39,591 nucleotides of DNA from an uncultured Paracoccaceae bacterium. Its GTDB lineage: Bacteria > Pseudomonadota > Alphaproteobacteria > Rhodobacterales > Rhodobacteraceae. Of the stretch, positions 1 to 39,591 are shown piece after piece. Position numbers and translations under genes: made by a program. The stretch lies in NCBI GenBank assembly GCA_937922155.1, contig CAKZVL010000109.1:1-39591 (forward strand), read 5' to 3'. Position 1 is the first letter of the stretch, and each line of letters begins with the position of its first letter. The notes beneath the pieces are model-generated. The model was not told the DNA's origin, searched no databases, and saw only the letters and a program-made list of their open reading frames with translations.

Positions 1-1137
1 CAAGCCCGCGCGGACGAAGACGTCGCAGCCTTCTTGCCGATGCTGGAAAAGGTCGTGGCCCTGCGCCGCGAAGAGGCCGCCGCCGTCGCAGGTGATGGCG
101 ATGCTTACGACGCACTTCTCGACAACTACGAACCCGACGCAACAGGCACCGAAATCGCCGCAATGTTTGACGCCATGCGCCCCGGCCTTGTCGCCCTACG
201 CGCTGCGATCCTTGATAAAGAGATGCCGAAAGGGTTGAGTCAAACCTTTGATGAAGCGGGACAAATGGCCGTCACCCAAAAGCTCGCCACAGCCTTTGGA
301 TATGACCTGACCAAAGGGCGCATCGACAAAGCGGTTCACCCGTTCTCTTCCGGCTCTGGCCTTGATGTGCGCATTACCACACGCGTCAGCCCCGATGATC
401 CGTTCAACTGTTTTTACTCCACCATCCACGAAGTCGGCCATGCCGCCTATGAACAGGGCGTCGATCCTGACTACCTTCTGACCCCGCTGGGCGGTGGCGT
501 CTCGATGGGCGTTCACGAAAGCCAAAGCCGGATTTACGAAAACCAACTGGGCCGCAGCCGCGCCTTTACCGGCTGGCTCTATGGCCAGATGAAAGACCAG
601 TTCGGCCCCTTTGGCATCGACAGCGAAGACGACTTTTACGCCTGCGTGAACCGCGTCAAAAACGGCTTTATCCGTACCGAAGCGGATGAGGTGCAGTATA
701 ATCTGCACATCATGCTCCGCTTTGATCTGGAACGCGCACTGATGGCTGGGGATCTGGCCGTTTCTGACCTTGAAAGCGCTTGGAATGATCGCTTTGCCGC
801 GGACTTTGGTTACAGTGTCGACAAACCTTCCAACGGCGTCTTGCAAGACGTGCATTGGTCCGAAGGGCTGTTTGGCTATTTCCCAACCTATTCACTGGGC
901 AACGTCTATGCGGGCTGTTTGTTTGAGGCGCTAAACAAAGCCGTTCCAAACCTAGAGGCCGATCTGGCCAAGGGCGATACCTCCGCCGCAACAGGCTGGC
1001 TGCGGGAAAACGTCCAACGCCACGGCGGGCTATATAAACCGCGCGAGGTGATAGAACGCGCCGCCGGAACTGCGCCAACCTCCGCACCCCTCTTGGCCTA
1101 CCTCACAGCAAAATTCAGCGATCTATACGATCTCTAA
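1..1137 (+). CDS. Carboxypeptidase M32 (Taq family), 5'-truncated by the window edge
   Basis: This is a zinc-dependent metallocarboxypeptidase that trims residues from peptide C-termini in the cytoplasm. The frame is open from base 1, so the N-terminal part lies outside the window; about 378 codons of a family that usually has close to 500 are present. The zinc-site motif HEVGH is encoded near base 427. The two following family blocks are also present: HESQSR near base 520 and IRTEADEVQYNLH near base 670. No signal peptide can be judged because the start is missing. The gene ends 6 bases before the convergent crotonase-like gene. The M32 family call is firm; the in vivo substrate is unknown. 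Confidence 0.93.
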   Translation, partial: QARADEDVAAFLPMLEKVVALRREEAAAVAGDGDAYDALLDNYEPDATGTEIAAMFDAMRPGLVALRAAILDKEMPKGLSQTFDEAGQMAVTQKLATAFGYDLTKGRIDKAVHPFSSGSGLDVRITTRVSPDDPFNCFYSTIHEVGHAAYEQGVDPDYLLTPLGGGVSMGVHESQSRIYENQLGRSRAFTGWLYGQMKDQFGPFGIDSEDDFYACVNRVKNGFIRTEADEVQYNLHIMLRFDLERALMAGDLAVSDLESAWNDRFAADFGYSVDKPSNGVLQDVHWSEGLFGYFPTYSLGNVYAGCLFEALNKAVPNLEADLAKGDTSAATGWLRENVQRHGGLYKPREVIERAAGTAPTSAPLLAYLTAKFSDLYDL

Positions 1138-1143
1138 ACGCCC

Positions 1144-1917
1144 CTAATCGGTCCAATCTGGCGCACGCTTTTCCAAGAACGCGGCGACACCTTCCACGGT
1201 GTCGGGTTCTGCCATGTTGTGCACCATAACCTCACCGGTATAGGCATAGGCGTCCTTCGTGCTCATCTGTGATTGTTCATAAAACGCAGCCTTGCCCAAA
1301 CGCACCGCCGACTTGCGCTTGCTGGCCACGGTTTCGGCGAGGGCGCGTGTTTCCGCCTCCAGCGCGTCAGCGGGAACCGCGCGGTTGATCAGACCCAGCA
1401 CTTGCGCCTCATCCGCGCCGATAAACTTGCCCGTTGTCAACATCTCAAAAGCGGCCTTGCGCGTCACATTGCGGGTGAGGGCGACCATGGGGGTCGAACA
1501 GAACAAGCCTATGTTCACACCGTTCACCCCGAATTTCGCAACGTCGCTGGCAATCGCCATATCGCAGGTCGCAACCAACTGGCAGCCCGCTGCGGTCGCC
1601 ATACCTTGGACTTGCGCGATCACCGGTTGCGGGATGGATTGGATCAATGTCATCACCTCGGCACAGCGATCAAACAAGTCCTTCAACCCATCCGGACTCT
1701 TGCTTTGCATTTCCTTAAGGTTATGCCCGGCACAAAAGGCTTTCCCGCTCGCCGCGATCACCACGCACTTTAGCGCATCACCTTTCGCAATCTCTGTCAG
1801 TTCGCGCCTGAGGGCGGCCAGCATGTCATCGGACAAGGGGTTCAACTTTTCCGGCACATTCAACGTTAGCGTCGCAATCCCGCCAACGTCATCACGTTTG
1901 AGTATTGTCATGGCCAT
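1144..1917 (-). CDS. Crotonase-fold (enoyl-CoA hydratase/isomerase family) protein, ECHDC3-like
   Basis: A 257-residue protein of the crotonase superfamily, which acts on acyl-CoA thioesters. The two oxyanion-hole segments are visible as CAGHNLKEM (about residues 62-70) and GMATAAGCQL (about 105-114). The two glutamates that do hydration in classical enoyl-CoA hydratases appear to be replaced, by Gln113 in AGCQL and by Gly133 in FGVNG. The segment GLFCSTP resembles the ECHDC3 branch. Annotation as a true hydratase is therefore doubtful, and another CoA-ester reaction or a binding role is possible. The start at 1917 has a GGGAGG ribosome binding site; a second ATG lies two codons in. It diverges from the thioesterase gene with only 41 bases between starts. 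Confidence 0.88.
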   Translation of the reverse strand: MAMTILKRDDVGGIATLTLNVPEKLNPLSDDMLAALRRELTEIAKGDALKCVVIAASGKAFCAGHNLKEMQSKSPDGLKDLFDRCAEVMTLIQSIPQPVIAQVQGMATAAGCQLVATCDMAIASDVAKFGVNGVNIGLFCSTPMVALTRNVTRKAAFEMLTTGKFIGADEAQVLGLINRAVPADALEAETRALAETVASKRKSAVRLGKAAFYEQSQMSTKDAYAYTGEVMVHNMAEPDTVEGVAAFLEKRAPDWTD

Positions 1918-1958
1918 CTGCCTCCCTATGGTCAGGACGAACTTTAGGGGTAGGGCGC

Positions 1959-2390
1959 ATGGAACGAAAGATGGATATCGCAGCGTTAGAGGCGTTTATC
2001 GCCAAGGATTTTCCGCAGGTCGGCGATGATTTCGCGATTCATACCAGCAGCGATGACGTCCTCACCATTCGCTTGAAGGTCACAGAAAAACACCTGCGCC
2101 CCGGCGGCACCGTCTCGGGTCCCGCCATGTTTGCTCTCGCTGATGTCGCGATTTATCTGGCGATCCTCGAACGGATCGGCCCTGTCGCTTTGGCCGTCAC
2201 AACCAATTGTTCCATTGATTTCATGCGCAAACCCGCCGCCAACACCGATCTGCTGGCAGAGGCGCGAATTTTAAAGCTTGGCCGCGTTCTGGCCGTGGGC
2301 GATGTGCTGATTTTCAGCGAAGGCAGCACAAAACCCGTCGCGCGCGCCAGCCTGACCTATTCAATCCCACCCGAACATGGGGTAAAATAA
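1959..2390 (+). CDS. PaaI-family hotdog-fold thioesterase
   Basis: A 143-residue hotdog-fold protein of the PaaI type, expected to hydrolyse acyl- or aryl-CoA thioesters in the cytoplasm. The motif HLRPGGTVSGPAMFALAD (about residues 47-64) corresponds to the PaaI active-site helix region, with the acidic residue in LAD. I chose the ATG at 1959 because AGGGG at 1946-1950 is well spaced before it. A longer reading from 1905 would overlap the divergent gene, and an ATG at 1971 is the alternative. The divergent crotonase-like gene suggests both act on CoA esters. The natural substrate cannot be read from the sequence. Confidence 0.85.
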   Translation: MERKMDIAALEAFIAKDFPQVGDDFAIHTSSDDVLTIRLKVTEKHLRPGGTVSGPAMFALADVAIYLAILERIGPVALAVTTNCSIDFMRKPAANTDLLAEARILKLGRVLAVGDVLIFSEGSTKPVARASLTYSIPPEHGVK

Positions 2391-2442
2391 TACCTATTTT
2401 CTAACGCCCTGATTTCAAACAAATATATCGATCCTTATGTCA

Positions 2443-2470
2443 TTGACTGGCCCTCAGGACCTTCTATAAC
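2443..2470 (+). promoter_or_regulatory. Sigma70-type promoter of rplM-rpsI
   Basis: A -35 box TTGACT (2443-2448) and a -10 box TATAAC (2465-2470) are separated by 16 bases. Transcription would start near 2477 and leave about 30 bases of leader before rplM. Both boxes are close to consensus and fit a strongly expressed ribosomal protein operon. Confidence 0.75.
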
Positions 2471-2507
2471 CCGTCCATCTTGAATGAACCCTCAATGTAG
2501 GTCCGAT

Positions 2508-2969
2508 ATGAAAACCTTTACCGCTACTCCTGCGGATATCGACAAGAAATGGTACGTGATCGACGCTGAAGGCGTTGTTCTTGGCCGTCTCGCCTCGATC
2601 ATCGCAATGCGTCTGCGCGGCAAGCACAAGCCGTCTTTCACGCCACACATGGACATGGGTGACAATATCATCGTCATCAATGCCGAAAAAATCCAAATGA
2701 CCGGGAACAAGCGTGATGAACGCTATTACTGGCACACAGGTCACCCCGGCGGCATCAAGTCCCGCACAAAGGGCGAAATCCTCGAAGGCGCGCACCCAGA
2801 GCGTGTCGTGATGAAAGCCGTTCAGCGCATGCTGCCCGGTGGCAAACTGTCCCGCCAGCAAATGACCCACCTGCGCGTCTTTGCAGGCACGGAACATGGC
2901 ATGGACGCACAAAAGCCAGAAGTTCTGGACGTTGCCTCCATGAACAAGAAAAACACGAGGACTTCATAA
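2508..2969 (+). CDS. rplM: 50S ribosomal protein L13
   Basis: A 153-residue L13 protein of the large ribosomal subunit, an early-assembling 23S rRNA binder. The N-terminal [15 protein letters not shown], the block [18 protein letters not shown] and the block [10 protein letters not shown] are characteristic of the family. I chose the ATG at 2508 because the protein then begins like other alphaproteobacterial L13 proteins and the length is normal for them; the in-frame ATG at 2484 would add eight atypical residues. The stop codon overlaps the rpsI start by one base (TAATG), so the two are translationally coupled in the conserved rplM-rpsI operon. Confidence 0.97.
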
Positions 2970-3487
2970 TGGCCGATCAAGTCAATTCGCTCGAAGAGCT
3001 GGGCCAAGTCGCCGAAGGCGTTCCAGCCGCACCAGCAGCCGACGCCGCAGATGCCGTCGTCACCGAAACGATGATCCACCGCGAACCCGTGCGCGACGAA
3101 CTGGGCCGCTCTTACGCGACTGGTAAGCGTAAAGATGCGATCGCGCGCGTCTGGATCAAGCCGGGGTCTGGTAAGGTCACTGTAAACGGCAAAGACATGC
3201 CCGTTTACTTTGCACGCCCTGTTTTGCAGATGATCCTGCGCCAGCCGTTTCAGGTGGCCGGTGTCGTCGATCAGTTCGACGTTGTCGCCACTGTCAAGGG
3301 CGGCGGCCTGTCCGGCCAAGCTGGCGCGGTCAAGCACGGCGTGTCCAAAGCGCTCCAGCTTTATGACCCAAGCCTGCGCCCCGCGTTGAAAGCGGCCGGC
3401 TTCCTCACCCGCGACAGCCGCGTTGTGGAACGTAAGAAATACGGTAAGGCCAAAGCGCGTAAGAGCTTCCAGTTCTCAAAGCGTTAA
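2969..3487 (+). CDS. rpsI: 30S ribosomal protein S9
   Basis: A 172-residue S9 protein of the small subunit, whose C-terminal tail reaches the P-site tRNA. The family core starts at [14 protein letters not shown] (about residue 49), and the protein ends in the invariant SKR. The first 45 or so residues form an acidic, alanine-rich extension that is common in alphaproteobacterial S9 proteins and absent from the shorter E. coli protein. It overlaps rplM by one base and is followed within about 20 bases by a strong terminator. Confidence 0.97.
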
Positions 3488-3505
3488 GCGACCTTGCGAT
3501 ATTGG

Positions 3506-3534
3506 AAAAGGGCGTCCGCTTGGGCGCCCTTTTT
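3506..3534 (+). terminator. Rho-independent terminator after rpsI
   Basis: A perfect 9-bp stem pairs AAAAGGGCG (3506-3514) with CGCCCTTTT (3525-3533) around a 10-base loop, followed by T residues. The left arm also gives TTTT on the opposite strand, so it may work in both directions and serve the convergent mrp operon as well. Confidence 0.85.
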
Positions 3535-3607
3535 CGTTTTGGGTTGCGTTTAGGAAAGCCGGATCATGGACGGCCCGCGGATCGTCAATGGTCCGCCGCC
3601 AGCGACC

Positions 3608-3991
3608 TCAGCGTGCCGCTTTGCCCGCTTGATCCGCATCATGCGCGTCCAGCGTTGACCACGTGTCGTCCTGCGACGGGGCAGGTGGCGTGTCGCAATT
3701 GCGCAGATGGATCGTCACCTTTGCGATGAAATTGGCCGAAATTGGCGCCGTGACAAACAGAAACGCCATGATCAGCAATTCATGGATCGACGTCTCTCCC
3801 AAGGTGAACGAATGGATCAATGACGCCAAAAGCAGCATCCCAATCCCGATCGTGCCAACCTTTGTCGGCGCATGCAGGCGCGTCATCGGATCCGCGAAAC
3901 GAAGCAGCCCAATAACGCCAATCACGACAAAACCCGACCCGATCAACAGGAAAAGTCCAATGGCATAGGTGCCAATCAATTCAGCGCTCAT
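3608..3991 (-). CDS. mrpG: Mrp/Pha cation:proton antiporter subunit G
   Basis: A 127-residue small membrane subunit of the multi-subunit Mrp monovalent cation/proton antiporter. It has three hydrophobic segments and the family signature GLLRFADPMTRLHAPTK (about residues 28-44). The hydrophilic C-terminal tail, after about residue 95, is longer than the usual subunit and carries no motif I recognise. It is the last gene of the operon, and its start overlaps the end of mrpF by four bases. Confidence 0.93.
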   Translation of the reverse strand: MSAELIGTYAIGLFLLIGSGFVVIGVIGLLRFADPMTRLHAPTKVGTIGIGMLLLASLIHSFTLGETSIHELLIMAFLFVTAPISANFIAKVTIHLRNCDTPPAPSQDDTWSTLDAHDADQAGKAAR

Positions 3992-4275
3992 TCGATGATG
4001 TCCCCCCGCAGGATAAAGCGCGCAAGCGCGACGGTTGACACAAACCCCAGCATCGCAATCAACAAGGCGACTTCGAAATAAATCTGCACACCTTGCTGAA
4101 TGCCCAGAACCAGAACAAGGCCCAAAGCGTTGATCACCATCGTATCAAGCGCCAGAATGCGATCCGCAGGCGTCGGGCCCATCACCAGTCGCACCATCGC
4201 CATGATCTGACCAAAGGCCAGCGCGACAAACGCCACGATCACCGCAATGTTCATAAACTCCATGGCTGCGCTCAT
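3988..4275 (-). CDS. mrpF: Mrp/Pha antiporter subunit F
   Basis: A 95-residue membrane subunit of the Mrp antiporter with three hydrophobic helices. The MrpF signature GPTPADRILALDT is clear at about residues 33-45. It overlaps both neighbours by four bases (mrpE upstream, mrpG downstream), which fits coupled translation and the need for all subunits to assemble together. Confidence 0.93.
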   Translation of the reverse strand: MSAAMEFMNIAVIVAFVALAFGQIMAMVRLVMGPTPADRILALDTMVINALGLVLVLGIQQGVQIYFEVALLIAMLGFVSTVALARFILRGDIIE

Positions 4276-4775
4276 GCGAAAACCTCCTTCAATCGACGCT
4301 CATAGCGGGTCTTGATGTCGTCGCGCACCCCGTCCGGGTCATCAGTGTGTAACACATGCACCAGCAGGCTGTGCCCCTCATCAGACAAATCCGCAGACAC
4401 GGTGCCGGGCGTCAGCGTGATCGTGCCGGCCAGCAGCGTAATCGCCTCCGGCTCGCGCAGGTCCAGCGGGATAACGATCCACGCAGGTTTCAGCTTGGAA
4501 TTGGGCACCGTCAGAACGATCCACGCAACCTCAATGTTGGCGACCAAAATGTCCCACATCACAACAAGGCTATAGGTCAACATCTTGCCCATGCGAAACC
4601 CATGCGGCGTATCCGGCCACCAGACCGACGTTCCCCAGGGGATGATAATCCCCAGCAGAATACCAAACACGACCATGCCCGCCGACACTTCGTTCTGCAG
4701 CAGGGTCCAAACCACCGCGAGAATAAGGGTCAGAAGCGGGTGCGGCATCAACCATCGAAAGGCACGTCCCATCAT
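4272..4775 (-). CDS. mrpE: Mrp/Pha antiporter subunit E
   Basis: A 167-residue MrpE subunit. Hydrophobic helices lie in the N-terminal 75 residues. They are followed by a cytoplasmic domain holding the conserved block LAGTITLTPGTVSADL (about residues 114-129) and a C-terminal part rich in charged residues. MrpE is needed for antiporter assembly but has no homologue among the NADH dehydrogenase proton-pumping subunits. Four-base overlaps join it to mrpD and mrpF. Confidence 0.93.
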   Translation of the reverse strand: MMGRAFRWLMPHPLLTLILAVVWTLLQNEVSAGMVVFGILLGIIIPWGTSVWWPDTPHGFRMGKMLTYSLVVMWDILVANIEVAWIVLTVPNSKLKPAWIVIPLDLREPEAITLLAGTITLTPGTVSADLSDEGHSLLVHVLHTDDPDGVRDDIKTRYERRLKEVFA

Positions 4776-6313
4776 TTGTCCTCCTTAGGTTCGGACAGCT
4801 TACCGGGCGTGTCCACCACGGTTGTGATATAGGGCTCTGGCGCGAACAATTGCGCGGCAATCTTGCTTGTGTATCCGTGGACCTGACCTGCGAAAACCGT
4901 GTTCGCAATCAGCAAAGAGAGCAGTCCACCCACAGCCACATACGCCAATGGCGCCGGGCGCTCCCGCACAGGCGCGCCGTTATCAGGTGCAACGCTATGG
5001 GCCTTCCAAAACAGCACGCTGCCCGCGCGGGCAAAGCCGAGGATGCTGATCAAGCTGGAAACAAGGACTACGGTCCAAATCCAAACCATAAGGTCCGATG
5101 AAAACGCGGCCTCCAGCACCAAAAGCTTGCCCAAGAAACCCGATAGCGGCGGCAAACCAGCCATCGCAATCGCGCCGACGAAAAATAGGCCAGCGGTCAG
5201 CGCCGCGCCGGACATGGTCGGTTGTGGTGTCAGCTCTAGGTCGCGACGCCCCGTGCGCACCAAATCTGAGATCAGGAACAAAACAGCCCCAGCAAATGTC
5301 GAATGCACGATGTAGTAAAGAGCCGCCGCAATGCCCGCAGGCGTGAACAAGGAAATCGTGACCATCACCATGCCCATTGACCCTATGACGGAAAACGCGA
5401 CCAACCGGTCCAGCCGTTGTGCAGCCAACACGCCAATCATGCCAAGCGCGACAGAAATCAGCGCCGCAGGCTGCAACCACACGTCATGCAAACCGCTTGT
5501 CACCTCAACATCGGGGGGGAAGACCAACGTATAAACCCGGATGATCGCATAAGCGCCAACCTTGGTCATAATGGCGAACAGGGCCGCAACCGGGGCAGGC
5601 GCCTCTGCATAGCTGGACGGCAGCCAGAAATGCAGCGGCACAAGCGCGGCTTTGATGGCAAAGACCAGTAGTAGCAACACCGCCGCCACCCGAATGCCGA
5701 CCGTTTCAGCCGGGTCGATGAGGGCCACGCGATTGGCGAGGTCCGCCATGTTAAGCGTACCCGTTTCTGCGTAGATCGACCCAAGCGCGAACAGAAACAG
5801 CGTGGACCCGATCAGGTTAAATAGCACATATTGCACACCCGCCCTCAGGCGCGCATTGCCGCCCGCATGGATCATCAACCCGTATGATGCGATCAGCAAC
5901 ACTTCGAAAAAGACGAAGAGGTTGAACAAATCCCCGGTCAGGAACGCGCCCATAATCCCCATAAGTTGGAATTGGAACAAGGCATGGAAATGCCAGCCGC
6001 GATTGTCCCAACCGGACCCGATGGCATAAAGCAGCACAAACAGCCCTAGTACCGCCGTTAGCAGCACCATCATCGTTGATAAACGGTCCCCAACCAAGAC
6101 GATGCCAAAAGGCGCGGCCCAATCACCCAATTGATAGAGCAGAATGGTCCCGTCCGACGTCTGCCATGCCAACCCCGCGGCGCAGCCGATCAGGGCCAGA
6201 ACACCGGCGACAGAAAAACTGCGCTGAATGCCAATATGAAACCGGGCTGCCAGCACGATAAACGGGGCAAGCAGGGCCGGCAGGATAACAGGGGCGACGA
6301 TCCAATGGGTCAT
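4772..6313 (-). CDS. mrpD: Mrp/Pha antiporter subunit D (NuoM/N-like)
   Basis: A 513-residue polytopic membrane protein homologous to the proton-pumping subunits of respiratory complex I. The conserved glutamate lies in FNLFVFFEVLLIASYGL (near residue 138), and the lysine-containing helix block appears as FAIKAALVPLHFWLP (near residue 225). With MrpA it is thought to form the ion-translocating core. The length is typical. It overlaps mrpC by four bases and mrpE by four bases. Confidence 0.95.
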   Translation of the reverse strand: MTHWIVAPVILPALLAPFIVLAARFHIGIQRSFSVAGVLALIGCAAGLAWQTSDGTILLYQLGDWAAPFGIVLVGDRLSTMMVLLTAVLGLFVLLYAIGSGWDNRGWHFHALFQFQLMGIMGAFLTGDLFNLFVFFEVLLIASYGLMIHAGGNARLRAGVQYVLFNLIGSTLFLFALGSIYAETGTLNMADLANRVALIDPAETVGIRVAAVLLLLVFAIKAALVPLHFWLPSSYAEAPAPVAALFAIMTKVGAYAIIRVYTLVFPPDVEVTSGLHDVWLQPAALISVALGMIGVLAAQRLDRLVAFSVIGSMGMVMVTISLFTPAGIAAALYYIVHSTFAGAVLFLISDLVRTGRRDLELTPQPTMSGAALTAGLFFVGAIAMAGLPPLSGFLGKLLVLEAAFSSDLMVWIWTVVLVSSLISILGFARAGSVLFWKAHSVAPDNGAPVRERPAPLAYVAVGGLLSLLIANTVFAGQVHGYTSKIAAQLFAPEPYITTVVDTPGKLSEPKEDK

Positions 6314-6666
6314 GATCTGCCCTCCATCTGGTCGTCTTGGCCTTCGGGCTGATCATCCACAAAGTCGTTGTTGGAGCCGAGAAAAGCGCCAAGCGCGATC
6401 ATCACGACAACGGCCGTCATCCCGAATGAGATCACAATCGCCGTCAACACCAAGGCTTGCGGCAACGGGTCCGCGTATTGCGTCACGCCATCGCGCAGGA
6501 TCGGCGCGCCACCCACGGTCAGGCGGCCCGAGGTGAACAGGAACACGTTCACAGCATAGGTCAGCAATGAAATGCCCAAAATGACCGGAAACGTGCGCAG
6601 GCGCAGCAGCAGGTAAAGACCCGCAGCCGTCATTATCCCAATGGCAGAAGCGACAAGAAATTCCAT
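6310..6666 (-). CDS. mrpC: Mrp/Pha antiporter subunit C (NuoK-like)
   Basis: A 118-residue NuoK-like subunit with three membrane helices. The block VILGISLLTYAVNVFLF (about residues 28-44) is characteristic, as is ADPLPQALVLTAIVI (about 66-80). The C-terminal 20 residues are very acidic and hydrophilic (SNNDFVDDQPEGQDDQ). The gene begins two bases after the mrpA stop and overlaps mrpD by four bases. Confidence 0.94.
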   Translation of the reverse strand: MEFLVASAIGIMTAAGLYLLLRLRTFPVILGISLLTYAVNVFLFTSGRLTVGGAPILRDGVTQYADPLPQALVLTAIVISFGMTAVVVMIALGAFLGSNNDFVDDQPEGQDDQMEGRS

Positions 6667-6668
6667 GG

Positions 6669-9548
6669 CTAGGCTCCCTTACCGTTTGGTGCCAGCGCTT
6701 CGGTAGGCGGATCATCCCGCGATGGGTCGATATCCATCGGATACTCGTCCTCCCGCGACTTGGGCCGCTGCGCCAGTCGCGAGAAACTTTCCAGCGACAG
6801 CATCACAGCCCCAACAACAGAAAGGAACACGCCCACATCAAACAGCGCAGCCGTGGCAAGCTCAAACTCTTGGAACGGCGGAATGCGCACATAGGTAAAA
6901 TCAGACGTCAGGAACGGCTTACCAACAAACCACGACCCGATCCCGGTCAAGCCCGCGATCAACACACCCGCGCCAATCACCCCATGATAGGGATAACGCA
7001 GGCGCGCCGTCGCCCAGCCGATGCCACTGGCCATGTACTGCATCACCACAGCAATCGACACGATCAACCCGGCGATAAACCCACCGCCCGGTTCATTGTG
7101 TCCGCGCAAAAAGATGTAAAAGCCGACCATTAAAACCATCGGCATGATGACACGGGTCAAAACCACCATCATCATCGGATGCTTTGTGCCTGATTGTGGA
7201 CGATCCGGCTTGCGGTTCAGCAACCGCGCCCGCACGGGGCCGTCCAGCAAGGTTTCGGTCAGCGCATAAATCAACAGCGCGGCAATCCCCAAAACGATAA
7301 TCTCGCCATAGGTGTCAAACCCACGAAAATCGACAAGGATCACGTTCACCACATTGGTCCCACCACCGCCTTTATACGAATTGGCCAGATGGAATTCTGA
7401 GATCGGCGTGCTCACCGCGTCGCGCAGCATGTAATGATAGGCGAGCGCAAAGCTTGCCAAACCACCGGCAACCGCAACAGCGCCATCGCGCACCCGGCGC
7501 AAGGTGGAACTTTCGACCGGCGTCGACTTGGGCAGAAAATTCAAGGCCAACAGCAGCAGAATGATCGTCACGACCTCAACCGTGAACTGCGTCATGGCAA
7601 GGTCCGGCGCGCTAAAGAAGACGAAGCCGACCGACACCATCAGCCCAACAATCCCGATCAACATCAGCGAAAGGAACCGATTGCGATGCATGATCACCAA
7701 TCCAATGGTCGCCGCAGCCAGCATCAACCAACCGGCAATGGCCACAGGGCTCGCGCTTTGCATCTCGCGCGTCGGCGCCGCACTCGTCCCTGTCATCCAT
7801 GCGTGAAACCCAACTGCGATAATCGCAATAGATCCAATCGCAGCATAGCGGGAAAAGGCACCGTTGTGCACCGGCAGGGTGATCCCTTGGGCCATGCGTA
7901 CGACAGCGGCAACAATCGCCTCAAAAATCGGCTTTGCCTCTGGCCGTGGCGCAGCGTCCCACAGGCGCAACAACGGGTTGAACACCAGCAACAGGATCAA
8001 ACCACCGACGACCGCAATGATCGACATAAACAGCGCAGGCACCAGCCCGTGCCAGATTTTGAAATACGCCTTTGGCACCTCCGCTGCGTCCCCCAGAACC
8101 GACGCTGTGACAAGTTTTACAAACGGCTCTGCCAAAAACGGCGCAACACCGATCAGCACAACCAACACCACCAGAATGGCAGGCGGCAACCACAGACCCG
8201 CACCCGGATCATGCGGCTTGGCCGGATAACCTTCGCGCACCGGGCCAAGGAAGACATGACCAATCAGGCGGAAACAATAGGCGGCCGAAAACAACGATCC
8301 AAAGGTGGCAAGGGCAGGGACAAGCCACGGTGAATTAAACAAAACCGTATGCGTTGCTTCTTCCAGCATCATCTCTTTGGAGAGGAACCCGTTCAGCAGT
8401 GGAATACCCGCCATCGACAAGGCCGCAAGCGTCGCAATGACAAATGTCACAGGCATCAACTTGCGCAACCCGCCCAGCTTGCGAATGTCACGCGTATGCG
8501 CCTCATGATCAATGATCCCCGCTGACATGAACAAAGCGGCCTTAAACGTCGCGTGGTTCAGGATATGGAACATCGCCGCCATCGCACCAAAGGCTGTGCC
8601 AGTGCCAAGTAACATCGTGATCAACCCAAGGTGACTGACAGTGGAAAACGCCAGCAAGGCTTTGAGGTCATGTTTAAACAGCGCAATCACCGCGCCCAGC
8701 ACCATCGTGACCAGCCCCGCGGTTGTGACAATCACAAACCATTCCGGCGTGCCCGACAGGACAGGCCACATGCGCGCCATCAGGAAAATGCCCGCCTTTA
8801 CCATGGTGGCCGAATGCAAATAGGCCGATACAGGCGTCGGCGCCGCCATCGCGTGCGGCAACCAGAAATGGAACGGGAACTGCGCCGACTTTGTAAAACA
8901 ACCGATTAGGATCAAGATCAGCGCAGGCACATACAATGGATCCGCTTGGATCATCTCGCGGTTCTGCAAAATCACGCTCAGATCATAGCTGCCCACGATC
9001 TGGCCAAGGATCAACATCCCCCCAATCATGGCAAGCCCGCCCATGCCCGTCACCGTCAGCGCCATCCGCGCGCCCTGTCGACCATCGGGTAAGTGTTTCC
9101 AATAGCCAATCAGCAAGAACGACGACAGCGACGTCAATTCCCAAAAAATTAGCAATAGCAATATGTTGTCGCTTAGAACGATACCAACCATCGCGCCTTG
9201 AAACAGCAAAAGGTAGGTAAAGAACTGACCCATATTGTCATCGCGGCTGAGGTAGTTCCGCGCATAGGCAATAATCAAAAGGCCGATCCCAAGGATCAAA
9301 AGCGCAAAGAAAAAGCCCAAGCCATCCAGCATCAGGGTAAAATTCAGCCCCAGCAAGGGCATCCAATCGACGCGGGCCATCACAACCTCGCCCGCCAAAA
9401 CGCTCGGCAAATTGGTCAGCAAACCGATAAAGGCGGCAAGCGATACGGTGAAAGTCACCCCCGCACAGGCAGAGCGACCAGCGGAGTTCATAAGGCCCGG
9501 CAAAAGCGCGCCAAAGAACGGTAACGCAACAATAAAGAAGAGGGACAC
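6669..9548 (-). CDS. mrpA: Mrp/Pha antiporter subunit A fused to subunit B
   Basis: A 959-residue protein. The N-terminal two thirds are NuoL-like, with the conserved glutamate near residue 137 in FWELTSLSSFLLIG and lysine/histidine helix motifs such as KSAQFPFHFWLPHAM. The last 170 residues form an MrpB domain marked by LRGHNEPGGGFIAGL. No separate mrpB gene is present, so this is the fused A/B form known from the rhizobial Pha systems. The start is GTG at 9548, preceded by the strong ribosome binding site AAGGAG. It is the first gene of a six-gene operon that exchanges Na+ or K+ for protons, giving alkali and salt tolerance. The ion preference cannot be read here. Confidence 0.95.
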   Translation of the reverse strand: MSLFFIVALPFFGALLPGLMNSAGRSACAGVTFTVSLAAFIGLLTNLPSVLAGEVVMARVDWMPLLGLNFTLMLDGLGFFFALLILGIGLLIIAYARNYLSRDDNMGQFFTYLLLFQGAMVGIVLSDNILLLLIFWELTSLSSFLLIGYWKHLPDGRQGARMALTVTGMGGLAMIGGMLILGQIVGSYDLSVILQNREMIQADPLYVPALILILIGCFTKSAQFPFHFWLPHAMAAPTPVSAYLHSATMVKAGIFLMARMWPVLSGTPEWFVIVTTAGLVTMVLGAVIALFKHDLKALLAFSTVSHLGLITMLLGTGTAFGAMAAMFHILNHATFKAALFMSAGIIDHEAHTRDIRKLGGLRKLMPVTFVIATLAALSMAGIPLLNGFLSKEMMLEEATHTVLFNSPWLVPALATFGSLFSAAYCFRLIGHVFLGPVREGYPAKPHDPGAGLWLPPAILVVLVVLIGVAPFLAEPFVKLVTASVLGDAAEVPKAYFKIWHGLVPALFMSIIAVVGGLILLLVFNPLLRLWDAAPRPEAKPIFEAIVAAVVRMAQGITLPVHNGAFSRYAAIGSIAIIAVGFHAWMTGTSAAPTREMQSASPVAIAGWLMLAAATIGLVIMHRNRFLSLMLIGIVGLMVSVGFVFFSAPDLAMTQFTVEVVTIILLLLALNFLPKSTPVESSTLRRVRDGAVAVAGGLASFALAYHYMLRDAVSTPISEFHLANSYKGGGGTNVVNVILVDFRGFDTYGEIIVLGIAALLIYALTETLLDGPVRARLLNRKPDRPQSGTKHPMMMVVLTRVIMPMVLMVGFYIFLRGHNEPGGGFIAGLIVSIAVVMQYMASGIGWATARLRYPYHGVIGAGVLIAGLTGIGSWFVGKPFLTSDFTYVRIPPFQEFELATAALFDVGVFLSVVGAVMLSLESFSRLAQRPKSREDEYPMDIDPSRDDPPTEALAPNGKGA

Positions 9549-9620
9549 GCGAGCTCCTTGGTCAATTCGGCCTAAGATGCCCTAAAACTGCATTCCGCGC
9601 CGCAGAATTCAAGACCAATC

Positions 9621-9633
9621 GACAAATTTTGTC
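9621..9633. promoter_or_regulatory. Small dyad in the mrp/thioesterase divergent region
   Basis: The 259-base region 9549-9807 between mrpA and the YciA-like gene contains the dyad GACAAA-T-TTTGTC at 9621-9633, about 75 bases upstream of the mrpA start, and the 8-base palindrome GAATATTC at 9636-9643. I found no convincing -35/-10 pair. A regulator site for the mrp operon is possible but unproven. Nothing else is recognised in this region. Confidence 0.3.
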
Positions 9634-9807
9634 AGGAATATTCGGCTTTTTCGCGCCGTCTAAACCCGCAGATACTAAAAATCGCAAAAGGGCCCTGTTA
9701 TGCGCTGCAAAATCGCGGTCTCAACCACGTGATCCGCACGCCATTGCCCTCGCACTCAAAACTTCATAGGCCGCTTTCACGCCTTCCCCTCAGTCATAGG
9801 TATCGCG

Positions 9808-10242
9808 ATGAGCACAGACACCAGAATTACGCTAGAACATGCCAAAGACCGTGCCGCCCATGGACGCCAACAAGACGCTGGCGTGCTTGTCATCCGCACG
9901 ATCGCCATGCCCGCCGACACCAACCCTGCGGGCGACATCTTTGGTGGCTGGATCATGTCGCAGATGGACCTTGCCGCAGGCAACATGGCAGGCCGCGTGT
10001 CGCAAGGGCGTAGCGCAACTGTCGCGGTTGAGGCCATGCACTTTCTCAGACCGGTCAAAGTCGGTGACGAAGTCACGCTCTATGCCACGCTCACAGATGT
10101 CGGTCGAACTTCCATGCGCGTGCATGTCGATGTCTGGGCGCGCTCGCGTTACAGCAAAGATGGCGCCAAGGTCACAGAGGCTGAATTCGTCTTTGTCGCC
10201 TTGGACGATCAAGGTGCGCCGCGTCAAATTTCCAGCGATTAG
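9808..10242 (+). CDS. yciA: Acyl-CoA thioesterase, YciA type
   Basis: A 144-residue hotdog-fold acyl-CoA thioesterase of the YciA/cytosolic acyl-CoA hydrolase family, which cleaves a broad range of acyl-CoAs in the cytoplasm. The catalytic block NPAGDIFGGWIMSQMDLA (about residues 38-55) is a near-perfect family signature, followed by VAVEAMHFLRPVKVGD. An AGG at 9798-9800 precedes the ATG. It appears to be a single-gene unit with a weak hairpin after the stop. The gene symbol is by similarity to E. coli yciA. Confidence 0.93.
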   Translation: MSTDTRITLEHAKDRAAHGRQQDAGVLVIRTIAMPADTNPAGDIFGGWIMSQMDLAAGNMAGRVSQGRSATVAVEAMHFLRPVKVGDEVTLYATLTDVGRTSMRVHVDVWARSRYSKDGAKVTEAEFVFVALDDQGAPRQISSD

Positions 10243-10259
10243 ACCTCGGATCACGGTCC

Positions 10260-10280
10260 TGTCCGGGCGTGCTCCGGACA
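10260..10280 (+). terminator. Possible terminator after the YciA-type gene
   Basis: TGTCCGG (10260-10266) pairs perfectly with CCGGACA (10274-10280) across a 7-base loop. The downstream sequence is only modestly T-rich, so termination may be weak or factor-dependent. Confidence 0.45.
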
Positions 10281-10368
10281 AGGCTTCACCGTTTCTTAAC
10301 CAATCCGTTCACCTCTCGTTAACAAATCCACCGTGCGCTGCGTTAATCCCCGGTTCGGCGCACAAGCG

Positions 10369-10401
10369 GTGTACGCGCTGTGTACAGGGTGTGTACGGGC
10401 T
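10369..10401. repeat. Three tandem 11-base repeats (GTGTACNNGNT)
   Basis: Three consecutive 11-base units each begin GTGTAC: 10369-10379, 10380-10390 and 10391-10401. A fourth unit may be decaying (GTGGCGC, from 10402). They lie about 270 bases upstream of the sugar-binding protein gene in a 426-base non-coding stretch. The spacing is close to one DNA helical turn, so a protein could contact the same face repeatedly. The function is unknown. Confidence 0.6.
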
Positions 10402-10456
10402 GTGGCGCAGCAAAGCTCTTTGCAGCAAGGGCGTTAACCAGAATCACGCCAAAATC

Positions 10457-10472
10457 CGGTGAACGTTCACCG
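10457..10472. promoter_or_regulatory. Perfect 16-base palindrome, LacI-type operator candidate
   Basis: CGGTGAACGTTCACCG is a perfect 16-base palindrome with the central AACGTT step typical of LacI-family operators. A second AACGTT follows at once. It sits about 210 bases upstream of the sugar-binding protein start and about 30 bases upstream of a possible -35 box. No LacI-type regulator gene is in the window, so the cognate protein must be encoded elsewhere if this is an operator. Confidence 0.55.
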
Positions 10473-10503
10473 AACGTTGCATCCCATCGGGCATGGATTG
10501 CGT

Positions 10504-10532
10504 TTGACAGCTTTCGATTTGGGGTTAAGCTG
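10504..10532 (+). promoter_or_regulatory. Possible promoter of the mannoside operon
   Basis: A perfect -35 box TTGACA (10504-10509) is followed, after 17 bases, by AAGCTG (10527-10532), a poor -10. A start near 10540 would give a leader of about 130 bases. The weak -10 suggests either dependence on an activator or a different true promoter. Confidence 0.4.
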
Positions 10533-10668
10533 CTCAAACGCGCTAGGGGAAATCCGACAAATTCTGCATGCAGGCCAAGGTTTCTTTGACGCAAGACTGT
10601 AGGTGGCAATCGCCCCCTGCTTTCGAAAGAGGATCGAATAAACATCACTTTCACGGGAGGAATTTTTG

Positions 10669-11964
10669 ATGTTGGACTTACTGAAATTGTCAGGACGCGC
10701 AAAAGCCGTTGGCTGCGCATCGCTGATCGCGCTCACCACCGCGTCAATGGCACAAGCCGTCGAACTCGACATGATGATGAGCGACGTTGATGCCAAAGCC
10801 GGGCTTCTGTCTGAAATGATGGACCGCTATATGGCTGAAAATCCAGACGTCACAATCACTTTGAATATGGTGGGTTACGACGTGATCCGAGACCAGCTGT
10901 CGATCCAGCTTGAGGCCGGTGCAGGACCTGATCTTGCCTTCGTCACAACGCTTGGCCTTTTGCGCCCTTACTATGTTGACCTGACACCACACGTGGACGC
11001 CGCCGCTTGGGAAGAAGCTTACGGCGCGGTTCTTCCATGGTATCGCGCAGGTCAGCCCGGAGGGATCTTTGCGTTCCACTCTGAAATGACAGTGACAGGT
11101 CCATACGTGAACCTCACCATGTTCGAAGAAGCCGGCGTTGACCTACCAGAGGCAGGCGCGACTTGGGAAGACTGGGCCGCCGCAACACAAGAAGTTATGG
11201 AAGGCACAGGCAGCTATGCAGGCATGGTCATGGACCGTTCCGGCCACCGGATTGCAGGCCCAGCAATGTCATATGGTGCAGCCTATTATGACGCTGATGG
11301 CAACTTCATTGTGGATGATGGTTTCAAGGCGTTTGCTGGCCTGATGAAAGACTGGCACGACAGCGGTTTGATGCCACCTGACATCTGGCCTGCCGTGTCC
11401 GGATCAAAATATGCCAACGGCAATGAAATGTTTTTTAGCCAGGATGTCCCGTTCTACATGTCCGGCTCATGGAATACAGGTAATGTTCAGGCCAACGTCG
11501 GCGATGAATTTGACTGGGCCGTTGTTCCTGTCCCGTGTGGTCCAGCCGGTTGTGGCATCATGCCCGGTGGCTCCGGTCTTGTGGCATTTGGCAGCGGCGA
11601 CGCTGAAAAAGAAGCCGCAGCAGCCCAATTCGTTGCATGGATGGGCGCAGAAGAACAAGCCCGCGAATGGTACTCTAAAACCTTCGCGATCCCAGCACAC
11701 AGCAAGCTTCAGGCCGAAGGTCTTGACTATGCAGGTGCAGGCGCTGTGCCAGCCGTTTCAGATGGTCTAAACGCCTTTACCGCGATGGCAGCTGTGGCAG
11801 CGGAAACAACACCGCAGGCCTATCAGCTTCAGGGGGATGCCAAGAACGGCATCGCGTTCAATGCCGCCGTCACCTACATCGGCAGCGCGCTTGCGGGTGA
11901 GCTGACAATGGATGAAGCCTTTGAAAAGATCGAAGAAGAATTCGCGGCTGCTAACAGCCAGTAA
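10669..11964 (+). CDS. Sugar ABC transporter substrate-binding protein (CUT1, family 1)
   Basis: A 431-residue extracellular solute-binding protein that would capture an oligosaccharide or glycoside in the periplasm and deliver it to the permeases that follow. A signal peptide is evident: a basic start, the hydrophobic stretch CASLIALTTASM, then AQA before VEL, with probable cleavage near residue 30. The block GAGPDLAFV (about residue 85) is typical of the MalE-like fold. I chose the ATG at 10669 because GGGAGGA lies 7 bases before it; a TTG one codon earlier is unlikely. It is the first gene of a nine-gene operon and is separated from the permeases by a stable hairpin. Confidence 0.92.
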   Translation: MLDLLKLSGRAKAVGCASLIALTTASMAQAVELDMMMSDVDAKAGLLSEMMDRYMAENPDVTITLNMVGYDVIRDQLSIQLEAGAGPDLAFVTTLGLLRPYYVDLTPHVDAAAWEEAYGAVLPWYRAGQPGGIFAFHSEMTVTGPYVNLTMFEEAGVDLPEAGATWEDWAAATQEVMEGTGSYAGMVMDRSGHRIAGPAMSYGAAYYDADGNFIVDDGFKAFAGLMKDWHDSGLMPPDIWPAVSGSKYANGNEMFFSQDVPFYMSGSWNTGNVQANVGDEFDWAVVPVPCGPAGCGIMPGGSGLVAFGSGDAEKEAAAAQFVAWMGAEEQAREWYSKTFAIPAHSKLQAEGLDYAGAGAVPAVSDGLNAFTAMAAVAAETTPQAYQLQGDAKNGIAFNAAVTYIGSALAGELTMDEAFEKIEEEFAAANSQ

Positions 11965-11985
11965 TTCTTACAATTTTTAAAAATG

Positions 11986-12011
11986 AACCAAAGGCGTACG
12001 CGCCTTTGGTT
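11986..12011 (+). terminator. Hairpin between binding-protein and permease genes
   Basis: An 11-bp perfect stem pairs AACCAAAGGCG (11986-11996) with CGCCTTTGGTT (12001-12011) around a TACG loop. No long T tract follows. It therefore probably acts as a partial terminator or an mRNA 3' stabiliser that lets the binding protein be made in excess of the permeases, as known for malE-malF. Confidence 0.75.
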
Positions 12012-12059
12012 TGGCATACCACCAGCGGATTTAACCTCAAGATAAGGCAGTAATTCCCT

Positions 12060-13484
12060 ATGACGCTTGCGGGCATCCTTCTACTGGTCATCGGCGTTCT
12101 TTGGATTGGTGGCGGTACGCTTTGGCTCTTGGCCAGACGGCGTTACAAAATTTACCAGATACCCAGCTTTGCGATGGATTTGATCGGATTTCCCGTGGAG
12201 ATCGCGCAATCGATCTGGGGCAGGGGCGCTGTGCCTTATGCGTTTTTGCTGCCCAATATGCTGATCTTTGGCTGCTTTACCTTCTCGCCAATGATCTTGA
12301 ATTTCTTTGTCTCGATGACAGACGGCACGTCCATTTCGCTGTTTGATCGACCATGGATCGGTTTCGCCAAATACACAGAGATTTTCGACTGCGAAAGCAT
12401 CTTTGTCCCTAAAAGCTGCAGCAACGCAGGCTTCAACTTTTGGACCGGCATGTTCAACACGCTCTGGTTCGTGGCGATCCAAGTGCCCATTCTTTGTGCC
12501 GTCGCTTTGATCACGGCGCTCGTCGTCAACAAGAACATCAAAGGGCGCGGCCTGTGGCGTGCGATGTTCTTTTATCCTGTGATGCTCTCCCCCGTCGTCA
12601 TCGCCAACATCTGGAACTGGGTCTTGCACCGCAAAGGCGTACTGAACGAAGCCATCGGCGGGGCAAGTGACACAATGACCGGCTTGGCGGGTATGGCCGG
12701 GTTTGACATGGTCATGACGATCCTGCTGGCCGTGGTCCTGATGTTCGTCAGTGAACGCGCCTTGCGGTTCGGCAAGATACCCGCACTGCCGTGGACGGCT
12801 TTGTTTGGCGCTCTTTTTGCCATGTTGTTCGCATGGGCCAATCCGCTCAGCCTCCTCGAACTGCCGGGCAGCTTTTGGGTGGGTGTCGCCTTGGCGTCTG
12901 TCCTCTGCTGGATGGTCTCCGTACAGCATCCATTTGCGCGGCATCTCTTCTTTGTCTTCTGTGCCGCCGCCGCGCTTTTGCTGCTCTCGATCCAGTTTGA
13001 TGCCGTCTTTGATTTCGGTCGCTATAGTCCGGTCAACTGGCTCGTGACACCCAACACCAACTGGCCATTCTTCTGGCTCGTCTTCGTCTTCACGTGGAGC
13101 CATATGGGCTTTTACATGTTGATCCTGCTGGCCGGGTTGCAAGCCATCCCAAGCGACCTTTATGAGGCCGCAAAGATGGACGCGACAAGCGCGCCGCGCA
13201 CCTTCTATCGCATCACCCTCCCGCTGGTCATGCCGACGCTAACAGTGGTCGTGGTCCTTAGCCTGATCCGCAGCTTTCAGATCTTTGATGAGGTCTATTT
13301 GCTCACCGGCGGTGGGCCGGGGCGCGATACCTATATGATCGTGCAAAACTTTTATGAGGTCGCGTTCACCAACTCCGTGCCCGACTATGGCCAAGCGGCC
13401 GCAGGCTCTGTCCTCATGGCAGTTGTCATCGCTGTCTTCACCTTCTTTCAGCTGTGGATCACCCGCCGCCAGTCGGAGTTTTAA
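12060..13484 (+). CDS. Sugar ABC transporter permease, MalF/AglF-like, with a large hydrophobic insertion
   Basis: A 474-residue inner-membrane permease of a CUT1 importer. The core is normal: GRGLWRAMFFYPVMLSPVV (near residue 162), the ATPase-contacting EAA loop EAAKMDATSAPRTFYRITLP (near 369), and FQIFDEVYLLTGGGPGRDT (near 405). The protein is unusually long because about 100 residues are inserted between GVLNEAIG (near 193) and VNWLVTP (near 325). The insert reads as about four additional hydrophobic segments. The nearest pattern I recognise is AglF of the alpha-glucoside importers, which to my knowledge lacks this insert. The next permease gene begins three bases after the stop. Confidence 0.9.
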   Translation: MTLAGILLLVIGVLWIGGGTLWLLARRRYKIYQIPSFAMDLIGFPVEIAQSIWGRGAVPYAFLLPNMLIFGCFTFSPMILNFFVSMTDGTSISLFDRPWIGFAKYTEIFDCESIFVPKSCSNAGFNFWTGMFNTLWFVAIQVPILCAVALITALVVNKNIKGRGLWRAMFFYPVMLSPVVIANIWNWVLHRKGVLNEAIGGASDTMTGLAGMAGFDMVMTILLAVVLMFVSERALRFGKIPALPWTALFGALFAMLFAWANPLSLLELPGSFWVGVALASVLCWMVSVQHPFARHLFFVFCAAAALLLLSIQFDAVFDFGRYSPVNWLVTPNTNWPFFWLVFVFTWSHMGFYMLILLAGLQAIPSDLYEAAKMDATSAPRTFYRITLPLVMPTLTVVVVLSLIRSFQIFDEVYLLTGGGPGRDTYMIVQNFYEVAFTNSVPDYGQAAAGSVLMAVVIAVFTFFQLWITRRQSEF

Positions 13485-13487
13485 GGT

Positions 13488-14570
13488 ATGGGACGCGTCA
13501 CAACTTTCCTAACCCGCACCAATGGCGGCACCGACAGCGCACAAAAGATCGGCGTAACCGATGTGCTGGCCTACAGCTATCTTTTGCTTGGCGTGTTGAT
13601 CATTCTGGTGCCTGTCTTCTGGACGTTCTTTAGCTCGCTCAAGCCTGAACGCGCGATCGACAACTTTGACACGAGACTGCTGCCCATCGCGCAGATCGAG
13701 GCGGATATTGAAGGCGTCGGCACCAAAACCGTTTGGGAATACACCGCCGAGGACGGCACCGTCACAGATGTCTATAAGGCCGGCCCAACGCGCCGTGAAA
13801 CCGACGTCGCCCCAATCAATGACCCCACCAATATCGAAGCGGTTGATCGTGATCGACTGGCCCCGTCAGAAGAAATGCGCGTCGCGACTGAAAATTACCT
13901 CGACCCGATCCTGAAACGAAACGGGCAGACCAATTTCCAGTTCGGCACATACTTGTTTAACTCGGTTTTCATCACGGTCGCGGCGACCTTGATCACCCTA
14001 CTAATCAACGCGATGGCCGCCTTTGCCTTATCCAAATACCGGTTCAAAGGGCGCCTAACCTTTACCCTTTTGATCGTCGCCACACTTTTGATCCCATCGT
14101 CAATTATCCTTGTTTCCCTATTCTTTGTGGTCTGGACATTTGGCATTTTCGGCTCTCTCTGGGGGGTGATCATCCCCGCCGCCGCCACGCCCACTGGCGT
14201 CTTTTTGCTGCGCCAATACATGCTGACCATTCCCGATGAACTGCTAGAGGCTGCGCGCATGGATGCTGCCAGCGAATGGCGCATTTTTTGGCGTATCGTT
14301 TTGCCGCTGTCGCTGCCCGCACTTTCGGTTCTAGCGATCCTCAGCGTAATCTGGCGCTGGAACGATTTCCTATGGCCGCTGATCGTGCTGATCTCTGACC
14401 CGGCAAAACACACGATCCAATTGGGCCTGACCCAGTACGCGGGCGAATTTGACCAAGACTTCCATTACATCCTTGCCATGACCGTGGTGTCGCTGATCCC
14501 GATCACCTTGGTGTTCATCTGGCTGCAACGCTTCATCACGACCGGCATCGCCACGACAGGACTGAAATGA
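13488..14570 (+). CDS. Sugar ABC transporter permease, MalG/AglG-like
   Basis: A 360-residue permease that would pair with the preceding gene product. TM1 lies at about residues 27-47. It is followed by a hydrophilic segment of about 95 residues predicted to lie in the periplasm, then a standard five-helix MalG-type core. The EAA loop is EAARMDAASEWRIFWRIVLP (near residue 254). A long loop after TM1 is also known in AglG-type permeases. It begins three bases after the previous gene, with GGAG about 8 bases upstream, and its stop overlaps the ATPase start by four bases. Confidence 0.92.
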   Translation: MGRVTTFLTRTNGGTDSAQKIGVTDVLAYSYLLLGVLIILVPVFWTFFSSLKPERAIDNFDTRLLPIAQIEADIEGVGTKTVWEYTAEDGTVTDVYKAGPTRRETDVAPINDPTNIEAVDRDRLAPSEEMRVATENYLDPILKRNGQTNFQFGTYLFNSVFITVAATLITLLINAMAAFALSKYRFKGRLTFTLLIVATLLIPSSIILVSLFFVVWTFGIFGSLWGVIIPAAATPTGVFLLRQYMLTIPDELLEAARMDAASEWRIFWRIVLPLSLPALSVLAILSVIWRWNDFLWPLIVLISDPAKHTIQLGLTQYAGEFDQDFHYILAMTVVSLIPITLVFIWLQRFITTGIATTGLK

Positions 14571-15649
14571 CCAACACACCCCACGCCCTAGAGCTGAAAA
14601 ACATCAAAAAGTCATTCGGATCGGTGGATGTGATCCACGGGATCGACCTGGAAATCGCTGAGGGTGAATTCGTTGTTTTTGTTGGCCCCTCCGGCTGCGG
14701 AAAATCCACGCTGTTGCGCCTGATCGCTGGGCTGGACGATCCGACCTCGGGCGATATCCAGCTGCAAGGAAACCGGGTCAACAATGTGCCAGCCTCCGAA
14801 CGCGGGCTCAGCATGGTGTTCCAATCCTACGCGCTCTATCCGCATATGTCGGTGCGATCGAACCTCTCGTTTGGATTGGAAAACGTCCGCATGCCGCGCG
14901 AAGAAATCGCGCGCCGCGTGGATGAGGCAGCCGCGCTTTTGCAAATCGACCAATTGATGGATCGCCGCCCCGGTCAGCTGTCCGGTGGGCAACGCCAGCG
15001 GGTCGCGATTGGCCGCGCGATTGTGCGCGAGCCGGTGATCTTTTTGTTCGATGAACCGCTGTCAAACCTAGACGCCGAATTGCGTTTGCAAATGCGGGTG
15101 GAAATCTCAGACCTGCACGCCAAGCTTGGCAACACGATGATCTACGTCACCCACGACCAGACCGAAGCGATGACAATGGCCGACCGCATCGTCGTGCTGC
15201 GCGGTGGCAATATCGAACAGGTGGGCAAACCGCTCGACCTATATAACCACCCGGCCAATAAGTTTGTCGCAGGATTTATCGGCGCCCCGCAAATGAATTT
15301 TCTGAGCGGGGCTGTCAGCGGCAAGACCCTGACGCTGGGCAATGGTATCAGCTACGACGTGCCCCTGCAGGATCCATTCGACGGCCCCGTGACGCTTGGC
15401 ATAAGGCCCGAGGTGATTGCGGTCTCCCTTGATGGAAAGGGCGATCAGCAGATCACGGTTCAAAACTATGAACAGCTCGGCTCTGTCACTTATATCTACG
15501 GGGCGTTTGAAAACGGGGAAACCTTGACGGTTCAAGTCGGCCAACAAATCCCGCTCAAGCGTAACCAAACCCTAGGTGTGACGCTTAATCCCAGTGATTT
15601 CCATATCTTCGGCGGCAAAGGCGATGTGTCACTGCCAATGGTGCGTTGA
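14567..15649 (+). CDS. Sugar ABC transporter ATPase, MalK/UgpC-like
   Basis: A 360-residue ATP-hydrolysing subunit that powers the importer from the cytoplasmic side. The Walker A motif GPSGCGKST lies at residues 40-48, the ABC signature LSGGQRQR at 138-145, Walker B ending in FLFDEP near 159-164, and the switch histidine in YVTHDQTEAM. The C-terminal 120 residues form the TOBE/MOP-like regulatory domain of the CUT1 ATPases. Four-base overlap with the upstream permease and an overlap with the downstream oxidoreductase (TGATG) show tight coupling. Confidence 0.95.
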   Translation: MTNTPHALELKNIKKSFGSVDVIHGIDLEIAEGEFVVFVGPSGCGKSTLLRLIAGLDDPTSGDIQLQGNRVNNVPASERGLSMVFQSYALYPHMSVRSNLSFGLENVRMPREEIARRVDEAAALLQIDQLMDRRPGQLSGGQRQRVAIGRAIVREPVIFLFDEPLSNLDAELRLQMRVEISDLHAKLGNTMIYVTHDQTEAMTMADRIVVLRGGNIEQVGKPLDLYNHPANKFVAGFIGAPQMNFLSGAVSGKTLTLGNGISYDVPLQDPFDGPVTLGIRPEVIAVSLDGKGDQQITVQNYEQLGSVTYIYGAFENGETLTVQVGQQIPLKRNQTLGVTLNPSDFHIFGGKGDVSLPMVR

Positions 15650-16665
15650 TGCGTGCGGCCCTGATCGGCCTTGGCATGGTGTCAAAGACCTATGGCGATG
15701 CGATCCAAAACTCGGATGCGGTGTCTCTTGATCTGGTTTATGCGCGAACGCCAAACGCACGCGCGGCCTTCCTAAATGATTGGCCAGACTTAGGTGCCAA
15801 AGCCGCTGACAGTTTGGAAATGATTGCCGCCTCAGACGTCGATTTTGTCGTCGTCACGACACCGCCTAATGCGCGGGCTGAGATTGTGGAGGTTATGGCC
15901 AAGGCGGGCAAACCGATCTTGATGGAAAAACCGGTTGAACGCACGCTTGCCAAGGCAACAGCGCTGGTCGAACACTGCGAGGCCGCCAATGTGCCCCTTG
16001 GCATCGTGCTGCAACACCGCGCCCGACCTGTTGTCGCCGATCTGAAACGGATCGTGCCAGACCTAGGCACCTTGCGCATGGTTGAGGTCACCGTGCCGTG
16101 GTGGCGCGATCAAGCCTATTACGACGAACCCGGGCGCGGCACCTATGCCCGCGATGGCGGCGGCGTGCTGATCAGTCAGGCGATCCACACGCTGGATCTG
16201 ATGCTGTCGCTGACCGGACCTGTTGCGGACGTCACGGCGACAGCCGCAACCACCGACTTTCATACGATGGAGGCAGAGGATTTCGTCTCCGCAGGGTTGC
16301 GGTTCGCCAATGGGGCCGTGGGCCACCTGTTCGTCACAACCGCCAGCTTTCCGGGGCGGGGGGAGACGATAACACTGCATTACGCAGAAGGGTCCGTGCA
16401 TTTGGACGCTGGCGTTTTGCGGATTAATCACAAGGACGGGCGCAAGCAAACCATCGGCCAAGCCGCCACATCAGGCGCAGGGGCAGACCCGATGGCCTTC
16501 ACCAGCGACTGGCACCGCTTTGTCATCGAAGACTTTGCGCAAGGATTGAAGGATGCGCGGCCACCCCTTGTCACGGGGCGCGACGCCCTTGGTGTTCACC
16601 AGCTTATCACAGCTTTGGAACAGGCGGCCGAAACGGGTACGCGCTGCGACCTAAAGGATATTTGA
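15649..16665 (+). CDS. Gfo/Idh/MocA-family oxidoreductase 1
   Basis: A 338-residue NAD(P)-dependent oxidoreductase of the sugar dehydrogenase type. The Rossmann start AALIGLGMVSKTYGDAI is recognisable. The conserved lysine motif appears as MEKP near residue 90, and the C-terminal domain helix carries GGGVLISQAIHTLDLML, with the histidine expected near the substrate C3 or C4 hydroxyl. I chose the ATG at 15649, overlapping the ATPase stop, over the TTG one codon earlier. It is the first of three different Gfo/Idh proteins in this operon. The substrate is presumably the imported sugar or a derivative of it, but cannot be named from sequence. Confidence 0.88.
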   Translation: MRAALIGLGMVSKTYGDAIQNSDAVSLDLVYARTPNARAAFLNDWPDLGAKAADSLEMIAASDVDFVVVTTPPNARAEIVEVMAKAGKPILMEKPVERTLAKATALVEHCEAANVPLGIVLQHRARPVVADLKRIVPDLGTLRMVEVTVPWWRDQAYYDEPGRGTYARDGGGVLISQAIHTLDLMLSLTGPVADVTATAATTDFHTMEAEDFVSAGLRFANGAVGHLFVTTASFPGRGETITLHYAEGSVHLDAGVLRINHKDGRKQTIGQAATSGAGADPMAFTSDWHRFVIEDFAQGLKDARPPLVTGRDALGVHQLITALEQAAETGTRCDLKDI

Positions 16666-16667
16666 AA

Positions 16668-17678
16668 ATGGCGTTTAAGCTTGGCGTTCTAGGTATTGAT
16701 CATGGTCACATATTTGGGATGCTGTCCCAGATGCAGGCGCAAGGATGCACTTGCGACGCTTATTGGTCGGATGGGCCGGCGGTGACTGAGGCAAAGTTCA
16801 AGGAAGTCTTTCCCGATCTGAACAAGGTCGATGATCGCCGCCGGATTTTGGACGACCCTGACATCGCGATGATCCTGATCTCAGCCGTGCCAGCGGACCG
16901 CGCCGCGCTCGCGATTGAGGCGATGGAAGCGGGCAAAGACGTCATGGTCGACAAACCCGGCTGTACCACCCTAGACCAACTTGCTGCCATTAAAGAGGTG
17001 CAAGCCCGTACTGGGCGTATTTGGACTGTGAACTTTTCAGAACGCTTCGAAGTGCCCGCCGTCACCCGCGCTGTCGAGCTTGTCGAACAAGGCGCCATCG
17101 GGCGGGTGGTGCAGACCGTCGGGCTTGGCCCGCACAAACAAAACCTGAAAACGCGCCCTGATTGGTATTTCAAACGGGATCGTTTCGGCGGAATCTTGTG
17201 CGATATTGGCAGCCATCAGATTGATCAGTTCCTTTACTTCACCGGATCGACGGATGCGACCATTGCCCATGCTTTGGTCGAAAACACCACCATGCCGGAC
17301 CATTCAGAGTTTCAGGACTTTGGTGAAATTATTCTAAAATCGCCCAACGGGCATGGCTATGTCCGCGTCGATTGGTTCACGCCTGATGGCTTGCCCACAT
17401 GGGGCGACGGGCGTTTGTTCCTGCAAGGCACAGAAGGTCAGATTGAGCTGCGCAAATACACCGACATCGGACGGCCCCATACGACCAACAACCTGTATTT
17501 GGTCAACGGCGAAAAGAACGAATTTATCCCATGCGACGACGCGGGGTTGCCCTACTTTCCGCGCTTGGTCGCTGACGTTCAGGACCGTACCGAAACCGCA
17601 GTTGGACAGGCGCATACGTTTACGACAACAGACCTCGCCATTCGTGCGCAAATGATCGCAGAGGGAACCCCATGTTAA
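16668..17678 (+). CDS. Gfo/Idh/MocA-family oxidoreductase 2 with an atypical nucleotide loop
   Basis: A 336-residue member of the same superfamily. It has DKP where EKP is usual (near residue 103). The N-terminal nucleotide-binding loop reads GVLGIDHGHIFGM rather than a regular GxGxxG. The C-terminal domain block GGILCDIGSHQIDQFLYFTG (near residue 176) is intact. The ATG at 16668 follows AAGGA at 16654-16658; the upstream TTG at 16662 is the alternative. It overlaps the third oxidoreductase gene by seven bases. The altered loop may change cofactor preference or hold the cofactor tightly, which is inference. Confidence 0.85.
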   Translation: MAFKLGVLGIDHGHIFGMLSQMQAQGCTCDAYWSDGPAVTEAKFKEVFPDLNKVDDRRRILDDPDIAMILISAVPADRAALAIEAMEAGKDVMVDKPGCTTLDQLAAIKEVQARTGRIWTVNFSERFEVPAVTRAVELVEQGAIGRVVQTVGLGPHKQNLKTRPDWYFKRDRFGGILCDIGSHQIDQFLYFTGSTDATIAHALVENTTMPDHSEFQDFGEIILKSPNGHGYVRVDWFTPDGLPTWGDGRLFLQGTEGQIELRKYTDIGRPHTTNNLYLVNGEKNEFIPCDDAGLPYFPRLVADVQDRTETAVGQAHTFTTTDLAIRAQMIAEGTPC

Positions 17679-18727
17679 ACGTCGCCATCATCGGTGCCGG
17701 TGTTGGCACCTCCCACCTTGCTGGGTTCGCAGAGCTGCCCGACAGTTACACCGTCAAAACCATCTGCGATCTGGATCAGGAGCGGGGCCGCGCGCTGGCC
17801 GACACACAACCGGGCATTGGGTACACCGCGAGTATGGCCAAGGTGCTGGCCGACCCAGACATTGATCTGGTCGATATCTGCCTGCCGCCGCATTTGCATT
17901 TCAGCGCCTGCATGGATGCCTTGGAGGCTGGCAAGAAAGTCATTTGCGAAAAACCACTTGTCGCCTCCCTGCGCGATGCGGATCGGTTGGCTGAAAAGGT
18001 CGGGCAAACGGGCGGCTTTCTGTCACCGGTCTTTCAATACCGATTTGGACTTGGCACAGCACAGCTGCGCGCATTGATGGATGCAGGCTTGGCCGGGCGC
18101 GCCTATGCTGGAACGCTCGAAACCCACTGGAACCGAGACGCTGCTTACTATGCCATACCCTGGCGCGGCACCTGGGCGGGGGAGCAGGGCGGTGCGATGC
18201 TGGGTCATGCGATCCATATCCACGACCTCCTGCCGATGGCGCTTGGCCCCGTAGATCAGGTCTACGCTGATCTGGGCACCCGCGTGAACGAGATCGAGGT
18301 TGAAGACTGCGCCGCCCTCAGCATCCGCATGAAAAGTGGCGCGCTGATCACGTCCTCCGTGACGCTTGGCTGCGCAGAGGACACAAGTCGCATGCGCCTG
18401 ATGTTCGAAGGATTCACCGTTGAATCTGATCAAGCGCCCTATTCGCTGGCCAACAAAGCTTGGCGCTTTGTCGCGCGCCCCCCGACAGAGCAATCCCAGA
18501 TTGATCAGGTCTTGGCCGACGTCGGGCCTGTGCTGTCGGGCTATGCGGGCATGTTTGATGCGATCAAACGCAAGCTGGATGGCGAGGATGCGCCTTATGT
18601 CACCCTTGATGCCGGGCGGCAATCGTTGGAATTCGTCACCGCCGCCTATGGCTCTGCGCGCAGCGGTTTGCCTGTCTCGCTCCCCTTGGGGCCGGACCAC
18701 GCCATGTATGACGGCTGGGTGCCGTGA
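17672..18727 (+). CDS. Gfo/Idh/MocA-family oxidoreductase 3
   Basis: A 351-residue Gfo/Idh/MocA protein with a normal Rossmann loop (AIIGAGVGTSHLAGF), the canonical CEKP lysine motif near residue 93, and the C-terminal helix motif GGAMLGHAIHIHDLLPMALG near residue 170. The paired histidines in HAIHIHD match the catalytic histidine position of glucose-fructose oxidoreductase relatives. The start lies inside the end of the previous gene, and the stop overlaps the GTG of the esterase gene. It clearly differs from the two upstream paralogues, so recent tandem duplication is unlikely. Confidence 0.88.
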   Translation: MLNVAIIGAGVGTSHLAGFAELPDSYTVKTICDLDQERGRALADTQPGIGYTASMAKVLADPDIDLVDICLPPHLHFSACMDALEAGKKVICEKPLVASLRDADRLAEKVGQTGGFLSPVFQYRFGLGTAQLRALMDAGLAGRAYAGTLETHWNRDAAYYAIPWRGTWAGEQGGAMLGHAIHIHDLLPMALGPVDQVYADLGTRVNEIEVEDCAALSIRMKSGALITSSVTLGCAEDTSRMRLMFEGFTVESDQAPYSLANKAWRFVARPPTEQSQIDQVLADVGPVLSGYAGMFDAIKRKLDGEDAPYVTLDAGRQSLEFVTAAYGSARSGLPVSLPLGPDHAMYDGWVP

Positions 18728-19911
18728 AGAAGAGTGCGGCCCCTGACTTTGAAACAGCTTTCTGCGGTCCAATCCGCTTTGACGGACCAGAGGGCGCAAC
18801 ACCTGTCGCAACACACCAAGATCGAAATTTGCGCCAAGATGAAATACGCCAGATTTTGGCACGTGACCTCTATGGCAGCTTCCCATCCCCGCCGGATGCG
18901 ATCCACGTCTCGCGCACACCAATCGCGGGCGAAGTGGCAGAGCGTCTAAAGATTGACATCACCGTTGGCGACCAGCGGTTTTGCGTCGACGCCGCCCTTT
19001 GGCTGCCGCCCAATCCGCAGGGCAAGGTGCCCTTGATCTGCGGTTTGGATTTCGTTGGTCCGGCAGGTGTTCTGTCGTCCAACTTATTCCCATTAGATGC
19101 AAACGCGCGCATCTATTTTCGCGCCGATATGGACGCTGGAGAAGGTGTTATGAGCGCTGCCTTGCGCGGGACTGCAACGCAGCGTTGGCCCATCGATATG
19201 CTATTGGCGGCGGGCTATGGAGTGATGATCAGCTGCTATGGCTCTTGGGTGCCTGATGATCCGCAGCATTGGACACAAACCGGGGTCTATCCATTGTTTG
19301 AGGATGCTGAAACAGGTGCCATCTCGCTTTGGGCGTGGTCGATTTCGCGCCTGTTGGATGCCGCGCAGATGTGCGATGAAATTGACACCGATGCGCTGTT
19401 TGTTGCCGGGCATTCGCGTCTTGGAAAGGCAGCACTTTGGGCCGCGTCAAACGATGCTCGTATCGCTAGCGTGTTCGCAAATCAATCAGGTTGTGCGGGC
19501 GCTGCCCCAGCGGCGCATGGGGTGGGCGAAACCTTGTCCCAAATGGCCGCACAGTTTCCTCATTGGGCACGACCGGGGCCCAACCAAGGCCACCTTGATC
19601 AACACGACCTTTTGGCGTCTATCGCGCCGCGTGGGGTCTATCTGGCAGGTGCGAAATCTGATCTTTGGTCTGATCCCTTGGGCAGCTTTGCAGCATTGCA
19701 ATCTAGCGCGCATTTCTGGAGTCTTGACGGCACCACAGATCACGATTGGCCTTCGGCGCGGGAGGTTTGGGAAACCCAGCCCGCTGTTCAAAATGGATCG
19801 CTCGGGTTTCACCTACGCGCTGGCAGTCACGATATTCTGCCACAAGACTGGCAGCACTTCCTAAACTTCCTCACCCAGAACGACCCAAATCCCGACCGGA
19901 GCCTTTCATGA
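18724..19911 (+). CDS. CE15-like (glucuronoyl esterase-type) alpha/beta hydrolase, cytoplasmic
   Basis: A 395-residue serine hydrolase resembling bacterial CE15 enzymes, which cleave esters of glucuronic acid residues. The nucleophile is Ser231 in GHSRLGK (229-235). The block NQSGCAGAAPA follows at about 253, then LDQH (291-294), SDLWSDPLG (312-320) and a C-terminal GSHDILPQDW whose His369 would be the catalytic histidine. Where fungal CE15 enzymes have a glutamate (in ESGSGG) there is a glutamine here, so the acid is probably an aspartate in SDLWSDP, as in some bacterial members. No signal peptide is present, unlike secreted CE15 enzymes. The start is GTG, overlapping the previous stop (GTGA). 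An acetyl-xylan-type esterase is the alternative. Confidence 0.75.
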   Translation: MKKSAAPDFETAFCGPIRFDGPEGATPVATHQDRNLRQDEIRQILARDLYGSFPSPPDAIHVSRTPIAGEVAERLKIDITVGDQRFCVDAALWLPPNPQGKVPLICGLDFVGPAGVLSSNLFPLDANARIYFRADMDAGEGVMSAALRGTATQRWPIDMLLAAGYGVMISCYGSWVPDDPQHWTQTGVYPLFEDAETGAISLWAWSISRLLDAAQMCDEIDTDALFVAGHSRLGKAALWAASNDARIASVFANQSGCAGAAPAAHGVGETLSQMAAQFPHWARPGPNQGHLDQHDLLASIAPRGVYLAGAKSDLWSDPLGSFAALQSSAHFWSLDGTTDHDWPSAREVWETQPAVQNGSLGFHLRAGSHDILPQDWQHFLNFLTQNDPNPDRSLS

Positions 19912-22900
19912 CCAAGGTCACATACATTCCCCGGCAACGTTATAAAAACCCGCTGGCAAAACAGCTTGGCCTGAGCAAAGACGACATAAAGCGAGAGGCC
20001 AAAATCGCGCGACTGTTGGAGGATCTGCAAAGCAAGATCGTCACGCCGATCGTCGGTGAGGTCGCATGGCATTACCAAGAATCTGACGCCACCGGCGCGC
20101 TGCCTCTGCCAACGGATTGGCAAGACTGGCCCGTTTTGACACCGCGCAGCGTCTGGGGCACGACGCAAAAACACACGTGGCTGGTGGGCGAGATTACAAT
20201 TCCCGACGCCGCAAAGGACAGCGATTTCGCCATCAAAATCACGTCCGGTTGGCGATCAATGCAAGGGTCAACCGATCCGCAATGCCTTGCTTATCTGAAC
20301 GGCAACATCGCGCAGGCCATTGATGGCAATCACACCGAATTGGTCATCGCAACGGATGCAGTGCCGGGGGAGAAGCGTCTTGTGCAGATCAATGCCTTTA
20401 CTTTTGACGAACGCCCGATGGTTGGGTTCCAAACCGATTTCATCCTAACCGACCGTCGGGTTGAGACGCTTTATCACGCGCTGGCCACGGCCTTTGACGT
20501 GGTCGTGCACCTGCCGCAAACCGATGTCCGGCGGCACGCTGTCCTCGATCACGTTGAAAGGGCGCTTTATGCGCTGGACCGTCGCGAGGGACAGGTCGCG
20601 GACCTGAGCGAGGCAGAGGCGATTGTGGCAGACATCCACGCGCTCCCCGATACTGACTTGCGCCCAACGGTGACGGCATTCGGGCATACTCATATCGATG
20701 TGGCCTGGCTTTGGCGGATCAAACATGTGCGCGACAAGACCGCCCGCAGCTTTGCAACGGTCCTGAACTTGATGGACGAATTTCCCGACTTTGTTTTCAT
20801 GTATAATCAGTCGGTTTTGTTCCATTTCCTTAAGCAGGATTACCCTGACCTATGGGCGCGCCTGAAAGAAAAGGTCAAAAGCGGCCAGTTTGAAATCGAC
20901 GGCGCGATGTGGGTCGAACCTGACGTTAACATCAGTTCGGGCGAAGCGCTGATCCGCCAGATCATGCACGGCAAGCAATTTCAAATGGACGAATTCGGGG
21001 TGGAACCCAAATGCGTCTGGCTGCCCGATACGTTTGGCTATTCAGCGGCCCTGCCGCAGATTTTGGAAAAATCTGGGATCAAGTTCTTTGTCACCTCTAA
21101 ACTGTCTTGGAACGACACAGACAGGCAACCCTATGACAGTTTTTTCTGGCGTGGGATCGACGGCAGCAAGGTGAAATCGCAACTGATCACGACCCAAGCA
21201 AATGAGGCCGACTGTCAACAGACATTCTATAATTCCTCCATGACCGTCAGCGATGTTTTGGGGACATGGAAGCGATACGAACCCAAGGCGCTGCATGATG
21301 AGGTCATGATCTGTTACGGCCACGGTGACGGAGGCGGCGGGCCGACGCGCGATATGGTGCAGCGGGGGCAGGTGCTTGAACGGGGCATTCCCGGCGCACC
21401 TAAGCTGCGTATGGAAGGGCTGCGCCCCTACCTGGATCGGTTGGGGGCCAAGATGGACGCCCGCGCAGATGACTTTCCAATCTGGAATGGCGAGCTGTAT
21501 CTGCAATACCATCGCGGCACCTTGACCTCAGTGGCCAAGAACAAGGCCAACAATCGAAAAGCAGAACGCAAGATGCGGGAACTCGAATTCGCAGCGGCGA
21601 TGGCCATGGCGTTCGGTGGCGTACCTTACCCGCAGGACAAAATTCGCGACCTTTGGGATGTGGTCCTGATCAATCAGTTTCACGACATCTTGCCCGGAAC
21701 CTCAATCGCAGAAGTCTATGACGACACAGACGCCGATTACGCAGCCTTGTTTGATGAAATTCAAAATGAGGACGGGCCGCTTTTGACCGCGCTTTCAAGC
21801 GTGGTTGAGCTTCAGGACGGGCAGTTTGCCTTCGTCAATGCCACCGGGCAGCGCCGCGATAGGGAGTTGGTTATTCTCCCCAAACAAATAGCCCCCTCAA
21901 ACCTCGCCATCCAAACGCTTCACGGGCAAAGCCCGCTGCAAATGCTTGTCAGCGCGGATGGAACATCCAAATCTGGGGCACTGATCCTGGATGTGCCCGC
22001 GCTTGGGTGGGCGCCAGCGCAGCTCATCACCGCTAAGGCTGCGCCGCAAACGCATCTGCAAGCCAGTGAAAATCTGCTGGAAAACGACGTCATTGCTGTT
22101 GCGTTTGATGATGGTGAGATCAGCTCGATCATCGACAAAGTCACCGGGCGCGAGCTGATCCAAAAGGGCAAGCGCGCCAACCAGTTGATCGCCTATGAAG
22201 ATAAGCCAAAGGCCTATGACGCATGGGACATCGACCACTACTTTGAAGAAAAATCATGGGCCTTGTCCGACACACCTGCGACAGTGACGGTCGTGGAAAC
22301 CGGACCACACCGCGCGGCATTGCGGGTCGAGCGGCGCTATGCAGGCTCTCGCATCGTTCAGGTTATCTCGCTCCAGACGGGGCAAAAGCAGATTGAATTC
22401 GACACCTTTATCGACTGGCAAGAACGCCAAACGCTTTTGAAGGCCGGCTTTCCGCTGGATCTGAATGTTTCAGAAACACGCGCCGAAATTCAGTTCGGCC
22501 ACGTCAAACGCGCAACTCATAAAAACACCAGTTGGGATCAAGCGCGATTTGAAACCAGCATGCAACGCTGGGTCGATATGAGCGAGGCTGACTTTGGCAC
22601 GGCGATCCTAACCGACAGCAAATACGGTTATGACGCCGTGGAACAAACGCTGCGGCTGACGCTGCTAAAGGGGCCAACAGTACCCGATCCGCACGCCGAC
22701 CTTGGCACGCATCATTTTCGCTATGCACTCTTGCTCCACCGAGGTGAGGAGGACCTAAACGCAGTGCAACGCGCGGCGGAACGGTTCAACAACCCGGTTA
22801 TGACATATGGAAACCCATCAAATTCCAAGCCGCAAGACTTGCTGCCCGGGTTTTCCTTTGCCCAATGCGAGAACCAGAACTTAACGCTCGAAACCGTGAA

Positions 22901-23120
22901 GGGGGCAGAGCAGGGGAGCGACATCATCCTGCGCGTTTATGAACACGCCAACCGGCGCAGCACTGGCACCATCACATTCGGACTGCCCATAGGCGCTGTC
23001 ATCGAAACCGATCTGATGGAAAACAACCCAAGCGCGCCGTTAGAGATCGACACCAACAGCGTAACGCTCGATTTTCGACCGTTCGAGATAAAAACGTTGC
23101 GGATTTCAGTCATGACTTAA
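19908..23120 (+). CDS. GH38 alpha-mannosidase, cytoplasmic
   Basis: A 1070-residue glycoside hydrolase of family 38, a retaining zinc-dependent alpha-mannosidase. The metal site starts in HTHIDVAWLWR (His262 and Asp264). The nucleophile is Asp374 in WLPDTFGYS, and a further metal histidine is likely His592 in FHDILPGTS. The order N-terminal beta domain, GH38 catalytic domain, middle helical domain and C-terminal beta-sandwich matches the ~1000-residue bacterial/yeast Ams1-like branch. No signal peptide is present. The ATG at 19908 overlaps the esterase stop (ATGA), with GGAG upstream. It is the last gene of the operon and shares its stop region with the convergent gene. The likely job is releasing mannose from imported glycosides. 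Confidence 0.93.
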   Translation: MTKVTYIPRQRYKNPLAKQLGLSKDDIKREAKIARLLEDLQSKIVTPIVGEVAWHYQESDATGALPLPTDWQDWPVLTPRSVWGTTQKHTWLVGEITIPDAAKDSDFAIKITSGWRSMQGSTDPQCLAYLNGNIAQAIDGNHTELVIATDAVPGEKRLVQINAFTFDERPMVGFQTDFILTDRRVETLYHALATAFDVVVHLPQTDVRRHAVLDHVERALYALDRREGQVADLSEAEAIVADIHALPDTDLRPTVTAFGHTHIDVAWLWRIKHVRDKTARSFATVLNLMDEFPDFVFMYNQSVLFHFLKQDYPDLWARLKEKVKSGQFEIDGAMWVEPDVNISSGEALIRQIMHGKQFQMDEFGVEPKCVWLPDTFGYSAALPQILEKSGIKFFVTSKLSWNDTDRQPYDSFFWRGIDGSKVKSQLITTQANEADCQQTFYNSSMTVSDVLGTWKRYEPKALHDEVMICYGHGDGGGGPTRDMVQRGQVLERGIPGAPKLRMEGLRPYLDRLGAKMDARADDFPIWNGELYLQYHRGTLTSVAKNKANNRKAERKMRELEFAAAMAMAFGGVPYPQDKIRDLWDVVLINQFHDILPGTSIAEVYDDTDADYAALFDEIQNEDGPLLTALSSVVELQDGQFAFVNATGQRRDRELVILPKQIAPSNLAIQTLHGQSPLQMLVSADGTSKSGALILDVPALGWAPAQLITAKAAPQTHLQASENLLENDVIAVAFDDGEISSIIDKVTGRELIQKGKRANQLIAYEDKPKAYDAWDIDHYFEEKSWALSDTPATVTVVETGPHRAALRVERRYAGSRIVQVISLQTGQKQIEFDTFIDWQERQTLLKAGFPLDLNVSETRAEIQFGHVKRATHKNTSWDQARFETSMQRWVDMSEADFGTAILTDSKYGYDAVEQTLRLTLLKGPTVPDPHADLGTHHFRYALLLHRGEEDLNAVQRAAERFNNPVMTYGNPSNSKPQDLLPGFSFAQCENQNLTLETVKGAEQGSDIILRVYEHANRRSTGTITFGLPIGAVIETDLMENNPSAPLEIDTNSVTLDFRPFEIKTLRISVMT

Positions 23121-23821
23121 GGTGCTAAGCTTGTATCAGTGATCAGCTTTGCATGCGTTGAATTGGGACGGCTCGTTGACAGCTTCAGCGCGATATCGCG
23201 ATTGAACAAGGCGCTTAGACCGTTCGAGAGTGCTGCTGATTTCTGCAACTGCGCCGACAGCTGTTTTCGTTCCCATCGGACAAACTCAGTGCCTTTGGGG
23301 GCTATCACATCGGCAGTTGCAGGGCCGTCGATCAGATAGGAAATTTCGCCCACAAAGTTTCCCGGCCCAATGGCAATTTCGATACCGTCTTTTTGCAGGA
23401 CCATATCACCTGATGCGACCAAAAACAGATGATTGAGGCGCACACCCTTTTCGCAAATTTTGGTGTTGTCCTCTGCTTTCACCCAGCTTGCGGTCTTCAT
23501 GATTTTTCTGAACTGACCGGGGTTCAGCGTTGGGAAAAACCGATATAGCTCCAGCATCTTTGCGGACATGCCCACGGTCGTGCGTTCGACAAAAATCTGG
23601 AACATCACAAGCAGGTTGACGGCGCCGATGACCGCACTCGACCAGATCGCATCCCAAAGCGGTACATCAGAAACAAAGTAGTAATAAATGATGTAAAATA
23701 TGGTCCCCACCAAAAGCAGCACCCGCAAAAGCAGCTCATTGCGGGTCAAAAGCCCCAGAACGTAGCACAGCAACGCAAGCTGTACGAAGACTCCAGCAGA
23801 AAAAAGATAAGTCATAATCAT
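23117..23821 (-). CDS. Popeye-type membrane protein with cyclic-nucleotide-binding-like domain
   Basis: A 234-residue protein with three hydrophobic helices (about residues 4-24, 29-49 and 56-77) followed by a CRP-like beta-roll (about 95-205). This is the layout of Popeye-domain proteins, which are cAMP effectors in animals and occur in bacteria. The phosphate-binding-cassette region reads FVGEISYLIDGPATADV; the arginine that contacts the cyclic phosphate in CRP and PKA is replaced by Ala168. No DNA-binding domain is present, so it is not a CRP-type regulator. It is divergent from the FecR-cyclase pair, suggesting a shared pathway. Ligand binding is unproven. Confidence 0.75.
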   Translation of the reverse strand: MIMTYLFSAGVFVQLALLCYVLGLLTRNELLLRVLLLVGTIFYIIYYYFVSDVPLWDAIWSSAVIGAVNLLVMFQIFVERTTVGMSAKMLELYRFFPTLNPGQFRKIMKTASWVKAEDNTKICEKGVRLNHLFLVASGDMVLQKDGIEIAIGPGNFVGEISYLIDGPATADVIAPKGTEFVRWERKQLSAQLQKSAALSNGLSALFNRDIALKLSTSRPNSTHAKLITDTSLAP

Positions 23822-23941
23822 AAACGTAAATTTCGCCCGTCAAAATGCTAAGAGAAACAAAATCAGAAAATTGGGTTTGAGGCTACGAAATTTTTTGATG
23901 CTGCCTTGCCCCCTAAAGGCGACCGGTTTTCTTTGAAAAAG

Positions 23942-23955
23942 TCAGGAAATCCTGA
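23942..23955. promoter_or_regulatory. Dyad 1 in the Popeye/FecR divergent region
   Basis: TCAGGA-AA-TCCTGA is a perfect 6+6 inverted repeat with a 2-base spacer. It is about 120 bases from the Popeye-type gene start and about 90 bases from the FecR gene start. It is a candidate regulator site or a short hairpin. Confidence 0.45.
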
Positions 23956-23982
23956 GTTTGCGGGATGTGTGAATTTTGGTTA

Positions 23983-23996
23983 GGCTAATTTTAGCC
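23983..23996. promoter_or_regulatory. Dyad 2 in the Popeye/FecR divergent region
   Basis: GGCTAA-TT-TTAGCC is a perfect 6+6 inverted repeat, also with a 2-base spacer. Its centre is 41 bases from dyad 1, close to four helical turns. The two dyads differ in sequence. No convincing core promoter was found in this 221-base region. Confidence 0.45.
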
Positions 23997-24042
23997 CCTC
24001 CTATTTTTGGGGCGCCGACGATTTTTAACAAGGGGATAATAC

Positions 24043-25149
24043 GTGGAGTATTTTAAAAAGCTCGTGTGTCGAGCGTTTATTGCTGTGGCACTTACACTCT
24101 TAACGGCGCTTGCCGTAACGGCCCAGCCCATCGCAACCGTCTTAGCAATCGAAGGGAACGCCAGTGGCCCACAAGGCGCGATCAAGGTTGGCGATCGGAT
24201 CGAGGATGGTTTGATTATTCGAACCAATACACGAACGCAATTGGAATTGGAATTTGACGATGGCACGCGAATGGCCATTGGGCCTAACTCCGAACTCGCC
24301 GTTACGGCGGTTTTGATGAACTCTAACAGTGGGCAAGCCAATCGTTTTGCCATCAACACCACGGTCGGCAGCTTTCGGTTTCTTTCTGGGAACAGCCGCC
24401 GCGAAGCCTATGAGCTTACCACCCCGACAAGCACGATTGGGATCAGGGGCACAGAATTCGACATTTTTGTTGAAAACGAGGTGACTGCCGTCACGCTCTA
24501 TCGCGGTGCCCTTGAATTGTGCCTGATCAACAGCGGGAAATGCTGGGGTTTTCGAGGTAGTTGTTATTTGGCCAAAGCGGATGCAGCGCGCAACACGGTG
24601 CGCGGATTGCGCGGCGAGGAAGCGTTGGATTACTTTTCCAACTTTATCTACGCACGCTCGCAAAGCTCCCTTTCACGGGCGCTGCACACCAGTATCAATT
24701 CATGCAACCGGTTCTTCCTAGATGACGATGATGATGACAATGACAATGATGTTGTGCAAACTGAGACGGAGGTCCAAGTGGATGTAGACATCCCAGAAGA
24801 ACCAATGGAGCCAGAAACCGGGGACATAACAGACAACACCGATGAGCCCACAGAGCCAGAAACCGGTGACATCACAGACAACACCGATCAAGTCACTGAA
24901 CCGGAGCCAGAGACACCCCAAATGGAGCCTGCGGATCAAGTTCTTGACGATGCGATTGATAACGAGGACGTCCCCGAAACGCTCGAAGACACAGTTAATT
25001 CAGATGATCAAGACACATCGCAACAAGAAGATTCTAGCCCAAATGAACTCGGTGGATGTTTGATCAATGATGCAGGAGACTTGTGCATTGACGCGGTGAG
25101 TAACATTGTAATTGGTGAAGACGACTTTGTGCTTTATCTAAATGCCTAA
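24043..25149 (+). CDS. Secreted FecR-domain protein with acidic repeat tail
   Basis: A 368-residue exported protein. The signal peptide (hydrophobic core AFIAVALTLLTALAVTA) is probably cut near residue 28. A FecR domain follows at about residues 35-165, with LELEFDDGTRMAIGPNSEL and the conserved STIGIRGTEFDIFV. After about residue 225 comes a run of aspartates, then two 15-residue repeats (EPETGDITDNTD core) and a strongly acidic, low-complexity tail ending in a small hydrophobic segment. The tail may bind Ca2+ or extend through the periplasm. The start is GTG with AGGGG at 24031-24035. No FecI sigma factor or TonB receptor is nearby, so this is not the classical iron-signalling FecR. It lies 8 bases before the cyclase gene and probably shares its operon. 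Confidence 0.85.
   Translation: MEYFKKLVCRAFIAVALTLLTALAVTAQPIATVLAIEGNASGPQGAIKVGDRIEDGLIIRTNTRTQLELEFDDGTRMAIGPNSELAVTAVLMNSNSGQANRFAINTTVGSFRFLSGNSRREAYELTTPTSTIGIRGTEFDIFVENEVTAVTLYRGALELCLINSGKCWGFRGSCYLAKADAARNTVRGLRGEEALDYFSNFIYARSQSSLSRALHTSINSCNRFFLDDDDDDNDNDVVQTETEVQVDVDIPEEPMEPETGDITDNTDEPTEPETGDITDNTDQVTEPEPETPQMEPADQVLDDAIDNEDVPETLEDTVNSDDQDTSQQEDSSPNELGGCLINDAGDLCIDAVSNIVIGEDDFVLYLNA
24808..24897 (+). repeat. Two tandem 45-base coding repeats in the FecR protein
   Basis: Units 24808-24852 and 24853-24897 encode near-identical 15-residue segments with the core EPETGDITDNTD. The differences are few, so the duplication is either recent or conserved. It could vary in copy number between strains. 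Confidence 0.8.
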
Positions 25150-25157
25150 AGGCTAAG

Positions 25158-27371
25158 GTGGTAGCGCCCTTTATGAAATGGCCCGTCATCCTTTTAGGTA
25201 TTGTCCTGATCTCGCTCTTTTGCGGGATCAGACTGGCCGATCCAACGCCACTGAAATCGGTGCGCCATGGCTATTTTGATACCCTGCAAGTCGCCTATCC
25301 GCGCGACTGGCAAGATTTGCCCGTGCGTGTCGTTGATCTCGATGAAGCATCGCTGGCCACGCACGGCCAATGGCCTTGGCCGCGTACTTTGCTTGCAGAT
25401 CTGACCGATCAACTTGGGGCCTACGGCGTTGCGGTTGTCGCCTTTGATACGCTGTTTGCAGAACCAGATCGATATTCCCCAAACCGCCTGATCGAGGCGC
25501 AAGGAATGGAGGCCCTGCGCGATCTACCCGACATCGCAGGCACCCTATCCGGTTTGGACAATGACAAAACCTTTGCTCAATCGTTGTCTCAGATGCCGTC
25601 TGTCCTTGGGCTGGCTGCGGGGGAAACCGATGGCGCAAAAGGGGCGATCTATGACAAAGCAGGGTTCGTCAGTCTGGGGAACGATCCGCTTGGCAGCGTC
25701 ACAAGAATTCGCCAAACCACGCCAATCGTTGCCGCCCTTTCGGCAGCGAGCGGCGGATTGGGCAGCGTGAACCTCAGCCCGCTTAATACCTCTGACATCG
25801 TTCGGCGGGTTCCAATGGTTTGGCAAAGCGCGGATGGACCACTGCCAACCCTGTCTATCGAAGCGCTGCGTCTGGCGTTGGGCGAGTCAACGTTCATCGT
25901 CCGTGGCGTCGCAGACGTTGATCGGGCGATGGCGAGCATACAGTTCGGCGGGTACACAGTGCCAACCACCAGCACCGGCGAATTGTGGGTTCGCTTTCGC
26001 AAAGATGATCCAAGATTATACATCTCGGCGGCAGATGTCTTAGCGGGTGATCTTGATCCAACGGTCCAATCACAGCTGCAAGGCAGTATCGTTTTCGTCG
26101 GCACATCCGCAGCTGGTCTTTTGGATATTCGCACCACCGCTTTGGGGGAGCGGGTGCCTGGGGTCAGTGTTCATGCCCAGATACTTGAACAAATTTTGAC
26201 CAACGACTTTCTGGCCCGTTCTGACACCACTGCCGTTATTGAACTCACCACCTACGCAAGCATTGGGTTGATCCTCGCGACGGTTATGTCCCTTTTCGGC
26301 CCGCTGACATCAATGCTGACAGGCGCGGTTGGGGCCGCTGCCGTCGTGGGCGCCAGCCACAGCTTTTTCGCCCAGCAAGGTGTTTTGTTTGATGCCTCGT
26401 TCCCAATTTTGGCAGGCATTCTGACCTACGGTATTCTGACAGCCTACCAGTTTTATGTCGCCGACCAAGAAAAGCGGAAAATCAGACAGTCCTTTTCGCA
26501 ATACCTCGCACCATCTGTTTTGGCCGAGATCGAACGCAAAGGATATAAGATCGAGTTGGGCGGTGAAATGCGACCAGTGACAGTCATGTTCACGGACATT
26601 CGCAATTTTACACCCTTGGGCGAGCGGTTCGCCCCGCATGAATTGGTGGCCTTTCTGAACGATCTATTTACCACCCTGACAGACAAAATCTTGAACCGGG
26701 ATGGCACGGTTGACAAATACATCGGCGACAACGTTATGGCGTTTTGGAATGCCCCGCTTGCCATTGAAGGCCACGAGGAAGCGGCCGCAAAGGCGGCTTT
26801 GGACATGCGGGCGGCACTTCGCGCGTTCTGTGCAGAACGCGATGACCTTGGGCAAACGATCGAACTGGCCACGGGGCTTGCCGTTGGTGATGTATTAGTT
26901 GGCAACATCGGATCACGGCAGCGTTTCAGCTACTCCGTCCTCGGCGACACCGTGAACGTCGCGGCGCGCGCGGAAACCTCCTGTCGTGCAATCGGTTTTG
27001 ATATTGTCGCCACCGCCGCTGTCAAAGATGCTTCACCCAATTTGGCATGGCTTTATGCGGGGTCATTGCAGCTCAGGGGCAAATCATCGACCTCACAGCT
27101 TTATATCCTTGTGGGTGACAAAACCCTCGCGCAATCGGCAGCCTTTGCGCGGTTGTTGGCAGCGCACAGCAGCCTTATTCAAGCGATAGAAAATGGCAAT
27201 GACATCACGGATGCATTACGGACCTGCCAAGAATTGGCCCTGCCAATTGATCGCAACCTGATAGATTTCTTCGGCAAAGCGCCCGGCCGATTTGCGGATT
27301 TTCGCGCACAAAAACCAAGTCAAATTGCGGACAATCAAAATGTAATCGGCGAACCACCACGCGGGATTTAG
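25158..27371 (+). CDS. CHASE2-domain class III adenylate cyclase
   Basis: A 737-residue membrane cyclase. A short N-terminal helix (about residues 7-24) is followed by a periplasmic CHASE2 sensor domain to about residue 345. Closely packed membrane helices come next (about 355-435), then a class III cyclase domain (about 470-640). Metal-binding aspartates are Asp480 (FTDIRNF) and Asp524 (KYIGDN), the purine-selecting lysine is Lys520, and Asn600 and Arg604 (DTVNVAAR) are the transition-state residues. Ser593 sits where adenylate cyclases have Asp or Thr. All catalytic residues are present, so cAMP synthesis is likely; cGMP is less likely. The GTG at 25158 follows AAGG; an ATG at 25173 is equally plausible. 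The coupled FecR protein may present the signal. Confidence 0.9.
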   Translation: MVAPFMKWPVILLGIVLISLFCGIRLADPTPLKSVRHGYFDTLQVAYPRDWQDLPVRVVDLDEASLATHGQWPWPRTLLADLTDQLGAYGVAVVAFDTLFAEPDRYSPNRLIEAQGMEALRDLPDIAGTLSGLDNDKTFAQSLSQMPSVLGLAAGETDGAKGAIYDKAGFVSLGNDPLGSVTRIRQTTPIVAALSAASGGLGSVNLSPLNTSDIVRRVPMVWQSADGPLPTLSIEALRLALGESTFIVRGVADVDRAMASIQFGGYTVPTTSTGELWVRFRKDDPRLYISAADVLAGDLDPTVQSQLQGSIVFVGTSAAGLLDIRTTALGERVPGVSVHAQILEQILTNDFLARSDTTAVIELTTYASIGLILATVMSLFGPLTSMLTGAVGAAAVVGASHSFFAQQGVLFDASFPILAGILTYGILTAYQFYVADQEKRKIRQSFSQYLAPSVLAEIERKGYKIELGGEMRPVTVMFTDIRNFTPLGERFAPHELVAFLNDLFTTLTDKILNRDGTVDKYIGDNVMAFWNAPLAIEGHEEAAAKAALDMRAALRAFCAERDDLGQTIELATGLAVGDVLVGNIGSRQRFSYSVLGDTVNVAARAETSCRAIGFDIVATAAVKDASPNLAWLYAGSLQLRGKSSTSQLYILVGDKTLAQSAAFARLLAAHSSLIQAIENGNDITDALRTCQELALPIDRNLIDFFGKAPGRFADFRAQKPSQIADNQNVIGEPPRGI

Positions 27372-27435
27372 TGGGTACTGCCCCAAAATGCATTGAACGG
27401 AATCACTAATTTTTACCGGGTTTCAGCGATCTCAG

Positions 27436-28083
27436 CTAAACAGGTTTTGCTTTTTGCAAATAGGAGTCCATCGCCGGGCGGTAGGCATTCACTTCATCCC
27501 TGACGACCGGAAAACTTTGGAGCCTTTTGTCGTATTCTGCTACGATTGGCGGCCAGGTTATCGGCAAATCTAACGCAGTTTCGAACGCCTTGATCCACGC
27601 GAACGTCACCGCAAATCCGCAATCACAAAGCCAAAGGGTTTTGGTGTCCAATGGATTGGCCGACAGCAATAACGCGAGCGAAGATAGATGTTTGGAAATC
27701 AACGCACCGCCTGCTTTCACCGCCTCTGGATCGCGCGTCTCATAGGCCACTTGCGGATAGATCGCCCGCACGGAGGGTTCCAGACGGGTATCGTGAGATC
27801 GGCTAAACTCCCGCGCTTTGCCACGCAGCTGCACGGTGTCCGGCATCATAGGGACGTCTGGAAACGCCTCTTCCAAATATTCGGCAATCGCCTCAGAGTC
27901 CGAAAGCATATAGCCGTCATGGATCATCGCAGGCAGATTGCCGGACGGCACAAGCGAGCGATACTCGTCTGATCCATAACCGCCGGGCGGGGGAAGCTCT
28001 TGAAACGCGATTGACTTGTGACGCAGCATGATGCGCAGTTTCGCGCAATAAACAGCAACAGGAACGGAATAGATCGTCAGCAT
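27436..28083 (-). CDS. Glutathione S-transferase family protein
   Basis: A 215-residue cytosolic GST-fold protein. The N-terminal thioredoxin-like domain starts YSVPVAVYCAKLRIML, with the cis-proline block GNLPAMI near residue 49 and the glutathione-contacting SDSEAIAEYLEE at about 61-72. An all-helical C-terminal domain follows. An AAAGG ribosome binding site lies upstream of the ATG at 28083. It is only about 25 bases downstream of the terminator of the amino-acid binding protein gene, so it either has its own promoter overlapping that hairpin or depends on readthrough. It resembles the maleylacetoacetate isomerase-like GSTs, but the substrate is not readable. Confidence 0.88.
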   Translation of the reverse strand: MLTIYSVPVAVYCAKLRIMLRHKSIAFQELPPPGGYGSDEYRSLVPSGNLPAMIHDGYMLSDSEAIAEYLEEAFPDVPMMPDTVQLRGKAREFSRSHDTRLEPSVRAIYPQVAYETRDPEAVKAGGALISKHLSSLALLLSANPLDTKTLWLCDCGFAVTFAWIKAFETALDLPITWPPIVAEYDKRLQSFPVVRDEVNAYRPAMDSYLQKAKPV

Positions 28084-28107
28084 GGCAGGGCCTTTGGTGG
28101 GAATGTG

Positions 28108-28138
28108 AAAAAGGCCAACCCGTTTGGGCTGGCCCTTT
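28108..28138 (-). terminator. Rho-independent terminator after the amino-acid binding protein gene
   Basis: On the minus strand GGCCAGCCC (28134-28126) pairs with GGGTTGGCC (28121-28113), with one G-U pair and a 4-base loop, followed by TTTTT. It stops transcription from the binding protein gene just before the GST gene. Confidence 0.8.
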
Positions 28139-28158
28139 ATCGTCGATAGTCGTCGCGT

Positions 28159-28938
28159 TTATTCAGCCAATAGCTGCCATTTCACGCCTAGCTCATCAAA
28201 GAAACCCTGTTCTTGCTTGAGGGTGATCCAGGTATTTACATAGTTGATCCAAACCTGATCGGCCTGCGGTAGCAACATCGCGATAGGTGTTGGTGAACGC
28301 GGCTGCTCCACCGGAACGATCATCAGTTGGTCATATTGGGCCACAAGTTTATTTGCTTCCACGTTAGATGTGATGCTGGCATCCGCCCGACCCGACAGAA
28401 CCTCTTGGAAATCCCGCGCTGGCGCTTCGACGATGCGGTGTGTTGCATCGGGGAAGTACTGCTTGACCTGGGTTTCCTGTGTGGTGCCCAATGTTGCCGC
28501 AACAGAGACGTCCGCGGAATTCATATCATCCCAATCCGAAAAACGGTCTGAATTGGTTTTCAACGTCAATGGAACAGTCGCCAATGAAAAGTAGCTATCG
28601 GAATATCCAGCAGCCTTTGCACGGGCAGGGGACACTGAGGCAGAACCAGTGATATGGTACTGGCCTGACGTTACACCCGCGACAAGCGTTTTCCAGTCTG
28701 TTGGAACAAATTCAACCTCTACACCCAGATCAGCGGCAAGGGCTGTCATCACGTCGATGTCGTATCCTTCATAGGTGTTGGTTGCGACGTCCCGCATCGT
28801 CATCGGGTTCCAGTCACCGGTTGTCCCGACCTTGAGGACCCCTTCGGATAAAATTTCATTCAGGGCGGATTGCGCTGTTGCCGTTACGGCAGTGGTGGCA
28901 AGAACAACCGCAGTAGCGGCAATTTTAAAAAATTTCAT
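28159..28938 (-). CDS. Polar amino-acid ABC transporter substrate-binding protein, PheC-like branch
   Basis: A 259-residue periplasmic binding protein of family 3. The signal peptide (hydrophobic [16 protein letters not shown]) is probably cut after ATA near residue 22. The mature start [20 protein letters not shown] and the segments YEGYDIDVM and [14 protein letters not shown] resemble the branch that also contains periplasmic cyclohexadienyl dehydratase (PheC). Because an ATPase and a permease are divergently encoded next door, transport is the more likely role. The ligand cannot be read. A strong terminator follows the gene. Confidence 0.88.
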
Positions 28939-28993
28939 GGGTTTCCCTTGGTTTGTATTCGTTAGACATAGGATGCCAGACCTGCTTGGGAAT

Positions 28994-29012
28994 GCAAACA
29001 GCGAAGGTTTGC
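28994..29012. promoter_or_regulatory. Dyad in the divergent promoter of the amino-acid ABC genes
   Basis: GCAAAC (28994-28999) and GTTTGC (29007-29012) form an inverted repeat with a 7-base spacer in the 127-base region between the binding protein gene and the ATPase gene. It could be an operator controlling both directions. No clear -10/-35 pair was seen. Confidence 0.45.
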
Positions 29013-29065
29013 GAAATAAGGCCGCAGGGCATCACATTTACGCGGGACGCGGGGACAAAACGGCC

Positions 29066-29800
29066 ATGTCGATCATTTCAATGCAAAATGTCTCAAAGTT
29101 TTTCGGCGACTTTCAGGCGCTTAAGGATGTTTCACTGAATGTGGCGCAGGGGGAGCGCGTTGTGGTCTGCGGCCCGTCAGGATCGGGCAAATCAACGCTG
29201 ATCCGCTGTATCAATCGGTTGGAAGTCCACGATGCGGGCGAAATCATCGTTGATGGAACCGTGCTGACAGACAAGCCAGAGGATCTGGAAAAGATCAGAG
29301 GGACCGTGGGAATGGTCTTTCAGCAGTTCAATTTGTTTCCCCATTTGAAAGTGATCGACAATCTATGCCTTGGCCCGCGTCGCGTTCTTGGCTTGTCCGA
29401 GGAAGACGCACGCGCACGCGCAATGACCTACCTTGAGCGGGTGCAAATCCCCGATCAGGCCGATAAGTTCCCGCGCCAATTGTCGGGAGGGCAGCAGCAG
29501 CGCGTTGCCATTGCACGCTCCCTCTGTATGGAGCCGCGGATACTGCTGTTCGATGAACCGACATCCGCCCTTGACCCCGAAATGATCGCAGAGGTGCTAG
29601 AGGTGATGACCGAGCTTGCCTCCTCAGGCATTACAATGATCGTTGTGACCCACGAAATGGGTTTTGCCCGCCGTGTCGCAGATCGGATGGTGTTCATGGA
29701 TCGCGGCGAAATCGTCGAAGTCGGCGCACCTGAGGATGTGTTCACCGCGCCTAAATCCAAACGGTTCGGCGCATTTATCAAACAAATTCTGAACCACTAG
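29066..29800 (+). CDS. Polar amino-acid ABC transporter ATPase (GlnQ/HisP type)
   Basis: A 244-residue ABC ATPase of the polar amino-acid importers. Walker [10 protein letters not shown] is at residues 36-44, the signature LSGGQQQR is near 139, Walker B ends in [12 protein letters not shown], and the switch histidine is in [10 protein letters not shown] chose the ATG at 29066, which gives the normal family length; the frame is open upstream but adds an atypical extension. An ATG five codons in (29081) is another possibility. The permease gene starts 9 bases downstream. Confidence 0.95.
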
Positions 29801-29809
29801 GGGGATGAT

Positions 29810-30544
29810 ATGAAACGCATTTACGCAATCGCGGCTTTGTTGGTTCTGTCCGGGTGTTCTGGCAACTGGGGCTGGTATGTCGTTGACCCAACGACGACGG
29901 GCGGCATGAACAACTTGAAATTCCTTGCCAGTGGTGCCTATTACACCATCCTGTTGTCAGTGACCGCCATTCTGATTTCGATTGTCGTTGGTTTGTTGGT
30001 GGCATTGCCCGGGCTGTCTGAAAAACGTGGCTGGCGTATATTCAATCGTACATATGTTGAACTGGTGCGCGCTGTGCCGATCCTTGTTTTGATCCTATGG
30101 GTCTATTACGGCCTGCCAGCCCTGTCAGGGATAACCTTGAACGTGTTCTGGGCCGGTGTTCTTGCGCTGGCCCTAAGTGACAGCGCGTTTCAGGCAGAGA
30201 TTTTCCGTGCAGGAATCCAGTCTATCGCGCGCGGGCAATATGAGGCGGCGCAGTCAATATCACTGAACTACCGCGACACAATGCGCTATGTCATCCTGCC
30301 CCAAGCCATCCGGCGCATTCTGCCCGCGCTGGGCAATCAGCTGGTCTATATGCTGAAAATGTCATCGCTCGTGTCTGTGATCGGGATGCAAGAACTGACG
30401 CGCAAGGCCAACGAACTGGTGGTGTCAGAATATCGCCCCTTAGAAATCTACACCATTTTGGTGCTGGAATACCTCGTGATCATCCTTGTCGTCTCCGCAG
30501 GCGTCAGATGGTTGGAACGGCGCATGAAAGCGAGCGACACATGA
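29810..30544 (+). CDS. Polar amino-acid ABC transporter permease with an N-terminal lipobox-like sequence
   Basis: A 244-residue inner-membrane permease of the HisM/GlnP family. The family core is complete: ILLSVTAILISIVVGLLVALP, the block ELVRAVPILVLILWVYYGLP and the ATPase-contacting loop EAAQSISLNYRDTMRYVILP. Only one permease gene is present, so a homodimeric channel is likely. The N-terminus, MKRIYAIAALLVLSGCSGNW, looks like a lipoprotein signal peptide with lipobox LSGC and Cys16. That is unusual for a permease and could mean a lipid-anchored N-terminus. The stop overlaps the MATE gene start by four bases. Confidence 0.9.
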   Translation: MKRIYAIAALLVLSGCSGNWGWYVVDPTTTGGMNNLKFLASGAYYTILLSVTAILISIVVGLLVALPGLSEKRGWRIFNRTYVELVRAVPILVLILWVYYGLPALSGITLNVFWAGVLALALSDSAFQAEIFRAGIQSIARGQYEAAQSISLNYRDTMRYVILPQAIRRILPALGNQLVYMLKMSSLVSVIGMQELTRKANELVVSEYRPLEIYTILVLEYLVIILVVSAGVRWLERRMKASDT

Positions 30545-31908
30545 GCCAGAAAGACGACCTCACCACCGGATCGATGGCGGGGCATTTTCGCACACTCGCT
30601 ATTCCAGCAGCTTTGGGGATGTTGTTTGCCACGCTTTACAATGTGGTGGATGTTTATTGGGCCGGGCGTCTTTCTACGGATGCCCAAGCCGGACTTGCGA
30701 TTGGGTTTCAAGCGTTCTTCATCCTTATGGCGGTCGGATTTGGCCTTGGCTCCGCGTTAAGCGCTTTGGTCAGTAATGCCAAAGGCAGCAAGGACGTGCG
30801 CCAGACACAAACCTACGTCGCACAAGGCCTCGCCTTTGGCGTGATCGCGACGGTTGTGATGATGGCGATTGGCTGGGTCCTGGGGCCATACTTGATCCGC
30901 CTGGTGTCAGAGCCGGGGGCCTATCGCGACGCCGCGCTTGGCTATTTTCGATGGCTGATCATCGCTTTGCCGGGGTTCTTCTTGGCCTATGGCGGTAACG
31001 GGATTTTGCAAGCGCACGGTGACAGCCGCAGTATGCAGCGCGCCTTGATGGTCGCGTTTTTTGTCAACATTGGTCTGAACCCACTCTTCATGTTTGGCGT
31101 TCCGGGCATCTGGGATGGCATGGGTTTCAACGGGATCGCGGTGGCGACGATTGTCAGTCAAACGGGTGTGATGGTCTTTATCCTGTCGCGTATCTTTAGG
31201 CTGGACGCGATGCGCGATGTTGCACGCAGTGCTTTCCGGCCCACGTGGGACAGCTTTTCCCAGATAACAGCGCAGCTGGTGCCCGCAAGTTCAGCGATGA
31301 TGGTCATGTTTATATCCGGGTTCGTTGTGCAATTCGCTTTGAAAGAATTTGGCGGCCATGCTGTCGCGGCCTATGGCGTCGCCCTCAGGATCGAACAAAT
31401 CCTTCTGCTGCCGGTGCTGGGCATGACGGGGGCTTTGCTGCCGATTGCAGGACAGAACTTTGGCGCAAAAGACTTTGACCGAGTGCGCGCGGCGTTACTG
31501 TTCTGCTGGAAAACGGGTTTCGTCATGACCCTTGTTGCAACGCCTGTTTTGCTGTTCGCCAGTGGCTTTGCGATGTCAATCTTTTCGGACGACCCGGAGG
31601 TTATCCGTGTTGGGTCCAGCTATCTGCGGGTCGATGCGTTTCTGTTCCCCGTCTATATGATGTTGTTTTCCATCAACTCGCTCTTGCAGGCGCTGAAAAA
31701 ACCCATCTGGACGCTGTGGATCAGCGTCTATCGACAAGGGTTCGGCGTCGCCTTTTTCATATGGGTTTTTATTGGTGTGTTAGACTTCGAAGTCTGGGGC
31801 GTCTGGCTGGGCATTGCGGCGGCCGTGACCAGCGGATTGGCGCTGTCACTTTTGGTGGCGTCCCGTGTGGCAGAACGCGAAATTAGTGGGTTGTTAAGGC
31901 CGCGCTAG
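30541..31908 (+). CDS. MATE-family multidrug/metabolite exporter
   Basis: A 455-residue polytopic membrane protein of the MATE family, which exports compounds in exchange for Na+ or H+. The first helix block IPAALGMLFATLYNVVDVYWAGRL is typical of MATE helix 1-2, with repeated halves and about 12 helices. I chose the ATG at 30541, which overlaps the permease stop (ATGA) and gives the usual length. Coupling to an amino-acid importer is uncommon and suggests that the exporter handles a related compound or relieves toxicity of the import substrate. Confidence 0.9.
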   Translation: MSQKDDLTTGSMAGHFRTLAIPAALGMLFATLYNVVDVYWAGRLSTDAQAGLAIGFQAFFILMAVGFGLGSALSALVSNAKGSKDVRQTQTYVAQGLAFGVIATVVMMAIGWVLGPYLIRLVSEPGAYRDAALGYFRWLIIALPGFFLAYGGNGILQAHGDSRSMQRALMVAFFVNIGLNPLFMFGVPGIWDGMGFNGIAVATIVSQTGVMVFILSRIFRLDAMRDVARSAFRPTWDSFSQITAQLVPASSAMMVMFISGFVVQFALKEFGGHAVAAYGVALRIEQILLLPVLGMTGALLPIAGQNFGAKDFDRVRAALLFCWKTGFVMTLVATPVLLFASGFAMSIFSDDPEVIRVGSSYLRVDAFLFPVYMMLFSINSLLQALKKPIWTLWISVYRQGFGVAFFIWVFIGVLDFEVWGVWLGIAAAVTSGLALSLLVASRVAEREISGLLRPR

Positions 31909-31914
31909 GGCACC

Positions 31915-32598
31915 TTAAGGATCAAAATAATCTGCATTCGCATCGGAGATTGTTTTGATCGTTTCATCCAAGCGGGACAGATGTACCATTCCCGCTTTGA
32001 CCGCCCCTTCACCATCATTCGCCTTGATACAGGCCGTGATCGCGTCATGATCTTCAAGCAGAACAGCCATGCGATTTTCTTTGGCAAGGCTAAGCGTGCA
32101 AAGGCGATCCACCTTGGCCTTTTCTTGCTTGATCACTTCAAATGCGAAATCTACCTTTGCGATGTCACAAATGGTTTTATGAAATTCATAGTCCAGCTCG
32201 GTAAACTTCTCATAATTGCCTGCCTTCACAACGGCGCTTTGCATCAGCAGGTTGGCGTCCAATTGTGCCGCGCCAAGGTCATCACACTCGATGCTTGCAC
32301 GCCGTAAAACTTCGGCCTCTACTGCTGCGCGCACAAAGCGGGCCTTGGTGATTTCACGCCAAGAAAACCGTTTTACCTCAGTCGCGCGCTGCGGGCGGAT
32401 CAACAGCAGACCAAGATTGTCGAGCCGGCTAAAGGCGTCACGCACAGGTTGGCGCGAAATGTTGAATTGTGCGGCGATTTCGGCCTCGGAGATTTTGTCG
32501 CCGGGGCGCAACTTCAAAGCGGCGATTTCATCGTAAAGATAGTCGAACACCAAATCTACACTCGTGCGTCGGTCCCGAATTTGGGCAGTTTCTGGCAT
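31915..32598 (-). CDS. GntR-family transcriptional regulator, FCD (FadR-type) subgroup
   Basis: A 227-residue regulator. The winged helix-turn-helix is at about residues 14-80 (LRPGDKISEAEIAAQFNISR and QPVRDAFSRLDNLGLL). The FCD effector domain spans about 90-215, with likely metal or ligand residues in DYEFH, LEDHDAI and the histidine of MVHLSRL. A near-perfect AAGGAGGT ribosome binding site precedes the ATG. It is divergent from the SDR-uxaC-uxuB-like operon and ends 6 bases from the convergent MATE gene. It is the likely regulator of the uronate genes, with a hexuronate or downstream intermediate as inducer. Confidence 0.9.
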   Translation of the reverse strand: MPETAQIRDRRTSVDLVFDYLYDEIAALKLRPGDKISEAEIAAQFNISRQPVRDAFSRLDNLGLLLIRPQRATEVKRFSWREITKARFVRAAVEAEVLRRASIECDDLGAAQLDANLLMQSAVVKAGNYEKFTELDYEFHKTICDIAKVDFAFEVIKQEKAKVDRLCTLSLAKENRMAVLLEDHDAITACIKANDGEGAVKAGMVHLSRLDETIKTISDANADYFDP

Positions 32599-32753
32599 AG
32601 TGCGACCTCCTTGGGTTCGGTCGGGTGATCGTGTTCGTGGCTCGCAGTAGCCAATTTTGAACGCGGAAACAATCGTCTCGGTCGATTTGCGCTAACTGGT
32701 TCAGCCAGCCTTCACATTCCAGCTCCATAAGACGGCATGTTAGCGCAATAATC

Positions 32754-32765
32754 AATACTAGTATT
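32754..32765. promoter_or_regulatory. Operator candidate O1, AATACTAGTATT
   Basis: A perfect 12-base palindrome with core ATACTAGTAT (32755-32764) in the 322-base gntR/SDR intergenic region. It lies just downstream of a minus-strand TATAAT. The same 10-base core occurs in front of dctP. This fits binding by the GntR protein and autoregulation. Confidence 0.65.
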
Positions 32766-32779
32766 CCAGTGGGGCGCTT

Positions 32780-32785
32780 ATTATA
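32780..32785 (-). promoter_or_regulatory. Possible -10 box of the gntR gene
   Basis: The minus strand reads TATAAT here, a perfect -10. Transcription would start near 32773, so operator O1 would lie at about +8 to +20. No good -35 box is found, and the leader would be about 175 bases long. Confidence 0.45.
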
Positions 32786-32894
32786 CCATGTTTACGTAGT
32801 CGATTCTTGCCGTAGCGCACCAAAAATGAGGGCTGCACATCTGCCCTGAGGGGGTGAAGCCAGACAGCGGCTCTAGCCAATCTGTTATTGGTCA

Positions 32895-32904
32895 AATCTA
32901 GTAT
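32895..32904. promoter_or_regulatory. Degenerate operator candidate O2 before the SDR gene
   Basis: AATCTAGTAT matches eight of ten positions of the ATACTAGTAT core, with an intact right half. It abuts the SDR ribosome binding site (GGAAGGA, 32906-32912), a position suited to a roadblock. A chance match is possible. Confidence 0.4.
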
Positions 32905-32920
32905 CGGAAGGACAATCTCA

Positions 32921-33664
32921 ATGAAACTTGCAGGAAAATCCGCGATCGTCACCGGTGGTGGACGTGACATCGGGGCTGCCATCGCCAAAAAGCTGGCCGC
33001 AGAAGGCGCATCCGTTGCAATCAACTATTTCGCCAGCAGTGCTGGCGCTGACGCTACGGTTGCCGACATCATAGCGGCCGGTGGCAAGGCGTTTGCCTTG
33101 CAAGGGGATCTGAACAAGCCCGAGGACGTTGATGCGCTTGTCGCCAAAACGGTTAGTGAGTTTGGCAGAGTTGATGTTTTGGTGAACAATTCCGGCGGTT
33201 TGATTGCGCGCAAGACATTTGCGGAAATGTCGCTGGACCATTGGAACGATGTTATGTCCTTGAACCTGACCAGCACATTCCTGATGATCAAGGCTGTTGG
33301 CCCGCACATGAATGAGGGCACAATCGTCAACCTTGCCAGTCAGGCGGCACGTGACGGCGGCGGCCCCGGATCGGTGGCCTACGCCGCGTCCAAAGGTGCG
33401 ATCATGACGATGACCCGTGGATTGGCTAAAGAATTGGGACCAAAGGTGCGCGTTAACGCGCTGTGCCCCGGCATGATTGATACAGATTTCCACAACATCC
33501 ACACACCTGATGCCGGTCGGCGCGGGTTTGAGGCCGCAGCGCCATTGAAACGGCAAGGTCTGTCAGAAGATGTCGGCAATCTGGTTCTGTTCCTTGCCTG
33601 CGATGATAGTGCATTCATCACCGGAACAAATGTCGACATCAATGGCGGCATGGTGTTCAGTTAA
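32921..33664 (+). CDS. Short-chain dehydrogenase/reductase in the uronate operon
   Basis: A 247-residue classical SDR, an NAD(P)-dependent oxidoreductase. The cofactor loop is VTGGGRDIGAAIA (near residue 10), the structural asparagine block is LVNNSGG, and the catalytic YAASKGA follows a serine in NLASQ. Spacing from that serine to the tyrosine is one longer than usual. The ATG at 32921 follows GGAAGGA. It is three bases upstream of uxaC, so it should act on a uronate or a related sugar acid. A KduD-like or gluconate 5-dehydrogenase-like role is possible but not shown. Confidence 0.88.
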   Translation: MKLAGKSAIVTGGGRDIGAAIAKKLAAEGASVAINYFASSAGADATVADIIAAGGKAFALQGDLNKPEDVDALVAKTVSEFGRVDVLVNNSGGLIARKTFAEMSLDHWNDVMSLNLTSTFLMIKAVGPHMNEGTIVNLASQAARDGGGPGSVAYAASKGAIMTMTRGLAKELGPKVRVNALCPGMIDTDFHNIHTPDAGRRGFEAAAPLKRQGLSEDVGNLVLFLACDDSAFITGTNVDINGGMVFS

Positions 33665-33667
33665 CAT

Positions 33668-35065
33668 ATGAACCCAGATCGCCTGTTTCCCGCTGACCCG
33701 AACGTACGCGCCATCGCGCGCGCGCTTTATGAACAGGTCGCACACCTGCCGATCATCAGCCCGCATGGTCATTGTGATCCCCGTTGGTTTGCTGAAAATG
33801 AACGCTTTCCGGATCCGGCGCAGCTGTTTGTGGTGCCGGATCATTATGTGTTTCGCATGCTGGTGTCCCAAGGGGTCCCGCTAGAAGCATTGGGTATACC
33901 ATTTGCCGATGGGAGCCTGCCGGATACGGACCCGCGCGACATCTGGCGGGTGTTTGCACAAAACTATCACCTGTTCCGGGGGACGCCCTCATCACTGTGG
34001 CTGGACCACGCGTTTAGCGAAGTCTTTGGCCTTAGCGAGCCGTTTTCGCCAGATACAGCAGATGCGTTTTACGATGACATCGACGCCCAACTTGCAACTG
34101 ATGCCTTCCGTCCGCGTGCGCTGTTTGAACGTTTCAATATTGAGGTCCTCGCAACAACCGAAGGCGCCCTTGATGGTCTGAATTGGCACAAACAAATCGC
34201 TGCAAGTGGGTGGAGCGGTCGTGTTGTCACGACCTATCGCCCCGACGCTGTCGTCGATCCCGACTTTGCAGGCTTTGCGGATAACGTCGCCGAGTTTGGT
34301 GCGCTCACTGGGGAAGACACGGGGACGTGGTCCGGCTATTTGAACGCGCATCGCGTTCGCCGTGCCTTCTTTCAGGACAATGGCGCAACCGCCACCGATC
34401 ACGGGCACCCCACAGCCCGAACCGAAGACTTACCCGCGCCAGAGGCGGCAGCGTTGTTTGCCAAGGCCCTTGCGGGCACCTGTTCGCCTGCTGAGGCAGA
34501 GGCGTTTCGCGGGCAGATGCTCACCGAAATGGCACGGATGAGCCTTGATGATAGGATGACCATGCAGATCCACGCCGGGTCCTATCGCAACCATTCCGCC
34601 CCGGTGTTTTCCAGCCATGGGCGGGACAATGGGTTCGATATTCCGATGCAAACGGATTATGTCGCAGCGCTCAAGCCGCTACTGGATGCAGTAGGGATGG
34701 AACCTGATCTAACGGTGATCCTGTTCACGCTGGATGAAACAACCTACAGCCGCGAGCTTGCGCCGCTTGCGGGCGCTTACCCGGCATTGCGGTTAGGCCC
34801 GCCGTGGTGGTTTCATGACAGTTTTGAAGGGATCAAACGGTTCCGAGAGGCGACAACAGAAACTTGTGGTTTTTACAACACCGCTGGTTTCAACGACGAC
34901 ACCCGTGCGTTCTGTTCGATCCCGGCCCGCCATGATGTGGCGCGCCGGTCTGATTGTGCCTATTTGGCTGGTTTGGTGGCCACGGGGCGGCTCGCGGAAA
35001 GCGACGCGCATGAGGTGGCCTACGATCTGACCTACCGTCTTGCCAAGGAGGCGTATCGCCTATGA
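33668..35065 (+). CDS. uxaC: Glucuronate isomerase
   Basis: A 465-residue UxaC protein, which converts D-glucuronate to D-fructuronate (and D-galacturonate to D-tagaturonate) in the cytoplasm. The N-terminal metal-binding SPHGHCDPRWFAEN matches the amidohydrolase-like fold of the family. The blocks DHYVFRMLVSQGVP, VLATTEGALD and RLGPPWWFHDS are characteristic, and the length is close to that of E. coli UxaC. It begins three bases after the SDR stop and overlaps the downstream reductase by four bases. Confidence 0.95.
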   Translation: MNPDRLFPADPNVRAIARALYEQVAHLPIISPHGHCDPRWFAENERFPDPAQLFVVPDHYVFRMLVSQGVPLEALGIPFADGSLPDTDPRDIWRVFAQNYHLFRGTPSSLWLDHAFSEVFGLSEPFSPDTADAFYDDIDAQLATDAFRPRALFERFNIEVLATTEGALDGLNWHKQIAASGWSGRVVTTYRPDAVVDPDFAGFADNVAEFGALTGEDTGTWSGYLNAHRVRRAFFQDNGATATDHGHPTARTEDLPAPEAAALFAKALAGTCSPAEAEAFRGQMLTEMARMSLDDRMTMQIHAGSYRNHSAPVFSSHGRDNGFDIPMQTDYVAALKPLLDAVGMEPDLTVILFTLDETTYSRELAPLAGAYPALRLGPPWWFHDSFEGIKRFREATTETCGFYNTAGFNDDTRAFCSIPARHDVARRSDCAYLAGLVATGRLAESDAHEVAYDLTYRLAKEAYRL

Positions 35066-36513
35066 CCACGCCACGCTTGCGCCGCAGCAGCGCCCCCATC
35101 CCTAAAGTGGGCATCGTTCATCTAGGACCAGGTGCGTTTTTCCGCGCGTTTGGCGCGATTTATACGACAGAGGTGATGCAGACCAAAGGCGGTGATTGGG
35201 GCACTACGGCCGTCAGCTTGCGCAACCCGACCATCCGCGATGCCCTTGCGCCGCAAGATTTTGCTTATACGTCTGTGACGATGGCGCCAGACGGTGCGCA
35301 GCATGTTGTCATCGAAGCGATCAACGATGTGCTGGTCGCGCCGGAAAACCCCGGCGCGGTTCTGGATGCTATGGCAAACCCAGCTGTCAAAATCGTTTCT
35401 ATGACGATTACCGAAAAAGGGTACTGCCATAACCCGGCTACAGGTGACCTGCAGCTAGATCACCCCGACATCATCCATGATCTTGCCCAACCGGACGCGC
35501 CGCGTTCAGCCCTTGGGTTTTTGGTCTACGCGCTGGCGCGACGCAAAGAAAATGGCCAGCCACCCTTCACGGTTTTGTCCTGCGACAACCTTCCCAACAA
35601 CGGTCGGCTGACGCGCCGTGTTGTCCTGGCGTTTGCAAAGGCCGTCGCACCTGACCTTGCGGATTGGATCGGAGACCATGCCCGCTTTCCATCCACAATG
35701 GTGGATCGCATAACGCCCGCAACGACGCCTGATGACATCGCCTCTGTTGCGGCAAAAACTGGCTTTCAGGATTTGGGATGCGTGATGCATGAACCGTTCC
35801 GCCAGTGGGTGATTGAGGACGATTTTGTCGCGGGGCACCGCCCGGATTGGAACCTGGCGGGTGCGCAGTTCGTGCAGGACGTCGAAGCATTCGAAACGAT
35901 GAAACTGCGCTGCCTGAACGGCACCCATTCGTCGCTGGCCTATTTGGGTTATTTGGCCGGGTATGAAGTGATTTCAGATGCCGTCGCTGATCCGCATTTC
36001 GCGGCCTTTATTGATCGACTTTGGCAGGATGAGATTGTTCCGACCGTCCCACCGCCGGAAGGTGCTGATCTGTTGCGGTACTGCGCGGACCTCAAGGCGC
36101 GTTACCGCAACCCCGCGATCCGTCACAAGACATGGCAAATCGCGATGGATGGATCACAAAAGCTACCGCAACGCCTGCTTGCCACGGTTGCCGATTGTCT
36201 CGACGCTGGAAGGCCCATTCCTGGCCTCGCCCTCGCTGTGGCGGCTTGGATGCGATATGTAGGCGGCGTTGACGAAGCGGGCGGGGACATTGATGTGCGC
36301 GATCCTTTGGCGGATCAGCTAAGGTCGGCGTCAGATGATCATGATGCGCCAGCCGACAAGGTTGCAGCCTTGCTTACCATCCAAGATGTGTTTCCGAGCG
36401 AACTGGCCGGCAACCCGGTCTTTCGCTCAGCCGTAACAGCCGCGTTTGAATCCTTGGTTGCCAATGGGGCCAAGGCCACCGTCAAGGATTTAGTTGCCCA
36501 AAACGGACGGTAG
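35062..36513 (+). CDS. uxuB: Mannitol dehydrogenase-family reductase, probable fructuronate reductase
   Basis: A 483-residue NAD-dependent polyol/uronate dehydrogenase. The N-terminal GIVHLGPGAFFRAFGAIYT and the catalytic block KLRCLNGTHSSLAYLGYLAG, with the conserved lysine, asparagine and histidine, are family hallmarks. Immediately following uxaC and overlapping it by four bases, it most likely reduces D-fructuronate to D-mannonate. Mannitol, arabinitol or tagaturonate dehydrogenases are close relatives, so the symbol rests partly on context. AAGGAGG lies about 10 bases before the start. Its last 24 bases overlap the end of the convergent dctM. Confidence 0.85.
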   Translation: MTTPRLRRSSAPIPKVGIVHLGPGAFFRAFGAIYTTEVMQTKGGDWGTTAVSLRNPTIRDALAPQDFAYTSVTMAPDGAQHVVIEAINDVLVAPENPGAVLDAMANPAVKIVSMTITEKGYCHNPATGDLQLDHPDIIHDLAQPDAPRSALGFLVYALARRKENGQPPFTVLSCDNLPNNGRLTRRVVLAFAKAVAPDLADWIGDHARFPSTMVDRITPATTPDDIASVAAKTGFQDLGCVMHEPFRQWVIEDDFVAGHRPDWNLAGAQFVQDVEAFETMKLRCLNGTHSSLAYLGYLAGYEVISDAVADPHFAAFIDRLWQDEIVPTVPPPEGADLLRYCADLKARYRNPAIRHKTWQIAMDGSQKLPQRLLATVADCLDAGRPIPGLALAVAAWMRYVGGVDEAGGDIDVRDPLADQLRSASDDHDAPADKVAALLTIQDVFPSELAGNPVFRSAVTAAFESLVANGAKATVKDLVAQNGR

Positions 36514-37773
36514 CCAAAGCGAGACAGCAGGCACATAGGTCACCAAGATCAACGCGCCTAAGATTGCCACATAGAACGGCCAGATTGATTTGAGCGCTTG
36601 TTCGATCTTGATCTTACCAACCGCGCAGCCAACGAACAGACATGTGCCCACCGGCGGCGTGCAAAGGCCAAGGCCAAGATTGATCAACATCATGATACCA
36701 AACTGTGCCGGATCCATGCCAAGCCCTTTGGCAATGGGCAGGAAAATCGGCGTACAGATCAGGATCAACGCCGCCATATCCATGATCATCCCCAACAGCA
36801 GCAGGATGACGTTGATCATCAGTAAGATGATAATCGGGTTGTCAGAGATCGTGATCAGCGCATTGCTCAATAAATCGGGGACTTGGTAGATCGCCAGCAA
36901 CCACGCAAACGAACTCGCAAAAGCAATCAGGATCATGACCATCGACGTGGTCCGCACGGTGCCTGTCACGGCGAGAATGAATGAGTCCCAGCTAAGGGTG
37001 CGGTAGTAAAACTTGGTCAGTAGCAGCGCGTAGATTGCGCCAAAGGCACCGGATTCCGTCACGGTAAAGACGCCAGACAGTGTACCGCCGACGATGATGA
37101 CCGCGGTAAAGAAACCGGGGATGGCGTCAAACGCTGTGCGGCGCACCGTTGTCCAGCCGGGAAAGGGCTCGGCCGGGTAGTTGTGTTTAATTGACAGAAT
37201 ATAGGCGGCGATGGCGATGCAAATACACATCAAGATACCCGGCAGCACGCCTGCCAAGAACATTTTGGACACCGACAAACCACTGCCCGCTGCAACCACG
37301 TAAATGATCATGTTGTGACTAGGGGGGATGACGATGCCCGCAATGGATGACGTGACCGTCACGTTGACGGCAAAGTCCGGGCGATAACCGCGTTCTTTCA
37401 TCACCGGAACAAGGATGGATCCCAGCGCTGAAATATCGGCCACAGCGGAGCCGGAAATGCCACCAAACAGCATGCTGGAAAAGACGTTGACCATGGCAAG
37501 GCCACCTTTGAAATGCCCCACAATGGCTTGGGCCAGTTTCACCAGCCGTGCCGCGATACCGCCATGCAGCATCAGTTCTCCGGCGAAGACGAAAAATGGG
37601 ATCGCCATCAATGATCCGACTGTGATGCCAGATGTGGCACGTTGGAAGGTCATCAAGAGGCCAAAACCATCGTACCACATGGCCGACGCCGCAGCGATGC
37701 CCATCGCAAAGGCAACAGGCAGGCCGATAACGACACCAATGCCAAACGCGCCCAGTAGGATAATCAGACCCAT
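36490..37773 (-). CDS. dctM: TRAP transporter large permease (DctM type)
   Basis: A 427-residue inner-membrane protein, the ion-coupled translocating subunit of a TRAP importer. It shows many hydrophobic helices and the family blocks FVFAGELMLHGGIAARLV, FGGISGSAVADISALGSI and a C-terminal LGLCTPPVGTCLFVGCAVG. I chose the ATG at 37773, one base after the dctQ stop, because the longer reading overlaps dctQ. The neighbouring uronate catabolic genes suggest hexuronate as substrate. The symbol is the generic TRAP name. Confidence 0.93.
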   Translation of the reverse strand: MGLIILLGAFGIGVVIGLPVAFAMGIAAASAMWYDGFGLLMTFQRATSGITVGSLMAIPFFVFAGELMLHGGIAARLVKLAQAIVGHFKGGLAMVNVFSSMLFGGISGSAVADISALGSILVPVMKERGYRPDFAVNVTVTSSIAGIVIPPSHNMIIYVVAAGSGLSVSKMFLAGVLPGILMCICIAIAAYILSIKHNYPAEPFPGWTTVRRTAFDAIPGFFTAVIIVGGTLSGVFTVTESGAFGAIYALLLTKFYYRTLSWDSFILAVTGTVRTTSMVMILIAFASSFAWLLAIYQVPDLLSNALITISDNPIIILLMINVILLLLGMIMDMAALILICTPIFLPIAKGLGMDPAQFGIMMLINLGLGLCTPPVGTCLFVGCAVGKIKIEQALKSIWPFYVAILGALILVTYVPAVSLWLPSVLGN

Positions 37774-37774
37774 G

Positions 37775-38299
37775 TTATGTATGCTCCGAGGCGAGGGGGT
37801 CTTCGGGTGACCAGCTTGAGAATGTGAGAACACGCGATAGCGCGCGGGCGCCGGCAAACAGAAAGATCAAACCGCCAAAGATGGTCACGGCTGCGGATCG
37901 GAAACTTTCGGGGATTCCCAGCATCGGGATGAACGAATCCCAGCCAAAGCTGACCCAACCCCAGCACGACAACACAGTCAGAAACCCAAAGGTCGCGATG
38001 ATGAGGTCGATAATCACAATGATCACTTTTTGCAGGACGAAGGGGAGCATGTCACGAAACACAGTCACGCCAAGATGCGTGTTGGTTCGAACACCAGCAG
38101 CCGCGCCAAGAAAGACAATATAACAGATCAGCAAAAGCGAAAGCTGTTCGACCCATGTCGGGGTGACGTTCAAGACGTAGCGGCCAAAAACCAGCCAGCC
38201 AAAAGTCACCACCAAAACCACAAGGGCAATTGATGCGACGAAAATACAGAGCGATTGAACGGCTCCGAGGGCTTTGTCGACGCGATCAAGGACAGTCAT
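37775..38299 (-). CDS. dctQ: TRAP transporter small permease (DctQ type)
   Basis: A 174-residue four-helix membrane protein, the small subunit that associates with DctM. The block FGWLVFGRYVLNVTPTWVEQLS (near residue 33) is the family signature. GAGG precedes the ATG at 38299. It lies between dctP and dctM on the same strand, and a hairpin separates it from dctP. Confidence 0.92.
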   Translation of the reverse strand: MTVLDRVDKALGAVQSLCIFVASIALVVLVVTFGWLVFGRYVLNVTPTWVEQLSLLLICYIVFLGAAAGVRTNTHLGVTVFRDMLPFVLQKVIIVIIDLIIATFGFLTVLSCWGWVSFGWDSFIPMLGIPESFRSAAVTIFGGLIFLFAGARALSRVLTFSSWSPEDPLASEHT

Positions 38300-38337
38300 T
38301 TTTGCCTCAGGTGCTGATTTAATGGAGAGAGAAGAAT

Positions 38338-38360
38338 GGGCAACCCGGTTAGGGTTGCCC
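38338..38360 (-). terminator. Hairpin between dctP and dctQ
   Basis: GGGCAACCC and GGGTTGCCC form a perfect 9-bp stem with a 5-base loop. No T tract follows in the direction of transcription. It probably stabilises the dctP message or attenuates dctQM, giving more binding protein than permease. Confidence 0.7.
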
Positions 38361-38375
38361 AGACGGTCGCAAGTC

Positions 38376-39353
38376 TTAGTTGCGGATCAGGTTCACCAGA
38401 TCAGCAAGGTCAGGATTGTCTGCAAGGAACGCTTCGTAAACCGGCGCCATTGCTTCTTGGAATGGGGCTTTGTCTGCGATTGTGTTCACAGTCGTCCCAC
38501 CAGCCTGAACGATTTCCATGCTGGCGGCCTCACGCTCTTGCCACAGCTCACGCTGAAGGTCTGCACTGGCACGACCAGCGGCCATGACAATGTCCTGATG
38601 CTCTGGGGACAGCTTGTCCCAAGATTGTTTGCTCATGCAGAGGCATTCTGGAATGATCAAATGCTCTGTGAGTGAATAGTACTTTGCAACTTCAAAGTGG
38701 CTTGTGGATTCGTAGGAAGGTGGGTTGTTTTCCGCACCGTCCACAACGCCAGTCTGGATAGACTGATACACTTCGGCAAAGGCCATGGGTGTTGCGTTAC
38801 CGTCCATGGATTCAACCATCTGCACAAACAGATCGTTGTTCATGACGCGGATTTTCAGGCCTTCAACATCAGCAGGTGTGTTGATCGGACGGACAGAGTT
38901 ATAGAAAGACCGCGCACCAGCATCATACCAGCCTAGTGGAACGATCCCACGTTCGATCATGCCGGCGCCAATTGCGTCGCCAACCTCGCCGTCCATCAGC
39001 TCATACATCTCAGGGATGCTGCTGAAGATGAATGGCAGGGACACGACGTTGGTTTCAGGAACAGATGTTCCCATCGGCCCAAGGCTAAATTCGCCGAAGT
39101 CCAATACGCCAAGACGGATCTGTTCGATCGCATCTGGCTGACTGCCCAAAACGCCATTGTGGAAAATTTTCGCAGAGACCGCACCGCCTGTTTTCTCTGC
39201 CACTTCAGCGGCAAAAGATTCCATCGCGATTGATACGGGGTAGTCTTCGACGTGAATGTTCCAGCCGCGCAACTCTTGCGCTGAAACGGCTGATGCTGCC
39301 AACGCAAGGCAACCACCAAGCAATGTGCCACGAATTGTAAGTGTATGTTTCAT
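38376..39353 (-). CDS. dctP: TRAP transporter substrate-binding protein (DctP type), probable hexuronate binder
   Basis: A 325-residue periplasmic binding protein. The signal peptide (hydrophobic LLGGCLALAASAVSA) is probably cut after SAQ near residue 26. The block GLKIRVMNNDLFVQM (near residue 170) holds the arginine that binds the substrate carboxylate in TRAP proteins, and NATPMAFAEVYQSIQTGVVD with GAENNPPSY follows. These resemble TRAP binding proteins for uronates. GGGAGGA precedes the ATG. The context, beside uxaC and a shared operator, supports glucuronate or galacturonate as ligand. Confidence 0.93.
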   Translation of the reverse strand: MKHTLTIRGTLLGGCLALAASAVSAQELRGWNIHVEDYPVSIAMESFAAEVAEKTGGAVSAKIFHNGVLGSQPDAIEQIRLGVLDFGEFSLGPMGTSVPETNVVSLPFIFSSIPEMYELMDGEVGDAIGAGMIERGIVPLGWYDAGARSFYNSVRPINTPADVEGLKIRVMNNDLFVQMVESMDGNATPMAFAEVYQSIQTGVVDGAENNPPSYESTSHFEVAKYYSLTEHLIIPECLCMSKQSWDKLSPEHQDIVMAAGRASADLQRELWQEREAASMEIVQAGGTTVNTIADKAPFQEAMAPVYEAFLADNPDLADLVNLIRN

Positions 39354-39427
39354 TTGATCCTCCCAGATTCAACTGTCGTTGGCAGGCTAGTCCTGACCCA
39401 TAGTCACAGGCCCAGCATACCAACAAG

Positions 39428-39439
39428 TATACTAGTATA
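39428..39439. promoter_or_regulatory. Operator candidate O3, TATACTAGTATA, before dctP
   Basis: A perfect 12-base palindrome with the same ATACTAGTAT core as O1. It overlaps the expected -10 region of the dctP promoter, so a protein bound here would block transcription. It also contains part of an overlapping AGTATACT palindrome (39426-39433). Confidence 0.65.
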
Positions 39440-39460
39440 ATTCATCGTTAGGCGAGTCAA
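39437..39460 (-). promoter_or_regulatory. Probable dctP promoter
   Basis: On the minus strand a -35 box TTGACT (39460-39455) lies upstream of two candidate -10 boxes: TATACT with 15-base spacing or TACTAG with 17-base spacing. Both candidates fall within operator O3. The -35 box is convincing; the exact -10 is uncertain. Confidence 0.5.
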
Positions 39461-39494
39461 TCTGAACCTTTAAATTGCACGACTATGTTAGAGG

Positions 39495-39591
39495 TCAAAC
39501 GGTGCCGCGCGGTGGGCGGTTATTGTCTTTGGTAAAGATCATGCCGTCCAACAATTCTGCCAACTCCGGGCGCGCAGATGGGCCGTTTGAG
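39495..39591 (-). CDS. 3' end of an unidentified gene, truncated by the window edge
   Basis: The minus strand is open from the window edge to a TGA at 39497-39495 and gives 31 residues ending MIFTKDNNRPPRGTV. Codon use resembles that of neighbouring genes, and the other frames look less protein-like. I do not recognise the family. Its position upstream of and in the same direction as dctP suggests a further gene of the uronate locus. Confidence 0.45.
   Translation of the reverse strand, partial: SNGPSARPELAELLDGMIFTKDNNRPPRGTV

What the first reader, a model, noticed from the sequence alone, without database searches (positions are those of the whole stretch)
32754..39439. Shared ATACTAGTAT operator links gntR, the uxaC operon and the TRAP transporter
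The identical 10-base core is a 12-base palindrome at 32754-32765 and 39428-39439, and an 8/10 match sits at 32895-32904 beside the SDR ribosome binding site. The distal site covers the dctP -10 region. This defines a local regulon of the FCD-type GntR protein.
Basis: partly seen in the sequence, partly recalled or inferred. Interest (0 to 1): 0.55.

Follow-up and report, generated by a model that had tools for sequence, protein, structure and literature searches.

The report
Shared DNA switch for algal sugar-acid genes
A marine bacterium seems to use one regulator and one short repeated DNA switch to control its genes for eating alginate and other sugar acids; the switch is real and conserved in relatives, but its true boundaries and its reach differ from the first description.

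Summary
The two identical ATACTAGTAT sites are real and non-random. The link to the neighbouring GntR/FCD regulator is well supported by comparative genomics, but the proposed operator is out of register. Across 80 loci around gntR orthologs the conserved unit is the 14-bp palindrome ACTRGTATACYAGT, centred on GTATAC: 196 sites (at most 2 mismatches) in 77 of 80 loci, against 1-24 sites for 20 shuffled control palindromes. Only 22 of 146 strong sites contain ATACTAGTAT. In the window the operators are 32757-32770 and 39423-39436, one mismatch each. The proposed third site (32895) has six mismatches and is rejected.

The regulon is not local. In the same genome, sites precede a garR-like reductase, the kdgK/kduI divergent region, and an AlgS-M-M-Q alginate importer plus oligo-alginate lyase operon, where two operators stand exactly 20 bp apart. 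In relatives such pairs occur at 38 of 53 algS site clusters and 0 of 28 dctP clusters. Most likely: a FadR-subfamily repressor coordinating alginate, pectin and hexuronate catabolism, induced by a shared intermediate such as KDG or DEH. Binding, sign of regulation and inducer are untested. New member of a known kind; moderate interest.

The parts
31915..32598 (-). gntR: FadR-subfamily regulator, 227 aa
   Evidence: Pfam GntR 4.5e-15 and FCD 1e-18; orthologs at 57-68% identity in the family sample
32757..32770 (+). operator 1, ACTAGTATTCCAGT, in the gntR/SDR divergent region
   Evidence: 1 mismatch to ACTRGTATACYAGT; best window match together with operator 2, the next has 4
32777..32790 (+). 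tentative degenerate second site 20 bp from operator 1 (CTTATTATACCATG)
   Evidence: 5 mismatches, right half TATACCA kept; placed at the spacing that is common in relatives
   Evidence: 8/10 match, 6 mismatches to the 14-mer
32921..33664 (+). SDR-family reductase
   Evidence: adh_short_C2 9.8e-61; closest solved chain 4yqy, 1.5e-100; substrate unknown
33668..35065 (+). uxaC, glucuronate isomerase
   Evidence: NF002794, 571 bits against cut-off 387
35062..36513 (+). uxuB-like mannitol dehydrogenase family reductase
   Evidence: fructuronate reductase model 464 bits, below its cut-off of 603
36490..37773 (-). dctM, TRAP large permease
   Evidence: TIGR00786, 421 bits, over cut-off
37775..38299 (-). 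dctQ, TRAP small permease
   Evidence: Pfam DctQ 2e-23
38376..39353 (-). dctP, TRAP solute-binding protein
   Evidence: NF037995 and TIGR00787 over cut-off; closest solved chains 4pf8 (2e-154) and 4ovq (7.7e-125)
39423..39436 (-). operator 2, ACTAGTATACTTGT read towards dctP
   Evidence: 1 mismatch to the 14-mer; same place in the dctP relatives displayed
39432..39437 (-). probable -10 element TACTAG of the dctP promoter
   Evidence: 17 nt from TTGACT; arrangement found at 10 of 27 related dctP genes
39455..39460 (-). probable -35 element TTGACT of the dctP promoter
   Evidence: not called by the strict scan

Best explanation
The GntR/FCD protein at 31915-32598 is a FadR-subfamily repressor of a scattered uronate regulon. 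A dimer binds the 14-bp palindrome ACTRGTATACYAGT, whose GT and AC boxes are 2 nt apart. In the window it sits in the gntR/SDR-uxaC-uxuB divergent region and on the dctP promoter, over the probable -10 element; elsewhere in the genome it sits before garR, in the kdgK/kduI region and before the alginate importer and lyase operon. At alginate importer promoters two operators 20 bp (about two helical turns) apart let two dimers bind one DNA face, probably cooperatively. A common intermediate (KDG or DEH are my best guesses) binds the FCD domain and releases the repressor, so uptake and breakdown switch on together. Shown here: sites, register, conservation, spacing, co-occurrence, gene content. 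Inferred: binding, repression, cooperativity, inducer.
For: 196 sites in 77 of 80 loci against 1-24 for 20 shuffled palindromes. 185 of 196 sites lie in upstream windows that are 17.8% of the bases, and 125 of 136 site clusters lie near the start of a queried gene. Co-occurrence with the gntR ortholog, 26 of 32 against 22 of 166 genomes. All 16 fetched orthologs with at least 57% identity, and 26 of the 29 fetched, have a site with at most 2 mismatches within 1.5 kb. The next GntR in the own genome is only 29% identical. The 2-nt GT/AC gap is the one reported for UxuR (PMC4494728, passages). Own-genome sites at garR, kdgK/kduI and algS; AlgQ1 3e-152 and oligo-alginate lyase E = 0. 20-bp pairs: 45 of 67 spacings within 60 bp.
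Against: No binding or expression data. Whole-genome counts alone show no enrichment: 4 against 4 for the reversed pattern at one mismatch, 58 against 576 at three. Loci were chosen for carrying gntR and share ancestry. 6 of 32 ortholog genomes lack a one-mismatch site; 3 of 80 loci lack any site (L044, L047, L109). Second GntR homologs at 44-55% in some relatives could share the operators there. The half-site TRGT departs in part from the published TKGT box. uxaC is rare in the relatives' loci (4 of 80).
Confidence: 0.75

Rival explanations
1. One reading: the operator is the CTAG-centred palindrome ATACTAGTAT and it defines a local regulon of the window's GntR protein.
For: The 10-mer is exact at both window sites and at the C141 garR site.
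Against: Only 22 of 146 strong sites contain it, 10 have no CTAG at all, and 33 of 39 exact 10-mers continue on one side into the 14-mer with at most 2 mismatches, 6 do not. Sites on other contigs precede pathway genes.
Confidence: 0.05
2. The protein uses the same operators but activates rather than represses, or does both depending on site position.
For: Site position relative to the promoter varies between lineages: TTGAC is followed by CTAG at 25 nt in one dctP lineage and at 17 nt in several members of another.
Against: In the window lineage the operator overlaps the probable -10 element, and many sites lie in gntR's own upstream region, both typical of repression.
Confidence: 0.12
3. The operators belong to another regulator, for example a paralogous GntR, and the neighbouring gntR is only a passenger.
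For: Second GntR homologs at 44-55% identity occur in several relatives.
Against: In the own genome the next GntR is 29% identical; sites follow the ortholog across genomes and lie beside it.
Confidence: 0.06
4. The sites are chance or plain promoter sequence with no bound regulator.
For: Own-genome counts do not exceed the reversed-pattern control; TACTAG may itself be a -10 element at dctP.
Against: Conservation against shuffled palindromes, placement, exact 20-bp pairing and co-occurrence with gntR.
Confidence: 0.02

Closest known systems
UxuR/ExuR-type FadR-subfamily hexuronate regulators of Gammaproteobacteria
   Same: FadR subfamily; controls hexuronate genes; GT and AC boxes 2 nt apart, as reported for UxuR (PMC4494728, passages)
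   Different: No named NCBIfam regulator model reaches its cut-off; regulon here includes an alginate importer; half-site is TRGT rather than TKGT; paired sites 20 bp apart
AusR of Zobellia galactanivorans (alginate repressor, GntR family)
   Same: GntR-family control of alginate genes with single, double or triple operator copies, released by alginate breakdown products, as reported second-hand in PMC7874173 and PMC8286568 (passages)
   Different: Bacteroidetes PUL with SusC/SusD; primary paper not held, so protein and operator were not compared
AlgO of Sphingomonas sp. A1 (with algSM1M2Q)
   Same: Regulator gene reported with the alginate genes of Sphingomonas A1 (PMC8286568, figure legend); our C120 operon encodes the closest relatives of AlgQ1/AlgQ2. 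That AlgO is a GntR protein is recalled
   Different: AlgO sequence and operator could not be obtained; orthology untested

Membership tests
GntR family, FadR subfamily (FCD) | N-terminal GntR winged helix and C-terminal FCD domain | tested here: met
   PF00392 4.5e-15 and PF07729 1e-18, both over cut-off
GntR family, FadR subfamily (FCD) | Palindromic operator with GT..AC boxes 2-3 nt apart | tested here: met
   TRGT-AT-ACYA in the profile of 146 strong sites; published boxes are TKGT/ACMA, so the A variant (56%) departs
GntR family, FadR subfamily (FCD) | FCD metal-site Asp and three His (feature recalled) | tested here: inconclusive
   D136, H140, H184, H206 invariant in 17 of 17 aligned sequences; no structure or metal test
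UxuR/ExuR orthologs | Match over the cut-off of a named regulator model | tested here: not met
   11 NCBIfam models match, all below cut-off, best PhnR-type 76.5 of 271.5 bits
AlgO | Sequence orthology to AlgO | not testable with these tools
   No AlgO sequence or paper held
AusR | Sequence and operator similarity to AusR | not testable with these tools
   Primary paper not held
Alginate regulators in general (works like) | Operators at alginate uptake and lyase genes, single or multiple | tested here: met
   C120 pair before AlgS-M-M-Q and lyase; 53 algS clusters in relatives, 38 with a 20-bp pair

The most novel reading that the evidence does not exclude
One FCD regulator is the master switch that merges alginate, pectin and free-hexuronate catabolism across Rhodobacteraceae by sensing a shared intermediate, with a hierarchy written into the DNA: phased double operators at the alginate importer (tight, cooperative) and single operators at the hexuronate TRAP transporter (looser), so that cells respond to monomers before committing to polymer-derived oligomers.
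Probability: 0.4. Interest if true: 0.5.

Novelty: new member of a known kind. Interest (0 to 1): 0.36.

Why it matters
It gives a concrete operator, a regulon map and testable inducers for how a widespread marine group decides to consume algal uronates, and it predicts regulon members from sequence alone. The contrast between double operators at the alginate importer and single ones at the TRAP transporter (38 of 53 against 0 of 28 clusters) is a clean test case for cooperative control. In the held papers, four core dodecamers of the operator and TGGTATACCA were searched: 31 papers hold at least one term, by title unrelated; only one (a Taxus paper) holds a dodecamer. Searches joining GntR with hexuronate, alginate, Rhodobacteraceae or Roseobacter listed no paper that, by title and abstract start, describes this regulon. 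Most subscription papers and RegPrecise were not searchable, so prior description cannot be excluded.

Tried and rejected
Rejected: the 32895 site; the CTAG-centred register; C84:68469 as an independent operator, because the C84 end matches the window end over 541 bp at 97.2% and the only other near-copy of dctP is that truncated end of 101 codons; a true duplication is not excluded. Led nowhere: unconstrained motif EM, which converged on overlapping repeats rather than one clean unit; strict promoter scans (none found); a literature search with the 10-mer (45 papers, the 10 listed unrelated by title); some searches gave background papers only. Own-genome 2-mismatch sites outside the pathway: C3:11815 lies inside a LysR-like reading frame and was dropped; C77:5915 and C26:42186 were left open. 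The nine control words were picked by hand; the better control is. The E <= 1e-55 ortholog limit was chosen by eye. In one search the DctM and KdgK queries were cut a few residues off their true starts. Not done: structure prediction, expression data, a tree of the regulators.

Full report
What was claimed and what is there. No exact copy arose in 300 first-order simulations of the window, and the 2.99-Mb genome has four. The third site, AATCTAGTAT at 32895, exists but is one of six 2-mismatch matches, has six mismatches to the conserved operator and shows no counterpart at the SDR start in the 8 relatives displayed.

Genes. The regulator has GntR and FCD domains. UxaC is over its curated cut-off; UxuB is closest to fructuronate reductase but below that cut-off; DctM and DctP are over theirs. 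DctP's nearest solved relatives are 4pf8 and 4ovq; I recall, without a call, that these were solved with galacturonate and glucuronate.

True register. Upstream views of 40 of the 80 showed a repeated unit like ACTGGTATACTAGT. ACTRGTATACYAGT with at most 2 mismatches gave 196 sites in 77 of 80 loci (42 perfect, 104 with one, 50 with two mismatches), against 1 to 24 for 20 palindromes made by shuffling the half-site. Of 146 sites with at most one mismatch, 22 contain ATACTAGTAT, 114 others contain CTAG and 10 contain none. Of 39 exact ATACTAGTAT copies, 33 continue on one side into the 14-mer with at most two mismatches; 6 do not. Information in the profile of the 146 strong sites falls sharply outside the 14 positions, which are also the positions used to pick them. 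GT and AC boxes 2 nt apart are reported for UxuR, and TKGT/ACMA boxes for the FadR subfamily (PMC4494728, passages); here the second base is A in 56% and G in 44%, a partial departure. In the window the operators are 32757-32770 and 39423-39436, one mismatch each; the next best window match has four.

Why the 10-mer looked like the unit. At dctP, TTGACN, 17 nt, TACTAG is present in the window, in the C84 allele and in 10 of 27 related upstream regions, none skipped. TACTAG looks like a -10 element, so the extra AT before ACTAGT is probably promoter sequence. The strict consensus scan did not call this promoter.

Which regulator. Among 198 genomes of the family, one-mismatch sites occur in 26 of 32 genomes with a GntR match at E <= 1e-55 and in 22 of 166 others (Fisher p = 5e-14; limit chosen by eye; relatedness not corrected). 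All 16 fetched orthologs with at least 57% identity, and 26 of the 29 fetched, have a site with at most two mismatches within 1.5 kb. In the own genome the next GntR is 29% identical. Across the class, 9 of 289 genomes match at E <= 1e-45; of the 8 besides the own, 6 have a 2-mismatch site nearby, one a 3-mismatch site, one none.

Which genes. In the 80 loci, 125 of 136 site clusters lie within 350 bp of the start of one of 21 queried genes; 11 do not. 185 of 196 sites fall in upstream windows making up 17.8% of the bases. algS-like genes occur in 60 of 80 loci, and stand divergent from gntR within 700 bp in 47; garR homologs (75% or more) in 33, dctP in 27, uxaC in only 4 (loci reach at most 10 kb either side). 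So alginate is the usual partner and the uxaC link is the rarer arrangement. Own-genome sites: one mismatch at gntR/SDR, at dctP with its C84 copy, and at garR on C141; two mismatches between kdgK and kduI on C84, and a 20-bp pair on C120 before algS. The C120 operon encodes an ABC ATPase, two permeases, a binding protein closest to AlgQ1 (3e-152) and a heparinase-like protein closest to the oligo-alginate lyase 3a0o (E = 0). UxuA, KduI and KduD on C84 are over their cut-offs; KdgK and GarR are below theirs.

Double operators. Start-to-start spacings among sites within 60 bp: 45 at 20 bp, 8 at 33, 7 at 13, 2 at 22, 2 at 46, and 1 each at 8, 21 and 35. By cluster: algS 38 of 53 have a 20-bp pair, SDR 5 of 14, gntR alone 2 of 4, dctP 0 of 28 (clusters near several genes were counted once, in that order except dctP before gntR alone). 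Twenty base pairs is about two helical turns, which suggests two dimers on one face. In the window a degenerate site lies 20 bp from operator 1 (five mismatches); this is tentative.

Results against. Whole-genome counts show no enrichment: 4 against 4 for the reversed pattern at one mismatch, 58 against 576 at three. The case rests on placement, conservation and co-occurrence. The loci share ancestry and were chosen for carrying gntR. Second GntR homologs at 44-55% in several relatives could share operators there. Six of 32 ortholog genomes have no one-mismatch site, and L044, L047 and L109 have no site.

Assembly. The last 541 bp of the window match the end of contig C84 at 97.2%, and C84 holds only the first 101 codons of dctP. 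The simplest reading is that the contigs adjoin with a strain-variant overlap, giving one cluster: uxuA-kdgK, kduI-kduD, an AhpC-like gene, dctPQM, then uxuB-uxaC-SDR and gntR. Relatives L059 and L060 also show the AhpC-like gene next to dctP.

Taxonomy. The best named GntR relatives are Yoonia, Octadecabacter and uncultured Rhodobacteraceae at 68-74%, so I infer Rhodobacteraceae.

Comparison. It works like UxuR (operator spacing, hexuronate genes) and like the reported AusR (alginate genes, multiple operators; passages). It belongs to the FadR subfamily by tested features; orthology to UxuR is not supported by models, and orthology to AlgO or AusR could not be tested. Verdict: a solid, conserved regulatory circuit, ordinary in kind, with a wider reach and a different operator from those first described.

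Noticed in passing
window 39051-39591 and contig C84:68316-68856 (L001:1348-1888): The window end and the C84 end overlap by 541 bp at 97.2% identity, so the two contigs probably adjoin with a strain-variant overlap.
   Followed up: partly
contig C120, L133:9163-11845: A MATE-family gene stands divergent from algS beside the paired operator, followed by a protein closest to ManD-type D-mannonate dehydratases. In relatives 7 site clusters lie at MATE-gene starts. The role of a MATE transporter here is unexplained.
   Followed up: partly
contig C77:5915-5928 (L124:1501-1514): A perfect palindrome ACTTGTATACAAGT lies upstream of an enoyl-ACP-reductase-like gene; possibly the operator of another GntR-type regulator.
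   Followed up: no
contig C26:42186-42199 (L123:1501-1514): AATGGTATACCAGC (2 mismatches) lies between a class II aldolase-like gene and an IlvD/Edd-like dehydratase gene; possible further regulon member (gene names by eye).
   Followed up: no
L147, L148, L149, L151, L152 (other families of the class): Near gntR relatives outside the family, sites have one half as GGTAGT instead of CYAGT (5 of the 6 such loci), suggesting that the operator drifted with the protein.
   Followed up: no
L010, L018, L068, L077, L105, L106: Some promoters carry three sites, at 0, 20 and 33 bp, giving 13-bp and 33-bp spacings besides 20.
   Followed up: no
window 30508-31908: The gene beside gntR's 3' end encodes a MATE-like transporter by eye; no operator was found near it.
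   Followed up: no
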